Virus record (IMG/VR): IMGVR_UViG_3300035703_000020 | Location: 1 to 64,000 of that record | Source of the DNA: a virus | DNA length: 64,000 nucleotides | Strand: one strand, 5' to 3' | Part shown: positions 1 through 64,000 of the stretch, one piece after another | Position numbering within the stretch: the stretch's first letter is position 1 | Layout: each line of letters begins with the position of its first letter | The notes under the pieces: generated by a model | Told to the model about the DNA's origin: nothing | The model's database searches: none | The model's input: only the letters and a program-made list of their open reading frames with translations | Program-made: the position numbers and the translations under genes

Positions 1-771
1 AATTGGACCCCTCAGGCGAGCTGGAACATCGACAAGCTCGACGGCACTGGCCCCTCCGGCGTGACGCTGAACCCACAGACCCTCAACATCTTCCAGATCA
101 GTTTCCGCTGGCTCGGGGCAGGGGAGATGAGATTCGCCATCGAAGATCCCTCAACCGGGGACATGATCTTCTTCCATCACATCCACTACTCCAATGCCAA
201 CACGACGGTCCACCTGGACAACCCGTCCCTGAAGATAGGGTACGTGGCGGCCGACCTCCTGGGCAGCGGGACCGGTACCGTGACAGCGTCCGGAGCGTCG
301 ATCCTGGGCGCCATCGAGGGGGTCATCCAGACGACTAAGTGGCCGGTGGCGGCGTCGGGGTCGAGGACCACGGTCATGAACTCCGGGTCCATCTACCACG
401 TCCTGTCGGTCCGAAACGATACTGTTGGAGCTAACAAGATCAATACGAGGGAGATCATCCTCAAGAAGCTAGCGATAGGCGCGACGGCCGCGTCCTCCGC
501 GTCGTGCTTCGTCTACCTCTACATCACGCCCACCCACTCTGTCGCGCCTTACTACACGGCCGTCACCGGATTCTCGAGCCAGTCCACCACAGAAGCTACG
601 CTCTCAGGCACGCCCATAGCGGTATTCACAACGACGACCGGGGCCCCAAACACATTTGACCTCGAGGACCTACGGATAGTTCTGCCGGCCGGGACTGATC
701 TCGGAATCGGTATCTCCTCGACCGCAAACTTGCAACGAGCCGACGCGGCTCTGACATACATTGAGGACTAA
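1..771 (+). CDS. Virion structural protein, 5' end cut by window
   Basis: The frame is open from base 1 and ends with TAA, so at least 256 C-terminal residues are present and the start lies outside. The visible N-terminal part (WNIDKLDGTGPSG, then NIFQISFRWLGAGEMRF) has the style of a widespread uncharacterised phage particle protein that precedes tail-fibre genes in marine myoviruses; this is recalled, not searched. The remainder is Thr/Ala/Ser rich with alternating hydrophobic residues, as in beta-rich virion proteins. Its place directly before fibre-like genes fits a baseplate or fibre-attachment role. Confidence 0.7.
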   Translation, partial: NWTPQASWNIDKLDGTGPSGVTLNPQTLNIFQISFRWLGAGEMRFAIEDPSTGDMIFFHHIHYSNANTTVHLDNPSLKIGYVAADLLGSGTGTVTASGASILGAIEGVIQTTKWPVAASGSRTTVMNSGSIYHVLSVRNDTVGANKINTREIILKKLAIGATAASSASCFVYLYITPTHSVAPYYTAVTGFSSQSTTEATLSGTPIAVFTTTTGAPNTFDLEDLRIVLPAGTDLGIGISSTANLQRADAALTYIED

Positions 772-812
772 GGCCAAAATGGCGGGTAAGACGTAGGTTC
801 GCGGCGAGGCCC

Positions 813-1175
813 ATGTACGGACACTTCAACGAGAAAGTCATCAGCCTGCTCGACCTGATGAGGGCGGAGGACAAGAAGTTCCGCGACGCCCTCACGAAGA
901 AGACCCGCGAGCCCGACTCCGACATCGCCTACGACGTCGAGCGCGGCGAGAGGGGCATCCACGCGTCGATGGGCCGCGACAAGTCCTCCCGCGAGGACTT
1001 CCAGCGGGCGCGCCTGGGCCGCGAGTGGGCGCGCGAGTCTGAGCACGCGCACAAGGGGTACCCCGACTGGCACCCGAAGGAGATCGAGACCCCGGGCGTG
1101 CAGAAGCTCAAGCCCGGGCGGGGCATCGGCTTCTTCCCCGGCATCAAGGGCAAGGGCTTTCGCTCAGGCGGTTAA
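813..1175 (+). CDS. Hypothetical charged protein
   Basis: A 120-residue protein rich in Lys, Arg, Glu and Asp with a Gly/Lys-rich C-terminus (PGIKGKGFRSGG). I see no recognisable catalytic motif, signal peptide or membrane segment. It lies between the particle protein and the fibre cassette and is probably a minor virion or assembly protein, inferred from position only. Confidence 0.6.
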   Translation: MYGHFNEKVISLLDLMRAEDKKFRDALTKKTREPDSDIAYDVERGERGIHASMGRDKSSREDFQRARLGREWARESEHAHKGYPDWHPKEIETPGVQKLKPGRGIGFFPGIKGKGFRSGG

Positions 1176-1205
1176 AGACGACAATCACCACACACGGACA
1201 GCACA

Positions 1206-1475
1206 ATGAACGAAGAGCAGGAGCTCGCCGCCCTGGAGGCGGAACTGGCGGCGCTCGAGGCGGTCGCGAAGGGTCGGACCGAGGAGGCCGCGCCAGCGCC
1301 GGAGCCCGAACCCGAACCGACCCCGGTGGCCGAGGCGCCAAAGCCCAAGAAGCAGAAGAAGGCCGAGCCCAAGGCGGCCGAGGTCAAGCCCCCGGCCGAC
1401 CCGAAGGCCGAGGCAGTCCGGCTGTACGGCGCCGCGCGCCTGCACGCCAAGCGCCGGGCCAAGGGGCTCCGCTGA
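1206..1475 (+). CDS. Low-complexity Ala/Glu/Pro/Lys protein
   Basis: An 89-residue protein. Residues 1-25 form an acidic Ala/Leu/Glu helix likely to be a coiled coil. Residues 30-65 are a Pro-Glu-Pro and Lys-Ala spacer like the periplasmic-spanning linkers of TonB-type proteins, but there is no membrane segment. The basic C-terminus could bind nucleic acid. Function unknown. Confidence 0.55.
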   Translation: MNEEQELAALEAELAALEAVAKGRTEEAAPAPEPEPEPTPVAEAPKPKKQKKAEPKAAEVKPPADPKAEAVRLYGAARLHAKRRAKGLR

Positions 1476-1550
1476 GCCCGTATATACCCTGAAAAACTCG
1501 CGGGGCGCACAGGTAAGAACGCCCCGTAGAGGACGACCCACGAGAATGAC

Positions 1551-2519
1551 ATGCCTCTGAAGACCAACGGCGGGATCATCGGCCCGACCATCACTCCAAC
1601 CGGGTCGGCGGCGTCCGGCCGCTGGACCACCCCCGAGCAGTACAAGTGGCGTAAGAACAGCTCCTGGCCTGGCCAGACGCCTGTGGCCACCGGCGGCACC
1701 GAGACCACGATCACGGGTTACAAGGTCCACACCTTTACGACCAGCGGCACGTTCACCGTCAATAGCGGCGCCTTCAACGTTGAGTACCTGGTGATCGCCG
1801 GCGGCGGTGCCGGCCCTGGCGGCGCGTACCACGGCGGCGGCGGCGGCGCCGGCGGCTTCCGCACGAACCAGCCCGGCAACCCGAAGACGTCCGGGGCGAC
1901 CTTCCCCGTGACCCCGGGCCCCTACCCAGTCGCGGTCGGCGCCGGCGGCGCCGGGGGCCCTAGCTCATTCGGCGGCGCCGGGGGCGCCGGCCAGGCCTCG
2001 AACTTCGGGACGATCCCGTCCGCCGGCGGCGGCTACGGCGCCGTATACTCGTGGACCTCGGCCGGCAGCGGCGGCAGCGGTGGAGGCGGCGGGGAGATCC
2101 CCGGCGGCGTTAACACCGGCGGGCAGGGCAACGTCCCGCCCATCTCGCCGCCGCAGGGCAACCCGGGCGGCAGCTTCATACCGAGCTTCTGCTCGGGCGG
2201 CGGTGGTGGTGCGAACGCCGCGGGCTCTGACGGCAACCCAGCAATCGCCCAGGGCGGCCCAGGCGGGGCGGGCCTGGCCAGCAACATCTCCGGCTCCCCG
2301 GTGACCTACGCCGGCGGGGGCGGCGGCAGTGGTTACTCAAGCGAAAATGGCGGGGCCGGCGGGTCCGGCGGCGGCGGCGCGTCCCCGCCGAGCGGCGGCT
2401 CCAGCGGGCAGGCTGGCGGCACGAACACCGGCGGTGGGGGCGGCGCGGCCAAGTCCCACACGGCGGGCATCGGCGGAAATGGAGGCAGCGGCATCGTCAT
2501 CGTCCGCTATGCCGCCTGA
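1551..2519 (+). CDS. Glycine-rich tail-fibre adhesin, copy 1
   Basis: A 322-residue protein. The N-terminal 50 residues are ordinary; a beta-type motif GYKVHTFTTSGTFTV follows, then about 230 residues of Gly runs (GGGGG) broken by conserved islands such as FRTNQPGNP, TFPVTPGPY and GQAGGTNTGGGGG, ending in SGIVIVRYA. Poly-Gly adhesins of this kind (polyglycine-II type, as in T4-like gp38 of phage S16) sit at fibre tips and bind host surface receptors. It is a clear paralogue of the protein at 2975-3916. The leader carries GTATATACC but no strong ribosome site. Confidence 0.8.
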   Translation: MPLKTNGGIIGPTITPTGSAASGRWTTPEQYKWRKNSSWPGQTPVATGGTETTITGYKVHTFTTSGTFTVNSGAFNVEYLVIAGGGAGPGGAYHGGGGGAGGFRTNQPGNPKTSGATFPVTPGPYPVAVGAGGAGGPSSFGGAGGAGQASNFGTIPSAGGGYGAVYSWTSAGSGGSGGGGGEIPGGVNTGGQGNVPPISPPQGNPGGSFIPSFCSGGGGGANAAGSDGNPAIAQGGPGGAGLASNISGSPVTYAGGGGGSGYSSENGGAGGSGGGGASPPSGGSSGQAGGTNTGGGGGAAKSHTAGIGGNGGSGIVIVRYAA

Positions 2520-2568
2520 CGCAGGCCCAGAGAATTCACCCCCCATACCGCATTCACGCTAAGATCAG

Positions 2569-2964
2569 ATGGCCCACCACGCTTTCATCGACGAGAACAA
2601 CATCGTCATCGACGTCCAGGTGATCACCCGGGACGTCATCGACACCGGCGAGTTCGGAGACCCCACGCGCTGGATCAAGACCTCGTACAACACCCGCGGC
2701 GGCGTCCACTACGAGCCCAACTCTTGGACGCCCTCCCCGGACCAGTCGAAGGCCCTGCGGAAGAACTACGCCGGCGTCGGCTACACGTACGACCCAATCC
2801 TCGACGCGTTCTACGAGCCCAAGCCGTACCCCTCCTGGATCCTCGACCCCGACACCTGCTACTGGGAGCCCCCGGTGCCGCGCCCGCCGGTCCGCGAGGG
2901 CTACACGCAGGAGTGGGACGAGGCCGCCCAGGAGTGGGTGGAAGTGCCCATGAACCCAGCCTGA
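2569..2964 (+). CDS. Tail-fibre-associated small protein
   Basis: A 131-residue protein starting MAHHAFIDENNIVIDV with a central RKNYAGVGYTYDPILDAFY and a C-terminal PKPYPSWILDPDTCYWEPP. This pattern belongs to an uncharacterised protein family that I recall as very common in T4-like cyanophages and pelagiphages beside host-recognition genes. Its position between the two glycine-rich adhesins supports a part in fibre assembly or host range. No enzyme motif seen. Confidence 0.75.
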   Translation: MAHHAFIDENNIVIDVQVITRDVIDTGEFGDPTRWIKTSYNTRGGVHYEPNSWTPSPDQSKALRKNYAGVGYTYDPILDAFYEPKPYPSWILDPDTCYWEPPVPRPPVREGYTQEWDEAAQEWVEVPMNPA

Positions 2965-2974
2965 GGAGACTGAC

Positions 2975-3916
2975 ATGAGGGATAACGGAAACATCCTCGG
3001 GGTGGCGAACATACCGTCCACGGCTAGCGCCAAGGGCGTGTGGCGGCTGGACGAGGCATACCAGGCCCAGCGCGACGGCAAGTGGCCGACGACCACCATC
3101 ACGCCGGTCGCAACGGGCGGCACAGAGACGACCATCTCCGGATACAAGGTCCACACCTTCACCACCGGCGGGACCTTCACGGTCAACACCGGGGCGTTCA
3201 ACGTCGAGTACCTGGTGGTCGCCGGGGGCGGCTCCGGCGGCGGCTCGGGCAGCACGAACGTGTACGGCTCCGGCGGCGGCGGCGCGGGCGGGTACCGCAC
3301 CAACCAGCCGGGGAACCCGCTGGCAAGCGGCGCCACGTTCCCCGTCACGCCAGGCCCTTACTCGGTCAGTGTCGGCGGCGGCGGCGCCGGCAGCAGTAAC
3401 TCCGGCACCAACGGCCAGGCGTCGGTGTTCTCTTCCGTCCCGTCCGCCGGCGGCGGCCGCGGCGGCTACTATCCTGGCACCCCGGGCTTGGCCGGCGGGT
3501 CCGGCGGCGGCGGCGAGTCCTACGGCGGCACCTTCGGCCAGGGTAACGTGCCGCCGGTGTCGCCGCCGCAGGGCAACCCCGGGGGCACGGCCCTCTCGCC
3601 GTACGGCGGCGGGGGCGGCGGCGCCAACGCGGTCGGGCAGAACGGCCAGCCCACCAGGGGCGGCTCCGGCGGCAACGGCGTGGCCAGCAACATCTCCGGC
3701 TCGCCCATCACTTACGGCGGCGGCGGCGGCGGCGGTGACATCTCTACTGGTGGCCCGGGCCCAGGGGGCACAGGCGGCGGCGGCGCCGGCGGGGCCCAGA
3801 ACAACGGGCAGGCCGGCGGCACGAACACCGGCGGCGGCGGCGGGGGTGTCGGCGGCAGCCTGCACACGAGCGGCAACGGCGGCTCAGGCATCGTCGTCGT
3901 CCGCTACGCCATCTGA
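2975..3916 (+). CDS. Glycine-rich tail-fibre adhesin, copy 2
   Basis: A 313-residue paralogue of the protein at 1551-2519 with the same order of blocks: TPVATGGTETTISGYKVHTF, GTFTVNTGAFNVEYLVVAGGG, YRTNQPGNPLASGATFPVTP, GQAGGTNTGGGGGG, and the same ending SGIVVVRYAI. The Gly-run segments differ most, the framework blocks least, as expected for receptor-binding loops evolving on a fixed scaffold. GAGG ribosome site lies just before the start. Confidence 0.8.
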   Translation: MRDNGNILGVANIPSTASAKGVWRLDEAYQAQRDGKWPTTTITPVATGGTETTISGYKVHTFTTGGTFTVNTGAFNVEYLVVAGGGSGGGSGSTNVYGSGGGGAGGYRTNQPGNPLASGATFPVTPGPYSVSVGGGGAGSSNSGTNGQASVFSSVPSAGGGRGGYYPGTPGLAGGSGGGGESYGGTFGQGNVPPVSPPQGNPGGTALSPYGGGGGGANAVGQNGQPTRGGSGGNGVASNISGSPITYGGGGGGGDISTGGPGPGGTGGGGAGGAQNNGQAGGTNTGGGGGGVGGSLHTSGNGGSGIVVVRYAI

Positions 3917-3926
3917 GGCCGGCGCC

Positions 3927-4181
3927 ATGTCACCGCACCTCGTCCACAGCTTCGCCAGGCACCGCGGCGTCCGCGGCGTCCACTTCTACGACGGCGGCGG
4001 GTGCGAGTTCTTCCGGTGGGACGACCTCCTCGCCACCCTGGGGAGGTCGGACTTCCCGGAGGTCTTCCGCGACAAGCTCGTGGAGGCCGTGGCGAACTAC
4101 GACCCGGACGCCGAGTTCATAGCTGTCTCGGCCGGCGGCGGGCAGCTGACCATCGAGATGTTCAAGGCGCTCACGGTGTGA
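3927..4181 (+). CDS. Hypothetical small protein after adhesin
   Basis: An 84-residue protein (MSPHLVHSFARHRGVRGVHF...) directly after the second adhesin. The frame continues upstream without a stop, but that part is the shadow of the Gly-rich gene, so the ATG 10 bp after the adhesin stop is preferred. No motif recognised; it could be a fibre chaperone by position. Confidence 0.55.
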   Translation: MSPHLVHSFARHRGVRGVHFYDGGGCEFFRWDDLLATLGRSDFPEVFRDKLVEAVANYDPDAEFIAVSAGGGQLTIEMFKALTV

Positions 4182-4203
4182 GCGTGCGGCCGGGGAACCG
4201 GCA

Positions 4204-4247
4204 CGGGGGTCCGACCGATCGGGCCCCCGATCTTGTATGATGGTCTC
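4204..4247 (+). promoter_or_regulatory. Hairpin plus TATGAT promoter, leaderless type
   Basis: A 9-bp hairpin (4204-4212 with 4221-4229, C/G only apart from one G-U pair) is followed by TATGAT at 4236-4241 and then exactly 6 nt to the ATG at 4248. This geometry puts the expected transcription start on the A of the start codon. The hairpin may end upstream transcripts. Confidence 0.6.
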
Positions 4248-4745
4248 ATGACAAAGACCAAGTACGACCTAGCCGTGACCTTCGGCCGCTTCAACCTCCT
4301 CCACCGCGGCCACGTCGACATGTTCGAGCGCATGGCCGACCTGGCGCTCGACTGCCTTATCGGTGTGTCGACGGGTCCCGGCAACCTGCCCGCCGACCAG
4401 CGCGTGGCGGTCATCGAGAAGGCGATAGGCATCAACGGCATCGTCGCCGAGGTCATGGGCTCCGTGTACGACACGGCGAAGGCCGGCAACCCGTTCGCCT
4501 TCTTCGAGTACGTGACCGCCGGGCCCGGCCGCGTCGTGCTCGTCCTGGGCGAGGACCAGGAGGGCCTGGCCAAGGCGGCGGAGCGCGTGCTCGGGTGGGA
4601 CTACCACCTCGTCAGGCGCCTCGGCAGCAGCACCGAGGTTCGCTCGCTGATCGACAACGAACAATGGGACCGGCTGGTAGACGTCGTCCCAGCCGAGATA
4701 CTCGGCGACGTCTGCCGCCTGAGAGCCCTCGAATTGAAGAAGTAA
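4248..4745 (+). CDS. Cytidylyltransferase-like nucleotidyltransferase
   Basis: A 165-residue protein with the signature of the HIGH-type nucleotidyltransferase fold: FGRFNLLHRGHVDMF near the N-terminus (HRGH replaces HxGH) and a C-terminal SSTEVR, the counterpart of ISSTxxR. Such enzymes join a nucleoside monophosphate to a phosphorylated substrate (NMN, pantetheine, glycerol-3-P or similar); the substrate cannot be told. The start is fixed by the promoter, not by the longer upstream frame. T4-like phages sometimes carry NAD-salvage members of this fold. Confidence 0.8.
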   Translation: MTKTKYDLAVTFGRFNLLHRGHVDMFERMADLALDCLIGVSTGPGNLPADQRVAVIEKAIGINGIVAEVMGSVYDTAKAGNPFAFFEYVTAGPGRVVLVLGEDQEGLAKAAERVLGWDYHLVRRLGSSTEVRSLIDNEQWDRLVDVVPAEILGDVCRLRALELKK

Positions 4746-4746
4746 C

Positions 4747-4926
4747 ATGGCCATCGACAAGCCCAAGAACAACCTCTACAAGATCCCGCACCTCTCGACG
4801 ATGACCTACGAGGACATCAAGGCGTTCGAGCAGAACGGGATCACCCCCCGCAACCCGAACAGGATCAAAGGAGGATCCGATGGACAGCGAGAACAACAAG
4901 CGGCGGGACAGGATCCCGTCGGGTGA
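4747..4926 (+). CDS. Small hypothetical protein
   Basis: A 59-residue frame (MAIDKPKNNLYKIPHLSTMTY...) starting 1 bp after the nucleotidyltransferase. Residues 1-40 look like a genuine protein (KIPHLSTMTYEDIKAFEQNG); the C-terminal 18 residues overlap the next gene and its ribosome site in another frame. Confidence 0.5.
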   Translation: MAIDKPKNNLYKIPHLSTMTYEDIKAFEQNGITPRNPNRIKGGSDGQREQQAAGQDPVG

Positions 4927-5041
4927 CGTAAAGCCCTGCGGCTGCCCGGTCGAGGACGAGTGCGACCACGTCTTCTCCGGCTTCAGGGACTATTGCAAGT
5001 ACAATCCGGGCGCGCCTGAATGCAAGATCTTCGACCTGTAG
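4880..5041 (+). CDS. Small cysteine-rich protein
   Basis: A 53-residue protein preceded by a strong GGAGG site 5 nt before its ATG. It has four Cys (CGCP, DECDH, YCKYN, PECK) and could bind zinc or an Fe-S cluster; no family recognised. Its end overlaps the start of the following oxygenase by 22 nt, so the two are probably translated together. Confidence 0.6.
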   Translation: MDSENNKRRDRIPSGDVKPCGCPVEDECDHVFSGFRDYCKYNPGAPECKIFDL

Positions 5042-5610
5042 AGCGACACGAGAACTTCCTGGGCCAGGACGGCGCCGCGCGGCTGCGCGAGCTGCTCCTG
5101 GGCCGCGACTTCCCGTGGTACTACAACCCGATCGCAAACTACCAGAGCGAGGACGAGGCGCCGCCGGCCGGGCTCGAGGCGTTTGAGGACTGCTTCCAGT
5201 TCACCCACGCCTTCGTCAATAATATGGGCGAGGTCAACTCCGCCCTGTGCGACTTCGTCCTCGAGGGCCTGGGCGTGCTCAGGGCGGCGAGGGCCGCGGG
5301 CGCGGGCGGGGACCTCCTCAGGGCGAAGGCCAACCTGCTGACGAGGCGCGGGGCCGAGCAGGTGACGCAGCCGCACGCGGATCTCACCGAGGAGGCCACG
5401 TCCGTGATCGTCTACGTCAACGATAGCGACGGGGACACGGTCTTCTTCAACAAGCAGTACGGCGACCCGGACCTCTCCGATCTCACGGTCGTCGACAGGG
5501 CGCAGCCCGCGGCCGATACGGCGGTGGTCTTCGACGCCAGGCAGTACCACGCCGGGTCGCTGCCCGTCCGCTCCAAGGTCAGGGTCGTGATCAATCTGCT
5601 CTTCAAATAG
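5020..5610 (+). CDS. 2OG-Fe(II) oxygenase 1
   Basis: A 196-residue protein. The Fe(II) ligands can be placed at QPHADL (HxD) and YHAGSLPVRSKVRVVI (distal His and the Arg that binds 2-oxoglutarate), with VTSVIVYVND-like strands between, as in prolyl-4-hydroxylase-type double-stranded beta-helix enzymes. Such cyanophage proteins hydroxylate an unknown substrate. The start is uncertain because the first 7 codons overlap the previous gene. It is the first of four oxygenases in a 3 kb block. Confidence 0.75.
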   Translation: MQDLRPVERHENFLGQDGAARLRELLLGRDFPWYYNPIANYQSEDEAPPAGLEAFEDCFQFTHAFVNNMGEVNSALCDFVLEGLGVLRAARAAGAGGDLLRAKANLLTRRGAEQVTQPHADLTEEATSVIVYVNDSDGDTVFFNKQYGDPDLSDLTVVDRAQPAADTAVVFDARQYHAGSLPVRSKVRVVINLLFK

Positions 5611-5640
5611 GAAAGCCGCCCCGGAGGGCGGCGTTTCAGT
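5611..5640. terminator. Bidirectional terminator between convergent genes
   Basis: GCCGCCC-CGGA-GGGCGGC hairpin (5615-5632) followed by GTTTCAGT on the + strand and preceded by GGAAA, giving a run of T on the - strand. It lies between the oxygenase (+) and the Hsp20 gene (-). Confidence 0.7.
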
Positions 5641-5652
5641 ATCTGGGCGCGG

Positions 5653-6048
5653 TCAGCCGAGGTCCTCGACCGTCACGGCGACCGTCTTGGCCTGCCGCTT
5701 GGGGATGCTGAGGGTGAGGAGCCCGTGCTTGACCGAGGCCGACGCGTTGTCGCCGTCGACCCGCGCGCCGATCGTGAAGTACGCGTTGCCGCGCGGCGTC
5801 TCGACGTGGATGGCGCGGCCCTCGACCCGGACGCTGATGTCCTTCGGGTCGACACCGGGGACGTCCACCTTGGCGTAGACCGCCTCGTCGTCGGAGTCGA
5901 TCTCGTAGCTCAGGCCGCGCGTCTGGCGGCCGTAGTTGTAGCCGTTTCCGAAGAGGTTGTCGAGGTGGTCGAACATCCGGTCGACGCTGGTCGTCGGGAC
6001 GCCGTCGCCGCGGAGGGTGAGTGTGTGGAGGCTTGGGATGCTGGTCAT
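5653..6048 (-). CDS. Hsp20-type small heat-shock protein
   Basis: A 131-residue protein: an N-terminal arm (about 1-40), an alpha-crystallin domain with YAKVDVPGVDPKDISVRVE (about 58-76), and the diagnostic HGLLTLSIPKR near the C-terminus. Hsp20 is a known hallmark of T4-like cyanophages and is thought to hold unfolding proteins during infection. Here it is one of two minus-strand genes. The usual C-terminal I-x-I/V anchor is only weakly present (TVAVTVEDL). Confidence 0.92.
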   Translation of the reverse strand: MTSIPSLHTLTLRGDGVPTTSVDRMFDHLDNLFGNGYNYGRQTRGLSYEIDSDDEAVYAKVDVPGVDPKDISVRVEGRAIHVETPRGNAYFTIGARVDGDNASASVKHGLLTLSIPKRQAKTVAVTVEDLG

Positions 6049-6136
6049 GTCGATCTCCTGAGGATCCGTGATGGATTAAGGGTCAGGCGAAGGCTTGCGT
6101 TGCCTTCACAATTTTTATACCCTGCCGCGGACCGAG

Positions 6137-6164
6137 TATAATCCGCCCAGACTGCGGAGATGGC
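6137..6164 (+). promoter_or_regulatory. Consensus -10 TATAAT promoter
   Basis: Perfect TATAAT at 6137-6142, with another AT-rich stretch (TTTTTATACC) about 23 bp upstream, in the divergent region between Hsp20 (-) and the oxygenases (+). Confidence 0.55.
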
Positions 6165-6713
6165 TTGGAGCTAGCGGACTACATCAAGGTCTACAACGTG
6201 GGCGGAGACATCTGCGACAGGATCCTCGACGGCAAGACCGACCCCGGGCTGTGGTCGCCGCACTGCTGGAACGACTACGGCTCCGGCGAGTTCACGACCC
6301 ACGAGGAGAAGGAGCTCGACGTCCTCTTCCTACAGGAGGGCGACACCTCCCTCGCCATCACGGCTCAGGTCACCCGCACGCTGCTCCAGGCCTACTGCAT
6401 GCAGCACCCGGCGGCCGCGGTCTCGGAGTTCAACGACGCGCGCCTCAACCGCTACCTGCCCGGGACCGTCATGCGCAGGCACGTCGACCACATCCACACG
6501 ATCTTCGACGGGCAGGCCAAGGGCATCCCGATCCTCACCATCCTGATGAACCTCAACGACGGGTACGAGGGCGGCGGGCTCATCGTCTGCGATCGGGAAT
6601 ACAATCTGAACAAGGGCGACGTCATCATCTTCCCCTCCTGCTTCCTGTTCCCGCACGAGGTAAGGGAAGTAACGTCAGGCGTCCGCTTCTCAGCGGTGTC
6701 CTGGGCCTGGTAA
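6165..6713 (+). CDS. 2OG-Fe(II) oxygenase 2
   Basis: A 182-residue protein. RRHVDHIHTIF gives the HxD iron ligands, then a glycine-rich strand LNDGYEGGGLIV, and FPHEVREVTSGVRFSAVSWAW gives the distal His and 2-oxoglutarate-binding Arg. This is the PKHD/prolyl-hydroxylase pattern. The start is TTG at 6165; the ATG 6 nt upstream is out of frame and stops at once. Substrate unknown. Confidence 0.8.
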   Translation: MELADYIKVYNVGGDICDRILDGKTDPGLWSPHCWNDYGSGEFTTHEEKELDVLFLQEGDTSLAITAQVTRTLLQAYCMQHPAAAVSEFNDARLNRYLPGTVMRRHVDHIHTIFDGQAKGIPILTILMNLNDGYEGGGLIVCDREYNLNKGDVIIFPSCFLFPHEVREVTSGVRFSAVSWAW

Positions 6714-6736
6714 GCGTTAAACACAGCGGAAACGAC

Positions 6737-7345
6737 ATGGCATTCCAGACGATGTGGTACCACACCGATCTCCCGGACGGGATAGTGGACACCATGGTCA
6801 AGGACCTGGAGAAGTACAACGAGCGGATGGACGTGTCCAAGCTCTACAACGGCGGGATGGACCTGGACCGGCGCAACAGCAAGAACACGTGGGTCCCGAC
6901 CGCCAGCTGGATCGGGGCGTTCTGCCTGTCCTACGTGGAGCGCGCCAACCGGGAGAACTTCCTCTACGACATCGAGGGCTTCGACGGGGAGAACCTGCAG
7001 TACACCCAGTACGGTGAGGGCGAGTTCTACCAGTGGCACGTCGACGGCGGCCTGGCCAACGCGTTCAAGCCCGGCTGCCAGCACGAGACCTGGGGCAACG
7101 ATTACGTGCAGTCGCGCTCGGAAAAGGTGCGCAAGCTGTCATTCGCCCTGCAGCTCTCGGGCTCGGACGAGTACGGCGGCGGCGAGTTCCAGTTCCAGGA
7201 CGACAACGGGAACTCCTACTTCGCCCCGAAGAAGCGGGGGACCATCATCATCTTCGACAGCCGCGCCAGGCACCGCGTGAAGAAGGTCACGCGCGGTGTC
7301 CGCAGGTCCATAGTCGGCTGGGTCATGGGACCCCGCTGGAAGTGA
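6737..7345 (+). CDS. 2OG-Fe(II) oxygenase 3, PKHD-type
   Basis: A 202-residue protein with QWHVDGG (HxD ligands), LSGSDEYGGGEFQF, the metal-site strand GTIIIFDSRARHRVKKVTRGVRRSIVGW (distal His and Arg) and a terminal tryptophan motif, as in PiuC/PKHD hydroxylases. ENLQYTQYGEGEFY before the HxD is typical of the family. It follows oxygenase 2 by 23 bp. Confidence 0.85.
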   Translation: MAFQTMWYHTDLPDGIVDTMVKDLEKYNERMDVSKLYNGGMDLDRRNSKNTWVPTASWIGAFCLSYVERANRENFLYDIEGFDGENLQYTQYGEGEFYQWHVDGGLANAFKPGCQHETWGNDYVQSRSEKVRKLSFALQLSGSDEYGGGEFQFQDDNGNSYFAPKKRGTIIIFDSRARHRVKKVTRGVRRSIVGWVMGPRWK

Positions 7346-7355
7346 GGGGACGGGC

Positions 7356-7928
7356 ATGATCGACAAGGACTGGCACGCCATCCCCGTGAAGGGGATGATC
7401 GACCCCGCGCCCTACACGCAGGGCCCGCCGAAGGAGAGGGGCAAGCTCAACTACGACAAGCGCGGCGAGCTGACGCACCACGAGCACACCGAGATGCAGG
7501 TCAACGGCAGCGTGGCGCGGTACGGCATCCCGCTGCTGAGGCCCGCCCATCAGGACATCCAGCAGGCGGTGCAGAAGATCATCGGCGAGAAGCTCTACCC
7601 CACCTACTACTACGACAGGTTCTACTTCAGGGGCCAGGAGCTCGCGCGCCACACCGACCGCGGCGCGTGCGAGATCAGCGTCACCGTCAACATCTCGCAC
7701 AACCTCGACTACGACTGGCCGATCTACTTCGAGCTCCCTGGCGGCGAGGTGAGGGAGTTCGTCATGCAGCCAGGTGACGGCGTCATCTACCACGGCATCA
7801 CGCTGCCGCACTGGCGCGAGCCGATGAGGGGTGGGGCCGACTCCTACTTCCACCAGTGCTTCTTCCACTACGTGCGGGCCGACGGTGACTTCCTGCAGCA
7901 CGCCTTCGACATGGGCGGGCCGGGCTGA
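7356..7928 (+). CDS. 2OG-Fe(II) oxygenase 4
   Basis: A 190-residue protein with ARHTDRGACEISVTVNIS (HTD ligands) and DGVIYHGITLPHWREPM (distal His, Arg). I recall this exact style from oxygenases of T4-like cyanophages. The start is ATG 11 bp after oxygenase 3. With its three neighbours it forms a probable co-transcribed set; substrate unknown. Confidence 0.82.
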   Translation: MIDKDWHAIPVKGMIDPAPYTQGPPKERGKLNYDKRGELTHHEHTEMQVNGSVARYGIPLLRPAHQDIQQAVQKIIGEKLYPTYYYDRFYFRGQELARHTDRGACEISVTVNISHNLDYDWPIYFELPGGEVREFVMQPGDGVIYHGITLPHWREPMRGGADSYFHQCFFHYVRADGDFLQHAFDMGGPG

Positions 7929-7937
7929 CCGGGTAAG

Positions 7938-8381
7938 ATGCCTCGGAAGACGTTCGGAAACACGATGAACCCCGCGCTAGCCGCCGCGCTGCTCAAGGCG
8001 CAGAATGACCTCGTCATCGCGGCCCGCCTGTCCCACTGGAACGTGCGCGGGATGAACTTCTACGAGTCCCACCTGCTGTTCGGCCGCGTGTACGAGACCG
8101 CCTCGGACAAGGTGGACTCGCTGGTCGAGGTGCTGCGCGGGCTGGGCTACGACCCGACGTTCGAGGAGTTCTCCGGCCCGGGCGGCGCGCTGCAGTCCTA
8201 CAGCTGCCAGGACCTCGTGCGCATGCTGATCGGCTACGCCACGACCTACTACGCCGCGGTCATCTCCCTCCGCAACGCGGCGCGGGACGACGACATGGCC
8301 GCCGGGCTCGTCAACCTGCTCGAGGAGCTCGCCCAGGACTGCACCGGCCTGCTCTACCTGCTATCATCTGCGCAGGTCTGA
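7938..8381 (+). CDS. Dps/ferritin-like protein
   Basis: A 147-residue four-helix protein with ARLSHWNVRGMNFYESHLLFGRVYE, the Dps ferroxidase signature (His, Trp and Asp/Glu ligands), and SDKVDSLVEVLRGLG in the next helix. Dps oxidises Fe(II) with H2O2, stores iron and can protect DNA. The longer ATG is used; a second ATG 12 codons in (MNPALAAALL) is equally possible. Next to Fe-dependent oxygenases it may also buffer iron. The DNA-binding N-terminal Lys tail is short. Confidence 0.85.
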   Translation: MPRKTFGNTMNPALAAALLKAQNDLVIAARLSHWNVRGMNFYESHLLFGRVYETASDKVDSLVEVLRGLGYDPTFEEFSGPGGALQSYSCQDLVRMLIGYATTYYAAVISLRNAARDDDMAAGLVNLLEELAQDCTGLLYLLSSAQV

Positions 8382-8389
8382 GGCGGCAC

Positions 8390-8593
8390 TTGGAGACGTT
8401 CACGCAGACATCGGACGCGCCGTACAACCGGCACTACTACGTCCTCCACCTGGAGGGCGGCGGGACGTCGGTGTGGGAGGACTACGAGGAGGTCCGTGAC
8501 CACTGGATGCTCAGGCAGGGCTGGGGCATGACCCACATCGAGGTGATGACCAAGCCCAAGCCGAAGAGGAAGGCGGAGCCAAAGGGCTTCTAG
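8390..8593 (+). CDS. Conserved cyanophage-type small protein
   Basis: A 67-residue protein starting with TTG (LETFTQTSDAPYNRHYYVLHLEGG) with WEDYEEVRDHWM and a Lys-rich tail. The N-terminal pattern is one I recall from a small protein of unknown function found in many cyanophages. No catalytic residues evident. Confidence 0.6.
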   Translation: METFTQTSDAPYNRHYYVLHLEGGGTSVWEDYEEVRDHWMLRQGWGMTHIEVMTKPKPKRKAEPKGF

Positions 8594-8613
8594 GCCGGTC
8601 AAAAAAGCGTCAT

Positions 8614-8656
8614 GAGGGGGGCTCCCGAGGGGCCCCTCTTCTGGTATGATGATCGC
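8614..8656 (+). promoter_or_regulatory. Hairpin plus TATGAT promoter, leaderless type
   Basis: A G/C hairpin (about 8614-8638) precedes TATGAT at 8645-8650, with exactly 6 nt to the ATG at 8657. Same architecture as at 4204, 11186, 26843 and 40272. Confidence 0.6.
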
Positions 8657-9238
8657 ATGAACAAAGTCCTCTGCCAGATCAACGACGTCGGCTTCACGAG
8701 CAAGCCGACCGACGTCCGCTTCATGGGCAAGCTGCGCGACAAGATGATCCAGCGCGGCTGGGTCCAGCTCCACGACCACGAGTTCGTCCGCAAGGTCACC
8801 GAGGAGGGCACGGCCTTCTACGGCTGCCTCTTCAACGGCCGCGACCTCATGGAGACCGGCCAGCAGCGCCTCTGCTGGCGCATGCAGACCCTGGTCGGCG
8901 CCGACTTCGACCACTGTCCCGTCTCCCCAGAGGAGATGGTCCGCGTCTACGCCGACGCCGGCCTGCGCCCGTGGCTCGCCTACCCGACCTTCTCGGACGG
9001 CACCGAGCCAGGCCTCCGCTCCTACCGCCTCGTGTGGAAGTGCGAGGCCGACCTCAACGAGTCCTACGAGCGCTGGGCGTCGGCGATCCGGGCCCTCAGC
9101 GAGTTCACGCCCTACGGCGACAAGCACGCCCGCGACTGCTCGCGCATGTGGCAGGGCGGCCTGCGCGGCTTCACCCACTACGATGCCAACTCACCCCTCG
9201 TCGGAGTAGACCATGTTCTCGAAAGAACTCAAGCATGA
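8657..9238 (+). CDS. Primase-polymerase-like protein
   Basis: A 193-residue protein resembling the catalytic domain of archaeo-eukaryotic-type primases of mobile elements: an acidic pair (GADFDHCP), then SYRLVWKCEADLNESYERW, then a basic/aromatic block ARDCSRMWQGGLRG that matches the third conserved region. No helicase or zinc domain is attached, so it would be a stand-alone primase. The promoter fixes the ATG at 8657. The family call is moderate; a structure prediction would settle it. Confidence 0.55.
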   Translation: MNKVLCQINDVGFTSKPTDVRFMGKLRDKMIQRGWVQLHDHEFVRKVTEEGTAFYGCLFNGRDLMETGQQRLCWRMQTLVGADFDHCPVSPEEMVRVYADAGLRPWLAYPTFSDGTEPGLRSYRLVWKCEADLNESYERWASAIRALSEFTPYGDKHARDCSRMWQGGLRGFTHYDANSPLVGVDHVLERTQA

Positions 9239-9467
9239 GGTCCTGCGCGAGATCGAGCGCAAGGCGTACGAGCTGCAGATCAAGGCCGGACTGGCCCAGA
9301 ACGACAAGATCAGCGTGCCCGAGCTGCTGGCCATGGAGAAGGCGCTCCATCACGAGATAAAGCGCCTGCGGAAGCTCATCCGCCAGTACGAGCAGGCGGA
9401 GAAGCGGAAGAAAAGGGACGAGCTCGAGGCGCTCATCAGCGCCGAGCTCAACCACGGGATAAACTAG
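9213..9467 (+). CDS. Small coiled-coil protein
   Basis: An 84-residue charged helical protein (EIERKAYELQIKAGL, then RLRKLIRQYEQAEKRKKRDELEAL) likely to form a coiled coil. It overlaps the primase-like gene by 26 nt and its stop overlaps the convergent endolysin stop by 4 nt. It could be a primase partner, inferred from overlap only. Confidence 0.65.
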   Translation: MFSKELKHEVLREIERKAYELQIKAGLAQNDKISVPELLAMEKALHHEIKRLRKLIRQYEQAEKRKKRDELEALISAELNHGIN

Positions 9468-10744
9468 TCGACGACGACCGCCCAGCCGTCGCTGTCGCCG
9501 TACACCGTCCAGCGCGAGTCGAAGAGACCGTACGAGTAGTGCAAGCCCTTCCCGTTTGTGCTGATGTACTGGCCGGACGCGTGGTCGATCTCGCCCCACG
9601 GGTCGTGCACGAAGAAGCCCTTGTCGTCGTAGCCGATCACGATGATCCAGTGGCCGCCGCCGGTCGGCCCGCTGGCAGGCCCCTTGTGGAGGATCCCCAC
9701 CGGCACGGGCTTGTTGCGGTCGATCTGCTCGACCAGCTTCTTGTTGTTGAGGTTCTGCACGTAGCGCGCGTTGATCCCGAGGGACCGCAGGCACGCCACC
9801 TGGGCGTTGGGGTCGGTCGAGTCGCCGAACCGCTGGCGCCGCCTGATGTAGTCGTCGTCGCCCTTGATGCAGCCGGGCTTCACGTAGCTGGCGAGCATGG
9901 CGCAGCTCGAGCTGAAGCACGTGCGCGTCCAGTTGTCGCTGCCGGACGTCACGTTATCGCGCTGGGAGTAGTAGGGCACGTCGAGGACGCGCTTGCCGGG
10001 CTGCTGGGGGACCTGGTTGTGGGCGGGCTCGGACGCGCCGAGGCCGGACCAGTGCGGGGCGTAGATGAACCAGTTGCCCGCGCCGTACGCCAGCGAGACC
10101 TTCACGTGGCCGTCGGCCTCCTTGCCCTGCCACACGATGTCGTAGGCCTGGCCCACCGGCACCGCCACCTTCTCGTCCTTCGAGAGCTCGGCGGCGGCGA
10201 TGGGCTCCTTCTTGAGGTACGTGCCGACCCTGGCGATGATCCGGGTGCGCTCCGACTCGGGCATCGCGCCCGCCTTGCGCCCGTCCTTGAAGAAGAGGGC
10301 CATCTCCGCGTCGCGCCTGCGCACCAGCCCTGGAAGCACGCGGCCGCCGCCCTTGTTCCACACCAGCAGCTGCTGCCCGGCCGCCTCGTAGTTGCCGGCG
10401 TTCAGCATGCGCAGGAGCGTGGACTCCGAGAGCGCCCCGACCCCTACGTTGTAGGCGAACGAGATCAGCGCGTCGAACATCGACTGGGTCAGGGGCACCT
10501 TCACGAGCTTCTCGACGGCCGCCGCCTTGCCGGAGACCTCGTGCATCAGGTACTCCGTGCACTGGGCCTCGGTCCGCTCGTCGCCGAGGCGCACCGGCTT
10601 GCCGTCCGGGTAGCGGATCGTCCCCCACCCGATCGTTGGGATGTTGACCGGGTCGAGGTAGGCGGCCGCGCCGCCGTCTGGCAGGCGCTTGTGGTAGCCC
10701 TCGAAGCTCTTGATCAGGTCGAGGCAGGCTGCGCTCGGTTTCAT
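9464..10744 (-). CDS. Endolysin: GH24 lysozyme fused to C39-like peptidase
   Basis: A 426-residue protein with three parts. Residues about 1-160 are a T4-type lysozyme (Glu15 in IKSFEGYHK, AYLDP, then TIGWGT, and FAYNVG). About 175-250 is an SH3-like linker (GQAYDIVWQGKEADGHVKVS). About 265-426 is a papain-fold C39-like domain with Cys in RTCFSSSCAML, His in GGHWIIVIGY and Asp in FVHDPWG. The lysozyme cuts glycan strands; the second domain could cut peptide cross-links. It lacks a signal peptide, so a holin or other export route is expected. One of only two minus-strand genes. Confidence 0.85.
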   Translation of the reverse strand: MKPSAACLDLIKSFEGYHKRLPDGGAAAYLDPVNIPTIGWGTIRYPDGKPVRLGDERTEAQCTEYLMHEVSGKAAAVEKLVKVPLTQSMFDALISFAYNVGVGALSESTLLRMLNAGNYEAAGQQLLVWNKGGGRVLPGLVRRRDAEMALFFKDGRKAGAMPESERTRIIARVGTYLKKEPIAAAELSKDEKVAVPVGQAYDIVWQGKEADGHVKVSLAYGAGNWFIYAPHWSGLGASEPAHNQVPQQPGKRVLDVPYYSQRDNVTSGSDNWTRTCFSSSCAMLASYVKPGCIKGDDDYIRRRQRFGDSTDPNAQVACLRSLGINARYVQNLNNKKLVEQIDRNKPVPVGILHKGPASGPTGGGHWIIVIGYDDKGFFVHDPWGEIDHASGQYISTNGKGLHYSYGLFDSRWTVYGDSDGWAVVVD

Positions 10745-10786
10745 GTGGGTTGACGGTGCTCGTGGTCCGCTCTTACCCGGAAGAGG

Positions 10787-10823
10787 TATAATCTATGGCT
10801 GCCGTCCGTTTGGAACGCTTTCG
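10787..10823 (+). promoter_or_regulatory. Consensus -10 TATAAT before speD
   Basis: Perfect TATAAT at 10787-10792. The expected start of transcription near 10799 lies after the out-of-frame ATG at 10795, leaving a leader of about 25 nt before the TTG start of speD. Confidence 0.55.
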
Positions 10824-11165
10824 TTGACCATCTCCCGCCACATCATCGCCGACATAACGTCGGAGGACCCGTTCCTCTTCGATGACGTGACGTTGATCCT
10901 CGAGACGCTGACGGTGGCAGCGAAGGAGGCCAACGCCACGATCATGAAGACGGCGTACCACCAGTTCGCGCCGCACGGCGTGACCGCCTTCCTGCTGCTC
11001 TCCGAGAGCCACATCAGCATCCACACGTGGCCGGAGCTCAACAAGGCCGCGCTCGACATCTACACCTGCGGGGACCACACCGACCCGGAGGCCGGGCTCG
11101 AGGCGATACTGCTGAGGCTCAAGGCCCGCTGCCTCTCCAGGCAGACGATCCAGCGGCAGGTGTGA
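10824..11165 (+). CDS. speD: S-adenosylmethionine decarboxylase proenzyme
   Basis: A 113-residue protein matching the short (class 1B, Thermotoga-type) AdoMet decarboxylase. LLLSESHISIHTWPE contains the self-cleavage bond Glu61-Ser62, which creates the pyruvoyl cofactor, and the processing His67; DIYTCG supplies the conserved Cys. The enzyme decarboxylates AdoMet to give the aminopropyl donor for spermidine. speD is a known auxiliary gene of cyanophages. The start is TTG at 10824, since no ATG or GTG is available downstream of the promoter. Confidence 0.9.
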   Translation: MTISRHIIADITSEDPFLFDDVTLILETLTVAAKEANATIMKTAYHQFAPHGVTAFLLLSESHISIHTWPELNKAALDIYTCGDHTDPEAGLEAILLRLKARCLSRQTIQRQV

Positions 11166-11185
11166 CAGTAGAGGAAGCATCACAC

Positions 11186-11226
11186 AGGGGCGGTCTTCGG
11201 GCCGCCCCTTCCCGTATGATAGTCGC
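11186..11226 (+). promoter_or_regulatory. Terminator hairpin plus TATGAT promoter
   Basis: GGGGCGG (11187-11193) pairs with CCGCCCC (11202-11208), followed by TTCCCG, then TATGAT at 11215-11220 and exactly 6 nt to the ATG at 11227. It probably ends speD transcription and starts the next unit. Confidence 0.65.
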
Positions 11227-11571
11227 ATGCAAACAACCGCCAGAACCAACCGGATCAAGACCTCGGAGCTGCTCCGCACCAAGGGCGCTCTGACGGGCAA
11301 CTTCGGCCGCGCCAAGGTGCGGGCCGGCAGCGCGCTCGCCGACCTCGGGGAATCCGACCGCGAGAGCGTGGGAAACCTCCCGACGCAAGATGAGTACCTA
11401 CGACGCCTACAGGCGGCGCTTGGAAAGACTGATGACCCTCGGCTCGCCGGCTTCATCCTCTCCGAGATCCGCAAGTTTCAATCCAGGAAGATCAAGCAGA
11501 ATGACCGCATCAGCAACCCAGCAGGCCCCTACTGCGACATCCGCAGCCGAGAGCGGTTTGCGTGCCGTTAG
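11227..11571 (+). CDS. Hypothetical protein
   Basis: A 114-residue basic protein whose first 90 residues look coding (LGNFGRAKVRAG-style, DEYLRRLQAALGKTDDPRL). The last 23 residues overlap the next gene in another frame and may be dispensable. No family recognised. The start is set by the promoter. Confidence 0.55.
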   Translation: MQTTARTNRIKTSELLRTKGALTGNFGRAKVRAGSALADLGESDRESVGNLPTQDEYLRRLQAALGKTDDPRLAGFILSEIRKFQSRKIKQNDRISNPAGPYCDIRSRERFACR

Positions 11572-11755
11572 GCTGGCCGAGCACATCCGCTACCTGCACT
11601 GCGACGGCGACAACCAGGCCGGTGGCCACGGCGTGCTGATCTTCGACAATCCCAACGGCTCCAAGATCGTCACCGACGTCGAGACCCGCGACCAGATGCG
11701 CGCGGAGCTCTCGGCCTTCATGGCGCTCGAGGCGGCCTTCTACAACCGCGCATGA
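11501..11755 (+). CDS. Hypothetical protein
   Basis: An 84-residue protein (MTASATQQAPTATSAAESGL..., then AEHIRYLHCDGDNQAGGHGV and FDNPNGSKIVTDVETRDQMR). The in-frame ATG at 11390 would add 37 low-quality residues, so 11501 is preferred. It ends 4 nt inside the exonuclease start (ATGA). Unknown function, perhaps with the exonuclease. Confidence 0.55.
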   Translation: MTASATQQAPTATSAAESGLRAVRLAEHIRYLHCDGDNQAGGHGVLIFDNPNGSKIVTDVETRDQMRAELSAFMALEAAFYNRA

Positions 11756-12888
11756 CAAAGCTCCTCCTCGTCGACTTCTACGCCCTCTTCCACCGCAGCC
11801 GCAACGCGCTGATGCGGGCGACGGGCGGGCTGTCGACGTCCTACGGCCGCCCGACGACGGGCACCTACGGCTTCACGAACAACCTGCTGTCGGTCATCGA
11901 CGCCGAGCGCCCGTCCCACGTGGCCGTGTGCTACGACGCCGGCGGCAACTGGCGCAAGGAGGCCGATGCCGAGTACAAGGCCAACCGGGCTAAGGACGAC
12001 GGCCCCGAGGCCGACTCGTTCAAGGCCGAGGCGCTCGCGCTGATGGACGAGGTGCTCCCGGCCCTCGGGCTGCCGCTCGTCGGCGTCCGGGGCTACGAGG
12101 CGGACGACTCAATCTACACGCTCGCCCGCAACGCGATCGAGTTCGACGAGGTCGTGATCCTCACCTGCGACCAGGACATCCTGCAGTGCGTCACGGACAA
12201 GGTGTCGGTCGTGCTGTTCAACTCCGCCAAGAAGATCGCCCGCATGGGCGTCGCCGAGGTGGTCGAGAAGTGGGGCGTCCAGCCGCAGCAGATCCCGCTG
12301 ATCAAGGCGCTCGCCGGCGACTCGTCGGACAACATCGCCGGCATCAAGGGCCTGGGCCCGAAGACCGCGCTGAGGATCGTCGAGGCCGCCGGCGGGTCGT
12401 TCGACCGCGTGCTCGAGGACAAGAAGGTGGCGCCCTTCGCCGACCTCGTGCGCGACAACATGATGCTCACGACCTCCACGTACGTGCCGGAGCTGCAGGA
12501 CCTCGACTACTCCGAGTTCCTCCTCGGCAGCGGCACGGTGCAGGAGGCGAAACGCACGTTCGAGGCCTACGAGTTCAGCGCACTCGGGAAGCGGCTGAAG
12601 AAGATAGGCGAGGCCCTCAAGCTCAAGATCCAACTGGCGCCGCCGGGCGAAGTGCCCTACGCCGCCGCGCTCAAGCAACTCGAAGAACAACAGCAATGTC
12701 AGAAACAGCCCAGCTCCAAATCAAGAGCCCGCAAGCGTACGCCCTCGACGTCGACACAATCAAAGACCTCGAAGACGTCAAAGCGATCTTCGACGGGCTC
12801 GGCCTCGTCTGCAGCGACACCGCGCCGAAGTTCGAGCAGCTCAAGAGGTACTTCACGCAGCCGGTCTTCCAAGACTGAGGAGTCATGA
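11752..12888 (+). CDS. 5'-3' exonuclease of the Pol I/FEN family
   Basis: A 378-residue frame. Residues 1-290 match the 5' nuclease: LLLVDFYALFHR (metal Asp), VCYDAGGNWRKEADAEYKANR, GYEADDSIYTLA (acidic cluster), ILTCDQDILQCV, ALAGDSSDNIAGIKGLGPKTAL (acidic pair then helix-hairpin-helix). It removes primers or flaps. The polymerase at 49208 has no 5' nuclease, so the two activities are split. Residues after about 315 are a Ser/Arg/Lys run that mirrors an overlapping gene (12696-12878), so the functional protein may effectively end earlier. Confidence 0.85.
   Translation: MTKLLLVDFYALFHRSRNALMRATGGLSTSYGRPTTGTYGFTNNLLSVIDAERPSHVAVCYDAGGNWRKEADAEYKANRAKDDGPEADSFKAEALALMDEVLPALGLPLVGVRGYEADDSIYTLARNAIEFDEVVILTCDQDILQCVTDKVSVVLFNSAKKIARMGVAEVVEKWGVQPQQIPLIKALAGDSSDNIAGIKGLGPKTALRIVEAAGGSFDRVLEDKKVAPFADLVRDNMMLTTSTYVPELQDLDYSEFLLGSGTVQEAKRTFEAYEFSALGKRLKKIGEALKLKIQLAPPGEVPYAAALKQLEEQQQCQKQPSSKSRARKRTPSTSTQSKTSKTSKRSSTGSASSAATPRRSSSSSRGTSRSRSSKTEES
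12696..12878 (+). CDS. Small protein overprinted on exonuclease tail
   Basis: A 60-residue protein (MSETAQLQIKSPQAYALDVD, DLEDVKAIFDGLGLV, FEQLKRYFTQPVFQD) with normal protein composition, lying wholly inside the exonuclease frame. It looks more like a real protein than the Ser/Arg-rich exonuclease tail in the other frame. Function unknown. Confidence 0.6.
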   Translation: MSETAQLQIKSPQAYALDVDTIKDLEDVKAIFDGLGLVCSDTAPKFEQLKRYFTQPVFQD

Positions 12889-13088
12889 CCAAGGACCCGA
12901 TCACAGGCACCACGACCGTCGAGGAGGACCCCATCTCCGGCGAGCTCTACATCACCTTCCCCGACGACGTCGCGCAGGCCGTCGGCATGAACGACTGGGA
13001 GTACGTCCACTGGGAGGACAACGGGGACGGCACCGTGACGATCACGAAGGCCGACCCGGCCGGCGGGGACGAGGCGGACCACTTCTAG
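12885..13088 (+). CDS. AbrB/MazE-like small protein
   Basis: A 67-residue protein with a swapped-hairpin (SpoVT/AbrB) pattern: SGELYITFPDDVAQAVGM, then EDNGDGTVTITK. The start MTKDPITGT is one I recall from cyanophage homologues. AbrB-type proteins are DNA-binding transition regulators or antitoxins; no toxin partner is seen here. GAGG ribosome site in front. Confidence 0.6.
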   Translation: MTKDPITGTTTVEEDPISGELYITFPDDVAQAVGMNDWEYVHWEDNGDGTVTITKADPAGGDEADHF

Positions 13089-13090
13089 GA

Positions 13091-13139
13091 GCGCACACCG
13101 ATCCAGCCGCGGGCCCCCGGTCCGCGGTACGATTGACTC
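13091..13139 (+). promoter_or_regulatory. 37-nt-spaced box promoter
   Basis: GCGCACACC at 13091-13099 begins exactly 37 nt before the -10 box TACGAT (13128-13133). A -35-like TCCAGCC precedes it by 19 nt. Six nt after the -10 box stands ATC rather than ATG, so this transcript has a 26-nt leader with AAGGAG before the start at 13166. Confidence 0.6.
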
Positions 13140-13165
13140 ATCAACCGAACGAACCAAGGAGTTCC

Positions 13166-13987
13166 ATGCAGATCGCAACCCAGGCCAGCCTCGACTGGAA
13201 CGTGCTCGCCTGCCCCGTGAGCGTCACGCTGCCCGACGGCACCAGCCGCCAGGTCCCCAACCGCAAGGTGCTCGTCCGCGACGACAACTTCGCCCAGGTC
13301 GGCGTAGTCGGCGGCCGCTACGAGATCGTGCAGAACAGCGTGATCACCAACCTCGTCAGCCCCCTCGTCTCCGAGGGCCTGCTCGAGGTGGTCAACCAGG
13401 GCTACATCGGCGCCGGCTCGAAGGTGTTCATCCAGGCGCAGATGACCGAGGCCTACGAGATCGCGGGCGAGGAGCACCACGCCATGCTCACGCTGCTCAA
13501 CAGCCACGACGGCACGTCGCCGCTGGCCGCCGGCGTCACCGACACCCGCGTCGTCTGCCAGAACACCTTCGCGATGGCGATGGAGGGCATGTCCACCCGC
13601 CTGCAGCACAAGCTCGGGGTGAACGAGCAGGCCCTGCGGATCACCGAGACGCTCGACTTCGTCAACGAGCGCATGCGCCGCTACTCCGAGGCCGCCCAGG
13701 TGCTCGCCTCGACCAAGGCCACCGTTGGCCAGGTCGACCGCATCATCCTGCAGGCCTACGGCAAGAAGGAGGGCGACACGGTGCGCAACCGCGACGAGAT
13801 CGTCAACCGCTTCTTCGCCGGCCGCGGCAACGAGGGCGCGACGCTCTGGGACGCCTTCAACGCCATCACCGAGTTCAACACTCACGCGTCCGGCAAGACG
13901 GCCGACGCCCGCTTCGGCTACGCCAACTTCGGCACCGGGGCCAGCGTCGCCCGCCGCGCCATCGACGCGGCACTCGCGCTCGCCTGA
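13166..13987 (+). CDS. DUF932 family protein
   Basis: A 273-residue protein matching the phage/plasmid DUF932 family: N-terminal LDWNVLACPVSV, VLVRDDNFAQVGVVGGRYEI, then GGYIGAGSKVFIQAQM-like strands, LTLLNSHDGTSPLAAG, TDTRVVCQNTFAMAM, and a C-terminal helical half. Members are common in cyanophages and plasmids; some relate to genome maintenance but no activity is established. AAGGAG 5 nt before the ATG is a strong ribosome site. Confidence 0.85.
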   Translation: MQIATQASLDWNVLACPVSVTLPDGTSRQVPNRKVLVRDDNFAQVGVVGGRYEIVQNSVITNLVSPLVSEGLLEVVNQGYIGAGSKVFIQAQMTEAYEIAGEEHHAMLTLLNSHDGTSPLAAGVTDTRVVCQNTFAMAMEGMSTRLQHKLGVNEQALRITETLDFVNERMRRYSEAAQVLASTKATVGQVDRIILQAYGKKEGDTVRNRDEIVNRFFAGRGNEGATLWDAFNAITEFNTHASGKTADARFGYANFGTGASVARRAIDAALALA

Positions 13988-13992
13988 GCCAG

Positions 13993-14232
13993 ATGGGAGG
14001 ATACTTCGGCCCCGAGGCCATGTTCCTGCTCGCGCTGGAGCCTAACCAGCGCGACTACCTCACAGACGCCGTGGAGGAAGCCCTCAGGATGAGGGCCGAG
14101 GGGCTGACCGACGACGAGATCGCCGGCCGCCTCGCCCACGCAATCCTCGCGATAGAGGGCTGGACCAACACGCCGCGCATCGTGCGCCAAATCATCCTAG
14201 GGAAGATAGACGATGGGGAAGCACTTTCCTGA
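13993..14232 (+). CDS. Hypothetical protein
   Basis: A 79-residue acidic helical protein (LTDDEIAGRLAHAILAIEGW, TPRIVRQIILGKID). No family recognised. It overlaps the following small membrane protein by 20 nt. Confidence 0.6.
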   Translation: MGGYFGPEAMFLLALEPNQRDYLTDAVEEALRMRAEGLTDDEIAGRLAHAILAIEGWTNTPRIVRQIILGKIDDGEALS

Positions 14233-14359
14233 CGGGCCCGTACTGTTCACCCTGATCGCGATTCTGACCGTCGCGGGCCTGGTGTCGCTCGCCTTCGACC
14301 GCGGCGGCGATAATCAGGAGCGAGAGCGACAAGGCCAAACCACGCAGATCGTAGTATGA
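14213..14359 (+). CDS. Small single-span membrane protein
   Basis: A 48-residue protein with one hydrophobic stretch (VLFTLIAILTVAGLVSLAF) followed by an Arg/Gln/Glu-rich tail. The tail would be cytoplasmic if the N-terminus is out. A holin-like role is possible but unsupported. It ends in an ATGA overlap with the next oxygenase. Confidence 0.6.
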   Translation: MGKHFPDGPVLFTLIAILTVAGLVSLAFDRGGDNQERERQGQTTQIVV

Positions 14360-14883
14360 TCGGAAACCTCTTCACAGTCAAGTACGTCTCCGTCCAGACC
14401 GAGGACTGGGACCGCAAGAAAGCCGAGCTGGGGACGCTGCTCCGCGATAGCGAGTTCGAGCGGCGGGACTTCGCCAGATTCCTCACGGACCGGCACCAGA
14501 ACTACAACAGGTACGCGCAGCAGTTCTGCAACATCTTCGACCAGGAGCTGAACCGCTTCGGCATCGACATTGGGGCGAGCACCCTGAAGATCTCAGCGAT
14601 CTGGGCCGTGCGCTACGAGCGCGGCGACTACCACACCGTGCACAACCACCGCTCGACCGGGTACAGCGGCATCCTGTACGTCGACTACGACGGGGACGTG
14701 CACACGCCCTCCGTCCACGTAGCTCCGTGGAACGACCCGCTGACCGACGCGACCGCCCTCGCCGCCCCGTCCGTGCGCGAGGGGACCATGATCTTCGTCC
14801 CGAGCAGCGTCCTGCACTACTGCCGCCCAAACGAGTCCGACAAGCTGCGGCAGATCGTGGCGTTCGACATGGAGGTGCGATGA
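14356..14883 (+). CDS. 2OG-Fe(II) oxygenase 5 (Oxy_5 type)
   Basis: A 175-residue protein of the putative 2OG-Fe(II) oxygenase group often written 2OG-FeII_Oxy_5. IWAVRYERGDYHTVHNHRST carries the first His pair, GTMIFVPSSVLHYCRPNES the distal His, and LRQIVAFDMEV the final strand. The group is frequent in cyanophages and its substrates are unknown. It overlaps its neighbours on both sides and probably arose by duplication with the next gene. Confidence 0.75.
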   Translation: MIGNLFTVKYVSVQTEDWDRKKAELGTLLRDSEFERRDFARFLTDRHQNYNRYAQQFCNIFDQELNRFGIDIGASTLKISAIWAVRYERGDYHTVHNHRSTGYSGILYVDYDGDVHTPSVHVAPWNDPLTDATALAAPSVREGTMIFVPSSVLHYCRPNESDKLRQIVAFDMEVR

Positions 14884-15503
14884 AGGTAGAGCACACCATC
14901 CACAAGCTCTTCCCAGTCCCGGTCTTCCAGTTCCAGATCGGGGACGACGGGTTCAACGCCAGGCAGCTGGCCCTGCTCGAGGAGCAGGAGTTTACGGCGA
15001 AGGCGGAGGGCAAGGTGCTGACGACCTCGGGCGACCTGCACGCCAGGCCGCGCTTCTCGGAGCTCAACACGATGCTCCGGAGCTGCCTCGAGCACGTGCG
15101 GCAGGCCTATTCCTACCAGTGCAAGGAGTTCGAGGTCAACTGCATGTGGGGCAACAAGACGATGCCCGGCGACAATCACCACCACCACTACCACCCCAAC
15201 GCGTACTTCTCCGGCGTGTATTCGCCGGGCGACGTGAGCGAGAGCATTGTGTTCCGCGACCCGTCGATGCAGCTCAAGCAGAGCGCGCTCGGGATCCCCA
15301 ACGGCGAGTCGGAGCACCTCGACGCGTTCAGCTGCGCGCGGCAGGCCCAGCAGCAGGCCGGCTCCGTCTACATTTTCCCGTGGTACCTGCAGCACCAGGT
15401 GGCCGCCAACCCCGGCCCTGGGCCGCGGTACACGATCGCCTTCAACGCCGTGCCGCGCGGGCCGCTCGGCTCGCTCGAGAACCTTACCTTCCTCGCCCTG
15501 TGA
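14880..15503 (+). CDS. 2OG-Fe(II) oxygenase 6 (Oxy_5 type)
   Basis: A 207-residue protein: N-terminal HKLFPVPVFQFQIG, a His-rich metal site (NHHHHYHPNAYFSGVY), GSVYIFPWYLQHQVAANPG (distal His) and RYTIAFNAVPRG (Arg strand). This is the classic cyanophage version of the family. It starts inside the previous stop codon (ATGA). Confidence 0.82.
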   Translation: MKVEHTIHKLFPVPVFQFQIGDDGFNARQLALLEEQEFTAKAEGKVLTTSGDLHARPRFSELNTMLRSCLEHVRQAYSYQCKEFEVNCMWGNKTMPGDNHHHHYHPNAYFSGVYSPGDVSESIVFRDPSMQLKQSALGIPNGESEHLDAFSCARQAQQQAGSVYIFPWYLQHQVAANPGPGPRYTIAFNAVPRGPLGSLENLTFLAL

Positions 15504-15811
15504 CGAAGTTCCGGCGCAAGCGCGAGATCGACAGGACCATCGCGAAGTTCACCTGCCCCTACTGCGGCCAGCTGGTCGGCTGCGACGAGCTAGGCAGGCC
15601 GGGGATGTACTCACTCAAGATCCACAACCGCCATGTTCAACGCTGCCAAGAGGTCCTTGAAGCTGCTCGCTCGGGCGACGCGCCGGCGGCGGCGAGGGCC
15701 AAGGCCAGACTGCTCCGAATTCATGCAGGTGACCACGACGGAGGGCTGGGTCCCGAGGATGGTGGCGATGTGGGGCGAGGAGACGGACCTGGGGATGATG
15801 GAGTATATTGA
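15500..15811 (+). CDS. Zinc-finger small protein
   Basis: A GTG-start protein of 103 residues. The first 55 look real: FTCPYCGQLVGC with a later HNRHVQRC gives a C2H2/C2HC zinc finger. The Gly/Asp-rich C-terminal 35 residues overlap the next gene in another frame and may be a frame shadow. Likely nucleic-acid binding, by motif only. Confidence 0.55.
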   Translation: MTKFRRKREIDRTIAKFTCPYCGQLVGCDELGRPGMYSLKIHNRHVQRCQEVLEAARSGDAPAAARAKARLLRIHAGDHDGGLGPEDGGDVGRGDGPGDDGVY

Positions 15812-15884
15812 GATCGTCCCAGTCCCGGGCTACAACTACTCGGTGATCTATAAGTTCGAGCGGTGCGTACGCACCGGCCAGTGA
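15723..15884 (+). CDS. Hypothetical protein
   Basis: A 53-residue protein (MQVTTTEGWVPRMVAMWGEE, then YIEIVPVPGYNYSVIYKFER). An upstream in-frame ATG at 15633 would add a basic stretch that overlaps the zinc-finger gene. The shorter start is preferred. No family recognised. Confidence 0.5.
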   Translation: MQVTTTEGWVPRMVAMWGEETDLGMMEYIEIVPVPGYNYSVIYKFERCVRTGQ

Positions 15885-15898
15885 GGCCGGTCGGGAAA

Positions 15899-15947
15899 GC
15901 GCATACCATCCGCCCCGCGGGACCCCGTGGGGCGTTATAGTATCTGC
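15899..15947 (+). promoter_or_regulatory. 37-nt-spaced box promoter, leaderless type
   Basis: GCGCATACC at 15899-15907 is 37 nt before the -10 box TATAGT (15936-15941), which is 6 nt before the ATG at 15948. A GC palindrome (GCGGGACCCCGTGGGGC) fills the spacer. Confidence 0.6.
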
Positions 15948-16139
15948 ATGAACGAAACCAAGAACTTCCTGGCCGCCGAGCTGCTCCGCCAAGCGGAGGC
16001 CCTCGCGATCGAATCCTACGGCTGCGACCTCGACCGCCTCGACCCCTCCGAGGTCGAGTACTACACCGACCGCGTGACCGCCGGCAACTTCGACGACTAC
16101 GTCTCCGACCTCGCCCACTGCGCATGGATGGCAAACTGA
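15948..16139 (+). CDS. Hypothetical acidic protein
   Basis: A 63-residue protein (MNETKNFLAAELLRQAEALA, then LDRLDPSEVEYYTDRV and DDYVSDLAHCAW). The start is set by the promoter; a longer frame exists but would begin upstream of the -10 box. Its stop overlaps the next start (TGATG). Confidence 0.6.
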   Translation: MNETKNFLAAELLRQAEALAIESYGCDLDRLDPSEVEYYTDRVTAGNFDDYVSDLAHCAWMAN

Positions 16140-16354
16140 TGGAAGCGACCGCTACCAAGCCCGTGGACCAGGCCCGCCTCGCGCGCCTCACGGCCGCGAA
16201 GATCAACGACTGGCTCTACGAGGAGCAGCTCGACGCGCTCCACGACATCTGCTACGAGCTCGTGCAGGCCGAGCACCCGGAACTCCCCGAGGACGAGCTC
16301 TGGGAGCTCCTGCCCGACGTCTTCGAGCGCATCAACCCCTTCACCGCATCCTGA
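16139..16354 (+). CDS. Hypothetical acidic protein
   Basis: A 71-residue helical acidic protein (ARLTAAKINDWLYEEQLDAL, PEDELWELLPDVFERI). It could mimic DNA or bind a host protein, but no family is recognised. ATG at 16139 overlaps the upstream stop. Confidence 0.55.
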   Translation: MEATATKPVDQARLARLTAAKINDWLYEEQLDALHDICYELVQAEHPELPEDELWELLPDVFERINPFTAS

Positions 16355-16355
16355 C

Positions 16356-16655
16356 ATGACCGACAGCACCGTGCCCACCGACGCACTCTTCGTCCAGTAC
16401 GACATCGACGGCTGCTCCATCTGGGAGGCCTTCGGCGAGATCTGCCTGCAGCTACCCGTCGACGACGACTCGATGATCGTGACAGCCGCCAACGGCGGCA
16501 CCGCGCCCAACGGCTGCGGGATCCTCGAGGTCCAGTTCGGCAACCTCGACATCGCGAAGGGCTTCACGGCCGTCTACCTCGGGGCCGCCGACGCGGACGA
16601 CGCTGAGGTCCTCGAGTACCTCGGGGTCGGCGACCTCGGGCAGGAGGCCGCGTGA
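16356..16655 (+). CDS. Hypothetical acidic protein
   Basis: A 99-residue strongly acidic protein (YDIDGCSIWEAFGEICLQL, DDDSMIVTAANGGTAPNG, ADADDAEVLEYLGVGD). No catalytic motif. It starts 1 bp after the previous gene. Confidence 0.6.
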   Translation: MTDSTVPTDALFVQYDIDGCSIWEAFGEICLQLPVDDDSMIVTAANGGTAPNGCGILEVQFGNLDIAKGFTAVYLGAADADDAEVLEYLGVGDLGQEAA

Positions 16656-16666
16656 CGGTCGGGGCG

Positions 16667-16725
16667 CCGCACACCCTTTCGACCGCGGGGCCCCGATCTA
16701 CGGTACGATACTTGTATCGAAACGA
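16667..16725 (+). promoter_or_regulatory. 37-nt-spaced box promoter
   Basis: CCGCACACC at 16667 is 37 nt before the -10 box TACGAT (16704-16709); TTCGACC lies 19 nt before the -10 box. The sequence after it, CTTGTATCGAAACGAATGAG, is shared with the elements at 17073 and 44895. Confidence 0.65.
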
Positions 16726-17061
16726 ATGAGTCACATGTCCGCTAAGCCCACCGTCTCCAGCATCAAGGCCGGCTTCAAGGTCCAGGCCGGCTACAAGCGC
16801 CGCGGCGCCGCCCTCCTCGACCCCCAGCAGTTCCTCGGCTTCAAGGTCGACGGCGCATGGTTCGCGAACCTCCAGCAGCTGAAGCAGTTCTTCGGCGTGC
16901 GGAACCTCCGCGAGGTCGAGTTCGAGGCCGAGCGCCTGAACCTCGGGTCGGTGACCGCCGAGTTCCGCGATGTCGACGGCGAGTTCCTGTGGGGCGCCTA
17001 CCTGTGGGAGGGCTCCTTCCGCGTGGGCACCTCCGCCGACCGCCTCGTGCTGGCCGCGTGA
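16726..17061 (+). CDS. Hypothetical protein
   Basis: A 111-residue protein (IKAGFKVQAGYKRRGAALLD, LQQLKQFFGVRNLREVEFEA). A second ATG 3 codons later is possible. Mixed alpha/beta with an acidic C-terminal half; no family recognised. Confidence 0.6.
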   Translation: MSHMSAKPTVSSIKAGFKVQAGYKRRGAALLDPQQFLGFKVDGAWFANLQQLKQFFGVRNLREVEFEAERLNLGSVTAEFRDVDGEFLWGAYLWEGSFRVGTSADRLVLAA

Positions 17062-17072
17062 CGGTCGCCCTA

Positions 17073-17139
17073 GCGCACGCTCTTTTGACCGTAACGCCCC
17101 AGAGGGCGCTATGATACTTGTATCGAAACGAAAGCAACC
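17073..17139 (+). promoter_or_regulatory. 37-nt-spaced box promoter
   Basis: GCGCACGCT at 17073 is 37 nt before TATGAT (17110-17115); TTGACC (17085-17090), one base from the sigma-70 -35 consensus, lies 19 nt before the -10 box. The leader repeats ACTTGTATCGAAACGAA. Confidence 0.7.
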
Positions 17140-17508
17140 ATGAACAAAGCGCAAGCCGCCGCCCTCAACGCCGACCTCAAGGCCGCCATCGACGCCGTCC
17201 TCGAGCAGCACGGGCTGCAGAAGAGCAAGCAGAACCTCAGCTTCACCGCCAGCGGCGAGATCACCCTCAACGTGAAGGCCGCGACGAAGGAGGCGAAGCA
17301 GTCCAACGTCAAGATGTTCGCGACCTTCGTCAACGTCAGGGAGGAGGACATCGAGCGCGTGTTCACCCTCGGCGGCAAGGAGCTGAAGCTCGCCGACTAC
17401 AACGCCCGCGCCCGCAAGATGCCCTGGGTGGCCGAGGAGCCCTCCACCGGCAAGCGCTACAAGCTGACCGACGAGCAGGTCCAGCGCGCCTTCGCCAAAT
17501 TAGCCTGA
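17140..17508 (+). CDS. Hypothetical protein
   Basis: A 122-residue Lys/Ala-rich protein (QKSKQNLSFTASGEITLNVK, KMFATFVNVREEDIERVF, STGKRYKLTDEQVQRAF). The beta strands followed by a C-terminal helix could bind nucleic acid; no family recognised. Confidence 0.6.
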   Translation: MNKAQAAALNADLKAAIDAVLEQHGLQKSKQNLSFTASGEITLNVKAATKEAKQSNVKMFATFVNVREEDIERVFTLGGKELKLADYNARARKMPWVAEEPSTGKRYKLTDEQVQRAFAKLA

Positions 17509-17513
17509 GGGAC

Positions 17514-17711
17514 ATGACAGAAAAGAACAACCTCGCGCGCAGCACGCAGATACCAATTAAGCTCGCGCTTATGGCAGTCTGGCCGCTGGTGATCGCGTTC
17601 CTGCTGGTCACGATCCTGCTCGTCATGATCCCGGCCTGGGCCCTGATCCCGTTCGGGCGGCTGAGGCGCAAGCACGACGGCGAGATCACGATGGACTTCC
17701 CCTGGAGATGA
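17514..17711 (+). CDS. Small membrane protein
   Basis: A 65-residue protein with a long hydrophobic segment (about residues 16-48, LALMAVWPLVIAFLLVTILL) that can cross the membrane once or as a hairpin, then a basic RLRRKHDGE. No holin signature is certain. Ends in a 4-nt overlap with the next gene. Confidence 0.6.
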   Translation: MTEKNNLARSTQIPIKLALMAVWPLVIAFLLVTILLVMIPAWALIPFGRLRRKHDGEITMDFPWR

Positions 17712-18169
17712 CTATGGCTGACTTCAAAGCAACAACTGAGCAGTGGGACGCGCTGGAGGCGTGCAGCCACGCATGGCCCGGCGCATGGGGCCCTTGCATC
17801 CTCGAACTCCGTGCCAGGATCGAGGCGCTGGAGGCTCGACCCGCACCGCGGGAAGTGTTTGTTCAGCGCCCACCGGATCCCGCGCTTCGTGACTTCGTTG
17901 CAAAGCTGAACGAACGAGTGGAGGCCTTGGAGTTGGAGACTGCGCAGCAGCCAACTACCGAGCGATCTTCGGCAGCGGCCCCCGCCGGCTCGCTGGTGGA
18001 GCGGGTGCGCGGCATCATCGGGCTCGACCCGGTAGGTGACGGCAAAGCCCGCGCCGCGATCCGCGAGGTGGCGGCTGCCGCTCTGGCCAAGGATCTCAAC
18101 GGTCAGGCGGTCTTCTGCCCGACGTGGAAGATGGTCGCTCAGTGGCTTGAGCAGGAGGCCGAGCGATGA
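17708..18169 (+). CDS. Synechococcus-type repeated-family protein
   Basis: A 153-residue protein with TTEQWDALEACSHAWPG, ACILELRARIEALEA-like helix (CILELRARIEALEARPA), a coiled-coil middle (LNERVEALELETAQ), GSLVERVRGIIGLDPVGDGK and a C-terminal WKMVAQWLEQEA. I recall this layout from a family repeated many times in Synechococcus genomes and their phages. Function unknown. From here to about 21500 the DNA is visibly less GC-rich. Confidence 0.65.
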   Translation: MTMADFKATTEQWDALEACSHAWPGAWGPCILELRARIEALEARPAPREVFVQRPPDPALRDFVAKLNERVEALELETAQQPTTERSSAAAPAGSLVERVRGIIGLDPVGDGKARAAIREVAAAALAKDLNGQAVFCPTWKMVAQWLEQEAER

Positions 18170-18429
18170 GCAGCGCCACCGCCACCAACTCCAACGACCC
18201 CTACTCGCCCAACACGCGGCGCGTGGCCGACGCCTTCTGGCGCGCGTGCCTCGGCGAGCCGCAGACGTTCAGGAGCGACATGAAGGCGCTCGCGGCCGCC
18301 CTCAGGCAGGTCGTGCACACATACGGCACTAGCCGCGAGGACGAGTGGCTGGTCGACGCCAACGACCTACTCGATATCGCCGACGAACTGGAGGACAACG
18401 CCAACAAGGAGAATGACACCGATGACTAA
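18166..18429 (+). CDS. Hypothetical protein
   Basis: An 87-residue protein (NTRRVADAFWRACLGEPQTF, FRSDMKALAAALRQVVHTYG) ending in an acidic LLDIADELEDNANKEND helix that resembles the C-terminal helix of the small paralogues downstream. It overlaps its neighbours. Confidence 0.6.
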   Translation: MSSATATNSNDPYSPNTRRVADAFWRACLGEPQTFRSDMKALAAALRQVVHTYGTSREDEWLVDANDLLDIADELEDNANKENDTDD

Positions 18430-19243
18430 CCCTACCCCCACCGACTGGCGAGCGCTATGCGAAGAGATGCTTCTTTGCATGGATCAGGACGCTGCTCTTG
18501 TAGCGCTAAGGGGTGTTGCAGAGGGAGAACCAGCAGATGGGCCTTGGAGGCACACCGTCCGTGAGCGCGCCCGCGCCGCCCTGGCCCAACCCGAGCCGGA
18601 GGGGCTACCGCCGGGTTACATCGACGCTGAGCACACTGGCCACGATCGGGGACTGCTGGACACGTTTTACCAAGCGTGCCGATCAGAGGGTGGCACTGCT
18701 GACGAAATCAACCTGCGCGGGCTGAAGGCGGTACTGGCCCATGTCCACCAGGTCCAGCCCGAGCCGGAGGGGCCGACGGATGAGGAGCTGAATGAACTCA
18801 TGGACTCATTTGACTGGCAGGGTTATCCGAATCTTTGGGGGCGCAAGGTTGCCCGCGCCGTTCTCGCCCGCTGGGGTCGCCCTACGCCGCAGCCAGCCGA
18901 TGGCGAGGTAGCGGAGTTGGTGGACAAGTGCATAGCCACCTACGCAGAGGATCCAAGCATCATCACCTCGGGCTCATACATGCTGATCGACGACGGCAAG
19001 GTCAGGGCCGACCTCCTCTCAAGCCTGAGCCCGCCGCAGCCCATCCCGGTGATCGTGCGCCTGCCGGGGCCGGGGGATTGTGATGCGGAGGGGAGGTGTT
19101 GGTGGGGACGCGCCGAATCGGATGACTGGTCCGCTGACTGGACCCTGGCCACCCCTGAGTCCGTCGCTGAGTTCTGCGAGTTCTCTCCACAAGTTGTCTG
19201 GCTCCCCGCCCACGCCCTGCCGCTACCAAGCGCATCAATCTGA
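18422..19243 (+). CDS. DWRALC-family protein, long copy
   Basis: A 273-residue protein starting MTNPTPTDWRALCEEMLL with the recurring blocks ERARAALAQPEPEG, PTDEELNELMDSF, ARAVLARWGRP and RLPGPGDCDAEGRCWWGR, ending near LPAHALPLPS. The same blocks appear in the protein at 20624-21052. I recall this modular family from Synechococcus/Cyanobium genomes and cyanophages; no function is known. An ATG 9 nt upstream is also possible. Confidence 0.65.
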   Translation: MTNPTPTDWRALCEEMLLCMDQDAALVALRGVAEGEPADGPWRHTVRERARAALAQPEPEGLPPGYIDAEHTGHDRGLLDTFYQACRSEGGTADEINLRGLKAVLAHVHQVQPEPEGPTDEELNELMDSFDWQGYPNLWGRKVARAVLARWGRPTPQPADGEVAELVDKCIATYAEDPSIITSGSYMLIDDGKVRADLLSSLSPPQPIPVIVRLPGPGDCDAEGRCWWGRAESDDWSADWTLATPESVAEFCEFSPQVVWLPAHALPLPSASI

Positions 19244-19271
19244 GCCCCACTACCCAAGAACGCTAATCACC

Positions 19272-19373
19272 ATGAGAGATAGATTTAGCACCTTTCTTTT
19301 TGGTTTTTTTGTTGGCGGCACAACCGGCATCGTAATTCATGCCTATTTGACGAATACTCTTTTTTCCTCTTAG
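19272..19373 (+). CDS. Tiny membrane protein
   Basis: A 33-residue protein with one hydrophobic span (FLFGFFVGGTTGIVIHAYL), encoded by an AT-rich stretch unlike the rest of the window. Possibly a recently acquired small gene; no family recognised. Confidence 0.45.
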   Translation: MRDRFSTFLFGFFVGGTTGIVIHAYLTNTLFSS

Positions 19374-19391
19374 TTCCCCGCACTACTCACC

Positions 19392-19733
19392 ATGACTGAA
19401 CAACACCCGATCACCCCACCGCCTGAGTTGGTGATGCAAATTGCGTGCGAGTGCCAGAGCGCTCAGCAAATGGTCACTGCCGCCTACCGCGCTGGCGCCG
19501 ACCAGGAGCTGGAGGCGTGCTGTGAGTGGCTGGAAGCATACGATTACGACGAAGTGGGACGGCAACTGGCTGAGCTACTCCGCGCCGCCCGCCGCCCCAA
19601 GCCGCCGACCTTGAAGGAGCAGGCGCTGGAAGCGTTGAACTCAGCCAGCTATCAACCGGGATCGGACTTCAAGCAGATCGACCCAGCTCGCTCAGCGGTC
19701 ATCCGCCGCGCACTGGAGCAGCTCGATGACTGA
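19392..19733 (+). CDS. ITPPPELV-family protein, copy 1
   Basis: A 113-residue protein with HPITPPPELVMQIACE, RAGADQELEACCEWLE, LRAARRPKPPTLKEQALEAL and VIRRALEQL. The protein at 25123-25467 shares all four blocks. I recall the family from Synechococcus and cyanophage genomes; function unknown. Confidence 0.65.
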   Translation: MTEQHPITPPPELVMQIACECQSAQQMVTAAYRAGADQELEACCEWLEAYDYDEVGRQLAELLRAARRPKPPTLKEQALEALNSASYQPGSDFKQIDPARSAVIRRALEQLDD

Positions 19734-20211
19734 CCGAAAATACCTCAAAGCCGGCGACGTTTGGCGGCATCCGAGCTTCGGGAATCTCTACGTTACTGAC
19801 GACATCTCCGAGAAAGAGGCCAAGAAGTGGCCTGGCATGTTCAAGTGCTACTGGAGCAGCGGCGGCAATCCCAACGCACCGTGGACCTTCCTGGCGCCTG
19901 ACAACTCCCTGGCCGAGCGGATGACTCTCGTCTCAGAGATCGCTCCCCGAAGACACTGCTGCCTAAAACCACAAGTCGCCATGACTGACATCTCCCCCGC
20001 CGCCAACGCCGTCTGGGAAGCCTTCAACCAAGACGAAGCTGGCGTGTTCGTGGACTACGGCGACAAGCTCGCCGCCGCCCTGCGAGCTGCTGTGGATCAG
20101 GTGGTGCCTGAACAGTTGCCGATGCTGGATCATGCCGGTTTGCGACAGAACCGCCTACGTCATGAATTGCTTGCCATCGCCGACGAGCTGGAGGCACTGC
20201 CTAATGACTAA
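19726..20211 (+). CDS. Two-part protein: unknown domain plus SPAA family unit
   Basis: A 161-residue frame. Residues 1-80 (KAGDVWRHPSFGNLYVTDD, EKEAKKWPGMFKCYWSSGG) form one domain with Trp and Gly. Residues 86-161, from an internal ATG at 19981, are a unit of the small family repeated downstream (DISPAANAVWEAF, LAAALRAAVDQVVPEQ, LLAIADELEAL). Either a fusion or two genes with in-frame read-through. Function unknown. Confidence 0.55.
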   Translation: MTDRKYLKAGDVWRHPSFGNLYVTDDISEKEAKKWPGMFKCYWSSGGNPNAPWTFLAPDNSLAERMTLVSEIAPRRHCCLKPQVAMTDISPAANAVWEAFNQDEAGVFVDYGDKLAAALRAAVDQVVPEQLPMLDHAGLRQNRLRHELLAIADELEALPND

Positions 20212-20446
20212 CCTTTCACCCGCCGCGGAGGCGGTGCTGAATGCCGCCAACGCTGCATACGACGATGCTGCAACTGTTGCACAGGGAACCGCCGCCGCCT
20301 TACGTGCTGCTGCGGATCAGGTGGTGCCTCAATGCAGTCAACCTAGCTACGCCGATGATTTTGCGCATGGAGCCTGGTTCACGCGTGACGACGTGCGTGA
20401 TGACCTGCTTCGCATCGCCGCCGAGCTGGAGAACTTCAATGACTGA
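20204..20446 (+). CDS. SPAA-family small protein, unit 2
   Basis: An 80-residue protein with the family blocks NLSPAAEAVLNAANAAYDD, TAAALRAAADQVVPQ and DLLRIAAELENF. It overlaps the previous gene by 8 nt (ATGACTAA). Confidence 0.6.
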   Translation: MTNLSPAAEAVLNAANAAYDDAATVAQGTAAALRAAADQVVPQCSQPSYADDFAHGAWFTRDDVRDDLLRIAAELENFND

Positions 20447-20627
20447 CCTTTCACCTATGGCGCAAGCGGTGCTGGACGCTTACTTTTCGTCATTGCATAA
20501 AACACCCCATCAAAGTGTCGCCGCCGCCCTGCGAGCTGCTGCAGTTCAACTGACCAGCGCAAAAGCCAGCGATCAACTTCGTGCCATCGCCGCCGAGCTG
20601 GAAACCTCTACCTCTGAAAACCGATGA
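20439..20627 (+). CDS. SPAA-family small protein, unit 3
   Basis: A 62-residue unit: DLSPMAQAVLDAYFSSL, VAAALRAAAVQLTS, LRAIAAELETSTSEN. The middle is shorter than in the other copies and the VVP motif is lost. Confidence 0.6.
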   Translation: MTDLSPMAQAVLDAYFSSLHKTPHQSVAAALRAAAVQLTSAKASDQLRAIAAELETSTSENR

Positions 20628-21052
20628 CTGACTTCCGAGCGCTGTGCGCTGAGCTGCTGGCCGCCTGGTTGAAGGGCGTTGACATTTCTGGGCCGATGCA
20701 ACGTGCCCGCGCCGCCCTGGCCCAACCCGATTCGGAAGGGCCGACGATCATGGAGATCATCGAACTGCACACCTGGCTAGAGGACGAGTGGCGAGCAAAC
20801 AACGATGGCGAAGACCTGCCGATTGTTGACTTCGCCCGCGCCGTCCTCGCCCGCTGGGGCCGCCCCGCCATCACCCCCATCCCGGTGAGCGAGCGGCTGC
20901 CGGGGCCGGAGGATTGCGATGCGGAGGGGAGGAGTTGGTTTGGCGGTAAGCGTGGGATTTGGATGCTGATGACTTCTAAGTACGCCATGGCGGATTCGTT
21001 CTGGCTCCCCCACCACGCGCTGCCGGTGCCGCAGCGGGGGGCTGAGGGGTGA
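20624..21052 (+). CDS. DWRALC-family protein, short copy
   Basis: A 142-residue paralogue of 18422-19243 with FRALCAELLAAWL, QRARAALAQPDSEGP, FARAVLARWGRPAITPIPV, SERLPGPEDCDAEGRSWFGG and WLPHHALPVPQ. It keeps the Cys/Asp/Glu-rich GPEDCDAEGR block, the most conserved part of the family. Function unknown. Confidence 0.65.
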   Translation: MTDFRALCAELLAAWLKGVDISGPMQRARAALAQPDSEGPTIMEIIELHTWLEDEWRANNDGEDLPIVDFARAVLARWGRPAITPIPVSERLPGPEDCDAEGRSWFGGKRGIWMLMTSKYAMADSFWLPHHALPVPQRGAEG

Positions 21053-21249
21053 TCCGGCTACTAGAGATAGACACCAAGTCAGCCTCACTGTGGATTTCAC
21101 TCTCCGATTCCTGGACTGAAAACGGCAAACCAGTGAGATTCCGGCTACGGAAACTGCGAAGCCCGCTTGATCCTTCCGTCAAAGCGATCTCCTTCATCAT
21201 TGGACCGATATCGGTGAAGTTCGGATGGATTGCCAACACCCACAAGTGA
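21049..21249 (+). CDS. Hypothetical small protein
   Basis: A GTG-start 66-residue protein (LLEIDTKSASLWISLSDSW, KPVRFRLRKLRSPLDPSVKA) overlapping the previous stop by 4 nt. Beta-rich, no family recognised. Confidence 0.5.
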   Translation: MIRLLEIDTKSASLWISLSDSWTENGKPVRFRLRKLRSPLDPSVKAISFIIGPISVKFGWIANTHK

Positions 21250-21265
21250 TTTTATCTACTCACCC

Positions 21266-21514
21266 ATGACTGAACTATCACCACAAGCGCAGGCGGTGCT
21301 GGATGCCTACATAGATGAAGACCGTGCAGGCCGCCTAGCTGTTGCCGCCGCCACCCTGCGAGCTGCTGCGGATCAGGTGGTGCCGGAGCATCCGATGGTT
21401 GTACCGGGTGGTCGTTCTTACGAAGCCGCTTGGAGCGCCACTGTTCAAGACGATATTCGCGCCAGCCTTCTCGCCATCGCCGCCGAGCTGGAAACCTCTA
21501 CCACTGAAAACTGA
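21266..21514 (+). CDS. SPAA-family small protein, unit 4
   Basis: An 82-residue unit: ELSPQAQAVLDAYIDEDR, AATLRAAADQVVPEHPM, SLLAIAAELETSTTEN. The longer in-frame ATG at 21230 would add 12 residues not seen in other units. Confidence 0.6.
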   Translation: MTELSPQAQAVLDAYIDEDRAGRLAVAAATLRAAADQVVPEHPMVVPGGRSYEAAWSATVQDDIRASLLAIAAELETSTTEN

Positions 21515-21906
21515 TGACTGACCTCTCCCCCGCCGCGCAGGCTGTGCTGAATGCGGCCGACTCCACATTCGACCAAGCCGGAACGACTCGCCAAGGACTC
21601 GCCGCCGCCCTGCGCGCCGCGGCCGACTGCGTCGTGCCGTGGAAGCCGGAACCCACGGAGAACTCCGTCGGGCCGACCGTCGACTTCGGCTACGCATGGG
21701 CGCTGTTCAGCAAGGCGAACGACATCCGGCAGGAGCTGATCGCCATAGCCGATGAGCTCGACGGCCACGAGCAGATCAGCGAGGAGGAGAACGAGGTGCG
21801 CTTCAAGGCGTGCATGGGGGCGATCAGCGACCTCAAGCACGGCGAGATCACGGAGCTGATGGGCGAGGCGTTCATGGAGGAGTTCAAGCGAGTGTCACAA
21901 CGATGA
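21514..21906 (+). CDS. SPAA-family protein with C-terminal extension, unit 5
   Basis: A 130-residue protein: DLSPAAQAVLNAADSTFDQ, LAAALRAAADCVVPWKP, ELIAIADELDGHEQ, followed by an extra acidic helix (ISEEENEVRFKACMGAISD...). GC content rises again within this gene, marking the end of the less GC-rich array. Confidence 0.6.
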   Translation: MTDLSPAAQAVLNAADSTFDQAGTTRQGLAAALRAAADCVVPWKPEPTENSVGPTVDFGYAWALFSKANDIRQELIAIADELDGHEQISEEENEVRFKACMGAISDLKHGEITELMGEAFMEEFKRVSQR

Positions 21907-22184
21907 AGACAATGACGATCGAGCCCGAAAAGAAGGACGGGAAGCCGCGCCGCAGGCTGCAGGTGATCAACGAGCGGTACCCCTACCGCTACGTGATCGC
22001 GGGCGAGCTGGAGAACGGCCAGCCCGACTACAGGCTCCAGAAGCTGCACGAGTGGTCCAACCGCTACCGCGACATCTACCTGTTCGACAACGGGATGCAG
22101 TGCGACATCGCGATGGAGGACATAGAGTACACAAAATGGCTCGATAACGATGAGAGAGTCAGCGCCTACCGCCACTGGGACTGA
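21903..22184 (+). CDS. Hypothetical protein
   Basis: A 93-residue protein (EPEKKDGKPRRRLQVINERY, ELENGQPDYRLQKLHEWSNR, GMQCDIAMEDIEYTKWLD). Charged, mixed structure, no family recognised. ATGA overlap with the previous gene. Confidence 0.6.
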   Translation: MKTMTIEPEKKDGKPRRRLQVINERYPYRYVIAGELENGQPDYRLQKLHEWSNRYRDIYLFDNGMQCDIAMEDIEYTKWLDNDERVSAYRHWD

Positions 22185-22190
22185 GGTAAC

Positions 22191-22370
22191 ATGAGCAACG
22201 AGACCAAACTGCTGTACAACGAGGCGCTCCGCAGCGCCTACATGGACGAGATCAAGGGCCTCTTCGCCACCTGCTTCGACTCGTACACCGCCAACCCCGT
22301 CAGCGCGGTGCAGTCGTTCGAGTCCGGAGCCGCCAAGGCCGAGAACCTCCTCGGGAGGCTCCTCAAGTGA
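22191..22370 (+). CDS. Hypothetical small helical protein
   Basis: A 59-residue protein (LLYNEALRSAYMDEIKGLFA, AVQSFESGAAKAENLLGRLL). Helical throughout; stop overlaps the next GTG start. Confidence 0.55.
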   Translation: MSNETKLLYNEALRSAYMDEIKGLFATCFDSYTANPVSAVQSFESGAAKAENLLGRLLK

Positions 22371-23242
22371 CCGCGCTCGACCTCCGCAGGCCGCGGTACA
22401 GCGTCCGCTGGGACTGCCCGCACTGCGGCAACAGCCACAACTGGTGGTGGGAGGACGAGTTCGAGGCACACGACGACGGCGAGTGCGACATGATCTGCGA
22501 CCGCTGCATGGAGCCCTCCAAGTGCGTGGGCGACGGCGCCGGGTTCTACAAGGCGATCGCGCCGGACGAGCTGAAGTCCGGGCCCGGCATCGAGCGGCGC
22601 GTCTCCGACCTCGAGAGCCTCGAGGAGGATCTCCATAACTACGTGCGGGAGCTCGAGGACAAGGTCAATGAGCTCTACACCGCGGTCAACTCGCTGGCCA
22701 AGCACGTCCAGCGGGCGGAGGGCAAGGCCGACGAGCACCGCTCGGAGCTCGACAACCTCGGGCGGAGGACCACCGAGGCCGAGCTGGCCGTGTGGCGGCT
22801 CGAGAACGACATCAAGACCCCCGGCGCCGCCAAGCTCGGCCCGCAGCACGTCGAGCTGGCCAAGGAGAAGGAGAGGAGCTTCCTCGACCTGATCACCGGG
22901 GAGAAGCCGCCCTTCCACGCGCGCATCCGCGAGGGCTGCGAGCTCGACAGGGCGAGCGTGCCGCCCGACAAGCTGGCGTCGATACTGCGGTTCGTCGCGG
23001 TCGAGGTCCAGCGCATGACGGAGCGGGACATGGGCGGGTCGTTCACGATCTCCAACCTCAAGGTGGCCGAGCGCCTGCGGGAGCTGGCCGACGAGGCGCA
23101 GGTGGAGGACTACAACGGCAAGGACGAGGAGAAGCTCATAATCCCGCTCGTTGGCGACATGCGCATCGACGATGCCGACCCCATGGTGATGCTAGTCTAC
23201 GACGGCGAGAACTGGGTCGAAATGCGGAGGGACAATGACTGA
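22367..23242 (+). CDS. Zinc-ribbon and coiled-coil protein
   Basis: A 291-residue GTG-start protein. Residues 16-48 hold two Cys pairs (CPHCGNSHNW and MICDRCMEPSKC), a zinc ribbon. Residues about 70-150 form a coiled coil (SDLESLEEDLHNYVREL, TTEAELAVWRLEND). The C-terminal third is acidic alpha/beta. It could be a structural or DNA-handling protein; no family recognised. Confidence 0.65.
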   Translation: MTALDLRRPRYSVRWDCPHCGNSHNWWWEDEFEAHDDGECDMICDRCMEPSKCVGDGAGFYKAIAPDELKSGPGIERRVSDLESLEEDLHNYVRELEDKVNELYTAVNSLAKHVQRAEGKADEHRSELDNLGRRTTEAELAVWRLENDIKTPGAAKLGPQHVELAKEKERSFLDLITGEKPPFHARIREGCELDRASVPPDKLASILRFVAVEVQRMTERDMGGSFTISNLKVAERLRELADEAQVEDYNGKDEEKLIIPLVGDMRIDDADPMVMLVYDGENWVEMRRDND

Positions 23243-23438
23243 CAAGGAGCGCGCGGACACCTACTGCCGGTTCCTGAACCGCCTCTACGCGTACCGCAAC
23301 ATCACGATGGACGGCGGGCGCATCGAGCGCTGGCTGGCGAAGCTCGACGCCTGGGGGCGCGCGGCGGACGACCAGATGATCGACGACGACGAGTGGGAGG
23401 AGATCATGGCCTCGCTGCGCGCCCCGGAGACCGTCTGA
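23235..23438 (+). CDS. Hypothetical small protein
   Basis: A 67-residue helical protein (RADTYCRFLNRLYAYRNIT, RWLAKLDAWGRAADDQMID). Overlaps the previous gene by 8 nt. It is the last GC-rich gene before the AT-richer HNH insert. Confidence 0.55.
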   Translation: MTDKERADTYCRFLNRLYAYRNITMDGGRIERWLAKLDAWGRAADDQMIDDDEWEEIMASLRAPETV

Positions 23439-23486
23439 CTCCTTCGCCGCCGGCGAAGTTTCACAATCTGCGAAAAAGGCCTAAAC

Positions 23487-23552
23487 ATCAAAATTCCCGC
23501 GATCCTGTCCGCGCTGCTCGGGGTAACAGCCTCGCTCCTCGGCCCGCCGCGG
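23487..23552 (+). pseudogene. Orphan signal-peptide remnant of RlpA-like gene
   Basis: In one frame this stretch reads IKIPAILSALLGVTASLLGP, a textbook Sec signal h-region, but it has no start codon and runs into the inserted HNH gene. The RlpA-like domain that would need such a signal begins about 650 bp downstream. I read it as the original 5' end of that gene, cut off by the insertion. Confidence 0.4.
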
Positions 23553-23605
23553 CAAAAAGCTATAACACAGATGGGTAACAGTATTATGGTTATTGGTACT
23601 ATCTT

Positions 23606-24187
23606 ATGGAAGAAATTTGGGCTCCGATATGCGGTTGGGAGGGACTATATGAGGTATCAACCTTAGGCAGGGTACGTAGTTTGGACAGACTGGTTATAGA
23701 GAAGACCGGGAAGACCCGCCGAAGAAAAGGCCGGGTGATGGCCGCTGTCAAATCTGGAAAATACTTCGGTGTCACTCTTTCAAAGGGCGGTTGCGAAGTG
23801 AGACTGTATTTACATAGACTTGTAGCTGAGGCTTTTATTCCAAATCCGGAGAGCAAAGCCTGCGTTAATCATATTGACTTCAACAGAAGCAATAACGCAG
23901 TGGCCAATCTCGAATGGGTCACCTACGCTGAGAATAGTGCCCATGCCTTCGCCAATAAAAATTGGGAGAGTGCGGCGCCAAAGGGTTCCAACTGTAATTC
24001 AGCCAAATTGACTGAGGCTCTTGTGTATGAAATTCGAAGCAACTATGCGCCAAACAAAGCACTTGAACTCGCTGAAAAATACGGTCTCACGCGCGGCACA
24101 ATTTACCACATCATCAGCGGCCGCACTTGGGCTCATGTCCCTTTCCCTCCCGATTATCAATACTCAATCCGCCCACGCAAGCGGTAG
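23606..24187 (+). CDS. HNH homing endonuclease (NUMOD4-HNH)
   Basis: A 193-residue protein: NUMOD4 domain (IWAPICGWEGLYEVSTLGRV), HNH_3 core (LHRLVAEAFIPNP, VNHIDFNRSNNAVANLEWVT) and a C-terminal helix-turn-helix (AKLTEALVYEIRSNYA, AEKYGLTRGTIYHIISGRTW). Such enzymes nick at homing sites and spread themselves. The gene is visibly AT-richer with different codon use from its neighbours, a sign of transfer. Almost no non-coding DNA surrounds it, so it is not carried in a group I intron. Confidence 0.9.
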   Translation: MEEIWAPICGWEGLYEVSTLGRVRSLDRLVIEKTGKTRRRKGRVMAAVKSGKYFGVTLSKGGCEVRLYLHRLVAEAFIPNPESKACVNHIDFNRSNNAVANLEWVTYAENSAHAFANKNWESAAPKGSNCNSAKLTEALVYEIRSNYAPNKALELAEKYGLTRGTIYHIISGRTWAHVPFPPDYQYSIRPRKR

Positions 24188-24452
24188 ATATGTCACGGCT
24201 ACCGTCTATCATCAGATGTTCCACGGGAGGACAACGTACTGCGGTGGGACGTACTCCGACCACCGAGTGTCGGCCGCCCACCCGTGGCTAGCCTGCGGAA
24301 CGCGCGTCCTGGTGCAGCACAGGGGCAGGAGTCTCGTCGTCCCGATCACCGACCGGTGCGAATGCACTAGTATCGACCTGTCCTACGAGGCGGCCCGCCG
24401 GCTCGGGATTCCTACGGACGGGATCGCGACGGTCCGGATCCGGGAGCTCTAG
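24045..24452 (+). CDS. Secreted RlpA-like double-psi beta-barrel protein
   Basis: A 135-residue protein. Residues 48-135 match the RlpA/DPBB fold (YVTATVYHQMFHGRTTYCGG, HPWLACGTRVLVQHRGRSL, PITDRCECTSIDLSYEAA with the catalytic-type Asp). Such domains are peptidoglycan lytic transglycosylases or glycan binders. The N-terminal 47 residues read as a signal peptide (AAALGLMSLSLPIINTQSAHA, cut after AHA) although they are encoded out of frame within the last 143 nt of the HNH gene. A shorter ATG at 24135 would give only a stub of a signal. Confidence 0.6.
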   Translation: MRQTKHLNSLKNTVSRAAQFTTSSAAALGLMSLSLPIINTQSAHASGRYVTATVYHQMFHGRTTYCGGTYSDHRVSAAHPWLACGTRVLVQHRGRSLVVPITDRCECTSIDLSYEAARRLGIPTDGIATVRIREL

Positions 24453-24471
24453 GGTCGGGACGGTCGGGGGA

Positions 24472-24536
24472 GTGCACACTGATCCGACCGTCGAGCCCCG
24501 TGGTGCCGTATATTTGAAGGATGAGACCGGAGGAGA
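24472..24536 (+). promoter_or_regulatory. 37-nt-spaced box promoter
   Basis: GTGCACACT at 24472 is 37 nt before TATATT (24509-24514), TCCGACC is 19 nt before the -10 box, and 6 nt after it stands ATG 24521. That ATG is out of frame with the next gene, whose own ATG 24537 has a GGAGGAG site, so the transcript probably has a 16-nt leader. Confidence 0.6.
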
Positions 24537-24716
24537 ATGAAACCGAAGACGAGAGTCATCCTCGAGATGGCCATCGAGCAGGGCGTCCGGCGCGGCTACG
24601 CCCGGGCCCACAAGCACGTCGAGAACCCGACCGAGGGCGCGATCATCGAGCACATCGAGGACTGCGTGATGGGCGAGATCTACGAGTACTTCACCTTCGA
24701 GGAGGACGACATCTGA
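24537..24716 (+). CDS. Conserved cyanophage-type small protein
   Basis: A 59-residue protein (KTRVILEMAIEQGVRRGYAR, AHKHVENPTEGAIIEHIED, EIYEYFTFEEDD). I recall this helical family from many cyanophages, where it is uncharacterised. Strong ribosome site GGAGGAGA. Confidence 0.65.
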   Translation: MKPKTRVILEMAIEQGVRRGYARAHKHVENPTEGAIIEHIEDCVMGEIYEYFTFEEDDI

Positions 24717-24907
24717 TGAAACTAGCACTGACGAGCAAGACCCTGAGGACGGCTCGGGCATACATCCTGTTCTGGGCCGCGATGGCCGGCGCCTTCAGCC
24801 TGATCGTCGCCTTCCCGGTCGCGAGCCGCGCGGCGCTGCTGATCGTCTGCGGGGTGTTCATCCTCATCACGTCCTGGAAGCTGGTGGAGACGTACATCAA
24901 TGACTAA
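24716..24907 (+). CDS. Two-span membrane protein
   Basis: A 63-residue protein with two hydrophobic segments (AYILFWAAMAGAFSLIVAF and AALLIVCGVFILITSW). Starts inside the previous stop. Size and topology would suit a class II holin but nothing else supports this. Confidence 0.6.
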   Translation: MKLALTSKTLRTARAYILFWAAMAGAFSLIVAFPVASRAALLIVCGVFILITSWKLVETYIND

Positions 24908-25115
24908 CAAGAAGACGAAGCTCCTGGCGTCTGTCGCCGGCGTCATCGCATCGCAGGACGAGCGCGGACTGACGGACGAGGAGCTCGCCCAGGAGGTCAT
25001 CGACACGGTGGCGGACTGGTTCGAGGACGTCCTCGAGAACGTCGGCATGCAGCCGACCGTCATCCCCACCCTCCTGCGATGGCAGGCGCACCAGCACGAG
25101 TACCTCAATGACTGA
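24900..25115 (+). CDS. Hypothetical protein
   Basis: A 71-residue acidic helical protein (LTDEELAQEVIDTVADWFED, VIPTLLRWQAHQHEYLND). Overlaps its neighbours by 8 nt on each side. No family recognised. Confidence 0.55.
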   Translation: MTNKKTKLLASVAGVIASQDERGLTDEELAQEVIDTVADWFEDVLENVGMQPTVIPTLLRWQAHQHEYLND

Positions 25116-25122
25116 AGTTCCG

Positions 25123-25467
25123 ATGAGCGAACACCCCATCACCCCACCGCCGGAGCTGGTGCAGCAGTGGGCATCAAACCAGGACTACAGCATTGCCCCC
25201 GCATGGATGCTCAATGACCTCGCCACCCGCGCCGCCCAGTGGGGCGCCGACCAGGAGCTGAAGGCGTGCTGTGAGTGGATGGTAAACGTGCCAGATTTTT
25301 ACACGGGCTCAGAAATCGACCTCCGCGCCGCCCGTCGCCCCAAGCCGCCGAGCTTGAAGGAGCAGGCGCTGGCCCTGATCGACGGCTGCACCAATCCAGA
25401 AGGCGACTACTTGGACGACAACGTTCTGTCCACCATCCGCCGCGCACTGGAGGCGCTGCCCGAATGA
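25123..25467 (+). CDS. ITPPPELV-family protein, copy 2
   Basis: A 114-residue paralogue of 19392-19733: EHPITPPPELVQQWASN, TRAAQWGADQELKACCEWMV, LRAARRPKPPSLKEQAL, TIRRALEALPE. An isolated copy 5.4 kb from the main array. The ATG at 25108 is also possible. Confidence 0.65.
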   Translation: MSEHPITPPPELVQQWASNQDYSIAPAWMLNDLATRAAQWGADQELKACCEWMVNVPDFYTGSEIDLRAARRPKPPSLKEQALALIDGCTNPEGDYLDDNVLSTIRRALEALPE

Positions 25468-25715
25468 CAGACCCAGCGACGATCAACGTGATCAAGGAGA
25501 CACTGCCCGAGTCGCCCGTCTATGACGACGCGTTCACGGTCAAGCGGCAGCGGTGGGGGACCTTCGTGTCCTACGACCTCGAGGGCAACGGGATCATCAC
25601 GTCCCTGACCGAGGAGCTGTGCATCAGCGCGACCCGGTGGTACCTCAAGGCCAGGCAGGAGGGCTTCCCCGAGGCCAGCACCAAGTACGAGGGTACCGTG
25701 GGGGGCAAGCTGTGA
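25464..25715 (+). CDS. Hypothetical protein
   Basis: An 83-residue protein (VYDDAFTVKRQRWGTFVSYD, TSLTEELCISATRWYLKARQ). Alpha/beta, no family recognised. ATGA overlap with the previous gene. Confidence 0.55.
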   Translation: MTDPATINVIKETLPESPVYDDAFTVKRQRWGTFVSYDLEGNGIITSLTEELCISATRWYLKARQEGFPEASTKYEGTVGGKL

Positions 25716-25879
25716 GAGCCGCTATCTTCGCGCTCGCGGCCATCATCATCGGCAACGCCGCGCTCGCCCAGCAGCAGTGCACCTACTCCTTCTGGGTGTG
25801 GCAGGGCGGCGAGCGGGTCAAGGTGTGCTGCAACCAGCAGAACTTCTGCGTCACGAAATTCGGAATCTACAACCAGTGA
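25712..25879 (+). CDS. Small secreted cysteine-containing protein
   Basis: A GTG-start 55-residue protein with a clear signal peptide (VRAAIFALAAIIIGNAALAQ) and a short mature part with one Cys near its start, a CC pair and a further Cys (QQCTY, KVCCNQQNFC). The mature peptide of about 35 residues could be periplasmic or membrane-associated. Role unknown. Confidence 0.6.
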   Translation: MRAAIFALAAIIIGNAALAQQQCTYSFWVWQGGERVKVCCNQQNFCVTKFGIYNQ

Positions 25880-26055
25880 TACTACCGCTCCTCCTGGCTA
25901 CGATAGTCCAGTATGACTTCCTCGACAGACCAGTTCCTGAGGCGGTTGCGCGACAGTGCGCGGCCGACGTCGGGATCCCCTACGCCTCCGACAACTTCAC
26001 CGACACCGAGTGGCGGGAGTTCCAGCGGTGCGTCATCCACCGAATCAACCACTGA
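25876..26055 (+). CDS. Small exported or membrane-anchored protein
   Basis: A GTG-start 59-residue protein: hydrophobic N-terminus (VILPLLLATIVQYDFL) then RQCAADVGIPYASDNFTDTE and FQRCVIHRINH with two Cys. It overlaps the preceding secreted peptide gene by 4 nt, so the pair may act together. Confidence 0.5.
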   Translation: MILPLLLATIVQYDFLDRPVPEAVARQCAADVGIPYASDNFTDTEWREFQRCVIHRINH

Positions 26056-26059
26056 GAGC

Positions 26060-26287
26060 ATGACCAAGCGAATCCTGCCCACGATCAACGGCGTCCAGTA
26101 CGAGTGGTCCGAGGCGATCGGCGTCGCCCTCGGGCTGGTGATCGGCGGGCTGCTGTCAGCGCTGATCGGCGCCTGGTTCATCCACCTCGTCCTCGGGTGG
26201 ATCGGCGTCGGCGCTCTGACGTTCAAGCAGGTCTTCGGCCTGCTCCTGGTCTGGGAGTACATCAAACCACGCACGGAGTCCAAATGA
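26060..26287 (+). CDS. Two-span membrane protein
   Basis: A 75-residue protein with hydrophobic segments at about 18-42 (VALGLVIGGLLSALIGAWFI) and 46-65 (WIGVGALTFKQVFGLLLVW). The Ser/Thr-rich upstream extension in this frame is the shadow of the previous gene. Function unknown. Confidence 0.6.
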   Translation: MTKRILPTINGVQYEWSEAIGVALGLVIGGLLSALIGAWFIHLVLGWIGVGALTFKQVFGLLLVWEYIKPRTESK

Positions 26288-26655
26288 GCAACGAAGAGCG
26301 CTACACTTTCACCTACGAGTACGGCGACGTCGGCGTGACAATGAGCGTCGGCATGGGTCTCAACGTCGAGGAGATGCTCGAGCAGTTCGAGAACTTTCTC
26401 CTCGCGACCGGGTACCGCCTGCACGAGGGCCAGAGCGTCGGCCTGGTCGATGATGCGGCGGAGACCGCGCCGGAGTCGAAGGTCGACGGTTACATCGGCG
26501 GCCTGTTCGACGACCACTCGGGCAGCGTGCTCAAGTTCGACGGGGCCGCGGCGTGGGCGGCCGGGGCCGACTATCTGCACTTCGACGGCGGCGACGCGCG
26601 CGCGGCTGCCACGGCGCCGAAGCCCTCCTACGACGACGTGATCTCGTTCGGCTGA
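26284..26655 (+). CDS. Hypothetical protein
   Basis: A 123-residue protein (YTFTYEYGDVGVTMSVGM, VEEMLEQFENFLLATGYRLH) with an acidic Ala/Gly C-terminus. The first half looks like a small folded domain seen in phage proteins of unknown role. Confidence 0.55.
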   Translation: MSNEERYTFTYEYGDVGVTMSVGMGLNVEEMLEQFENFLLATGYRLHEGQSVGLVDDAAETAPESKVDGYIGGLFDDHSGSVLKFDGAAAWAAGADYLHFDGGDARAAATAPKPSYDDVISFG

Positions 26656-26831
26656 TGGAGCAACTCACGCCCGAGCAGGCCAAACTCGTCCACCGCGCGG
26701 TGCGGTACTACCAGATGAACGGCACCGTCGCCGGCTCGCCGGAGTACCGCAAGTGCGACCCCATCCTCGACGCGCTGTTCGACAGGATCTACGAGCGGGA
26801 GAAGGCCGGGCAGGCCGAGTGTGACATCTAG
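26655..26831 (+). CDS. Hypothetical small protein
   Basis: A 58-residue protein (LTPEQAKLVHRAVRYYQMNG, DPILDALFDRIYEREKAGQ). Helical; TGATG overlap with the previous gene. Confidence 0.5.
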   Translation: MEQLTPEQAKLVHRAVRYYQMNGTVAGSPEYRKCDPILDALFDRIYEREKAGQAECDI

Positions 26832-26842
26832 GTGACCGGCAC

Positions 26843-26885
26843 GGGGTCGGGCGCGCAGCCCGGCCCCTCGCTGTATGATGGACCC
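26843..26885 (+). promoter_or_regulatory. Hairpin plus TATGAT promoter, leaderless type
   Basis: GGGG-T-CGGGC pairs with GCCCG-G-CCCC (26843-26867), then TATGAT at 26874-26879 and exactly 6 nt to the ATG at 26886. It starts the unit containing the topoisomerase gene. Confidence 0.65.
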
Positions 26886-27104
26886 ATGGACAACCTTCTA
26901 CACAGGGCGAAGGCCCTATTCGACAAGGGCTCGCGCGAGGGCATCCTCGCCTTCCTGCAGGAGATCGACCCCAACGGGTCGTGGACCGACGCGGCGTCCG
27001 TCGCCGACGGCCTGGAGCCGCTCACGTTCGACGAGGCCCTGATCGAGCTGCAGGACGCGATCGACGAGCTCGAGATTGAACAACGCACCGCGCAACCAGC
27101 ATGA
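26886..27104 (+). CDS. Hypothetical acidic protein
   Basis: A 72-residue acidic protein (LLHRAKALFDKGSREGILAF, FDEALIELQDAIDELEIEQR). It overlaps the topoisomerase start by 4 nt and may be co-translated with it. Confidence 0.6.
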   Translation: MDNLLHRAKALFDKGSREGILAFLQEIDPNGSWTDAASVADGLEPLTFDEALIELQDAIDELEIEQRTAQPA

Positions 27105-29089
27105 CCGAGAACGCGAACATCACCCCGGTCGGCCTCGTCTCCGAGATGAAGACGGCCTATCTCGACTACAGCATGGCCGTGCTCGTCGGGCGCGCCATCC
27201 CCGACCTGTACGACGGCCTGAAGCCGGTCACCCGCCGCGTGCTCACGGCCATGAAGTGGCTCGGGCTGCGGCCCGAGGCCCGCTACATGAAGGCGGCCAG
27301 GATCGAGGGCGAGACGATGGGTAAGCTGCACCCCCACTCCGGTTCATACGGGGCGATGGTGACGGCCGCCGCGTGGTGGACCAACAACAACCCATTGATC
27401 GACGGGTGGGGCAACTGGGGCTCCCCGACCGACGGCCCTGCGGCGCCCCGATATACTGAAGCCAAACTAACGCAGTTCGCCTGGGACGCGCTGCTCCAGG
27501 ACTCGGACACCTGGGTCACCCGCGACAACTACGACGGCAGCCTGCAGGAGCCGGTCCAGCTGAACGCCCGCCTCCCCCTCCTCCTGCTCAACGGCGCCGA
27601 GGGGATCGGCGTGGGCTACGCGACAAAGGTCCCGACCCACAACCTCCGCGGAGTCGCCAAGGCCCTCCGGTCGCTGGTCGACGACGATATAATCGCGGCC
27701 AAGAACGCTTTGGCGCCCGACTTCCCCACCGGCTGCGACATCGTCAAGGACGGGGGGCTGGTCGAGTACCTGAACACCGGCCGCGGGCAGATCCGCATGC
27801 GGGCCGTCTGCGAGCGGGAGAAGATCGACTACGGCAAGCGGTCTAAGCGCGACGCCCTCGTCTTCACCAATCTGCCGCTCCACATCAATACCGAGCAGGT
27901 CGGCGAGCAGGTCAAGGACGCGCTCGAGAAGGGGAAGATCACGACCGTCGCCGACATCCGTGACGAGACCGACAAGACCGGCGTGCGGCTGGTCGTCGTG
28001 CTGAAGGCAGGCGCCGACGCTGACCAGGCCGAAGCCGAGCTGTTCCACCACACGTCGCTCGACACGAAGTTCTCCGCCCAGAACCTCGCGATCGACGGCC
28101 TCAAGCCGGTGCAGCTGCCACCCCACGAGATGCTGATCAGGTGGGCGGGGTGGCGCGACGGCCGCCTTGTCGAGTCCCTGAAGGCGGAGCTCGGCAAGCG
28201 CCGCGAGCGGCTGGAGGTCGTGCAGGGCATGATCTCCGCGATGCTCGTCATCGAGGACATCATCGACGCCGTCCGCCAGTCCAAGGACCGCGCGACGGCG
28301 CGGGCGAGGATCGTCAAGATGGAGTTCTCGGAGCTGCAGGCCGACGCCATCCTCGACATGCGGCTGGCGCAGCTGACGAAGCTCGACGACAAGCAGCTGC
28401 AGGCCGAGGCGAAGGAGATCCAGGCGCGCATCAAGGAGATCATCACCCTGACGTCGTCCGAGAAGAAGCGCCGCGAGTACATCGTCTCCGAGGTGGAGGC
28501 GCTGGCCGAGCGGCACGGGAACGCCCGCCGCTCGAGGGCGATCGACGAGCCCAAGTCCCTCGCGGTCGAGACCGTGAAGGTCGGCAGGAAGACCGTGAAG
28601 GTGGCGGCCGCGGGGCCGAAGACCCGCTTCGTGCTGGTCGACGAGGAGAAGGGCATCCTCACGCAGCTGAAGGGCCCCCGGGGCGCGAATCTGTCCGTGC
28701 AGGACGACCAGGAGGTCGTGGTCGCGTGCGGGAACGGCCTCTTCTACAAGCTGTCGGCGAAGCACAAGGGCCCGGTGGCATCGGAGCCCACGAAGGTCCT
28801 GGCCCGGGCTACAACGGCGAAGTTACCCGCGAAACCGCTCGTGGCCGTGTGGAAAACCCCGGACGGCGTGTTCGGGAACGTGATCCCGTGGGAGACCATG
28901 GTCAAGACCACGTCGCGTGGCAAGCGGTGGCTGCCCGAGGGCGCCGAGCTGCTGCACCTGGGCGATACGTACACACTGCCGATGAGGGGCCGGAAGAAGG
29001 ACAAGGTCGTGGGCATCAACTCGATCAAGGCGCGCCCGGTCGGAGGGGTGGGGACCAAGCTGGCCAAGCTCGAGGACGCTGACGTGTGA
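27101..29089 (+). CDS. Type IIA topoisomerase A subunit (GyrA/ParC-like)
   Basis: A 662-residue protein: YLDYSMAVLVGRAIPDLYDG and LKPVTRRVLTAM at the N-terminus, the DNA-cleaving Tyr in AAPRYTEAKL (about residue 118), NGAEGIGVGYATKVPTHN, a tower region, and a long coiled coil with ILDMRLAQLTKLD. The C-terminal part holds GyrA-like beta-pinwheel blades but is shorter than cellular GyrA. It cuts and passes DNA duplexes; the ATPase (B) partner is not in this window. T4-like phages encode a comparable enzyme as gp39/52/60. Confidence 0.92.
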   Translation: MTENANITPVGLVSEMKTAYLDYSMAVLVGRAIPDLYDGLKPVTRRVLTAMKWLGLRPEARYMKAARIEGETMGKLHPHSGSYGAMVTAAAWWTNNNPLIDGWGNWGSPTDGPAAPRYTEAKLTQFAWDALLQDSDTWVTRDNYDGSLQEPVQLNARLPLLLLNGAEGIGVGYATKVPTHNLRGVAKALRSLVDDDIIAAKNALAPDFPTGCDIVKDGGLVEYLNTGRGQIRMRAVCEREKIDYGKRSKRDALVFTNLPLHINTEQVGEQVKDALEKGKITTVADIRDETDKTGVRLVVVLKAGADADQAEAELFHHTSLDTKFSAQNLAIDGLKPVQLPPHEMLIRWAGWRDGRLVESLKAELGKRRERLEVVQGMISAMLVIEDIIDAVRQSKDRATARARIVKMEFSELQADAILDMRLAQLTKLDDKQLQAEAKEIQARIKEIITLTSSEKKRREYIVSEVEALAERHGNARRSRAIDEPKSLAVETVKVGRKTVKVAAAGPKTRFVLVDEEKGILTQLKGPRGANLSVQDDQEVVVACGNGLFYKLSAKHKGPVASEPTKVLARATTAKLPAKPLVAVWKTPDGVFGNVIPWETMVKTTSRGKRWLPEGAELLHLGDTYTLPMRGRKKDKVVGINSIKARPVGGVGTKLAKLEDADV

Positions 29090-29143
29090 GACCCCTCTCG
29101 CGAGGGGGGCGTGTGTGTACACTCTCGCGTGACGGTCAGAGGG

Positions 29144-29192
29144 GCGCACACCGTTTCAACCGGAGGGGCGCCCCGGGGCCCATAATACATTC
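29144..29192 (+). promoter_or_regulatory. 37-nt-spaced box promoter, leaderless type
   Basis: GCGCACACC at 29144 is 37 nt before CATAAT (29181-29186); TTCAACC is 19 nt before the -10 box, and 6 nt separate the -10 box from the ATG at 29193. The region 29090-29143 also holds a short G-rich inverted repeat after the topoisomerase stop. Confidence 0.62.
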
Positions 29193-29441
29193 ATGAACGA
29201 AACGAACTTCCGGATCCGCCCCACCGCCGTCACCTACGACCGGGTCGAGGTCCTCGCCTTCTCCGACGGCACCTACGGCAAGCACTGCGTGAAGCAGTAC
29301 GTGAGCACCCCCAGCCGCCACGCGCTGCCCCAGCCGAGCTGGTCCCACGTCGCATCCTGGCGCGAGATCAACCCCGAGATCGTCGGCGTGCGGTTCGAGT
29401 ACATGAACCCCCGCTGCGAGATCTTCGTCCCCAACCGCTGA
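29193..29441 (+). CDS. Hypothetical protein
   Basis: An 82-residue protein (MNETNFRIRPTAVTYDRVEV, EINPEIVGVRFEYMNPRCEI). Beta-rich, no family recognised; start set by the promoter. Confidence 0.6.
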   Translation: MNETNFRIRPTAVTYDRVEVLAFSDGTYGKHCVKQYVSTPSRHALPQPSWSHVASWREINPEIVGVRFEYMNPRCEIFVPNR

Positions 29442-29448
29442 AACAACG

Positions 29449-29694
29449 ATGAAACTCTACAACCCATCCGTCCGCATCATGGTCGACTTCTACCCGATCC
29501 GCGCCGGCTACGGTGAGCCCGTGGTCAAGGGCAAGTTCCTCAAGGTCGTCGACCTCGACGGCATGACCTCCAAGCGCGTCGTCAGCCAGCGGGAGATGAA
29601 CAACGAGATCCGCGAGCGCCTGAACAACGACTACGCTGTCATCGACTTCAACACCGAGGCCGAGGTCCACAACCCGATGTGGGGCGCGTGCTGA
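29449..29694 (+). CDS. Hypothetical protein
   Basis: An 81-residue protein (VRIMVDFYPIRAGYGEPVVK, SKRVVSQREMNNEIRERLNN, AVIDFNTEAEVHNPMWGA). Alpha/beta, no family recognised. Confidence 0.6.
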   Translation: MKLYNPSVRIMVDFYPIRAGYGEPVVKGKFLKVVDLDGMTSKRVVSQREMNNEIRERLNNDYAVIDFNTEAEVHNPMWGAC

Positions 29695-30140
29695 TGAACT
29701 GGCGCACGGAGCTAGAGCGGACGCTGCAAGACATGGAGGACGAGCTCGAGGTGCTCGTCATCAAGGCCCAAGGGCGCCCGATGGCGCCCACGGCCGTGCC
29801 CATCGACCACCCGGTCTTCGACCGCGAGTTCGACGGAGGCTTCGGCGGCTCAGAGGGCTGCCACTTCACCGCCTGGGGCGGCAAGTACGTCTACTTTCCG
29901 GCCGTGTACGACGGCTCGGAGTGGATCGACTTCGTGCCCCCGCAACCCCTGCCTGCAAGCCACGTCCCACATCGGAGGAGAATGACCATGGCAAAGTACA
30001 CTATCTGCACATTGCTGGCCGTCTCGGCTGTCATCGGATACAACGCCTTCTTGATCCAGCGCGACGCCAAACTGTTCGACGCGGCAGCGCATGCGCGCGC
30101 CTGTGAGCAGGTGAAAACCTTCCATCCGGACTGCAAATGA
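29694..30140 (+). CDS. Hypothetical protein with possible internal start
   Basis: A 148-residue frame. Residues 1-96 are a soluble part (ELERTLQDMEDELEVLVIKA, GGFGGSEGCHFTAWGGKYVY). Residues 97-148, from an ATG at 29982 with a strong GGAGGAG site, read as a small membrane protein (MTMAKYTICTLLAVSAVIGY). Either one protein with a late membrane anchor or two products in the same frame. Confidence 0.5.
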   Translation: MNWRTELERTLQDMEDELEVLVIKAQGRPMAPTAVPIDHPVFDREFDGGFGGSEGCHFTAWGGKYVYFPAVYDGSEWIDFVPPQPLPASHVPHRRRMTMAKYTICTLLAVSAVIGYNAFLIQRDAKLFDAAAHARACEQVKTFHPDCK

Positions 30141-30349
30141 TGGAGGGGGAGCGCGACTGGAGGCACTACGTGACCCTCATCGGCCTCGCGATCGAGGACA
30201 CGATCCCGAACCCGTCGGAGATCGAGACGCTCGACGCGGTAAAACTGCTGGTGAGGGAGAACAACGCGCTTCGCCGCGCGGTCGGCCTCCCATCATACGC
30301 CGAGATGGCAGCACTCGAGGAGAGGGAGCGCTATGGGGAGACCCTGTGA
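30137..30349 (+). CDS. Hypothetical small protein
   Basis: A 70-residue protein (IEDTIPNPSEIETLDAVKLL, VRENNALRRAVGLPSYAEMA) with a helical, leucine-zipper-like middle. No family recognised. Confidence 0.55.
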   Translation: MMEGERDWRHYVTLIGLAIEDTIPNPSEIETLDAVKLLVRENNALRRAVGLPSYAEMAALEERERYGETL

Positions 30350-30542
30350 CCGCGAGCCCCGCATCATGCGGGAGGAGCTCGGTACCTCACAACTGATCAC
30401 CGACTACGGCGCGCTCGACCGCGCCATGGCGGCGAAGAACGACCCGGCCCGCATCCGCAACGCGGAGGACTACGACGACTGGGAGTACGGAACCGAGCCC
30501 ATCCCGCACGACCACACGTGGACGAGAAAACGCAGCACATAG
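30333..30542 (+). CDS. Hypothetical small protein
   Basis: A 69-residue acidic protein (SQLITDYGALDRAMAAKNDP, AEDYDDWEYGTEPIPHDHTW). It overlaps both neighbours. Confidence 0.5.
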   Translation: MGRPCDREPRIMREELGTSQLITDYGALDRAMAAKNDPARIRNAEDYDDWEYGTEPIPHDHTWTRKRST

Positions 30543-30688
30543 AGGCCATCTGCGACTGGGCCGAGGCGCGCATGGAAGCCCTCCTCAACGAGGGGAAGAT
30601 CCAGGAGGCGCTCGACATCGGCCGCGAGTTCCACGAGTGGATGAGGGCGCCCCCGGGGTTCGACCACGACCTCGAGCACCCGCCGTGA
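30518..30688 (+). CDS. Hypothetical small protein
   Basis: A GTG-start 56-residue acidic helical protein (VDEKTQHIEAICDWAEARME, ALDIGREFHEWMRAPPGFDH). Overlaps the previous gene by 25 nt. Confidence 0.5.
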   Translation: MDEKTQHIEAICDWAEARMEALLNEGKIQEALDIGREFHEWMRAPPGFDHDLEHPP

Positions 30689-30699
30689 CGCCTGGCGGA

Positions 30700-30761
30700 C
30701 CGCACACCCAGGCCTGACGGCCGGCCCCTGGCGCGGTAGAATCAAGGAAACGACCCGACAC
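30700..30761 (+). promoter_or_regulatory. 37-nt-spaced box promoter
   Basis: CCGCACACC at 30700 is 37 nt before TAGAAT (30737-30742). The leader contains CAAGGAAA, a usable ribosome site, before the ATG at 30762. Confidence 0.58.
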
Positions 30762-31010
30762 ATGACCGAGACAGACAACCTCGCCATCGCCCGCATCGAG
30801 CACCTCGTCGACCGGGCCGCCCACCACGCCAAGCTCGGCGACGACCGGCTCAAGGAGTTCCTGCTCGCCGAGGCCAAGATCCAGGCGATGGTGATGGACG
30901 GCGCCGACCGGGTGTTCCAGATGCGGTACCACCGCTACGCCTCCGACTCCTTCGGCGTCGACTTCGAGGTCACGCACGGCGACGAGGAGCTCATGTTCGG
31001 GGGCGTGTGA
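30762..31010 (+). CDS. Hypothetical protein
   Basis: An 82-residue protein (IARIEHLVDRAAHHAKLGDD, FQMRYHRYASDSFGVDFEVT). The protein at 49015 has a related opening (AIDRIHYLVERAEELYGHG). No family recognised. Confidence 0.55.
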   Translation: MTETDNLAIARIEHLVDRAAHHAKLGDDRLKEFLLAEAKIQAMVMDGADRVFQMRYHRYASDSFGVDFEVTHGDEELMFGGV

Positions 31011-31177
31011 TGTTTGCGCGCGGGCCCCTAGCCGGGATTCACAGCGGATTCTGGTGGTGCGGGCAGTGCTTCGAGGCGTGGCTCCACCTGATGAGGGAGA
31101 GCGAGGACGTCGACTACAACTGCTGGGACTTCTTCTACCATCTCAGCTACTGGTATCCAGACCATGAGGGAAGATGA
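31010..31177 (+). CDS. Trp/Cys-rich small protein
   Basis: A 55-residue protein rich in aromatic residues (HSGFWWCGQCFEAWLHLM, YNCWDFFYHLSYWYPDH) with a CxxC pair and a further Cys. It could bind a metal or heme; unknown family. TGATG overlap with the previous gene. Confidence 0.5.
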   Translation: MFARGPLAGIHSGFWWCGQCFEAWLHLMRESEDVDYNCWDFFYHLSYWYPDHEGR

Positions 31178-31404
31178 ATCTAGGGCAATGGACGAGTTTC
31201 TGGCAAGGGTTCGAGGGGCTTGCAGTTGCGTTCGGGTGGTGGCGCTTTCTGTTACGCCTCCCCCAGTCGTGCGACTACTCGATCGAGCGGGTGGAGCTCT
31301 GGGAGGAGCTGAGCTGCGGGTGGATGAGAGAGTACATCTGGCCGTACGACGACTGGTACGAGCCGCGCGTAAGCGAAGAACGTAAGCTGAGGCTGGGACG
31401 ATGA
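31174..31404 (+). CDS. Trp-rich small protein
   Basis: A 76-residue protein (LGQWTSFWQGFEGLAVAFGW, WEELSCGWMREYIWPYDDWY). Like its upstream neighbour it is unusually rich in Trp and Tyr. ATGA overlap on both sides. Confidence 0.5.
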   Translation: MNLGQWTSFWQGFEGLAVAFGWWRFLLRLPQSCDYSIERVELWEELSCGWMREYIWPYDDWYEPRVSEERKLRLGR

Positions 31405-31769
31405 CCAAACTGCAGGCGACGGGCGGGTTCAACCCGGACGACGGCTACTCCCTCGGCATCTGCGCCGGCGAGGAGAGCCCGTTCGTCACGATCTCCAACC
31501 TCGAGCGGTCCGACCTGGTCTACCTCCGCGACCTGCTCGACTGCCTCATCTGGAAGGAGGAGGACACCGACTACGGGTCCGTCAAGGGGCGCGTGCAGGT
31601 CGTGCTCGACGAGTACGTCGCCCTGCAGCTGGTCGAGGAGGCCGCCGACCGGGTCATCCACGCGCTGAGGGACATCATCCTCACGCAGGTCGACTTCACG
31701 GAGGACGTGCGCGGCCTGGTGCGCTGGGACGTGCTCGAGCCGATGATAACGCGACCGCTGGAGGACTGA
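31401..31769 (+). CDS. Hypothetical protein
   Basis: A 122-residue acidic protein (FNPDDGYSLGICAGEESPFV, LERSDLVYLRDLLDCLIWKE, LRDIILTQVDFTEDVRGLVR). No family recognised. Confidence 0.55.
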   Translation: MTKLQATGGFNPDDGYSLGICAGEESPFVTISNLERSDLVYLRDLLDCLIWKEEDTDYGSVKGRVQVVLDEYVALQLVEEAADRVIHALRDIILTQVDFTEDVRGLVRWDVLEPMITRPLED

Positions 31770-31770
31770 G

Positions 31771-32289
31771 GTGACCGTGCCCGACGAGAAGACCTTCGAG
31801 ATCCTGCACTTCTCCGCGAGGTACCCGCGCGGCGTCTCGCAGTACCCGTACTTCATCCACAACCTGGTGTGGCGCGCGCTCGACCCCGAGTTCAAGTCCA
31901 TCTGCGACGGCATGGCCGACGAGTGGATGGAGACCGAGGTCGTCTTCGACAGGGAGCTCGCCGACGAGTACATCAACGGGCTCGACTTCACATGCACCGA
32001 GGTCGAGAACCAGTTCGGGTTCGGCATGTGCGAGATCGTCCAGAAGGAGGGGATCAGGCGCGACGCGGTGTACCACAGGGGCTGGCAGAGGCAGTTCCCA
32101 TTCGTGTACTACATCGAGAAGTTCGACTGCTTCCGCGCGTGGGGCTACACCGAGTCCAACGCGATCACGCAGGCGTGCATCCACGAGATCAAGATGCTGC
32201 AGCTCAACGAGCGGATGTACGGCGGGAGGTTCGTGCCCTGGTGCCACCTCCGCCGCGTGATCGAGACCCTCGACCGATTCTGGGATTGA
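31771..32289 (+). CDS. Hypothetical protein
   Basis: A GTG-start 172-residue protein (SARYPRGVSQYPYFIHNLVW, EVENQFGFGMCEIVQKEGIR, YGGRFVPWCHLRRVIETLDR). Several conserved-looking aromatic and Cys positions, but no family recognised. Confidence 0.6.
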   Translation: MTVPDEKTFEILHFSARYPRGVSQYPYFIHNLVWRALDPEFKSICDGMADEWMETEVVFDRELADEYINGLDFTCTEVENQFGFGMCEIVQKEGIRRDAVYHRGWQRQFPFVYYIEKFDCFRAWGYTESNAITQACIHEIKMLQLNERMYGGRFVPWCHLRRVIETLDRFWD

Positions 32290-32292
32290 ACC

Positions 32293-32457
32293 ATGTGGAG
32301 TAACCCGACCGTTGACGCGCTCGAGGCGCGGATCAAAGCCCTGGAGGAGGAGAACGTCGCGACCACCAACGCGCTCTACGAGCTCGAAACTCGGCTGCAA
32401 TCGCAGCTGGACGCGCTCATCACCTACACGATGTTCGAGCCGAACGACGTCTTCTGA
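32293..32457 (+). CDS. Small coiled-coil protein
   Basis: A 54-residue protein whose residues 8-40 form a coiled coil (LEARIKALEEENVATTNALY, ELETRLQSQLDAL). Size and form resemble phage small coiled-coil accessory proteins. Confidence 0.6.
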   Translation: MWSNPTVDALEARIKALEEENVATTNALYELETRLQSQLDALITYTMFEPNDVF

Positions 32458-32494
32458 CGGGTAAGCCCACGCCGTACGGTACCGCCGAGAGACG

Positions 32495-33175
32495 ATGATA
32501 GAGGCTTTCTCCCCCGAGGCGCTGGAGCTGCTGGAGGCCCTGCGGGAGTACGAGTTCAAGTCCTGCGGCGGCAGCTGGATCTCCGACTGGAAGAACTGCC
32601 TCAAGGGCGAGGCCCCGCACATCGCGGCCCACGTGGCCGAGGGGATGGCCGCGTGGAAGGCCGGCAAGGTCGTCGGCGCCATCGCGGGCCAGTACATGGA
32701 GAGCACCTTCGGGGTCGACCGGGAGCTCGCCACGAAGCTCTCGGAGACGTTCGTGCAGGGCACCGTGGCGACCGCCATCGCCCTCGGCAAGAAGGAGATC
32801 CGGGACCCGCAGTCGGCCGTCCGGAAGGCCCTCACGGAGTACTCGGCGGCCTTCCTGGGCAAGACTGCCCACGGCGCGGCCGAGAACGCCCTGAGCTCGA
32901 AGGAGATGGCCGAGCTGATCAAGACCGCGGGCCCGGTGCTGGCCGGCAAGTTCACGGGCGTCAGCACCGCCATCGCGGGCTCCAAGCTGCCGTCAGCGGC
33001 CCAGGTCGCCGACATGATCGCGAAGCGGTCGGCCGAGGACATGGCCAAGGTCGCGGCCTTCTTCCGCTCGCCCGCGGTCAGCTTCGCGGAGGAGCCCGGG
33101 GTGGACCGCGAGGCGGTCGAGGCCCTCGTCGACGTGTTCATGATCGCGGCCATGCTCTCGATCAAGGCTAACTGA
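32495..33175 (+). CDS. Hypothetical Ala-rich helical protein
   Basis: A 226-residue protein (SPEALELLEALREYEFKSCG, MAAWKAGKVVGAIAGQYMES, ALGKKEIRDPQSAVRKALTE, AEDMAKVAAFFRSPAVSF). Amphipathic helices throughout, no signal peptide. It could associate with membranes; no family recognised. Confidence 0.6.
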   Translation: MIEAFSPEALELLEALREYEFKSCGGSWISDWKNCLKGEAPHIAAHVAEGMAAWKAGKVVGAIAGQYMESTFGVDRELATKLSETFVQGTVATAIALGKKEIRDPQSAVRKALTEYSAAFLGKTAHGAAENALSSKEMAELIKTAGPVLAGKFTGVSTAIAGSKLPSAAQVADMIAKRSAEDMAKVAAFFRSPAVSFAEEPGVDREAVEALVDVFMIAAMLSIKAN

Positions 33176-33210
33176 GGCAGTACGAGCGCACTCGTGCCGG
33201 TGGCCAAAGC

Positions 33211-33259
33211 GCCACCAGCCCCCGTTTACGAGGGGCCGGATCCGCGGTATGATACTTGT
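33211..33259 (+). promoter_or_regulatory. TATGAT promoter, leaderless type
   Basis: TATGAT at 33248-33253 followed by ACTTGT and the ATG at 33260. A degenerate upstream box (GCCACCAGC) stands 37 nt before the -10 box, and TTTACG lies 17 nt before it. Confidence 0.6.
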
Positions 33260-33451
33260 ATGAATGAGAAAAACAACATGACTGCAAACAACCCCTACGT
33301 CGCCCACCTCGCCCAGAAGGGCTACACCGCGGCCGAGTGCCGCCAGGGCCGCGCGCCCAAGCGCGAGTTCCCCTGCACGATCGGCGCCCGCCGGTTCGAG
33401 ACCGAGGCCGAGTACAAGGAGGCCCTCGCGGACTTCCTCAACGGCTACTGA
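33260..33451 (+). CDS. Hypothetical small protein
   Basis: A 63-residue protein (MNEKNNMTANNPYVAHLAQK, TIGARRFETEAEYKEALADF). The promoter sets the start. Its first codons and leader closely match those of the next gene, suggesting duplication of the regulatory unit. Confidence 0.55.
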   Translation: MNEKNNMTANNPYVAHLAQKGYTAAECRQGRAPKREFPCTIGARRFETEAEYKEALADFLNGY

Positions 33452-33480
33452 TGCGGGTGCACCGCGTGCCGGTCGCCGAG

Positions 33481-33529
33481 GCGCACGCCAATCCGACCGG
33501 AGGGCCCGGATCCACGGTAATATACTTGT
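33481..33529 (+). promoter_or_regulatory. 37-nt-spaced box promoter, leaderless type
   Basis: GCGCACGCC at 33481 is 37 nt before TAATAT (33518-33523), TCCGACC is 19 nt before the -10 box, and ACTTGT separates it from the ATG at 33530. Confidence 0.65.
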
Positions 33530-33850
33530 ATGAATGAGAGAAACGGAATGAAGAAGAACATCGTCGCCGTCGGCACCTACACCTCGGCCCAGACCGGCAA
33601 GACCTACGCCTACGACCTCGAGCGGCAGACCCGCACGGACTACCGCGAGTTCATGAACCCCGCGACCCGCTACGAGCGCGTCTACTTCCAGGTCAACGTC
33701 TACGAGGACGGCGCCTGGCGCCTCTTCGGCTTCGTCGACGACGCCGAGGACGGCATGGCCGTGCACGAGGAGGTCAAGAAGGTCGTGCACAAGATCGAGA
33801 ACCCGCTGACCGAGGCGCAGCTCGCGGTCATGCACAGCCGCTTCGACTGA
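33530..33850 (+). CDS. Hypothetical protein
   Basis: A 106-residue protein (KKNIVAVGTYTSAQTGKTYA, RYERVYFQVNVYEDGAWRLF, HEEVKKVVHKIENPLTEAQL). Alpha/beta; no family recognised. Confidence 0.6.
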   Translation: MNERNGMKKNIVAVGTYTSAQTGKTYAYDLERQTRTDYREFMNPATRYERVYFQVNVYEDGAWRLFGFVDDAEDGMAVHEEVKKVVHKIENPLTEAQLAVMHSRFD

Positions 33851-33871
33851 GCCCCACGAGGTAAACAACAG

Positions 33872-34057
33872 ATGGCAAGCAACGAAGCCTACATCGAGCG
33901 CCTAGAGCAGCTCATCAGCGATCTGCACCACGAGCTGGGGATGACTGTCTACAGCGTCGAGGACACCTCGGCGGCTAGCGACATCAACCGCACGGCCGAC
34001 CGGATGTGGAACGAGTTCTGCGCCGCCAAAGCCGCCCACTATACGGAGGAGCAATGA
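33872..34057 (+). CDS. Hypothetical small protein
   Basis: A 61-residue helical protein (EAYIERLEQLISDLHHELGM, INRTADRMWNEFCAAKAAHY). No family recognised. Confidence 0.55.
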   Translation: MASNEAYIERLEQLISDLHHELGMTVYSVEDTSAASDINRTADRMWNEFCAAKAAHYTEEQ

Positions 34058-34215
34058 GCCTCATCTCGAAGCAGGACCACGACCTCGCCATCTGCGCGCT
34101 CGCCATCGTGGTCGAGCAGGAGGACCCGGACGACCCCGCGGTCGTCCAGATGCGCCAGCTGCTGCAGTGGCTACGATTGCAGCGCGACAAGCTGGGCGCC
34201 GGCTCTGCCGGGTAA
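34054..34215 (+). CDS. Hypothetical small protein
   Basis: A 53-residue helical protein (QDHDLAICALAIVVEQEDPD, MRQLLQWLRLQRDKLGAG). ATGA overlap; AGGAG ribosome site. Confidence 0.55.
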   Translation: MSLISKQDHDLAICALAIVVEQEDPDDPAVVQMRQLLQWLRLQRDKLGAGSAG

Positions 34216-34226
34216 GCCCCAGCGGC

Positions 34227-34769
34227 ATGATCAACAAGAAAGCTAACCAAAGCCAAAAGATGCAAGTACCCCAGGTCGACTTCTACTTCCGCGAGGGCGG
34301 CGAGTTCGTGACCCGCACCTCCAAGGACCTGTTCCTCGGCAAGCGCGTGGTGCTGTTCGCCCTGCCCGGCGCCTTCACCCCCACCTGCACCGAGCAGCAG
34401 CTGCCCGGCTTCGAGGCGGCCTACGACGAGATCCGGGCCCTCGGCGTCGACGAGGTCTACTGCCTGTCGATGAACGACGCCTTCGTGATGAACGCCTGGG
34501 GCGAGTCCCTCGGCATCGAGAAGGTGAAGCTGGTGCCCGACGGCAACGGCGCCTGGACCACCGCCGTCAAGACGGCCGTGGGCAAGGAGAACCTCGGGTT
34601 CGGCGTCCGCTCGTGGCGCTACGCCGTCGTGCTGAACGACGGCGACCTCGAGTGGAGCGGCGCCGAGGACGGCATGCGGAACAACGCCTCCGACGACCCC
34701 TACGAGGCGTCCACCCCCGAGGCCGTGATCGCCTACCTGAAGGCGGCGAAGGAGCAGCCCGAGGGCTGA
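34227..34769 (+). CDS. Peroxiredoxin (Prx5-type)
   Basis: A 180-residue thioredoxin-fold enzyme with the peroxidatic Cys54 in VVLFALPGAFTPTCTEQQLP, then YDEIRALGVDEVYCLSMND and FGVRSWRYAVVLNDGDLEW, the pattern of atypical 2-Cys Prx5-type peroxiredoxins. It reduces H2O2 and lipid peroxides using thiol donors. A shorter start at Met12 is possible. With Dps it suggests protection from oxidative stress during infection. A hairpin lies just after its stop. Confidence 0.88.
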   Translation: MINKKANQSQKMQVPQVDFYFREGGEFVTRTSKDLFLGKRVVLFALPGAFTPTCTEQQLPGFEAAYDEIRALGVDEVYCLSMNDAFVMNAWGESLGIEKVKLVPDGNGAWTTAVKTAVGKENLGFGVRSWRYAVVLNDGDLEWSGAEDGMRNNASDDPYEASTPEAVIAYLKAAKEQPEG

Positions 34770-34775
34770 GTTTCA

Positions 34776-34795
34776 CCGGGGACTTCGGTCCCCGG
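34776..34795 (+). terminator. Hairpin after peroxiredoxin gene
   Basis: CCGGGGAC-TTCG-GTCCCCGG, a perfect 8-bp stem with the stable UUCG loop. No T-run follows, so it may act as a processing or stability element at the head of the tRNA region. Confidence 0.55.
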
Positions 34796-34801
34796 CCGCA
34801 G

Positions 34802-34873
34802 TGGCGTGTAGTTCAGCGGAAGAACTCTCGACTGTTAATCGAGCTGTCGCAGGTTCGAATCCTGCCACGCCAG
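34802..34873 (+). tRNA. tRNA-Asn (GTT)
   Basis: Full cloverleaf of 72 nt: acceptor TGGCGTG/CACGCCA, anticodon stem CTCGA/TCGAG with loop CTGTTAA (anticodon GTT), T arm GCAGG-TTCGAAT-CCTGC, discriminator G as usual for Asn. CCA is not encoded. Confidence 0.93.
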
Positions 34874-34914
34874 TTTGTCCCCGAGGAGCCGATCACTCTG
34901 AAGACGGGACAAAA

Positions 34915-34974
34915 GCGAGAGCCCAGGACTTGGGGAATCGTCCGGACACGGGGGTTCGAATCCTCCACTCTCGT
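34915..34974 (+). tRNA. Truncated tRNA-like element A
   Basis: A 60-nt element with an acceptor-like stem GCGAGAG/CTCTCGT and a canonical T arm GGGGG-TTCGAAT-CCTCC, but only 28 nt between them, too few for D and anticodon arms. GGAC/GTCC and GTCCGGAC resemble the remains of an anticodon stem and a class II variable arm. No anticodon can be assigned. Confidence 0.45.
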
Positions 34975-35074
34975 CTTGCCGCAGGGGCGCCGGTTTGATC
35001 CCGGAACGCTAGCGGCACGTCGCCCCCGGAGTTTGCCGGTGTGGATGGGGGACGACGTAGTAAGAACCGGAAAT

Positions 35075-35135
35075 GGTGAGGGGTGGGCTGCCCGAGGATT
35101 TGAAATCCTCACTCTTTGTGGATCGCCCCTCATCG
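35075..35135 (+). tRNA. Truncated tRNA-Ser(TGA)-like element B
   Basis: Acceptor GGTGAGG/CCTCATC with discriminator G (the Ser discriminator) and a perfect anticodon arm GAGGA-TTTGAAA-TCCTC (anticodon TGA, Ser), but no recognisable T arm and a shortened D region; 61 nt in total. Either a decayed gene or a minimal tRNA. Confidence 0.45.
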
Positions 35136-35453
35136 ACCGAGGTAAGGAAAGCAAAAGGAGCATGGGAACCGAAAGGAGATACCGCACCTGCCTCACAACC
35201 ACCCGCTCTGCTTGGTCCGGAAACGTCCGGGCCGAGCATCGGGCCTAAGTCCTAGCTTGCTAGGCCAGGGGGATGGCCTCCCCTGCCAATTTGTAGGAAG
35301 TGCCATGCCTCTCCCCGGTCGCTGGCTGGGTGAAGCAGAAGAGGGCGGTGGCGCACTTGTTCACCGATGCTGGACTGATCGCCGCCCCTCCTACCACGAG
35401 CCCCCACCTCTGTGCGTCCTCGAGGCGTCTCACGTGCTAAATTGGGGCCTTCT
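35136..35453 (+). other. Non-coding stretch within tRNA cluster
   Basis: No convincing protein gene or complete tRNA. It contains hairpins such as CCTAG-CTTG-CTAGG and an inverted repeat around CCAGGGGGATGGCCTCCCCTG, and a paired GGGCGG/CCGCCC block near 35343-35388. These may be further decayed tRNA-like sequences or processing signals. Confidence 0.35.
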
Positions 35454-35499
35454 GCGGGGACCTGGTTGGTTCACCGGGGTTCGATTCCCTGGTCTCGCC
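35454..35499 (+). tRNA. Truncated tRNA-like element C (acceptor-T minihelix)
   Basis: A 46-nt element: GCGGGGAC pairs with GTCTCGC apart from one bulge, and CGGGG-TTCGATT-CCCTG is a canonical T arm; between them lies TGGTTGGTT, resembling a D loop. No anticodon arm. Confidence 0.3.
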
Positions 35500-35594
35500 T
35501 GCGGTCTGGACCCAGCATCTGCTGCGCGAGGACCGTTCAACACCCCTCAAGCCTATCCCGGGACGCCGGATGACGCTCAAACAGAGGGGTCACT

Positions 35595-35666
35595 GCCGCC
35601 GTAGCTCAGTGGTAGAGCACACCCTTGGTAAGGGTGAGGTCGTGAGTTCAAGCCTCACTGGTGGCT
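35595..35666 (+). tRNA. tRNA-Thr (GGT)
   Basis: Acceptor GCCGCCG/TGGTGGC, D arm with AGCTCAGTGGTAGAGC, anticodon stem CACCC/GGGTG with loop TTGGTAA (anticodon GGT), T arm GTGAG-TTCAAGC-CTCAC. 72 nt, no encoded CCA. Confidence 0.93.
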
Positions 35667-35707
35667 TCGGTACTCGTCTGGCAGATAGCCAGGAAGGAGG
35701 TCGAGGG

Positions 35708-35767
35708 AGATCGGTAACTCAGTTGGTAGAGGAGCTTGTGTCGCGGGTTCGAGTCCCGCCCGATCTC
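35708..35767 (+). tRNA. Truncated tRNA-like element D
   Basis: A perfect acceptor stem AGATCGG/CCGATCT, a D arm (ACTCAGTTGGTAGAG) and a perfect T arm GCGGG-TTCGAGT-CCCGC, but only 11 nt where the anticodon arm and variable loop should be. The deletion removes the anticodon exactly, leaving the other arms intact. 60 nt. Confidence 0.5.
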
Positions 35768-35771
35768 GCCC

Positions 35772-35843
35772 AGGGGATTAGCTCAGCGGGAGAGCGACGT
35801 GTTGACATCGCGTAGGCCGCCGGTTCGACCCCGGCATCCCCTA
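35772..35843 (+). tRNA. tRNA-Val (GAC)
   Basis: Acceptor AGGGGAT/ATCCCCT, D arm GCTCAGCGGGAGAGC, anticodon stem ACGTG/CGCGT with loop TTGACAT (anticodon GAC), T arm GCCGG-TTCGACC-CCGGC, discriminator A. 72 nt. Confidence 0.9.
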
Positions 35844-35846
35844 TTA

Positions 35847-35919
35847 GCTTCCTTAGCTATCTGGTGAAAGCACCCGACTCATAATCGGAGGCAGGCGAGT
35901 TCGATCCCCGCAGGAAGCA
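35847..35919 (+). tRNA. tRNA-Met or Ile2 (CAT)
   Basis: Acceptor GCTTCCT/AGGAAGC, anticodon stem CCGA/TCGG with loop CTCATAA (anticodon CAT), T arm GCGAG-TTCGATC-CCCGC with one mismatch, discriminator A. The G-C first pair argues against initiator tRNA; elongator Met and lysidine-modified Ile cannot be told apart by eye. Confidence 0.85.
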
Positions 35920-36178
35920 TCGTCCGCTAAGACGTAAAACTGGCCGCCCGGTCAACACTTCGGGGCAGTGCCGAACACCTCCACTTACCGCGGCTTGGCA
36001 ATCTCACGAGAAAGCAGTGGGGCATCTCGATGAGGGCGCCAACTTGGGCTCACAACCACGCGGTACCACGGGGGTGAAACAGAATCGACTGGCTGGGCGA
36101 ATGTTTGCAGACGCGAACAACATCGTAGCTTTCGAGCGCGCGACCGTGGCCGCCTAGGCCCATCGCCCGTGACGATAC
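35920..36178 (+). ncRNA. ssrA: Circularly permuted two-piece tmRNA
   Basis: Order is acceptor piece, intervening sequence, coding piece. P2 3' strand 35945-35954 pairs over 10 bp with 36090-36099; a 5-bp T-like stem 35959-35963/35971-35975 is followed directly by the acceptor strand CACCTCC (35976-35982), which pairs over 7 bp with GGGGGTG (36070-36076). The intervening loop is closed by TACCGCG/CGCGGTA. The coding piece has the tmRNA-like GAATCGACTGG and a tag ORF at 36113-36157 reading ANNIVAFERATVAA then TAG. Marine picocyanobacteria have permuted two-piece tmRNA with ANN...VAA tags. Odd: the T loop (GGCAGTG) is not canonical and the region before the tag is too short for PK1. Confidence 0.82.
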
Positions 36179-36180
36179 CC

Positions 36181-36215
36181 GGGAGAGTCTTCCATAGGCT
36201 CTCCCTTTCCTTTTG
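36181..36215 (+). terminator. Rho-independent terminator of tmRNA
   Basis: GGGAGAG (36181-36187) pairs with CTCTCCC (36199-36205) and is followed by TTTCCTTTT. It lies about 24 nt after the tag stop codon, as expected for the end of the coding piece. Confidence 0.8.
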
Positions 36216-36416
36216 GTTCACACTTTGCTGTAATCGGGCAAGATTATGGTGTCCCGTAGCGATACGAACCGCGGCCTTTATGAGGGGCCACCGCGCAACA
36301 GCGCGGGCGGGACTCGGGGGTGAAACGCCCCTTAAACAAACTGTGCCGTGGAGGAATGCGCCCTGAGACGGGCGAGTGACCGTCCTCTATACGGATGCCG
36401 AGTTCAACCCAATCTA
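36216..36416 (+). ncRNA. Unidentified hairpin-rich RNA or long leader
   Basis: About 200 nt without a credible gene but dense in stems: TAATC/GATTA (36231-36246), CGTA-GCGA-TACG with a GNRA loop (36255-36266), CCGCGC-AACA-GCGCGG (36291-36306), GGGCG/CGCCC (36305-36330) and CGCCC/GGGCG (36359-36374). It precedes the tail-lysozyme-like gene. It does not match RNase P, 6S or SRP RNA as I recall them. Confidence 0.4.
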
Positions 36417-37046
36417 ATGCTCCAAAGCCTTACACTTGCAGCCGCCCTCGCTGGGTCAGCTGCGACGTCCCTGGCCATGCTGCCTCTGCCGGCCGCGACC
36501 GCGGTGATCCCCTACTCGATCATCCAGGAAGAGCCGACGCAGGTGGCAATCCGAGAAGCCGCTCCTGAGACACCCAGAGAGGTCCGGCTGATCTGTAAGA
36601 GCTGCAACGCGAACGAGCAGATCGCGCTGCAGAAGCTCCAGGATCACGGGATCAAAGACAAGAACGCCCTGGCCACCATCATGGGCAACATCAGGCAGGA
36701 GTCCACGTTCCAGCCCGACGTCTGCGAAGGCGGCGCGCGAACGGGGTACCACGGGTGCCGCTCAGGCGGCTTCGGCCTGATCCAGTGGACATCCGAGAAC
36801 CGCTTCCGCGGCCTCGGCGCCCACGCCAGGCAGATCGGCGGGAACCCGTCCGCCCTCACCACCCAGCTGTCCTACCTCCTCGAGGAGGGCGACTGGAAGA
36901 TGATCGAGGACCGGATGATGACACCCGGGAAGACCATCGACGACTACATGCGCCTCGCGCGCAGGTGGATCCGCTGGGGCCACCACGGCGCCCGCACGTC
37001 CTTCGCCCACGACTACGCCGGCCGGTTCACCCGGGAGGCGGTCTGA
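36417..37046 (+). CDS. Secreted phage tail lysozyme-like protein
   Basis: A 209-residue protein. The ATG at 36417 gives a signal peptide (MLQSLTLAAALAGSAATSLA, Ala-rich). Residues about 85-205 match the Phage_lysozyme2/tail-lysozyme fold: DKNALATIMGNIRQESTF with the catalytic-type Glu, GGFGLIQWTSENRFRGL, LEEGDWKMIEDRMM and WIRWGHHGARTSFAHDYAG. It would cut peptidoglycan outside the cytoplasm. The frame is open further upstream, but that part belongs to the structured RNA region. Confidence 0.8.
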   Translation: MLQSLTLAAALAGSAATSLAMLPLPAATAVIPYSIIQEEPTQVAIREAAPETPREVRLICKSCNANEQIALQKLQDHGIKDKNALATIMGNIRQESTFQPDVCEGGARTGYHGCRSGGFGLIQWTSENRFRGLGAHARQIGGNPSALTTQLSYLLEEGDWKMIEDRMMTPGKTIDDYMRLARRWIRWGHHGARTSFAHDYAGRFTREAV

Positions 37047-37084
37047 TCATGATCTCTGTGGGGAGCCTCGGTTCCCCTTTCTTC

Positions 37085-37156
37085 GCCTTCGTAGCACAGC
37101 GGTAGTGCAGCTGTTTCGTAAACAGCAGGTCGCTGGTTCAAATCCAGTCGAAGGCT
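37085..37156 (+). tRNA. tRNA-Thr (CGT)
   Basis: Acceptor GCCTTCG/CGAAGGC, anticodon stem GCTGT/ACAGC with loop TTCGTAA (anticodon CGT), T arm GCTGG-TTCAAAT-CCAGT. 72 nt. A second Thr tRNA that reads ACG, a codon favoured in this GC-rich genome. Confidence 0.92.
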
Positions 37157-37171
37157 TGTTCCACACCACGC

Positions 37172-37372
37172 ATGCGGAACCACATCTGGAAGACCTGGGC
37201 CAGGGCCCTCGGCGAGAAGGCCTCGAAGCACAAGGGCGAGGCGGACGCCGTGGCGGCGATCCGGACGCTGATCTTCGCGACGTACCTCGTGACGAACGTG
37301 TTCATCGTGGCCGGCGTCGTCAGGCACTGGGACGGCGGGGCTTGCGCGCAAACAACATCCGAGAAGCTATGA
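37172..37372 (+). CDS. Small membrane protein, cyanophage type
   Basis: A 66-residue protein (MRNHIWKTWARALGEKASKH, AAIRTLIFATYLVTNVFIVA, GVVRHW) with one membrane segment at about 30-53. The opening NHIWKTWA and the closing VRHW are features I recall from a small protein found in many cyanophages. Function unknown. Confidence 0.68.
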   Translation: MRNHIWKTWARALGEKASKHKGEADAVAAIRTLIFATYLVTNVFIVAGVVRHWDGGACAQTTSEKL

Positions 37373-38013
37373 CCGTGGCCATACGACCGCTGCAGGTGCT
37401 GGACCTCTTCCCGAAGACGGTGGCCACCTACGAGGTGGGCCCGGCCGCGTACGCCGAGCTCGTCGCGGAGGCCACGGCGGCGGAGTACAGGGCGACGGCC
37501 TACGCCCCAGGCGGCCTCAACGACATCTCCACCGGGCGGCGGGTGCTGGACAGGATGCCGCTGATGCGGGCCGAGCTGATCGAGACGTTGCGCGCCACGG
37601 CCGAGGGGGTCTTCATGCAGCCTGGCCGCGGGCTCAACATCACGACGTCGTGGTTCACGCGCACCCGGACCGGCGGCGGGTGCCAGAGGCACCTCCATAG
37701 CAACTCGGTGCTCAGCGGCGTGGTGTTCGCCTCCGGCGGGGAGCTGGGCGGGCACCTGCAATTCCACAGGCCCGAGAGCTCCGGCGACGGGCTCTCGCTA
37801 GGGGTCCCGTCGGAGTACACGATCAGGAACAGCGAGCTGTACTCCATAGTGCCCGCGCCGGGCCTCGTCGTCATCTTCCCCAGCTTCCTCAGGCACAGCG
37901 TCACCGAGTACCGCGGGGAGGCGCCCAGGTACTCCCTGGCGTTCAACTCTTTCCCGACAAGATTCGGGAGCGGCGACTCAGAGCTCGAGGCCTACGTCAA
38001 CCCACCCGAATGA
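37369..38013 (+). CDS. 2OG-Fe(II) oxygenase 7 (Oxy_5 type)
   Basis: A 214-residue protein: VLDLFPKTVATYEV at the N-terminus, CQRHLHSNSVLSGVVFASGG (His ligands), PGLVVIFPSFLRHSVTEYRG (distal His) and RYSLAFNSFPTRFG (Arg strand). Related in pattern to the pair at 14356-15503 but isolated from them. ATGA overlaps with both neighbours. Confidence 0.78.
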   Translation: MTVAIRPLQVLDLFPKTVATYEVGPAAYAELVAEATAAEYRATAYAPGGLNDISTGRRVLDRMPLMRAELIETLRATAEGVFMQPGRGLNITTSWFTRTRTGGGCQRHLHSNSVLSGVVFASGGELGGHLQFHRPESSGDGLSLGVPSEYTIRNSELYSIVPAPGLVVIFPSFLRHSVTEYRGEAPRYSLAFNSFPTRFGSGDSELEAYVNPPE

Positions 38014-38252
38014 TGGAAGAACAGTGCTGCAAGCGCTCGCTCATCGGGTCGCTCGCCGACTCGGCCGCGCGGGCCATCAAGAATCCGATCCCGATCCCGG
38101 GCGACGCGCAGCGCGCCAGGCTGGAGACCTGCGGGCGTTGCGAGCACTTCGACGGCACGACGTGCTCCCAGTGCGGCTGCATCATGGCCCTGAAGGTAAA
38201 GTTCGCCCGCATGGAGTGCCCGATCGGCCTCTGGGGCGAGCACCCGGGGTAA
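38010..38252 (+). CDS. Cysteine-rich zinc-ribbon protein
   Basis: An 80-residue protein with four regularly placed Cys (CGRCEHFDGTTCSQCGC) plus MECP near the end, typical of a small treble-clef/zinc-ribbon family found in cyanophages (DUF6171-like, from memory). Possible nucleic-acid or protein binding. Confidence 0.65.
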   Translation: MMEEQCCKRSLIGSLADSAARAIKNPIPIPGDAQRARLETCGRCEHFDGTTCSQCGCIMALKVKFARMECPIGLWGEHPG

Positions 38253-38284
38253 GTCCCGGGGAACCGCACACGGGAACCCACCCG

Positions 38285-39202
38285 ATGGCATTGAAGACGT
38301 TGACCTTCCGCGAGTTCGCCCGCGCGAGGCACCAGCTCTGGCTGGAGAGGACCTACGGCCTTGCGGCCGACCCAGTCGCAGACCCGCTTAGGGGCCACCA
38401 CTACACCAACCTCTGGCGCGAGCTCGACCGCGGCACGGTGTTCCTGTTCAACGAGGTGCAGCGGCCGAGGCTCGACGACCCGCTCGAGCTCGTGCGCCAC
38501 TCGATCATCTACCGCACGTTCAACGTGCGCGAGACGTACGAGGACGTATGCTTTAGGTTCGGCAACTCCCTCCATGGGGGAGTTACCGCGGAAAATCTAT
38601 ACGAGCACCTCTCGAAGCGCGAGCGCAACTTCACCAACGCCTACGTCCGCTGCTGCGACCTGAGGCTGGTGTGCGAGCAGCTGGCCAACCTCGACGAGCA
38701 CCTCGCGCCGATCGCCGCCGGGCTGATGCACGGGGCCGAGGACGTCGCGCGCGACGCCATCTCGCGGATCTACTCGTTCGGCGCCTTCACCGGCGACCAG
38801 CTGATGATGGACCTGTGCTGGGAGGGCGGCCCGTTCAAGGCGCGGTTCAACCCAAAGTTCGGGCCCGGGGCGCAGCGCGGCCTGGCGTACTGCCTCGAGA
38901 GCGGCTTCGGCAACGTGACGCATCTGATGGACGCCGGCCACGAGGAGATCCCCGAGGACTCGCGCCCGACGGCCGGCGGGCTGTCCATAGCCTACGACAT
39001 CCGCACGCTCGAGCACACCCTGTGCGAGCTCTCGAAGCACGTGAAGTTCGAGGGGCGGGGCGAGCGGCAGGTCAAGATGCGTCGGTACCAACGCTCGGAG
39101 CGGCCCGTCGACCCGCTGCCATTCACCTGGGGCCCGCCTGCGGTAAGATCGACATCAGCAGCAGCCGAGCCATGCTCTCGACCGACACCCGCCTCCGCCT
39201 AG
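38285..39202 (+). CDS. Alpha-GPT/5-hmdU-kinase helical-domain-like protein (DNA base hypermodification)
   Basis: A 305-residue protein resembling the alpha-glutamyl/putrescinyl-thymine pyrophosphorylase group described in phages with hypermodified DNA: FREFARARHQLWLERTYGL, DPLRGHHYTNLWRELDRGT (the YRELD/FTN motif), VRHSIIYRTFN, then GDQLMMDLCWEGGP, LAYCLESGFGN and SIAYDIRTLEHTLCELSKH. Such proteins act on a pyrophosphorylated hydroxymethyl-pyrimidine in DNA and replace it with another group. The last 20 residues overlap the next gene. Motif recall only; no search was run. Confidence 0.6.
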   Translation: MALKTLTFREFARARHQLWLERTYGLAADPVADPLRGHHYTNLWRELDRGTVFLFNEVQRPRLDDPLELVRHSIIYRTFNVRETYEDVCFRFGNSLHGGVTAENLYEHLSKRERNFTNAYVRCCDLRLVCEQLANLDEHLAPIAAGLMHGAEDVARDAISRIYSFGAFTGDQLMMDLCWEGGPFKARFNPKFGPGAQRGLAYCLESGFGNVTHLMDAGHEEIPEDSRPTAGGLSIAYDIRTLEHTLCELSKHVKFEGRGERQVKMRRYQRSERPVDPLPFTWGPPAVRSTSAAAEPCSRPTPASA

Positions 39203-39483
39203 AGGACATAGCAGCGCGGATCGCCGGCGGGGTCGAGGTCTCCTTCGAGGAGATGACCTTCATCCAGAAGTGGGCCACGCATAATAGGCACGCGGCGAAG
39301 ATACTCAACCAGGCGCGGCGGGAGGCCATCCAGGGAAAGCCTGAGCCGGGCTCCCTCGACGAGTTCCTCAACGACCTCGACATCGGAGACCCGGACCCCC
39401 GCAACCACCTGATCGGCCCCCAGGACCCGATAGACCTGGCCCGCTGGTTCACCAACTCCGAGAACTGGTTCAACCAAGATTGA
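39172..39483 (+). CDS. Conserved cyanophage-type small protein
   Basis: A 103-residue protein (RLRLEDIAARIAGGVEVSFE, FIQKWATHNRHAAKILNQAR, DEFLNDLDIGDPDPRNHLIG, ARWFTNSENWF). The FLNDLDIGDPDPRNH block is one I recall from a common uncharacterised cyanophage protein. It may bind DNA or a polymerase; unproven. Confidence 0.68.
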   Translation: MLSTDTRLRLEDIAARIAGGVEVSFEEMTFIQKWATHNRHAAKILNQARREAIQGKPEPGSLDEFLNDLDIGDPDPRNHLIGPQDPIDLARWFTNSENWFNQD

Positions 39484-39499
39484 AGACACAGACACAACG

Positions 39500-40162
39500 A
39501 TGAGAATCAAACTCTCCGAATTCGAGCTCCCGGGCAACCCCGGAGTCGAGGGCGAGGTCGTCTACAAGGCCATCGACTTCGACATCAACTCCGGCACCGA
39601 CCCCAATAACCCGGACTCGTGCACCTACATGGTGTGCGGCTGGCGGGAGGACGATGGGGCCGGCGTCCTCATCCACGGGACCCAGCGCGGCGGCACCGGC
39701 CGGTACCAGTGGCGAGTGCCCCGGCTGCTGAGCGCGCCGAACGACGAGGCCGGTGGCATCACGGTCACCCGCACCGAGTTCCACAACGTCGAGGCCCTCG
39801 AGGCGCCTTACATCCGGCTGGTGGGCTGCGTGCTGACAGAGGAGCGGCCCGAGCGGCGCGCGGGCTTCTTCTACGAGGGCTGGATGGACGGCTCCGGCGA
39901 CTGGTACCCGATCGCCGTGCCCGACCGCGAGGAGACCGTCGTCAAGGCGTCGAAGGCTGGCATCCTGGTCTGCTCCGACCCGTCGGAGACCGACGCCGTC
40001 CACGTGTACTGCCTGGAGAACCACGCCTGGAAGGAGCTCCGGACCGGCTACGCCGACCCCTGGGACGTGGACGAGATCATCCCGGCCGGGGACCTCTACG
40101 TCATCCGCCTGCTCCACTCCGACGGCAAGCGCTCGGACCTCTCCTACGCGCCGAAGAAGTGA
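39500..40162 (+). CDS. Hypothetical protein
   Basis: A 220-residue protein (KLSEFELPGNPGVEGEVVYK, AGVLIHGTQRGGTGRYQWRV, FFYEGWMDGSGDWYPIAVPD, LYVIRLLHSDGKRSDLSYAP). Beta-rich with many aromatic residues; could be a surface or carbohydrate-binding protein. No family recognised. Confidence 0.6.
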   Translation: MRIKLSEFELPGNPGVEGEVVYKAIDFDINSGTDPNNPDSCTYMVCGWREDDGAGVLIHGTQRGGTGRYQWRVPRLLSAPNDEAGGITVTRTEFHNVEALEAPYIRLVGCVLTEERPERRAGFFYEGWMDGSGDWYPIAVPDREETVVKASKAGILVCSDPSETDAVHVYCLENHAWKELRTGYADPWDVDEIIPAGDLYVIRLLHSDGKRSDLSYAPKK

Positions 40163-40263
40163 TGACGGACCCGGTCTGGCCGCTCATGGCCTTCATCGGC
40201 GTCGGGCTGCTGTTCGTCGTCGGGGTCATCGCGGTCATCCTGATCGAGGCGACCAGCGAGTGA
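40162..40263 (+). CDS. Tiny single-span membrane protein
   Basis: A 33-residue protein with one strong hydrophobic span (LMAFIGVGLLFVVGVIAVIL). TGATG overlap with the previous gene. Function unknown. Confidence 0.5.
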   Translation: MTDPVWPLMAFIGVGLLFVVGVIAVILIEATSE

Positions 40264-40271
40264 AGCGTCAC

Positions 40272-40314
40272 AAGGGGGGTCCCGGAGGGGCCCCCTTCCC
40301 CGTATGATGGATCC
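40272..40314 (+). promoter_or_regulatory. Terminator hairpin plus TATGAT promoter
   Basis: AAGGGGG...CCCCCTT hairpin (40272-40296) followed by TATGAT at 40303-40308 and exactly 6 nt to the RNA ligase ATG at 40315. Confidence 0.68.
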
Positions 40315-41403
40315 ATGAGAAACGAATCCGTCCTGTTCCTGGAGTCGTGGCTGAACCGCCACGGGCTGCCCGCCCTGGCCGAACACGGCGTCCGCGTGAC
40401 GTCCGACGACCGCTACCCCGGCCTCTACTGCCTGAAGTACGGCCCGACGGCCGACAAGTCCTCCGACATCGTGCGGGTCTGCCGCGGCGCGGTGGTCGAG
40501 CTGAGCGAGGCCGACGGCCACCGCGTGGTCGCCTACGCGTTCGACCGCTTCTTCAACGCCGGCGAGCAGCAGGCGGCCGAGATCGACTGGGAGTCCGCCC
40601 GCGTGTTCGAGAAGCACGACGGCAGCCTGATCAAGCTGTTCCACCTCGACGGCCGCGGCTGGATCGTGTCCACCTCCGGCACGGTCGGGGCCGACATCCG
40701 CTTCGGCGAGATGGGCATGACGTTCGAGCAGCTGTTCTGGCGTGCGTTCAAGGCCAACTACGGCGACCCCGGCGAGAAGCTCGACCCCGGAGTCGTCTAC
40801 GTCTTCGAGCTGTGCACGCCCGACAACAAGGTCGTGGTCGACCACAAGTTCGACTACCTGCCGCTGCTGGCGGCGCGCGACGCCGCGACGATGGAGGAGA
40901 TCTACGTCGAGTCGTTCTCAGGCCAGTTCGCGATCGCGACCGAGTACGGCCACTGGTCGGACATCGGCCGCCTGATCGAGTGGGCCAACGAGCGCAAGGG
41001 CTCCGAGCACGAGGGCTTCATCGTCGTCGACAAGCACTGGAACCGCATCAAGGTGAAGGGCGAGTCGTACGTCCAGATGCACCGCGTCAAGGGCAACGGC
41101 GATCCCAGCTTCTTCGAGCTGTGGCGGAACGACGACCTGGTCGAGTTCTGGACCTACTTCCCCGAGTACAAGGAGCGGTTCCAACGCAGGCTGGCCCGCA
41201 TCGAGGACACGGCGTTCTTCGTCGAGGGCTTCGTGCGCGAGTACTCCCACATGGACCAGAAGCAGTTCGCGGCCCAGGTGCTGCAGCGCCACCCCAAGGT
41301 GAGCGGCGCCATGTTCTCGATCCGGTCCGGCAAGGCCGACGGGTTCGTCGGGTGGCTGATGCAGCAGAATGAGAAGAAGTTCGAGGAGATCTTCGGTGAG
41401 TGA
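40315..41403 (+). CDS. RNA ligase (T4 Rnl1-like)
   Basis: A 362-residue ATP-dependent nucleotidyltransferase. Lys100 in VFEKHDGSLIK is the adenylated motif I residue; GVVYVFELCTPDNKVVV gives motif IIIa/III, EHEGFIVVDKHWNRIKVKG motifs IV and V. It joins RNA 3'-OH and 5'-P ends. The C-terminal 110 residues are helical as in T4 Rnl1, which repairs tRNAs cut by host anticodon nucleases. The kinase and phosphatase needed to heal ends lie at 45160-46292. Confidence 0.9.
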   Translation: MRNESVLFLESWLNRHGLPALAEHGVRVTSDDRYPGLYCLKYGPTADKSSDIVRVCRGAVVELSEADGHRVVAYAFDRFFNAGEQQAAEIDWESARVFEKHDGSLIKLFHLDGRGWIVSTSGTVGADIRFGEMGMTFEQLFWRAFKANYGDPGEKLDPGVVYVFELCTPDNKVVVDHKFDYLPLLAARDAATMEEIYVESFSGQFAIATEYGHWSDIGRLIEWANERKGSEHEGFIVVDKHWNRIKVKGESYVQMHRVKGNGDPSFFELWRNDDLVEFWTYFPEYKERFQRRLARIEDTAFFVEGFVREYSHMDQKQFAAQVLQRHPKVSGAMFSIRSGKADGFVGWLMQQNEKKFEEIFGE

Positions 41404-41638
41404 AGTCAACGTGCCCGACCTCTGGGGAAACAAACCAGAAGTGAACGAGAGCATCGCCCTGCAGCCCGAGGTCAACAGCTGGCAACCGACCAGCAGCTCG
41501 TTCAACATCAGTGTCCCGCAACACGTCGGTCATTGGGTCATCTCGGGTAACTTCCACGTCTATGTCAAGAAACGTCCCAACCGCCTCAACCGCTTCATGA
41601 CAAGGGTGCTGCTCGGGTGGGAGTGGGCAGACGCGTGA
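41396..41638 (+). CDS. Hypothetical small protein
   Basis: A GTG-start 80-residue protein (VNVPDLWGNKPEVNESIALQ, FNISVPQHVGHWVISGNFHV, KRPNRLNRFMTRVLLGWEWA). The C-terminal basic/Trp block resembles a common cyanophage hypothetical protein. It overlaps the ligase by 8 nt. Confidence 0.55.
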   Translation: MSEVNVPDLWGNKPEVNESIALQPEVNSWQPTSSSFNISVPQHVGHWVISGNFHVYVKKRPNRLNRFMTRVLLGWEWADA

Positions 41639-41787
41639 CTGAAGACCTGAAGTCTGAACCTAAAGTCACTAGGGTTGAGGTCATCGACCACGAAGGCCGA
41701 TCCTATGTCAACTGGGACGAGCGTAACAGGGTCGAACTCTCGTACCAGGATGATGGACGCACACTCAAGATCTTCATAAGCCGGTGA
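41635..41787 (+). CDS. Conserved cyanophage-type small protein
   Basis: A GTG-start 50-residue protein (VTEDLKSEPKVTRVEVIDHE, GRSYVNWDERNRVELSYQDD, GRTLKIFIS). The YVNW...DDGRTLKIFI pattern is one I recall from many cyanophages. Function unknown. GTGA overlaps at both ends. Confidence 0.62.
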   Translation: MTEDLKSEPKVTRVEVIDHEGRSYVNWDERNRVELSYQDDGRTLKIFISR

Positions 41788-42413
41788 CGACTGTCCGCTT
41801 CATCGGGGACGTCCACGGAAAGTGGACTCGCTACAAGAAACTCATCAAAAGCTGCCCAAGGTCGATCCAAGTCGGTGACTTCGGAGTAGGATTCTACAAC
41901 CCGCGCACGGAGTCCTACAGCCGTCCGCCGTACGACTCGATGTGCAAGGGCGACCACAAGTTCATCAGAGGCAACCATGATAACCCCACGCAGTGCCGTT
42001 CTCATCCGTTTTGGATCGCTGACGGCTCGCTTCTCGACGGCCGCGTGTTCTGCGTTGGCGGCGCTATGTCGATCGACAAGCACCTCCGCACGGAAGGCTG
42101 GGACTGGTGGCCGGACGAGGAGCTCAGCTACGCCCAGTTCCTCGAACTCATTCAGGCGTACGAGGAGGCCCGCCCGAGCGTGGTGGTCTCGCACGAGTGC
42201 CCGGAGACCGTCGTGAACCATGTGCTCGCCGCCAAGGGCAAGTACAAGTACGACATCCCGAGCATCACCCGGCAGTTCTTCGACAACCTCCTCCACGTCC
42301 ACAAACCCGAGCTGTGGATCCACGGCCACTGGCACTTCGACCACCACACCGTGTTCGACGGGGTCGAGTTCGTGGGCCTCGGGGAGCTATCCCACCTGGA
42401 CCTGGAGGTCTGA
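41784..42413 (+). CDS. Metallophosphoesterase 1
   Basis: A GTG-start 209-residue protein with all motifs of the calcineurin-like fold: FIGDVHGKW, QVGDFGVGF, IRGNHDNP, VVSHECPE and IHGHWHFD. It hydrolyses a phosphomono- or diester, perhaps RNA ends or a nucleotide signal. Such proteins occur in many cyanophages without a known substrate. Confidence 0.85.
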   Translation: MTTVRFIGDVHGKWTRYKKLIKSCPRSIQVGDFGVGFYNPRTESYSRPPYDSMCKGDHKFIRGNHDNPTQCRSHPFWIADGSLLDGRVFCVGGAMSIDKHLRTEGWDWWPDEELSYAQFLELIQAYEEARPSVVVSHECPETVVNHVLAAKGKYKYDIPSITRQFFDNLLHVHKPELWIHGHWHFDHHTVFDGVEFVGLGELSHLDLEV

Positions 42414-42595
42414 TGGACACCATCCACAAGGCGATCTACGCCGTTGACCACTATCAGATGACACGCAAGCAGCAGCTCTGGGGCGACGTCTACCGCTGCG
42501 CCTTCTACCGCTGGAAGGCCTCCGACTACCGTTCCGAGGGCGACTACGCCACGATGGTCGCCGCCCTCGGCCTCGGGGACCGGTTCTGGGAGTGA
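42413..42595 (+). CDS. Hypothetical small protein
   Basis: A 60-residue protein (MDTIHKAIYAVDHYQMTRKQ, FYRWKASDYRSEGDYATMVA). Overlaps the previous stop. No family recognised. Confidence 0.5.
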   Translation: MDTIHKAIYAVDHYQMTRKQQLWGDVYRCAFYRWKASDYRSEGDYATMVAALGLGDRFWE

Positions 42596-42657
42596 CACGG
42601 AGCACCCCTCACCGCCCCGGCGCCAGAAGCACAATACACCAAGAGAAAACCAACACC

Positions 42658-43056
42658 ATGCGAAGCAACGAGTCCCAGGGCATCGTCATCATCGGCCTGC
42701 TGGGCGCGATCGTCGTCGGCGGCCTCGCGTTCGGCCTGCCCCAGTACGGCGTCTACACCAAGACCCTGAACGGCAAGGCCCAGCTGCAGGAAGCCGAGTT
42801 CACCCGCCAGGTGGCGGTGCTCGAGGCCAAGGCCAAGCTCGACTCCGCGAAGGAGCTGGCCCAGGCCGAGGTCGAGCGCGCCAAGGGCGTCGCCCAGGCC
42901 AACCAGATCATCGGCGACAGCCTCAAGGGCAACCGCGAGTACCTCCAGTACCTCTACATCACCGGCCTCGAGGAGGGCAGCCAGAAGGGCAACGTGACGA
43001 TCTACGTGCCGACCGAGGGCGGCATGCCGGTGCCCACCCTCCAGATGAACAAGTGA
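42658..43056 (+). CDS. Membrane-anchored coiled-coil protein, SPFH C-terminal-like
   Basis: A 132-residue protein with one N-terminal membrane span (GIVIIGLLGAIVVGGLAFGL), a coiled coil (QEAEFTRQVAVLEAKAKLDS, AQAEVERAKGVAQANQIIG) and GDSLKGNREYLQYLYITGLE, as in the C-terminal part of SPFH/band-7 proteins, which form membrane-bound rings. The SPFH domain itself is missing. Phage versions of this truncated type occur; role unknown. Confidence 0.7.
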   Translation: MRSNESQGIVIIGLLGAIVVGGLAFGLPQYGVYTKTLNGKAQLQEAEFTRQVAVLEAKAKLDSAKELAQAEVERAKGVAQANQIIGDSLKGNREYLQYLYITGLEEGSQKGNVTIYVPTEGGMPVPTLQMNK

Positions 43057-43135
43057 GGGACCTCGAGATAGCGGCCCGCCTGGCTTCACCCCGGAGGAGT
43101 TCGAGAAGCTTCTCGAGGAACACATCGCGAAGGCC

Positions 43136-43270
43136 ATGTTCGACGCGATCGTCTCCTACCTGAAGAAGACCGCCGACATCATGGACGAGACCGGGCTGAG
43201 GGCGATGACGGCGGACGACCTCCGCCGCGTCGCGCTGGAAATGTCAGTACAAGGCTACGAACCGCAATGA
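43136..43270 (+). CDS. Small conserved protein with defective 5' end
   Basis: From the ATG at 43136 this gives 44 residues (MFDAIVSYLKKTADIMDETG, LRAMTADDLRRVALEMS). Coding-like sequence in the same frame continues upstream (GFTPEEFEKLLEEHIAKA, from about 43080) but has no start codon before the stop at 43047, while a GTG at 43054 lies in the neighbouring frame. Either a frameshift has cut the gene or the short form is used. Confidence 0.45.
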   Translation: MFDAIVSYLKKTADIMDETGLRAMTADDLRRVALEMSVQGYEPQ

Positions 43271-43476
43271 CTGGATACACATTCGAGGTGTGGGCCGACC
43301 ATACCATGTCGGGGGCGGACGGCAGGGCCGTCTACGTCGCGCGGGTTGCCGATCCGTTCGGGCTCGTGATAGGCGAGGTGAGGAGCCTCTCCGAGGACAC
43401 AACGCTGAGGCTGGCAAATGAGCTTAAGAAGGGGGACAAGGGGCGCTACGCCGCTGACCACGGTCTCTGCGCCTGA
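43267..43476 (+). CDS. Hypothetical small protein
   Basis: A 69-residue protein (YTFEVWADHTMSGADGRAVY, VARVADPFGLVIGEVRSLS). Beta-rich; no family recognised. ATGA overlap with the previous gene. Confidence 0.5.
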   Translation: MTGYTFEVWADHTMSGADGRAVYVARVADPFGLVIGEVRSLSEDTTLRLANELKKGDKGRYAADHGLCA

Positions 43477-43477
43477 G

Positions 43478-43624
43478 ATGACCCGCATGCAGGAGCTCTG
43501 GGATGTCATGAACGACGTCGGGATCGCCAGTATGACGGTCAACGAGCTCGAGGAGTGGTCGTACCTGATGGCCAAGAGCCTCGAGGGCAAGGGCGACCCC
43601 ACCCACGACGTGCCAGTCAAGTAA
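43478..43624 (+). CDS. Hypothetical small protein
   Basis: A 48-residue acidic helical protein (MTRMQELWDVMNDVGIASMT, VNELEEWSYLMAKSLEGKGD). No family recognised. Confidence 0.5.
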   Translation: MTRMQELWDVMNDVGIASMTVNELEEWSYLMAKSLEGKGDPTHDVPVK

Positions 43625-43673
43625 GCGCACGCCAAATGACCGGAGTCCCGCGCGAGCGCGGTAGAATTCGGCT
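43625..43673 (+). promoter_or_regulatory. 37-nt-spaced box promoter, leaderless type
   Basis: GCGCACGCC at 43625 is 37 nt before TAGAAT (43662-43667), which is 6 nt before the ATG at 43674. CGCGCGAGCGCG forms a palindrome in the spacer. Confidence 0.65.
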
Positions 43674-44420
43674 ATGAGACTGAGAGATCAAACCAACAAG
43701 ATGCCGATCCCAATGGGACCAGCCCCGCCGCGCGAGCAGCGGGGCATTTTACTTACGGACCACCGGCTCGACGAGCGCTCGGTGGTCGTCATCGGCGACG
43801 TGCACGGCTGCGCGCAGGCGCTGCGCGACCTGCTCGTCGACGTCGTCAACACCGGCTGCCAGGTCGTCTTCGTGGGCGACCTGATGGACAGGGGCACCCA
43901 CTTCAAGTCGGTGCTCACGATCGTGCACTCGATGTGCACTGACCCAGAGAAGTGGGGCGTCAGCCGCGCCACGTGCCTGATGGGCAACCACGAGCGGATG
44001 ATCCTCGACGCCTACTCGAACTCGTGGGACGACGGGTGGAGGCTCTGGATGCGGAACGGCGGGCTCGTCGAGGACTTCCAGTACATCAGCGATTCCGGCC
44101 GCTGGGGCTGGCTCAACGGCCTCCCGCTCTGGTACGAGCACGAGAAAAGGGTGGAGTGGGAGGGGGAGGCCTTGCAGCTGCTGGTCACCCACGGGTCGGT
44201 CGAGCCGGGGAAGCCCTTGCGGCAGCAGGACCCGGAGACGCTCTACTGGGGCCGTGCCATCCGCGGCTACTCCCGCGACCACCTGACCGTCCACGGCCAC
44301 ACGATCTGCCACGGCGGCGAGCCGATGCAGTACGACACCGAGACCGGCAAGGTCGTCCGGATCGACACCGGCTCCTACATGACCGGCATCGTGACCGGGC
44401 TGGCGCTGAGGGAGGCGTGA
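43674..44420 (+). CDS. PPP-family serine/threonine-type phosphatase
   Basis: A 248-residue protein with the lambda-phosphatase/PPP motif set: VVIGDVHGCAQAL, VFVGDLMDRGTHF, TCLMGNHERMIL, LVTHGSVEPG and LTVHGHTICHGG. It could remove phosphate from proteins, RNA or nucleotides. The first 30 residues are a variable lead-in. Third phosphoesterase-type gene within 5 kb, beside RNA-repair genes. Confidence 0.87.
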   Translation: MRLRDQTNKMPIPMGPAPPREQRGILLTDHRLDERSVVVIGDVHGCAQALRDLLVDVVNTGCQVVFVGDLMDRGTHFKSVLTIVHSMCTDPEKWGVSRATCLMGNHERMILDAYSNSWDDGWRLWMRNGGLVEDFQYISDSGRWGWLNGLPLWYEHEKRVEWEGEALQLLVTHGSVEPGKPLRQQDPETLYWGRAIRGYSRDHLTVHGHTICHGGEPMQYDTETGKVVRIDTGSYMTGIVTGLALREA

Positions 44421-44890
44421 TGTTCGACCTCTCGCGCTACGAGCTCATGTGCGAGCTCACGCCCGACGGCGGTAAGCTGCGGCCGTCGTGGGACCGCGCC
44501 TTCTGGGCCAAGAAGGTCCTCAGCAAGCCGCGCTCCGTCGTGTACGTCATCACGATAGGCGACGAGGTGTACAAGATCGGGATGACCGACTGCAACGTCT
44601 CGATGATCATCAACGGCTACTGCAAGAGCGACTTCCTTAGGGACCGGGCCGCGCACCGCGAGGTCCTGGCCGCGGCGGTCGCCGCCGGCGTGCCGGTGCG
44701 CTTCCACGGCTACCTCGTCGAGATGCCCCCGGTGGCCGTCACGCTCCCGAGCGGCGAGACCGCGCAGGTCAGGCCCAGGTGCGGCGGGGAGCTGGAGAGG
44801 GACGCCCTGAGGGCCTACGAGGCGGCCCACGGCGAGCTCCCGAGGGGCAACCACTTCGAGCGGGCGCCCAAGGGCCGGCGTGCCAATTGA
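44420..44890 (+). CDS. Possible GIY-YIG-like domain protein
   Basis: A 156-residue protein with VVYVITIGDEVYKIGMTD, reminiscent of the GIY-YIG/T5orf172 nuclease core, followed by YCKSDFLRDRAAHREVLAAA and VRFHGYLVEMPPVAVTLPSG. The distal catalytic Glu/Asn cannot be placed with certainty, so an inactive or different fold is possible. Confidence 0.45.
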   Translation: MFDLSRYELMCELTPDGGKLRPSWDRAFWAKKVLSKPRSVVYVITIGDEVYKIGMTDCNVSMIINGYCKSDFLRDRAAHREVLAAAVAAGVPVRFHGYLVEMPPVAVTLPSGETAQVRPRCGGELERDALRAYEAAHGELPRGNHFERAPKGRRAN

Positions 44891-44894
44891 CGAG

Positions 44895-44953
44895 GTGCAC
44901 ACCTTTTTAACCGGAGGGTCCCCGGGCGGCCTATGATACTTGTATCGAAACGA
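44895..44953 (+). promoter_or_regulatory. 37-nt-spaced box promoter
   Basis: GTGCACACC at 44895 is 37 nt before TATGAT (44932-44937); TTAACC lies 19 nt before it. ATC rather than ATG stands 6 nt after the -10 box, followed by GAAACGA and the ATG at 44954. Confidence 0.66.
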
Positions 44954-45163
44954 ATGAGACAAGTGAACGCCATCCAGATCCCCGCCCACGTCAAGAACGC
45001 CCGCCGCGCCGAGAAGCTCGCGGCCGACGAGTTCTGGGCCTACCACGCCGAGATCGCGGGCAAGAAGCCCGTCGACGCCAAGTACAATGCGCTCTTCGAG
45101 AGCATGAATGCCGCGCGCGTCCGCCGCGTCGAGGCCGTCCGCCAGTTCACCCTGGGGCTGTGA
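44954..45163 (+). CDS. Hypothetical small basic protein
   Basis: A 69-residue basic helical protein (IPAHVKNARRAEKLAADEFW, ESMNAARVRRVEAVRQFTLG). Overlaps the kinase start; may be co-translated. Confidence 0.52.
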   Translation: MRQVNAIQIPAHVKNARRAEKLAADEFWAYHAEIAGKKPVDAKYNALFESMNAARVRRVEAVRQFTLGL

Positions 45164-45600
45164 TGCTGATCGCCCACGTGATGATCGGGGCCCCGGGCTC
45201 CGGCAAGTCGACCTCGGCCTCGACGCTGGCCGCGATGTTCGACTCCGTCGTCGTGTCCACCGACGCCGTCCGCGCCGAGCTGTGGGGCGACGAGTCGGTC
45301 CAGGGCGACTGGGCCGAGGTGTCCCGCGAGGTTAACCGGCGCATACGCTGCGCAGCCGCCGCCGGCCGCAACGTCGTGCTCGACGCCACCCACGCCAAGC
45401 GCGCCTACCGCCGCCGCGCGGTCGAGATGCTCCGCGATTCGGGCTACGAGTCCGTCGTGCCCATGCTGGTGCACCCGCCCCTCGAGACGTGCCTGGGCCG
45501 CAACGAGCGGCGCGATCGCGTCGTCCCCGCCGACGTCGTCGAGCGGATGTGGCGCGCGATCGAGCAGAACAAGAACGATATTCAACAGGACTTCGAATGA
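45160..45600 (+). CDS. P-loop polynucleotide-kinase-like protein
   Basis: A 146-residue AAA_33/PNK-type kinase: Walker A GAPGSGKSTSAS near the N-terminus, VVVSTDAVRAELWGD (substrate Asp/Arg), VVLDATHAKRAYRR, and the lid CLGRNERRDRVVPADVVERM. It matches the kinase module of bacterial Pnkp, which phosphorylates 5'-OH RNA ends. It starts GTG-ATG and overlaps the following phosphatase by 4 nt, which strengthens the pairing. Confidence 0.82.
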   Translation: MMLIAHVMIGAPGSGKSTSASTLAAMFDSVVVSTDAVRAELWGDESVQGDWAEVSREVNRRIRCAAAAGRNVVLDATHAKRAYRRRAVEMLRDSGYESVVPMLVHPPLETCLGRNERRDRVVPADVVERMWRAIEQNKNDIQQDFE

Positions 45601-46292
45601 TGACCGAGACATTCCTCATAGGCGACGTGCACTCGCAGGCCGACAACCTCGAGCGGGCCCTGGCGCACGTGCTGAACAGCGGCGGCGAGAGCGCGCGCGT
45701 GATCTTCCTCGGCGACCTCTTCGACTCGCGCTGCGCGACGTCCCAGTCCGCGGAGGTGTACGGCATCGTCCGCTCCTTCCAGGACGCCTACGGCGCCACG
45801 GTGCTCAACTCGAACCACCAGGACAAGCTGCGGCGCTACCTATCCGGGTCGCCGGTGCGGGTCGACCTCGTGCCCGAGCTCGGGCGCACCATCCGCGAGT
45901 TCGAGGAGACCAACATCGACCGCGACGAGCTGCTGGGCTGGCTCGAGTCGTGCCCCTACGGCTACGTCTTCAACGACAGCTCGGGCCGCGAGTACCGCTG
46001 CGCCCACGCCTACTTCCCCAGCTGGGTCGAGCCCGACGGCGCCGTCGTGACCGGCGAGGGCCTGCCCCGCAAGGCGAGGGACCTCATGCTCTACGGCAAG
46101 CGCGACCACGAGACCAAGCAGCGGGTCCGCTGGTGGGAGCACGAGAGCCGCGTGCCCTGGACCCGCGTGTCCGGCCACTACCACTGCGTGCACCTCTCGG
46201 AGCGTTCGCTCGTCCTCGATGGGCAGTGCGGCAACGAGGGCGGCCAGCTGCCGGTCTACGAGGTGAACGCTGGACGCCTCACGTACTTCTGA
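45597..46292 (+). CDS. Metallophosphoesterase 2, Pnkp phosphatase-like
   Basis: A 231-residue calcineurin-type enzyme: FLIGDVHSQADNL, VIFLGDLFDSR, VLNSNHQDKLRRYL and VSGHYHCVHLS. In Clostridium thermocellum Pnkp a phosphatase of this fold follows the P-loop kinase in one polypeptide; here the same order occurs as two overlapping genes. Likely role: removing 3' or 2',3'-cyclic phosphate before ligation. Start Met-Met; ATGA overlap with the kinase. Confidence 0.83.
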   Translation: MMTETFLIGDVHSQADNLERALAHVLNSGGESARVIFLGDLFDSRCATSQSAEVYGIVRSFQDAYGATVLNSNHQDKLRRYLSGSPVRVDLVPELGRTIREFEETNIDRDELLGWLESCPYGYVFNDSSGREYRCAHAYFPSWVEPDGAVVTGEGLPRKARDLMLYGKRDHETKQRVRWWEHESRVPWTRVSGHYHCVHLSERSLVLDGQCGNEGGQLPVYEVNAGRLTYF

Positions 46293-46327
46293 TCCGCGTA
46301 AAATCAAAGGAGGAGCCCAGGCCGACC

Positions 46328-46906
46328 ATGGAAACAAAGCAGATCATCTACCCCACGGAGCGGCTACTCGCGAACCCGAGGATCTTCATGGCCATCGCCA
46401 GGGAGTTCGACGGTCCCGACTGGGAGACCATCGCAGGGGCGTTCTACGACCTGATCGAGCACGACATCCTCCACGAGGAGGACCCCGAGGACGTGGCGTT
46501 CAACGCACCAGAGGTGTGCTTCCGGCTGAAGCCGGGGGCGGAGGAGGTTGTACAGATCATCCTACCCGACGGCAACGCGGTCGAGCTGCACCCCACCGCC
46601 TCGTCCACGGAGGACGGCGAGGAGTACTACGCCGCCGTGAAGACGGAGGAGGACTTCGCGATCACGTCCACGATCAACGCCAGGCTGATCAGGGCGATCG
46701 AGGAGGCAGCGCCCGAGGTCGCGGGCGACGTCGCCCTGTGCGAGCCGCCGACGCCGGCCAACGAGTTCCTGCGCGACTCCTCCGATGACTGCTTCCGCGG
46801 GCAGTTCCACCTGCTGTCGGACCCGGATCGGGTCTTCGACTTTCGCGTGGAGGTCGTCGATCTGAACACCGACGAGCTCAGGGCGCAGGTGCGCCCGATA
46901 AAATGA
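46328..46906 (+). CDS. Hypothetical acidic protein
   Basis: A 192-residue protein (YPTERLLANPRIFMAIAREF, FYDLIEHDILHEEDPEDVAF, RAIEEAAPEVAGDVALCEPP, FDFRVEVVDLNTDELRAQVR). Acidic alpha/beta; GGAGGAG site 10 nt before the start. No family recognised. Confidence 0.62.
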   Translation: METKQIIYPTERLLANPRIFMAIAREFDGPDWETIAGAFYDLIEHDILHEEDPEDVAFNAPEVCFRLKPGAEEVVQIILPDGNAVELHPTASSTEDGEEYYAAVKTEEDFAITSTINARLIRAIEEAAPEVAGDVALCEPPTPANEFLRDSSDDCFRGQFHLLSDPDRVFDFRVEVVDLNTDELRAQVRPIK

Positions 46907-46924
46907 CCAGGCGGAGCAAGTTCG

Positions 46925-47563
46925 ATGTCGGAAACCAACCACGACCAGACGAATTCCTCCAGTCCCTACGTGTACGGGGGCTGGCTGATACAGGAGCAAC
47001 TACCAACCCAATGGCACCTACTAGTAGCGGCAATCCTCCTAAACCAGAGCAAAAGGTCCCCGGCCTGGGACCTGTCGCTCTCCGAGCTGTTCTCGCGCTG
47101 GCCCAGCCCCTCCGCCCTCGCATCCGCTGACGGGTCGCTGGAGGAGCTGCTGACCCCGCAGGGGTTCGGCAACGTGAAGGCAAAGCGCCTCAGGCGCATG
47201 TCGGAAGATTACCAATCCTGGGACGGCCAGGACCCGAGAGTCCTCTACGGTTGCGGGCAGTACGCCTACGACTCGTGGAGGATCTTCGTCAGGGGCGACC
47301 GCCCCGCGCCCGAGGAGGTCAACGACGGGGTGCTTGTAAAATTCCTCGAGAGATGCCGTGAGGGATGGCGAATTGGACTACCTCTACCACAGGTGGTCGG
47401 GGATAGCGTGGGAGCGTGGTCTGCTGAACGAGTTCGAGACCCGCTACCGCCACTACAGACAGAGATGCTGGTCGAGAAGAGAGTGTATTCTCGCCGCGGC
47501 AACAGAGCTGAACCTACCGGGCTGGCCCTGAGCGCACGATCGTTGAAACCACTGCGAGAATGA
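46925..47563 (+). CDS. HhH-GPD DNA glycosylase, MBD4-like
   Basis: A 212-residue frame. Residues about 18-125 match the HhH-GPD fold with closest resemblance to the MBD4 thymine glycosylase: LLVAAILLNQSKRSPAWDLS, LLTPQGFGNVKAKRLRRMSE, and LYGCGQYAYDSWRIFVRGD with the catalytic-type Asp (MBD4 has GKYGNDSYRIF at this place). Such enzymes excise T or damaged or modified pyrimidines from mismatches. Residues after about 145 lie over another gene (47358-47531) and look shadow-like. Confidence 0.78.
   Translation: MSETNHDQTNSSSPYVYGGWLIQEQLPTQWHLLVAAILLNQSKRSPAWDLSLSELFSRWPSPSALASADGSLEELLTPQGFGNVKAKRLRRMSEDYQSWDGQDPRVLYGCGQYAYDSWRIFVRGDRPAPEEVNDGVLVKFLERCREGWRIGLPLPQVVGDSVGAWSAERVRDPLPPLQTEMLVEKRVYSRRGNRAEPTGLALSARSLKPLRE
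47358..47531 (+). CDS. Small protein overlapping glycosylase tail
   Basis: A GTG-start 57-residue protein with plausible composition (LDYLYHRWSGIAWERGLLNE, FETRYRHYRQRCWSRRECIL), fully inside the glycosylase frame. One of the two overlapping frames probably is not used to its full length. Confidence 0.5.
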   Translation: MRDGELDYLYHRWSGIAWERGLLNEFETRYRHYRQRCWSRRECILAAATELNLPGWP

Positions 47564-48423
47564 ACCACCTAGTCGACGCCGAGCTGCGCCGCCTCGCGCG
47601 GCAGAAGGACCTCCTCATGGAGGGTGTACGGGACATGGAGCTGGACTTCCAGGCCAAGATCCGCAAGATCGAGGAGGCCTCGGCCAAGCTCGACGAGATG
47701 CAGGACCGCGTCGCGGTGGCCCTGGACACGTTCAAGTACCGCATCGAGCGCACGGCCAACGCCGAGCTCAAGCGGTCGCAGAAGCGCGTCAAGGAGCTCG
47801 AGGCCAAGCTGGCCGAGGTCGGCGACGTGCAGGCGCGCAGGGCCGTCGACCACGAGATCGTGTCCAGGGCGAAGACGATTGCCATCTTCGACGCGATCCT
47901 GTTCAACATCTGCAACTGGTCGACGGCGGGCGACACGGCCCCGGACTTCGAGCTGGCTTCGCAGGCGATCCTCTTCCCGGCCGTCTACGAGCGGGTGATG
48001 AAGGGCGACGAGGAGGCCTACATCCTCGACGAGGTCCCGCCCAGCGCCATAGAGGTCGTCAGGCGCGGCCGCGAGTGGGTGAGGTACTTCCGCTCGGCGA
48101 TGGAGCTGTCGCTCGTCGACCCGTCAGTGTGGGAGCGCAGCATCGACGAGGTGGCGAAGTGGTGGACGTCTGATGCCCTGCCGCTGATCTACGGGTCGCG
48201 CGACCCCGACTGGGACCACGACGAGCCCTACTCGCTGTCGGAGATGATCGCGTGGCGGGACTACCCCGCGAACCGCGCGCTGTCCTTCCCGCTGATCTTC
48301 GACGGGATGGAGGCGGTCAACAAGCACTCCGACCGGATTCGCGAGGAGAGCGGGCTGCCACTATTCAACCAGCGAGCGGTGAGGACGCGGCTGGACCCGG
48401 ATGAACGACATCAGGAACCTTGA
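47560..48423 (+). CDS. Coiled-coil protein
   Basis: A 287-residue protein. Residues 1-95 form a coiled coil (MELDFQAKIRKIEEASAKLD, ANAELKRSQKRVKELEAKLA). The rest is folded (FDAILFNICNWSTAGDTAPD, AIEVVRRGREWVRYFRSAME, PLIYGSRDPDWDHDEPYSLS). No family recognised. Confidence 0.62.
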   Translation: MNHLVDAELRRLARQKDLLMEGVRDMELDFQAKIRKIEEASAKLDEMQDRVAVALDTFKYRIERTANAELKRSQKRVKELEAKLAEVGDVQARRAVDHEIVSRAKTIAIFDAILFNICNWSTAGDTAPDFELASQAILFPAVYERVMKGDEEAYILDEVPPSAIEVVRRGREWVRYFRSAMELSLVDPSVWERSIDEVAKWWTSDALPLIYGSRDPDWDHDEPYSLSEMIAWRDYPANRALSFPLIFDGMEAVNKHSDRIREESGLPLFNQRAVRTRLDPDERHQEP

Positions 48424-48808
48424 GAACTGGGCGGCCGAGACCGTCAGCGAGAACCGCCGGCTGGGCGAGCTGAAGATGCAGGCCGGGCACGCCATCGTGG
48501 ACGCGCTCGAGTCCTATTACGCGCAGTGGCAGACGAAGCGCACCGACCGCGTGCGCAACGAGTACATGAAGTGGCGCGTCCGCCTGCACCGCAAGTGGAA
48601 CGACCACCCCGAGTTCCTCGAGGAGCTCAACGAGGCCTTCGACATCGGGCTCGACGACGACACCATAGGTAAAACACTCTGGGACATACCCGCGGAAGAC
48701 TCTGTCAACCTCTCTAATGGCTACAATTGGCGCCGAGACTCGGGCTACGCCCTCCGCGGAAGAAGCCGCCGGACGGCTGGAGCCGGTGCTCAAGATCTGG
48801 CGCAGTGA
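48401..48808 (+). CDS. Hypothetical protein
   Basis: A 135-residue protein (IRNLENWAAETVSENRRLGE, RNEYMKWRVRLHRKWNDHPE, LEELNEAFDIGLDDDTIG). The last 30 residues overlap the next gene and are Gly/Arg rich, perhaps a frame shadow. Confidence 0.55.
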   Translation: MNDIRNLENWAAETVSENRRLGELKMQAGHAIVDALESYYAQWQTKRTDRVRNEYMKWRVRLHRKWNDHPEFLEELNEAFDIGLDDDTIGKTLWDIPAEDSVNLSNGYNWRRDSGYALRGRSRRTAGAGAQDLAQ

Positions 48809-48965
48809 GCACGTTGACCAGTACCGCTGGGTCATGACGTTCGGCCCCGACGCCGAGCGCGATGTATTCCACGGCAACGCCACGACCCTCGAGCAGGCCA
48901 TGAGGGACGTCGAGCACTGCCGGCGGATCCACGAGGGCGCGGTCCCCGAAGCGCACGCCGGCTGA
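48717..48965 (+). CDS. Hypothetical protein
   Basis: An 82-residue protein (SAEEAAGRLEPVLKIWRSEH, VFHGNATTLEQAMRDVEHCR). Overlaps the previous gene by 92 nt. No family recognised. Confidence 0.52.
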   Translation: MATIGAETRATPSAEEAAGRLEPVLKIWRSEHVDQYRWVMTFGPDAERDVFHGNATTLEQAMRDVEHCRRIHEGAVPEAHAG

Positions 48966-49014
48966 GCCGGTCGGGGCCGGCCCGCGTTAGGATAGATTGT
49001 CCTCACGGGTCACA

Positions 49015-49182
49015 ATGGACTACATCGACACGGCCATCGACCGCATCCACTACCTCGTGGAGCGGGCAGAGGAGCTCTATGGCCACGGCCTACAGACCGA
49101 GGCCGCGCTGCTCCTGGAGCAGGCGTACGAGATCTCGCAGTCCATCAAGCAACCCACGCGCACCCCGGCACTCGCCGGCTAG
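49015..49182 (+). CDS. Hypothetical small helical protein
   Basis: A 55-residue protein (MDYIDTAIDRIHYLVERAEE, LQTEAALLLEQAYEISQSIK), two helices. TAGGAT and TAGATT in the 49 bp upstream are weak -10 candidates. Confidence 0.55.
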   Translation: MDYIDTAIDRIHYLVERAEELYGHGLQTEAALLLEQAYEISQSIKQPTRTPALAG

Positions 49183-49207
49183 AATACAGTTGAGCAAAAC
49201 CTATCAG

Positions 49208-52117
49208 ATGGCAACGTCTATGAAGCTGAACGAGCAAGGCTACCCCGTCCTCGAGGACGTGCTGCACAAGAAGCTCTTCGGCTCGGCACGCCGCCCCGCC
49301 CCCAAGAGCTCCACGCTCGAGAGGACGAGGCGGCTTCTCAGTAGGTTCGACATCCCGACCCCGGTCGACTACCCGGATGGGATGTACGACGGCGACCTGC
49401 CCTTCCCCGAGCTGACGGGCGGCTCCATCGAGTCGCACTTCGAGGCCATGGCGGCCGAGTTCGTCGACGACTACAAGGCGCTGGCGGAGGCGTTCGCGAC
49501 GGCGTCCCTGCCGGAGGCCCCGGGCTACGACGACTTCGTATTCCAGCCGGGCTGGACCCGCTATACCAAGGCCGGCGGCAAGTGGAAGACCGAGCTGGTG
49601 CCGCACCCGCTCGAGCGCGCGTTCACGTACGACACCGAGACCTTCGTGACCGCGGGCGCCTTCCCGGTGATCGGCACAGCCCTGTCGGCCGAGGCCGCGT
49701 ACGTGTGGCTCGCCGCCGAGATGTGCGACCCCACGCTGCCGGTCGAGGAGTGGACGCAGCACGACCTGATCCCCCTCGGCAGGGGCAACTTCGTCGTCGG
49801 ACACAACGTCTCCTACGACCGGGTGCGGGCGCGCGACGGCTACACGCTCGCCGAGACCGAGCCCGAGAACTTCTACTTCGACACGCTGTCGGCCCACATC
49901 GCGGTGTCCGGCCTGGCGTCCGGCCAGCGCTGGCTGTACGTGCTCGCCGGCAAGGACCCCGACTCGTTGACCGAGGAGGAGAAGAAGAAGCTGCGGTTCC
50001 GCCCGCGCTGGGCCGACGAGGGCGCGACCAATTCGCTGGTGAACGTCTACAACTTCCACGTCGCGGCCGTGCGCGAGTACTTCGGCGAGGAGGTCCACCG
50101 CATGCAGGACGCCGACAAGGAGATCCGGGACGTCTTCGTGAAGGCGACCGAGATCCACCAGCTCGCCAACCGCCGCGACCTGCTCGAGTACGCCATGCTC
50201 GACGCCTTCTACACCACCGAGCTGTTCCAGGCCATCTGGCCTAAGTACCTCGACTCGACCCCGTCGAAGGTGGCGCTGGCGGGCCACATGTTCCTCAACG
50301 GCTCCCGCATCCCGGTGCCCACCGACTGGCCCAAGTGGATCGAGCAGGCCGAGGAGGTTTTCGCCGAATACAACCGCGAGATGTCCGACATCTGCCACGG
50401 GCTGATCCGCAAGTACGTCGACGAGTGGCGCGCCCTGCTCGACGAAGACATCGCGGCCGTGCAGGCGGCGCTGGACGGCGACGAGCGTGTCAACATCATC
50501 GCGGCCGCCGGGCTCGAGAAGAAGAAGACCATCAAGATCACCGACGTCCTCAAGGGTCTCGACAAGAACGCCGACTTCCCGTGGAGGCACGAATCCAACC
50601 GCTGGGCCGAGCAAGACCCCTGGATGCGCCAGCTCGACTGGACCCCGAGGGCTTACGCAGGCAAGTACGCCTACATGCCCAAGTGGGCCAGCAAGTACCT
50701 GGCCGACGACTCCGAGCGCATCACCAACAAGGCCAACGTGTCGCACCTGCTGCTCAAGCTGAAGTGGGAGGGCTCGCCTGTCATCCTCACCAAGGGCGAC
50801 GGCTGGTGCTACCACAACGAGGAGGGCAAGCTAGAGAAGATCCCGCACCCGAAAGGCAATGGGGATAATGTGGGCGTGTTGCTGTCGAAGGATTTTTTGG
50901 TGGACATGGAGGTGGGGAGGCTAAGTAGCGACCTCCCCGAGGCTAAGCGCGCGCTCGACATCGCCAACGCCACGTCCTACTGGACGTCGGTCCGCAAGCG
51001 GGTCCACGACCGGATCTTCATGGACGTGGAGAACCCCCACGGCGAGGGCTGGTGCATGATGATGCCGGAGATCATCGCCCACGGCGCGGTGACCCGCCGC
51101 ACGGTGGAGTCACTGATGGTCACGATGTGCTCGACCAAGGGGCACCGCATCGGCACCGAGCTGAAGACTCGGATCCAGTGCCCGCCCGGCTGGAAGATCG
51201 TCGGAGCCGACTTCGACGGCCAGGAGCTGCAGATCGCGAGCATCTACGCCGACGCGTGGGAGGGCGGGTTTATCGGCGCCTCGCCAATGGCGCACACCGT
51301 GCTGTCCGGCTCGAAGGAGAAGGGCACCGATGCCCACACGAAGCTCGCTAAGGCCATCGACACCAACCGCGACGTCGCTAAGGGCGTCGGCTTCGCCATG
51401 CTCTACGGCGCCGGCGTGCGGACGATCGCCAACACGATCAAGAAGACGTACAAGGACCGGAGCGCGACCGAGCTGAGGCAGTTCGGCAACCGAGCCCTCG
51501 CCTTCAAGAAGGGCAAGAAGTCGCCCGACGGGTACTACGAGGGCGGCAGCGACAGCGGCTGCTACAACTACATGGAGGGCATCGCCCTGCGGACCAAGTG
51601 CCCGACGCTGCCCTGCCTTGGGACCAAGATCTCGACCGCCCTGCGGCCCTCCGCCGTGGGGGACGACTTCCACACCGGCCGCATCAACTGGACGATCCAG
51701 TCGTCCGGCGCAGAGATGCTCGCCGTGATCCTCACGGCCACGCACTGGCTGGCCCGCCGGTTCAAGATCCCGGCCCAGTTTATCCTCAGCATCCACGACG
51801 AGCTGTGGTGGATGGTGCCCGAGCGGTACGCCGAGAGCTTCTGTGTCGTCTTCCAGATGGCGCACCTGTACTCGTGGGCCCGCTTCCAGGCGAGCGTGGG
51901 CATGTGCGACGTGCCGCTCAGCCGCGCCTTCTTCTCGTCCGTCGCCATCGACGAGCGGCTGAGGAAGTCCGTGCACGAGTGCACCAAGACGCCGTCCAAC
52001 CCGGGCGGGGCGGACGAGCCCGACGGGGCCGAGTACTCGATGGCCCAGATGGCTGAGCTGGGCTGGATCAAGAAGCTCCGGACGCGGGGCGAGATGATCA
52101 CCAAGGGGCTGATTTGA
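49208..52117 (+). CDS. Family A DNA polymerase, mitochondrial Pol gamma-like
   Basis: A 969-residue polymerase. The 3'-5' exonuclease begins with FTYDTETFVTAGAFPV (Asp142/Glu144) and NFVVGHNVSYDRVRARDGYT. Polymerase motif A is IVGADFDGQELQIASIYADA (about residue 668), motif B region KGTDAHTKLAKAI and FAMLYGAGVRTIANTI, motif C LSIHDELWWMVP (about 864). Specific Pol gamma features include the exonuclease lead, AISGL-like AVSGLASGQRWLYVL, KGTDAHTK, and a C-terminus SVAIDERLRK...CTKTPSNPGG that matches POLG almost word for word. There is no 5' nuclease domain; that activity is at 11752. It is the replicative polymerase. Confidence 0.93.
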   Translation: MATSMKLNEQGYPVLEDVLHKKLFGSARRPAPKSSTLERTRRLLSRFDIPTPVDYPDGMYDGDLPFPELTGGSIESHFEAMAAEFVDDYKALAEAFATASLPEAPGYDDFVFQPGWTRYTKAGGKWKTELVPHPLERAFTYDTETFVTAGAFPVIGTALSAEAAYVWLAAEMCDPTLPVEEWTQHDLIPLGRGNFVVGHNVSYDRVRARDGYTLAETEPENFYFDTLSAHIAVSGLASGQRWLYVLAGKDPDSLTEEEKKKLRFRPRWADEGATNSLVNVYNFHVAAVREYFGEEVHRMQDADKEIRDVFVKATEIHQLANRRDLLEYAMLDAFYTTELFQAIWPKYLDSTPSKVALAGHMFLNGSRIPVPTDWPKWIEQAEEVFAEYNREMSDICHGLIRKYVDEWRALLDEDIAAVQAALDGDERVNIIAAAGLEKKKTIKITDVLKGLDKNADFPWRHESNRWAEQDPWMRQLDWTPRAYAGKYAYMPKWASKYLADDSERITNKANVSHLLLKLKWEGSPVILTKGDGWCYHNEEGKLEKIPHPKGNGDNVGVLLSKDFLVDMEVGRLSSDLPEAKRALDIANATSYWTSVRKRVHDRIFMDVENPHGEGWCMMMPEIIAHGAVTRRTVESLMVTMCSTKGHRIGTELKTRIQCPPGWKIVGADFDGQELQIASIYADAWEGGFIGASPMAHTVLSGSKEKGTDAHTKLAKAIDTNRDVAKGVGFAMLYGAGVRTIANTIKKTYKDRSATELRQFGNRALAFKKGKKSPDGYYEGGSDSGCYNYMEGIALRTKCPTLPCLGTKISTALRPSAVGDDFHTGRINWTIQSSGAEMLAVILTATHWLARRFKIPAQFILSIHDELWWMVPERYAESFCVVFQMAHLYSWARFQASVGMCDVPLSRAFFSSVAIDERLRKSVHECTKTPSNPGGADEPDGAEYSMAQMAELGWIKKLRTRGEMITKGLI

Positions 52118-52293
52118 CCAAGCTGGAACGAGCCATAGACGCCCTCTACCGCGGGCGCTGCAACCTGATCCAGGCGTGCCAGCTGGCCGAGATCGACCAG
52201 GAGACGATGAAGCGCCTCCTGCTCGACAAGGTCCGATGCGCGCCGTCCCACCCCATCCAACTGACCTTTGACCTCCGGAGCGACGACCAATGA
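52114..52293 (+). CDS. Conserved cyanophage-type small protein
   Basis: A TTG-start 59-residue protein (LTKLERAIDALYRGRCNLIQ, ACQLAEIDQETMKRLLLDKV, HPIQLTFDL). The ALYxGxCNLIQACxLAxI pattern is one I recall from a small protein near DNA polymerase genes of cyanophages. It overlaps the polymerase stop by 4 nt. Confidence 0.6.
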   Translation: MTKLERAIDALYRGRCNLIQACQLAEIDQETMKRLLLDKVRCAPSHPIQLTFDLRSDDQ

Positions 52294-52466
52294 GCAAGAA
52301 GAAGGCCTGCTTCTACACCATCCACCAACTGGCCGCGAACCGCCCGTACGTGACCATCGAGTTCTACGACCACAAGGAGCGGCGCATGCTCAGCTCCGTG
52401 GACGTCGTGCTCAACCTGGAGTACCATGACGATCACCAGATCGGCTCGTTCGTGACCTCACGCTGA
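52290..52466 (+). CDS. Hypothetical small protein
   Basis: A 58-residue protein (KKKACFYTIHQLAANRPYVT, IEFYDHKERRMLSSVDVVLN). Beta-rich; ATGA overlap with the previous gene. No family recognised. Confidence 0.52.
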   Translation: MSKKKACFYTIHQLAANRPYVTIEFYDHKERRMLSSVDVVLNLEYHDDHQIGSFVTSR

Positions 52467-52504
52467 GCGCCCGCGAGCACAATAGACCCAGGAAAAACCG
52501 CACC

Positions 52505-53074
52505 ATGCTCATCATCGTCTCCGGCCCCGACCGCGTCGGCAAGTCGACCCTGATCAACGCCATGGCCGAGGAGCTCGGCCGCGACATCACCTACGTCGCC
52601 CACCACGGCCCGCCGCCAAAGACCAACGACAACATCTTCGACGTCTACCGCGACACCATCCAGGACTGGAAGTGGTCCGGCAAGCCGTACGCGATCTTCG
52701 ACCGCGCGTACCCCTGCAGCTACATCCTCGAGCAGCACCGCCGGCGCAACGCGGGCCACTTCGAGGACGTCATCGACTTCGAGATCGAGCTGATGGACGC
52801 CGTCGACTCCGTCGTGCACCTCGGCGTCTTCCGGCCCTGGCACTGGTCGGCGCCGCTGCACGTCGAGGAGGTCCGCGAGGAGAACCCCGGCGCCGCCCCG
52901 TGGCTGATCCGCGACGAGTACATCGCCCGCATGCAGGAGCACCAGATCTACACCGAGCAGCTCCTCAACTTCTACGACAACATCTCGATGTTCCCCAACG
53001 CCCGCATCGAGAACGAGGAGACGGTCGGGTCGATGGCGCTCGCCCGCTGCCGCGAGGCGCTGCGGAGGTCCTGA
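52505..53074 (+). CDS. Thymidylate/dNMP kinase-like P-loop kinase
   Basis: A 189-residue kinase with Walker A VSGPDRVGKSTLINAM and the DRx motif IFDRAYPCSYILEQHRRRNA of the thymidylate-kinase superfamily. Immediately upstream of the hydroxymethylase-like gene, it is a candidate for phosphorylating modified dNMP, the job of T4 gp1 in hydroxymethyl-dCTP synthesis. The lid is not obvious, so substrate choice is inferred from context. Confidence 0.75.
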   Translation: MLIIVSGPDRVGKSTLINAMAEELGRDITYVAHHGPPPKTNDNIFDVYRDTIQDWKWSGKPYAIFDRAYPCSYILEQHRRRNAGHFEDVIDFEIELMDAVDSVVHLGVFRPWHWSAPLHVEEVREENPGAAPWLIRDEYIARMQEHQIYTEQLLNFYDNISMFPNARIENEETVGSMALARCREALRRS

Positions 53075-53295
53075 TGCCCTTCCCGATGCCGCAGGACCCG
53101 GGATTCCTGCTCGAGTACTGCCGGGAGTGGATCGACGACGCCAACGAGCGATACGACAAGGGCATGAGAGCCATGGCCCAGGAGAGCATGCGCTCGGCCG
53201 CCCAGCTCTACATCCAGCTCCCCCGCGGCTACAGCAACCCCGAGCTGGAAAAATACTACCAGGAGACCCTCAAGAAGGTGTACGGACAAGTATGA
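53074..53295 (+). CDS. Hypothetical small protein
   Basis: A 73-residue helical protein (PGFLLEYCREWIDDANERYD, KGMRAMAQESMRSAAQLYIQ, YYQETLKKVYGQV). It sits between the kinase and hydroxymethylase-like genes, overlapping each by 1-4 nt. Confidence 0.58.
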   Translation: MPFPMPQDPGFLLEYCREWIDDANERYDKGMRAMAQESMRSAAQLYIQLPRGYSNPELEKYYQETLKKVYGQV

Positions 53296-54194
53296 TCATC
53301 CGCGAAATGAGCAAGAAACCCGCGCACGTCGTCCACTTCGGCGATCACGTCATCAAGAGCGAAAACTGGGACTACGTCTATGGCGAGTACCTGTTCGACA
53401 TCATGACCCACGGCGAGCAGTTCGTCGGACGCAACGGCGAGACGAAGGCCGCCTTCGGCTGCTCGGCGCGCGTCGACCTGCGCTGCGGGTTCCCGCTCAC
53501 CAGGCTCCGCAAGATGCCGTGGAAGAACCTCGTCCGCGAGTTCCTCTTCGACGTCGGCTTCAACACCAACGTCGAGGCGCTCGGCCCCGCCAAGCACTTC
53601 TGGGACTTCCTCGCCGACGAGAACGGCGAGCTCGGCGCGTCGGCCTACTGCAGGCAGTGGCGCCAGTGGCCGCCCTCTGCCCAGGGCGCGGAGGTGCCCA
53701 ACGAGACGCTCGAGACCGGGCGGCCGGTCGACCAGCTCCGGGACGTCGTCCACCTGCTGAACAACCACCCCAACTCCAGGCAGGCGACCGTCATCACCCA
53801 CAACCCCACCGCGATCGACCCCGCCTGCCCTCCCTGCCACATCGCGATGCAGTTCGCGCCGTCCAAGGACGGGTGGCTCGACCTGATGGTCCCGGCCCGC
53901 TCCAACGACATGGTGGTCGGCTTCCCGCTGGACATCGCCCGCTACGCGCTGATCCTCAAGGCGGTCGCGATGATGACCTGCAAGGCGGCCCGCTACGTGT
54001 ACATGCCGAGCGCCAACTCGCACATCTACGAGAACTGCTACGATCTCGTCGACGAAATGATCGAGCGCGAGCCCAAGCCGGAGTGCCAGGTGCGGCTGAC
54101 CCACGCGCCGCTCAGCTTCAAGGAGCTGACGCTCGACAGCTTCGAGCTGACGGGCTACGACCCGCACCCGGCCATCAAGGTCGCCGTCAACTGA
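53292..54194 (+). CDS. ThyA-family enzyme, probable dCMP 5-hydroxymethylase
   Basis: A 300-residue thymidylate-synthase homologue: GFPLTRLRKMPWKNLVREFL, FNTNVEALGPAKHFWDFLAD, ENGELGASAYCRQWRQWP, catalytic Cys182 in ACPPCHIAMQF, RSNDMVVGFPLDIARYALIL, NSHIYENCYD and ELTGYDPHPAIKV. In true ThyA the block PFNIASY carries an Asn that recognises uracil; here it is Asp214 (PLDIARY), the change that defines dCMP hydroxymethylases such as T4 gp42. Predicted product: 5-hydroxymethyl-dCMP, using methylene-tetrahydrofolate. A dCMP methylase is an alternative. Confidence 0.8.
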   Translation: MIIREMSKKPAHVVHFGDHVIKSENWDYVYGEYLFDIMTHGEQFVGRNGETKAAFGCSARVDLRCGFPLTRLRKMPWKNLVREFLFDVGFNTNVEALGPAKHFWDFLADENGELGASAYCRQWRQWPPSAQGAEVPNETLETGRPVDQLRDVVHLLNNHPNSRQATVITHNPTAIDPACPPCHIAMQFAPSKDGWLDLMVPARSNDMVVGFPLDIARYALILKAVAMMTCKAARYVYMPSANSHIYENCYDLVDEMIEREPKPECQVRLTHAPLSFKELTLDSFELTGYDPHPAIKVAVN

Positions 54195-54241
54195 GCCCCC
54201 CGGGGTAAGACCGGATCACCAGGGAACAAACCCGATACAAC

Positions 54242-54595
54242 ATGGAAGAGCAGACCAACCCACGAGTCAAAGTGATGCGCCAGGGCGACGCCCAGCCCGG
54301 CCCTGAGCCAGCGATGTACGAGCAGGAGGACCAGGCCTTCGGCACCACACTCACCAGCGGCCGATACGTCGAGCTGCGGGAGATGAACGCCGGCGACCTG
54401 CTGTACCTGGAGAAGACGCTTGGCAACGTCGGCGACATGGAGCGCTCGATGAAGCTGGCCTCGCGGCTCTCGACGCAGAACGGCAAAATCACGTTCGAGG
54501 AGCTGCAGAAGCTCAAGATGAAGGACCTGAAGAAGGTCACAGGCCTGCTCGGCAAGGCCGGCGGGACCGACGAAGACGAAGAGGACCCAAACTGA
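54242..54595 (+). CDS. Tail assembly chaperone, upstream frame (gpG-like)
   Basis: A 117-residue acidic protein (FGTTLTSGRYVELREMNAGD, LLYLEKTLGNVGDMERSMKL) of the size and place of tail assembly chaperones, just before tail genes. Its last codons are GAC CCA AAC TGA, where C CCA AAC is a canonical -1 slippery heptamer. The product is expected both alone and fused to the next frame. Confidence 0.8.
   Translation: MEEQTNPRVKVMRQGDAQPGPEPAMYEQEDQAFGTTLTSGRYVELREMNAGDLLYLEKTLGNVGDMERSMKLASRLSTQNGKITFEELQKLKMKDLKKVTGLLGKAGGTDEDEEDPN
54586..54592 (+). other. Programmed -1 ribosomal frameshift site CCCAAAC
   Basis: The X XXY YYZ heptamer C-CCA-AAC is in the zero frame of the upstream chaperone ORF and ends directly at its TGA stop. 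Slipping by -1 continues as CCC-AAA-CTG-ATA into the downstream ORF, which has no start codon of its own near its beginning. This is the known gpG/gpGT arrangement of long-tailed phages. Confidence 0.85.
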
Positions 54596-55041
54596 TAAGG
54601 GTCACCTCCCTGGAGGACTTCAAGTACGAGGTGGTCGTCGGTGGCGGCCGCCTCGCTTTGACGTTCAGGGAGCTGACCCCGCGGGACTATTACTTCTTCA
54701 ACCTCGTCGAGAACGACTACAAGGACATCACGCAGACCCACCTCTCGCTGCTGATCCTGATGCGCCTGGGCGACCTGGACGAAACCGACCTGGACCTCGT
54801 CCCGGCGAAGTACGTCAAGCCGATCACCGACTGGATCGGCCCGGAGCTGCTGCAGGAGAAGATCATGAAGGTCGAGCAGTGGCTCGAGATGGCCTTCCAC
54901 TTGTGCAAGCAGCGCTGGGACCAGTCGATCGACTGGCTCGAGCGCCAGCCGGTGTCGAAGATCCTGCTGATGGCGCACCTGCAGTCGCAGTTCGTCGACA
55001 AGCAGAACGAGGAGTCCAAGAAGGCAGCCCGCAGACGATGA
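54592..55041 (+). CDS. Tail assembly chaperone, frameshift extension (gpT-like)
   Basis: In the -1 frame the sequence reads LIRVTSLEDFKYEVVVGGGR from the slip site, then LTFRELTPRDYYFFNLVEND and a helical C-terminus ending in KQNEESKKAARRR. No ATG, GTG or TTG exists at its beginning; the first possible start is GTG 54631, which would lose a well-formed beta strand. So it is most likely made only as a fusion with the upstream frame. Confidence 0.78.
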   Translation: MIRVTSLEDFKYEVVVGGGRLALTFRELTPRDYYFFNLVENDYKDITQTHLSLLILMRLGDLDETDLDLVPAKYVKPITDWIGPELLQEKIMKVEQWLEMAFHLCKQRWDQSIDWLERQPVSKILLMAHLQSQFVDKQNEESKKAARRR

Positions 55042-55433
55042 TCAAGTTCAAGCTCACGGTACCGGCGGTAAGCACCAACTGGTGGGAGCCGTCCAAGAAC
55101 AAGATCGCGGCCATCCTGCTGGAGGAGAACCGGGCCGACTGGGCCGCCGAGCGCGACCCGAACACCGGGTCGAGGTGGGCGCCGCGGAAGCAGCCGACGG
55201 GCGGCTGGCCCATCCTGCGTCGGACGGGCACCATGCAGGACCGCACGCGCATCAAGCCCGGGGGCACCGGCCTGTTCTCGGCCGCGACCGTGAGCTACGG
55301 GCCGTTCCACCAGACGGGCACCAGCCGCATGGTCGCCCGCCCGTGGCTCGGGGTCCCCGACCGCTCCCTGCCGAGGGCCGCCGAGGTCATCGCCCGCAAC
55401 ATCTTCCGAGGCCGCAGCCGGACGTTCTCATGA
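55038..55433 (+). CDS. Tail completion protein (Mu gpG / P2 gpS-like)
   Basis: A 131-residue basic protein with DPNTGSRWAPRKQPT, GGWPILRRTGTMQDRTRIKP and the diagnostic YGPFHQTGTSRMVARPWLGV of phage virion morphogenesis proteins that join tail tube and head connector. Overlaps the chaperone stop (ATGATC). Confidence 0.8.
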   Translation: MIKFKLTVPAVSTNWWEPSKNKIAAILLEENRADWAAERDPNTGSRWAPRKQPTGGWPILRRTGTMQDRTRIKPGGTGLFSAATVSYGPFHQTGTSRMVARPWLGVPDRSLPRAAEVIARNIFRGRSRTFS

Positions 55434-55834
55434 CCGCCATTAAAATCTCGAGGCCCGGCGACACCTGGAACGGCGTCGCGTACACCTACTACAACGACTC
55501 GAGAGAGTTCAGGACCATCCTCGGCCTGAACCCCGGATACGACATCCGGAGCTTCCCCGCCCCTGGGCTGCCCATGCAGATCCAGGAGCTTGGAGGTATA
55601 ACTACTACAGGCTCCGCGTCCATCGGATCTCTGATCCAGCAGGACACAAACATCGACCTCCGCGCGGGATCGCCCGCGAACGTGACGCCGGAGAGCATAT
55701 TCCCCTGGAGCACCGTCGAGGCCTACGAGGCCAGGCGGGCGGACTACGTTCCAGCGACCTTGGCCGAGGTTAACAGGCTGAACGGGTTCACGCTTGACAC
55801 CAGTCAGGCTCAGACCGGGAATCAGAGTGGTTGA
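55430..55834 (+). CDS. LysM-like tail protein
   Basis: A 134-residue protein with an N-terminal LysM-like repeat (ISRPGDTWNGVAYTYYNDSR, FRTILGLNPGYDIRSFPAPG), as in P2 gpX and baseplate hub-associated proteins that bind peptidoglycan or tail tube. The Thr/Ser-rich rest is not typed. Confidence 0.65.
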   Translation: MTAIKISRPGDTWNGVAYTYYNDSREFRTILGLNPGYDIRSFPAPGLPMQIQELGGITTTGSASIGSLIQQDTNIDLRAGSPANVTPESIFPWSTVEAYEARRADYVPATLAEVNRLNGFTLDTSQAQTGNQSG

Positions 55835-55912
55835 GCGCCCCTGCGGGGACCACGGGTGGACAGTCCGAAGCCACCAGTCGCTCAAACCCAAAAGAAGGAG
55901 TTGAAACTCTAA

Positions 55913-58900
55913 ATGGCTACCATCACCCTCGGAGGCGCCCGCGGCGGTACTCCGGGAACCTTCATCTACGAGGCCGCCCGCGCCACGCGCACGGCGGCCG
56001 CCAGCTTCAGCACCGTCTACATGCTCGTGGACGCGCCCGAAGCCGCCTCGGTGATCCGGTTCCCCTACAACCGCCCGGTCTTCGTCTCCAGCCTCAACGA
56101 GTACGAGAACCTGATCGGCTCGCTGCCCACCAGCGGCCCAGAGCTGGATTCCTACTTCGCTGTGAAGGCCTTCTTCCAGCAGTGCACGATCGGCGACCTG
56201 CGCGTGACCCGCGTCGGCACCCCGACGAACATCGTCCGCATCGGCTTCGACCCGTCCGCCAACAAGGACAACGGTGCCTCCGCGCCCAGCTCCCTGAAGC
56301 GCGGCGACAAGGTCTTCATCAAGCTCGAGATCAACGGCATCCAGCTTGGCGCTAAGACCCCCGCCGGAGCGTGGCTCGGCGTCGAGGTGACCATCCCCGT
56401 CGACTACATCGCGGGCGACGAGGCCAACAACCTCAAGATCGCCAACGAGATCCGCGATGAGGTGGCCAACGCCATCCGCGCCAACGCCGACATCAACGCG
56501 GGCGCCTACATCCGCGTCGAGGACAGCGTCGGCGAGATCGCCTACTTTGACATCACCGGCCGCGTGTTCAACGCGCCCGTCGAGGTCGTCAACAGCAACG
56601 ACATCACCGGCAACCAGTACATCCTGTCCGCCGCTGGCTACGCCATCGCGCAGGTGACCGAGGCCAACGAGACGGTCTTCGACTGGATCCAGACCGTCCG
56701 CTGCGCGTTCAACGACCCCCAGCTGCCCGCCGGCTATATGATCGCCCCCGCGGCGTTCAAGCAATTCAAGAAGACGCAGCGCGTCAACCTCGGCCAGAGC
56801 ATGGAAGAGGTGTGCAGCGACTTCCTGCACAAATGGATGGCGCTGGTCGACTGCGGCCCGTTCGACGTCACCTCGATCAACGAGTACAAGGAGTTCGTCC
56901 CCCACGACCCCGCCAACGGCTTCGGCGTGGACGAGGAGGTGCTCGTCGACAACGGCATCTACCTCTGGACCGACACCAGCCCGCTGCGCTTCACCGCGGC
57001 CAACTACGAGGCCAACAACCCCGCCGCCTGCGCCAACTCGCTCTACAGCGCCGGCCAGCGCGTCGGCCTGAAGGACGACCAGCAGATCCTCGTTAGCGTC
57101 GCGGCCAACACGACCACCGACGTGATCACCCTGGCCGAGGACTGGCCCGTCGACGCCCTCGGCACCGGCACCGCCATCGTGTTCGAGCTCGGCGACAACC
57201 CCGGCAACTCGCCCACCCCGCCCCTCTACACCGACGTCAACACCGGCGTCACCAACGAGGAGCTCCTGGGCGGCGGCTTCTTCGTGATCGCCAACGACGT
57301 CGACACGAGCCTGGACATCAACCAGATCCGCGTCGCCACCAGCCGCACCCGCGCCTTCTCCAACGAGGCCGTCAACATCGTCACCGCCGGCACCCCGCAG
57401 GGCGGCGTGATGCTGAACGTGACCTACAGCGACCCCGCCTGGAAGTTCGAGGTGGAGATCAAGGGCAAGATCAGCGACCTGGTCGAGGCCGCCAACGGCG
57501 CCGACCCGGCCTCGTTCAACACCCTGCACATCCCCGCGACGTTCCAGGATCCCACCCAGACGTTCGAGTACAAGGCGATCACCCGCCAGATTACCGATCC
57601 ATCCCAGGCGATCGCGACCGGTGGCCTCAAGCTCCTGTACTTCAACGCTGGCGACGTGAACGTCGGCGCCGACCAGATCCTGGTCCCCGCCCACGGCTTC
57701 AGCACCGGCGACGCCGTCCACGTGTCCGCCATCCCGAGCGCCATCGCGCCCGGCGGCCTGACCTCCGGCAATCAGTACTTCGTGATCGTCGTCGACGACA
57801 ACACGATCCAGCTGGCCAACTCGCTGGCTAACGCCAACGCGGGCACCCAGGTGATCCTCGGCGACGCGGGCACCGACTCCGGCACCATCCTCAATCCGCT
57901 CGGCGCCCCCGCCCAGTCGATCATCACGATCGGCGGCGACTGCATGCTGATGATCGCGGACCACGGCCTGCAGACCGCCGACAAGGTGTTCTTCGACGGT
58001 GACATCCTGTCCGGCACGCCCGACTTCATCTTCCGCGGCACGACCGACACCGCGACCACGGTGTACTTCGTCGACCGCGTCGACCGCAACATCATCCGCC
58101 TGGCTCGCAGCTCCAGCGACCTCGCCTCCGGCGCGTTCGTGGACTTCCCGACCAGCGGCATCGCGACGACCACCTCCACCCGCATCTACAAGAAGCTCTC
58201 CTACGCCGTCTCCGGCGGCGGCTTCACCGACGCGGGCGTGCAGCGGTTCATCCGCGGTCGCAAGTACCAGATGGACGTCAACCTCGCCGTCTACGGTGTG
58301 CGCGATGAGGCCAACGTGCAGATCGTCAACGGCCAGACGGACCCCTACGGCGTCCTCTACACCGCCGACATCAGCACCGACATCCGCCTCTCCTACGCTG
58401 AGGTCCCCGGCACCATCGACGTGTACAGCGTCGCGGCGGCCGACGTGGACGCGAGCGGTGACGAGCTCACCGTGACCAACCACGGCTACGTGACCGGCAC
58501 CGAGGTGGTGGTGAACACCGCCGCGCTTGCGACGCTGGCCGCGGGTCTGACCGACTCCGTGCGCTACTTCGTGATCAACACGGGCACGAACACCTTCCAG
58601 CTGGCAGAGACGGCCGCCAACGCCGCCCTCGGCGTGCCGGTGGACATCACGACCGCCGGCGTGGACAACGCCGCGGGCGTCGAGTTCACCGTGACCGCGG
58701 CCAGCAACCCGTTCACCTTCGCCTACACCGAGGACGCGATCGCGAACCCCCTCAACGCCGCGATGGACTTCGCCGGCGACGAGAACTTCTACTGCGTCCC
58801 CCTGAGCGACGGCGGCGATCTGTACGGTGACGAGCTCACCAACACGATCCCCGAGGTGTTCATCCACACCGTGCTGCAGGTCGGAACGACCTTCACCCCG

Positions 58901-59827
58901 CTGTACGGCGCCCAGATCCTCAACGAGTTCCTGGAGCCCTCCGGCGACGTCCCCTCCACCCTGTGGAACTGGGAGTGCGTCAGCTCCGCCGACCTGATCG
59001 GCGAGGCCCTGCGCGGCGTGAACAACGGCGGCATCCCCCAGGTGAAGACCCTCGAGGTCGGCATGGACAACCACAGCCGCCTCTTCGCGGAGTCCCAGTC
59101 GTACTTCACGACCCAGGGCTTCCTCGCCTACTACGCCCCGTACATCAAGAACGACGTCGAGTACTTCATCGCGCCGTCCTCGTTCGCGGCAGGCCTGGCG
59201 ATCCGCCGCTACCGCGACTCCGCCGCCGGCTTCCGCCTGCCGCCCGCAGGCGTCAAGTACAGCCTGGCCGGCGCCCGCGGGTGCCAGATCCAGATCACCA
59301 GCGCCCAGCAGGAGGTCAGCAACCCCGCCGGCATGAACAGCCTGCGGCAGCTGCCCGGCTACAGCACCATCGACCCCGACACCGGCGAGATCTTCGGTCC
59401 CGTCTTCGTCTGGGGCAGCCGCACCCGCGTGAACCGCGGCAACGCGACCCAGGCGCTGTACCAGTTCGTGAACACCCGCGTGATCATGAACGTCATCTAC
59501 CACACGCTGAAGCAGGCCTTCGACGGCCAGATCTTCAACGTGATCGACGGCCAGGCCGTGACGTTCAACCAGATCCGCGCCATCGCGTCGAACACTCTGT
59601 ACGAGCAGTTCTACGTCCCCGGCGCGCTGTTCGGCGCGACGCCGGCAGACGCCTTCCAGGTGATCTGCGACGACCGGAACAACCCCCCGGGCAACCTCGA
59701 CAACGGCTTCGTGAACGTGAAGATCTACGTGGTCCCCGTTCCGACGCTCGAGCGCATCGAGATCGACCTGGTCCGCGTCGGCATCGGCAGCATCCCAGAG
59801 GTGCTGTCCCAGGACGGCTTCGCCTGA
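55913..59827 (+). CDS. Tail sheath protein, very large, with repeat insertions
   Basis: A 1304-residue protein, about twice T4 gp18. The N-terminal part (GGTPGTFIYEAARATRTAAA, VFVSSLNEYENLIGSLPTSG) and the C-terminal part (WGSRTRVNRGNATQALYQFV, NTRVIMNVIYHTLKQAFDGQ) are sheath-like. The middle contains three divergent copies of a beta unit (about residues 583-660, 671-750 and 843-925) with H-G-F/L/Y-x-T-x-D/E and YFV...NT/I-I/F-Q/R-L-A motifs. Sheath subunits contract to drive the tube. Strong AAGGAG site before the ATG. It marks the phage as contractile-tailed. Confidence 0.9.
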   Translation: MATITLGGARGGTPGTFIYEAARATRTAAASFSTVYMLVDAPEAASVIRFPYNRPVFVSSLNEYENLIGSLPTSGPELDSYFAVKAFFQQCTIGDLRVTRVGTPTNIVRIGFDPSANKDNGASAPSSLKRGDKVFIKLEINGIQLGAKTPAGAWLGVEVTIPVDYIAGDEANNLKIANEIRDEVANAIRANADINAGAYIRVEDSVGEIAYFDITGRVFNAPVEVVNSNDITGNQYILSAAGYAIAQVTEANETVFDWIQTVRCAFNDPQLPAGYMIAPAAFKQFKKTQRVNLGQSMEEVCSDFLHKWMALVDCGPFDVTSINEYKEFVPHDPANGFGVDEEVLVDNGIYLWTDTSPLRFTAANYEANNPAACANSLYSAGQRVGLKDDQQILVSVAANTTTDVITLAEDWPVDALGTGTAIVFELGDNPGNSPTPPLYTDVNTGVTNEELLGGGFFVIANDVDTSLDINQIRVATSRTRAFSNEAVNIVTAGTPQGGVMLNVTYSDPAWKFEVEIKGKISDLVEAANGADPASFNTLHIPATFQDPTQTFEYKAITRQITDPSQAIATGGLKLLYFNAGDVNVGADQILVPAHGFSTGDAVHVSAIPSAIAPGGLTSGNQYFVIVVDDNTIQLANSLANANAGTQVILGDAGTDSGTILNPLGAPAQSIITIGGDCMLMIADHGLQTADKVFFDGDILSGTPDFIFRGTTDTATTVYFVDRVDRNIIRLARSSSDLASGAFVDFPTSGIATTTSTRIYKKLSYAVSGGGFTDAGVQRFIRGRKYQMDVNLAVYGVRDEANVQIVNGQTDPYGVLYTADISTDIRLSYAEVPGTIDVYSVAAADVDASGDELTVTNHGYVTGTEVVVNTAALATLAAGLTDSVRYFVINTGTNTFQLAETAANAALGVPVDITTAGVDNAAGVEFTVTAASNPFTFAYTEDAIANPLNAAMDFAGDENFYCVPLSDGGDLYGDELTNTIPEVFIHTVLQVGTTFTPLYGAQILNEFLEPSGDVPSTLWNWECVSSADLIGEALRGVNNGGIPQVKTLEVGMDNHSRLFAESQSYFTTQGFLAYYAPYIKNDVEYFIAPSSFAAGLAIRRYRDSAAGFRLPPAGVKYSLAGARGCQIQITSAQQEVSNPAGMNSLRQLPGYSTIDPDTGEIFGPVFVWGSRTRVNRGNATQALYQFVNTRVIMNVIYHTLKQAFDGQIFNVIDGQAVTFNQIRAIASNTLYEQFYVPGALFGATPADAFQVICDDRNNPPGNLDNGFVNVKIYVVPVPTLERIEIDLVRVGIGSIPEVLSQDGFA

Positions 59828-59845
59828 TCCTGAACGGGGGTCCGC

Positions 59846-60139
59846 ATGCCGAAGGAAGTCATCTCTTTCGAGGTCGATGCGGACCTCCGCCAATCGCTGG
59901 TGGAGGAGGCGCGCGAGCGCGACGTCCAGTTCGAGGACCTGTGCCACGCCCTCCTCTCCGTCGCCCTGTCCGACCACGGTCGGGCGGGGGTTAAAGATCG
60001 GGAGCCGAAGCTCCTGTCGTACGCGCCGCTCACCCTCCTGCGGGACGAGATCCGCCGCGTCGAGTTGGAAAAGCCAGACGGCTGGAAGTCGACACTGGCA
60101 CACCTCAATATGGAAGTCTCGAAGAGGTTCAGGGTCTGA
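59846..60139 (+). CDS. Hypothetical protein after sheath
   Basis: A 97-residue protein (EVISFEVDADLRQSLVEEAR, FEDLCHALLSVALSDHGRAG, TLLRDEIRRVELEKPDGWKS). Helical; its opening resembles a ribbon-helix-helix domain. In this place a tail tube or small tail protein would be expected, but the sequence does not show it. Confidence 0.55.
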   Translation: MPKEVISFEVDADLRQSLVEEARERDVQFEDLCHALLSVALSDHGRAGVKDREPKLLSYAPLTLLRDEIRRVELEKPDGWKSTLAHLNMEVSKRFRV

Positions 60140-60492
60140 TGGCGTTCATCCGCGGGCTCACGTATCCGCTGCAGGTTGCGAACGGGCAGCTGGTGCTGAG
60201 CGAGGATAACGACCTCATCGCGCAGCACATCTACTCCGTCCTCGAGACGCGCCCGTACGAGCGCGTGATGCGGGCCGACTACGGCCTGCAGGACCGCACC
60301 TTCGAGACGATGGACCCGACCGCCATCAACGCGAAGATCACCGCCGCGATCAACGACGCCGTCACCGGCATCCAGAACCTGCGCGTCAGCGGATCGTGGC
60401 AGAAGGGGGACTCCGGGCAGTACAAGGTAAGAATAACGTATGACGTCAATGGCGTGCCGCAGCCGCCGCTATCGCTGAGCCTGGTGATCTGA
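60139..60492 (+). CDS. Baseplate wedge protein, gp25-like
   Basis: A 117-residue protein of the gp25/W lysozyme-like fold: DNDLIAQHIYSVLETRPYER, VMRADYGLQDRTFETMDPTA, and C-terminal strands KVRITYDVNGVPQPPLSLSL. The family docks the sheath to the baseplate. ATGG overlaps the preceding stop. Confidence 0.85.
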   Translation: MAFIRGLTYPLQVANGQLVLSEDNDLIAQHIYSVLETRPYERVMRADYGLQDRTFETMDPTAINAKITAAINDAVTGIQNLRVSGSWQKGDSGQYKVRITYDVNGVPQPPLSLSLVI

Positions 60493-61892
60493 TGGCCAAG
60501 AGATTCGCAATACCGGCCGTGCCCAAGGGCGAGGTCGCCCAGTACACGACCGACCCGTACCTCTGGCCCATCTCGTACGGGCACCTGCCGGTCGAGGGGA
60601 ACTACGGGACGCTCGTGCGCCCGCAGGACGACCTCCTCATGCAGAAGGGGGGCGCCCAGGCCCTCAACATCTACCAGCGGCTGCTGTTCGACTCGAACGT
60701 CCAGGCGGCGTGGCTTAAGGTCACCCAGGAGATCACGTCGCGCGACCTGCTGGTCGAGGCAGCCTCGGAGCTGCCCGGCGACATGGCCGTCAAGGAGTTC
60801 GTCGAGGAGCAGCTGAAGGACCTCGCGATGGACGAGATCTTCCGCGGGCTGCTCGAGGCCTACATCACGGGCTTCTCGGTCGGCGAGGTCATGTGGCGCC
60901 GGACCACCTCGGGCATTAAGGCATTCGACGTGCGCATGCGCGACATCCGCCGCTTCCGCTTCGAGGAGAACGAGGACGCCGACATGGGCTTCTCGATGCG
61001 GATGGTGACCCGCAAGGACATGTACCTCGGCGACGAGCTGCCCGCGCGCAAGTTTGTCACCTTCCGCTACTGGGCGCAGGCCAATGGCGACCCGTACGGC
61101 TGCGGCCTCGGGCGCATCCTCTACCCGCTGGTGAAGTTCAAGCGCCGCGCCCTGGAGTCGCAGCTGCTGTACTCCGACCGCTTCGCCAACCCCACCGCCG
61201 TCGCCACGGCCCCGCTCTCCGCCACGACGCAGGAGATCGACACGCTGTACAACCACCTGTCCAACCTGTCCCAGGAGACCGCGCTGGTACTGCCCGAGGG
61301 CTATCAGCTCGAGTTCATCAACCCCTCGGGCTCGCCCGACACCTTCACGACGATCCGCGACTCCATCATCAAGGAGATCAACGTCCTGGTCACGGGCGAG
61401 GACGAGACGGGCAACGCCGACGCCGGCTCGAGGGCGTCGTCCGAGGTCGCCCTGCAGGTGCGCGAGGTGCGGGCCAAGGAGCTGTCCGAGCTTGTCTGCG
61501 AGACGCTCAACGAGTCGCTGGTCCGCTGGATCGTCGACCTCAACTACGGCACCAGCGTGGTCGCCCCCAAGATCCGCCGCGACTTCAAGCTGGAGGAGGG
61601 CAGCAAGCTGACGATGACGGACGTCGGCACGATGATCGAGAAGGTCGGGTTCCGCCCGACGCGCGACTGGATCCAGGACACCTACAAAGTCGAGCTGGAG
61701 GAGCCCGAGGAGACCGAGGCCCCGCCGGCAGTGGAGCAGGCCGCCCCGGAAATTCCCGCGGAGGCGGGCCCGATGCAGGAGGGCCAGCCGGCCCCCGAGA
61801 TCCCGGCCGGGCAGGCGCCCGAGGCTGGCACCGAGAGCGTGTCCGACGATGAGCTCGACGCGCTGATCGACGAGGTGCTAGGCCTGCAGTAG
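60492..61892 (+). CDS. Portal protein, Mu-type (DUF935)
   Basis: A 466-residue protein: ALNIYQRLLFDSNVQAAWLK, GFSVGEVMWRRTTSGIKAFD, VTFRYWAQANGDPYGCGLGR, ILYPLVKFKRRALESQLLYS, YQLEFINPSGSPDTFTTIRD and a helical C-terminus rich in Glu, Pro and Ala. This is the Mu gp29/DUF935 portal layout. It forms the dodecameric DNA gate of the head. Confidence 0.86.
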   Translation: MAKRFAIPAVPKGEVAQYTTDPYLWPISYGHLPVEGNYGTLVRPQDDLLMQKGGAQALNIYQRLLFDSNVQAAWLKVTQEITSRDLLVEAASELPGDMAVKEFVEEQLKDLAMDEIFRGLLEAYITGFSVGEVMWRRTTSGIKAFDVRMRDIRRFRFEENEDADMGFSMRMVTRKDMYLGDELPARKFVTFRYWAQANGDPYGCGLGRILYPLVKFKRRALESQLLYSDRFANPTAVATAPLSATTQEIDTLYNHLSNLSQETALVLPEGYQLEFINPSGSPDTFTTIRDSIIKEINVLVTGEDETGNADAGSRASSEVALQVREVRAKELSELVCETLNESLVRWIVDLNYGTSVVAPKIRRDFKLEEGSKLTMTDVGTMIEKVGFRPTRDWIQDTYKVELEEPEETEAPPAVEQAAPEIPAEAGPMQEGQPAPEIPAGQAPEAGTESVSDDELDALIDEVLGLQ

Positions 61893-61934
61893 TGCGGGTA
61901 AAACGTTACGAGGCTGTCCCCAGCCGAGACTGAG

Positions 61935-64000
61935 ATGATCAAAGAAGTCAACATCTTCAAGGCCGGGACGCAGACCTCGGCCCAGGGGATCACCAGGGAG
62001 TTCACCAAGAGCGACCTGAAGCAGATCGCCGACTCCTACACACCCGACGTCCACGAGGCCCCGATCCGAATCGGGCACGAGGACAACGACAAGGTGCCAG
62101 CGTGGGGCTGGGTTAAAGGTGTCAAGGTGCGGGGCGACGAGCTCTTCGCCGAGATCGAGTTCTCCCCGCTCGCCGAGGAGTACATCAAGAACGGGCTGTA
62201 CAAGAAGGTCAGCGCGTCGTTCTACTCCCCAGACTCTAAAATCAACCCCGAGCCGGGCAAGTGGTCCCTGCGCCACGTGGCGCTCCTGGGAGCCCAGCCC
62301 CCGGCCGTAAAGGGCCTCAAGGGCTTCGCGTACGAGGAGGGTGCCGACGGCGTCCTCGACTTCGCTGTCGCGACGCTCTCGCCCGAAGCCGTGTTCGACG
62401 ACGAGCTCGGACCAACACTCAAGCGGGACGTGGGACCGCTGGAGATCCTTAAAGAAAAACTCGACGAGGCCCGTTCACAAATGACAGCCGAACAGCAAGC
62501 AGCCGCGCCGGAGCAGGAGCTCGAGGCGCAGACCCAACCCGAAGAGGTGACCGCCAAGGAGGAATTCGGCGAGAAGCCCGCCTTCCTGTCGAAGGGCAAG
62601 AAGGTCAAGGGCGAAAAGATGGGCGAGGAGGAGGAGTCCGACGAGGAGGAGGAGGACGACACCATGATGGCGGCCGAGATGGCCGACAGCAAGCTCCCCG
62701 ACGCCCTCAAGAAGAACGCCGCCAAGAAGATGGCCAAAAAGCGCGGGATCTCCGAGGAGGAGGCCATGGAGGAGAAGTCCGACTACGGGTCCTGCGGCAA
62801 GAAGGGCATGAGTTACGAGGAGTCAGACTCCGAGGAGCACGGCGAGTCCGAGGCGATGCACGACGGCAAGGTCAAGGGCCTGAAGGCCCCGGCCGCCAAG
62901 GGCATGTCCGGCATGTCCCCCGAGGAGGTGGACGGCGAGGGCCCCGTGGCCTCGAAGGTCAAGAAGAACGCCAAGTCCGGCGCCTGCGACCCCGAGTGCG
63001 AAGACGACGACAAGAAGTTCGAGGAGCCCACGATGGAGGCCTCCAAGCAGAAGCGCGGCACCGACGGCCTTAACAGCACCGGCGCCGGCGTCAAGGAGAC
63101 CGAGGGCGGCCCGGGCGGCCTGGTCCGCACCCGCTCCACCTCCAAGGGCGTCAACCTCGGCTTCGAGGAGGCCGACGAGCTCGAGGACGACGACGAGCAG
63201 CACGTCGAGACCGACGACAACAACTACGTCGGCAAGACCACCAAGCCCAAGCACGGCCACGACGGCAAGTCCGGCCGCAAGTCCAGCCCCTTCAACGACC
63301 AGTCCGGCCGTGGTGAGGTCGGCAAGGCCGGCGCCGACGGCGAGACCGGCCGCGGCAAGACCGGCAAGGCGCCCGAGATCAACGGCTACCCCGGCGCCAA
63401 GGGCGACGCCAGCAAGGTGGGCAAGGACGACGAGGACATGGAGGAGAACTACCACGGCAAGACCGGGAAGTCCTCCGCCCAGGACGCCGATCGCAAGAAG
63501 GTCGGTAAGCACGGGGACTCCAAGGGCTACCCCGAGAAGTACATGACCACCGGTCACGGCGGCGGCAGCGGCAAGCAGATCAAGGGCGGCAAGGTCCGCG
63601 TCATGGAGGTCAACCACTCCGAGGCCGATGACCGTCTCGGTCAGATGCTCGCCCGACTGGAGGAGCTCGAGGCCGCCAACGCCCGCCTCCGCGAGCAGGC
63701 CGAGTTCGCCGAGCGCCAGGCCAACCGCATGCGCCTGGAGCAGTTTGCCGAGGGTCTCTACGAGGCCGGCAAGCTGACCGAGGCCGTCGTCGGCATGGAC
63801 GAGCTCGTGGACTACATGGAGGGCCTCGAGCACGGCACCCTCGAGTTCGCCGAGGGCGAGAGCGCGGCCACGCCCCTGATCAAGATCCTGAGCAACCTGC
63901 CCTCGCAGGTCTGCTTCGAGGAGCTTGCCGGCGGTGAGGTCGTCGTGTCCGACGAGGCGCTCGACCCGCACGAGAGGGCGCTCAAGATGTCCAAGGAGCA
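61935..64000 (+). CDS. Prohead protease/scaffold, Mu gpI-like, 3' end cut by window
   Basis: An open frame of at least 688 residues running off the end. Residues 1-140 match the Mu-type head maturation protease: VNIFKAGTQTSAQGITREFT, IRIGHEDNDKVPAWGWVKGV, YKKVSASFYS, KWSLRHVALLGAQPPAVKGL. Then follow about 390 residues of low-complexity acidic and Lys/Gly-rich sequence (EEEESDEEEEDD, GKTGKA, GKHGDSKGYP) and a coiled coil (LGQMLARLEELEAANARLRE), typical of an internal scaffold. Protease plus scaffold in one protein is usual for Mu-like heads, but the charged middle is unusually long. Confidence 0.8.
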   Translation, partial: MIKEVNIFKAGTQTSAQGITREFTKSDLKQIADSYTPDVHEAPIRIGHEDNDKVPAWGWVKGVKVRGDELFAEIEFSPLAEEYIKNGLYKKVSASFYSPDSKINPEPGKWSLRHVALLGAQPPAVKGLKGFAYEEGADGVLDFAVATLSPEAVFDDELGPTLKRDVGPLEILKEKLDEARSQMTAEQQAAAPEQELEAQTQPEEVTAKEEFGEKPAFLSKGKKVKGEKMGEEEESDEEEEDDTMMAAEMADSKLPDALKKNAAKKMAKKRGISEEEAMEEKSDYGSCGKKGMSYEESDSEEHGESEAMHDGKVKGLKAPAAKGMSGMSPEEVDGEGPVASKVKKNAKSGACDPECEDDDKKFEEPTMEASKQKRGTDGLNSTGAGVKETEGGPGGLVRTRSTSKGVNLGFEEADELEDDDEQHVETDDNNYVGKTTKPKHGHDGKSGRKSSPFNDQSGRGEVGKAGADGETGRGKTGKAPEINGYPGAKGDASKVGKDDEDMEENYHGKTGKSSAQDADRKKVGKHGDSKGYPEKYMTTGHGGGSGKQIKGGKVRVMEVNHSEADDRLGQMLARLEELEAANARLREQAEFAERQANRMRLEQFAEGLYEAGKLTEAVVGMDELVDYMEGLEHGTLEFAEGESAATPLIKILSNLPSQVCFEELAGGEVVVSDEALDPHERALKMSKE

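Follow-up and report, generated by a model that had tools for sequence, protein, structure and literature searches.

A predicted mosaic, circularly permuted tmRNA in the tRNA gene cluster of a cyanophage

The locus and its phage setting

The window, i.e. the whole stretch of 64,000 nucleotides analysed here, is part of a 149,878-base IMG/VR viral record. Two photosystem reaction-centre genes in the record identify the virus as a cyanophage, as does its DNA polymerase, which has 49% identity to the enzyme of the nearest isolate, Synechococcus phage S-CBWM1. A tRNA cluster extends over 34802-37156 and within it, with tRNA-Met (35847-35919) on one side and an endolysin-like gene (36348-37046) on the other, positions 35945-36157 read as a phage-encoded, circularly permuted two-piece tmRNA with a cyanobacterial-type tag (Table 1). 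The loop-closing helix, the tag reading frame and the terminator 24 nt after it, all named in the original prediction, were found at their predicted places. CCA is absent from the encoded acceptor end, which closes with discriminator A35983, and G36072.U35980 corresponds to the G3.U70 alanine identity pair. One promoter scan of 34700-37200 found no sigma-70-like promoter.

Table 1. Parts of the predicted tmRNA gene, 5' to 3'
Feature	Position	Strand	Remarks
5' leader of acceptor piece, AGACGTAAAACTGGC (also given as AGACGTAAAACT)	35930..35944	+	GACNTAAAACT common to S-CBWM1 and L069 tmRNAs
P2 3' strand, CGCCCGGTCA	35945..35954	+	10/10 pairs with 36090-36099; 5/10 pairs covary in cyanophage set
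ACAC linker	between P2 3' strand and T arm	+	
T arm, stem TTCGG/CCGAA, alpha-type loop GGCAGTG	35959..35975	+	5/5 pairs; alpha_tmRNA alignment
T-stem strands	35959-35963/35971-35975	+	5/5 pairs
Acceptor 3' strand CACCTCC and discriminator A (35983)	35976..35983	+	7/7 pairs with 36070-36076
Intervening sequence, 86 nt, expected to be removed	35984..36069	+	closing helix in minimum-energy fold
Loop-closing helix, 7 bp	35986-35992/36059-36065	+	
Acceptor 5' strand GGGGGTG and D-region AAACAGAATCGAC; coding piece starts	36070..36089	+	matches alpha_tmRNA and tmRNA_permuted models
Acceptor 5' strand	36070-36076	+	pairs with 35976-35982
P2 5' strand, TGGCTGGGCG	36090..36099	+	pairs with 35945-35954
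7-bp hairpin TGTTTGC-AGAC-GCGAACA in PK1 position	36102..36119	+	z -2.4; also in L069
Tag reading frame GCG...TAG, ANNIVAFERATVAA	36113..36157	+	ANNIV-x-F-x-R type; frame without indels vs L069
Terminator-like hairpin, 24 nt past stop	36181..36205	+	also in L058, which has no tmRNA

Is the locus recognized by the existing tmRNA models? Over the whole 149,878-base record, Rfam alpha_tmRNA (RF01849) matched with 38.0 bits (E 1.3e-10) and tmRNA_permuted (RF04321) with 36.3 bits (E 6e-7), both on 35957-36088, i.e. on the tRNA-like part only, and no other place in the record reached a comparable tmRNA score. The two matches lie below the gathering cut-offs of 50 and 47 bits, respectively, of which the 47 bits of RF04321 are a detection threshold and not a structural feature, and the cyanobacterial model RF01851 (cyano_tmRNA) has no match anywhere in the record. 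An Rfam scan at gathering level did not find the tmRNA, and neither did ARAGORN. Compared with the permuted tmRNAs described by RF04321 and RF01849, the window shares the acceptor-before-coding order, the T arm with a GGC-G-loop, the acceptor helix and the core, and differs in its score of 36-38 bits, in its cyanobacterial-type tag and in the lack of the pseudoknot PK1. A covariance model built from six relatives, with the window left out, ranked the locus first in the window, though only at E 0.24, and aligned the acceptor half alone; this model is narrow, the intervening loop of the relatives being 6 nt long against 86 nt in the window.

The place of the tmRNA in the cluster has a counterpart in S-CBWM1 (L060, NC_048106.1), in which we found at 23885-24202 an unannotated, ordinary cyanobacterial-type permuted tmRNA with the tag ANKIVAFHRQAVSCA, detected by both ARAGORN and RF01851 (123 bits) and located close to the endolysin and tRNA-Thr of that phage. 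By its endolysin, 85% identical to that of the window, L058 is a closer relative than S-CBWM1; it has a 2OG oxygenase-like sequence in the tmRNA place, and its similarity to the window restarts at 36161.

Several further elements were observed in the cluster. Ahead of the endolysin gene, 36161-36400 (+) is strongly conserved in L058 (84% over 950 nt, a span that takes in the gene as well), holds CGGGGGTGAAACGCCCC and is possibly a structured leader. The CGGGGGTGAAAC repeat near 36316, which we considered as a second tmRNA, was rejected, as it has no tmRNA match and is part of the leader common to L058. Upstream, 35708-35767 (+) is tRNA-like (40.3 bits), with acceptor, D and T arms and without an anticodon arm, and by eye we noted incomplete tRNA-like sequences near 34914-34976, 35067-35135 and 35453-35499; all of these are either relics or armless tRNA-like RNAs. 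Given that these neighbours look incomplete, decay in the cluster is possible. A gyrase-A search of viral contigs found none.

Helices, covariation and the resume-codon hairpin

The original prediction had proposed a 10-bp P2, a 7-bp acceptor helix and a 5-bp T-like stem, and these helices indeed form with 10/10, 7/7 and 5/5 pairs. For P2, whose ten pairs include G.U, random 10-mers from the region reach 10/10 at a frequency of 7e-5. P2 is missing from the single-sequence minimum-energy fold of the window, and we assign it based on its position and on covariation rather than on this fold.

Covariance support in related phages, the absence of which had been named beforehand as a potential refutation, is present. 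Eight distinct cyanophage sequences share the block order of the window; in them, pairing in the three helices amounts to 94.3% over 22 pairs, and 8 pairs show changes on both sides, a result equalled in 0/500 shuffles. A more diverse set of 12 phage sequences has 100% pairing in the T stem and the acceptor helix, with 24 double-change cells, and double-sided changes occur at 4/5 pairs of the T stem. Only sequences in which both the T stem and the acceptor helix are complete had been selected, so that the paired percentage of these two is partly built in; the pairing of P2 was no such condition, and more weight falls on the double changes. Together with the Rfam matches, this covariation supports the proposal of a permuted two-piece tmRNA, with the acceptor piece upstream of the coding piece.

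PK1 had been proposed to be missing, and it is indeed absent, the gap between P2 and the resume codon being only about 12-13 nt. The prediction had passed over what stands in its place: a 7-bp hairpin whose 3' strand is opened by the resume codon GCG. The same hairpin is present in L069, while L247 has another one there, of 5 bp. The stability of these hairpins is modest evidence (z -2.4 for the window, -1.1 and -0.9 for the other two). In E. coli, tagging does not require PK1 and continues when PK1 is cut down to a hairpin (PMC4236655). A tmRNA that has a hairpin over its resume codon instead of PK1 offers a natural way to examine the purpose of PK1.

Origins of the tRNA-like and mRNA-like halves

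The two halves of the predicted RNA point to different bacterial lineages, and we propose that it is a mosaic of an alphaproteobacterial-type tRNA-like domain and a cyanobacterial-type tag. The T loop GGCAGUG and the core AGAATCGAC are of the alphaproteobacterial-lineage type as modelled by Rfam, and the TTCGA-type T loop of cyanobacteria is absent. The earlier description of the T loop as non-canonical has to be revised accordingly, since GGCAGUG is an ordinary alpha-lineage loop and not a degenerate cyanobacterial one. The tag, on the other hand, is not of the alpha type (AND-type) but follows the ANNIV-x-F-x-R pattern, in agreement with the cyanobacterial-type tag originally proposed. This pattern, typical of cyanobacteria, retrieved at least 119 genomic loci and is almost confined to cyanobacterial genomes among the matches listed. 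With the RF01851 form and S-CBWM1, the window has in common the ANNIV-type tag and the host group and, with S-CBWM1, also the place in a phage tRNA cluster, the leader GACGTAAAACT and the acceptor end CACCTCCACTT; however, the host and S-CBWM1 forms have the TTCGA-type T loop and PK1, and the window has neither. The leader GACNTAAAACT occurs in none of the 119 genomic tag sites among the matches listed.

Are such mixed forms confined to the window? In the viral collection we found 25 further loci with an alpha-type block and a TGG-type P2, which comprise 7 distinct sequences, and the surroundings of the two loci examined, L067 and L247, match Synechococcus phages best. These marine cyanophage loci (L067, L091, L247 and 22 others) combine, as the window does, an alpha-type domain with a cyanobacterial-type tag; most have the ACAC linker, which was seen only in the cyanophage group, and ARAGORN misses them where it was run. 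They differ from the window by an intervening loop of 6 nt instead of 86 nt and, except for L247, by a longer stretch ahead of the resume codon. The marine alpha-type domain had no match in 50,697 phage records.

The mosaicism is most direct in L091 (alpha-type) and L098 (cyanobacterial type), the mRNA-like parts of which are 95% identical over 142 nt, and identical past the resume codon, whereas their tRNA-like parts are unrelated. The mRNA-like part of the window likewise resembles that of other cyanophages. It is closest to that of L069 (72% over 83 nt), the sole match in a stricter search with an mRNA-part pattern, and the T loop of L069 is TTCGATT. Hence the tRNA-like and mRNA-like parts differ in their histories. 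The exchange itself is seen in the marine relatives; for the window we infer it because its two parts disagree when compared with L069 and S-CBWM1, and there is no equally close direct sister that carries the other domain. The alpha-type block of the window differs at 5/48 positions from that of L076, and at 5 also from those of L006 and L048, all three of which carry other tags; it may stem from the same exchange as the blocks of the marine group or from another.

Two-piece tmRNAs in 53 phages were reported in 2022 (PMC9004378), and another source gives 79 unique phage tmRNAs, adding that every permuted gene in its database is recovered by tmRNA_permuted (PMC11915505). Permuted phage tmRNAs are thus already known; what appears to be new is the mixed form, which the usual gene finders miss. 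Phage Melnitz and other phages with two-piece tmRNAs are, like the window, cases of a permuted tmRNA in an aquatic phage and of an alpha-type tmRNA whose phage infects a host outside the alphaproteobacteria; the Melnitz tmRNA was described as alpha-type and no mosaic was reported, whereas the window joins an alpha-type domain to a cyanobacterial-type tag (PMC9004378). In the literature searched, which covered few subscription papers, we found no description of a mosaic tmRNA of this kind. Since ARAGORN overlooks such genes and Rfam misses them in part, phage tmRNAs are probably undercounted.

Predicted function and alternative readings

We consider it probable that the cyanophage RNA is a working mosaic permuted tmRNA, its function being predicted from its parts. 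We infer that it is expressed, processed, charged and used for tagging. Host tRNA-processing enzymes would trim the transcript around the tRNA-like domain, whereby the loop 35984-36069 is lost, and the acceptor piece (ending at about 35983) and the coding piece (from 36070) would be held together by the acceptor helix and P2. CCA and alanine would then be added by host enzymes, the latter guided by G3.U70 and discriminator A, and host SmpB would bring the tmRNA to stalled ribosomes, where translation would restart at GCG 36113 and append A-ANNIVAFERATVAA, marking the product for host proteases. Neither an SmpB gene nor a gene for a CCA-adding enzyme was detected in the record, and therefore the host would have to supply both. 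The plainest guess for the benefit to the phage is that ribosomes which have stalled on host mRNA during its decay are rescued; another suggestion is that host proteins are tagged selectively (PMC9004378).

Could the locus instead be a decaying, non-functional relic of a former phage tmRNA? The Rfam scores under the thresholds, the lack of PK1, the long intervening loop, the anticodon-armless tRNA-like sequence in the same cluster and the missing tmRNA gene at this place in L058 would all fit such a relic. Yet the three helices, the alanine identity pair with discriminator A, the tag frame and the hydrophobic, degradation-type VAA end are intact, pairs covary, the hairpin is common to L069 and the tag departs from the L069 tag without any indel, all of which makes decay unlikely. 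We give considerably less credit to a decoy, i.e. an RNA that would block host trans-translation, through binding to host SmpB or to stalled ribosomes, instead of performing it. An RNA of phage DS6A that comprises little beyond a tRNA-like domain does inhibit tmRNA (PMC4131195, PMC11915505), and the resume codon can be closed in a hairpin here, but a decoy would have no need of the intact tag frame and degradation-type end that are retained.

The origin by capture from the host, as first proposed, is not supported as stated. A simple capture of the host cyanobacterial tmRNA followed by drift would account for the cyanobacterial-type tag and for the cyanobacterial-type permuted tmRNA of S-CBWM1; however, the alpha-lineage T loop and AGAATCGAC core were found at 0/119 genomic tag sites among the matches listed, the alpha-type domain is present in 25 phage loci, and the L091/L098 swap shows exchange, not drift, which together render simple capture highly improbable. 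Chance resemblance in a GC-rich tRNA cluster, to which scores under curated thresholds might point, was rejected as practically negligible in view of the E of 1.3e-10 over the whole record and the covariation in relatives.

For the mosaic tmRNA, we suggest that recombination joined an alphaproteobacterial-type tRNA-like domain to a cyanobacterial-type tag. The permutation puts the halves of the domain adjacent in the gene, and therefore one short exchange can swap it. Tentatively, we speculate further that the permutation makes the tRNA-like domain a portable cassette, which cyanophages swap between alpha-type and cyanobacterial-type versions, giving rise to mosaic tmRNAs including a minimal form with the resume codon in a hairpin and not behind PK1, and that a domain unlike that of the host might let the phage run or bias trans-translation itself. 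tmRNA genes can be mosaic, with tRNA-like and message-like halves of separate histories, and such natural chimeras could serve to find out which part is read by SmpB, which by alanyl-tRNA synthetase and which by the ribosome.

Two side observations concern other phage RNAs. Many cyanophage tmRNA tags (L061-L114) have unusual ends (TALV, TVSV, DELVTA, ELATA) and not the AAPVAA of the host, and the degradation signal may be altered in these phage copies of the tag. A few bases 5' of tRNA-Thr, an abiF-RNA-like hairpin lies at 35543-35590 (+), scoring 32.5 bits with RF03085 (E 3.3e-5 over the record; cut-off 37 bits). No Abi_2/AbiF protein gene was found in the record, and an AbiF gene was found in 0/16 tested records with the element. 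In C. difficile, abiF RNA acts in trans against the AbiF toxin and neutralises it (PMC12373285), so that a solitary copy in a phage could mimic this antitoxin and counter the AbiF of the host. The same element recurs in about 20 further viral contigs, in most cases next to tRNA genes, and the stem of L274 shows compensatory changes.
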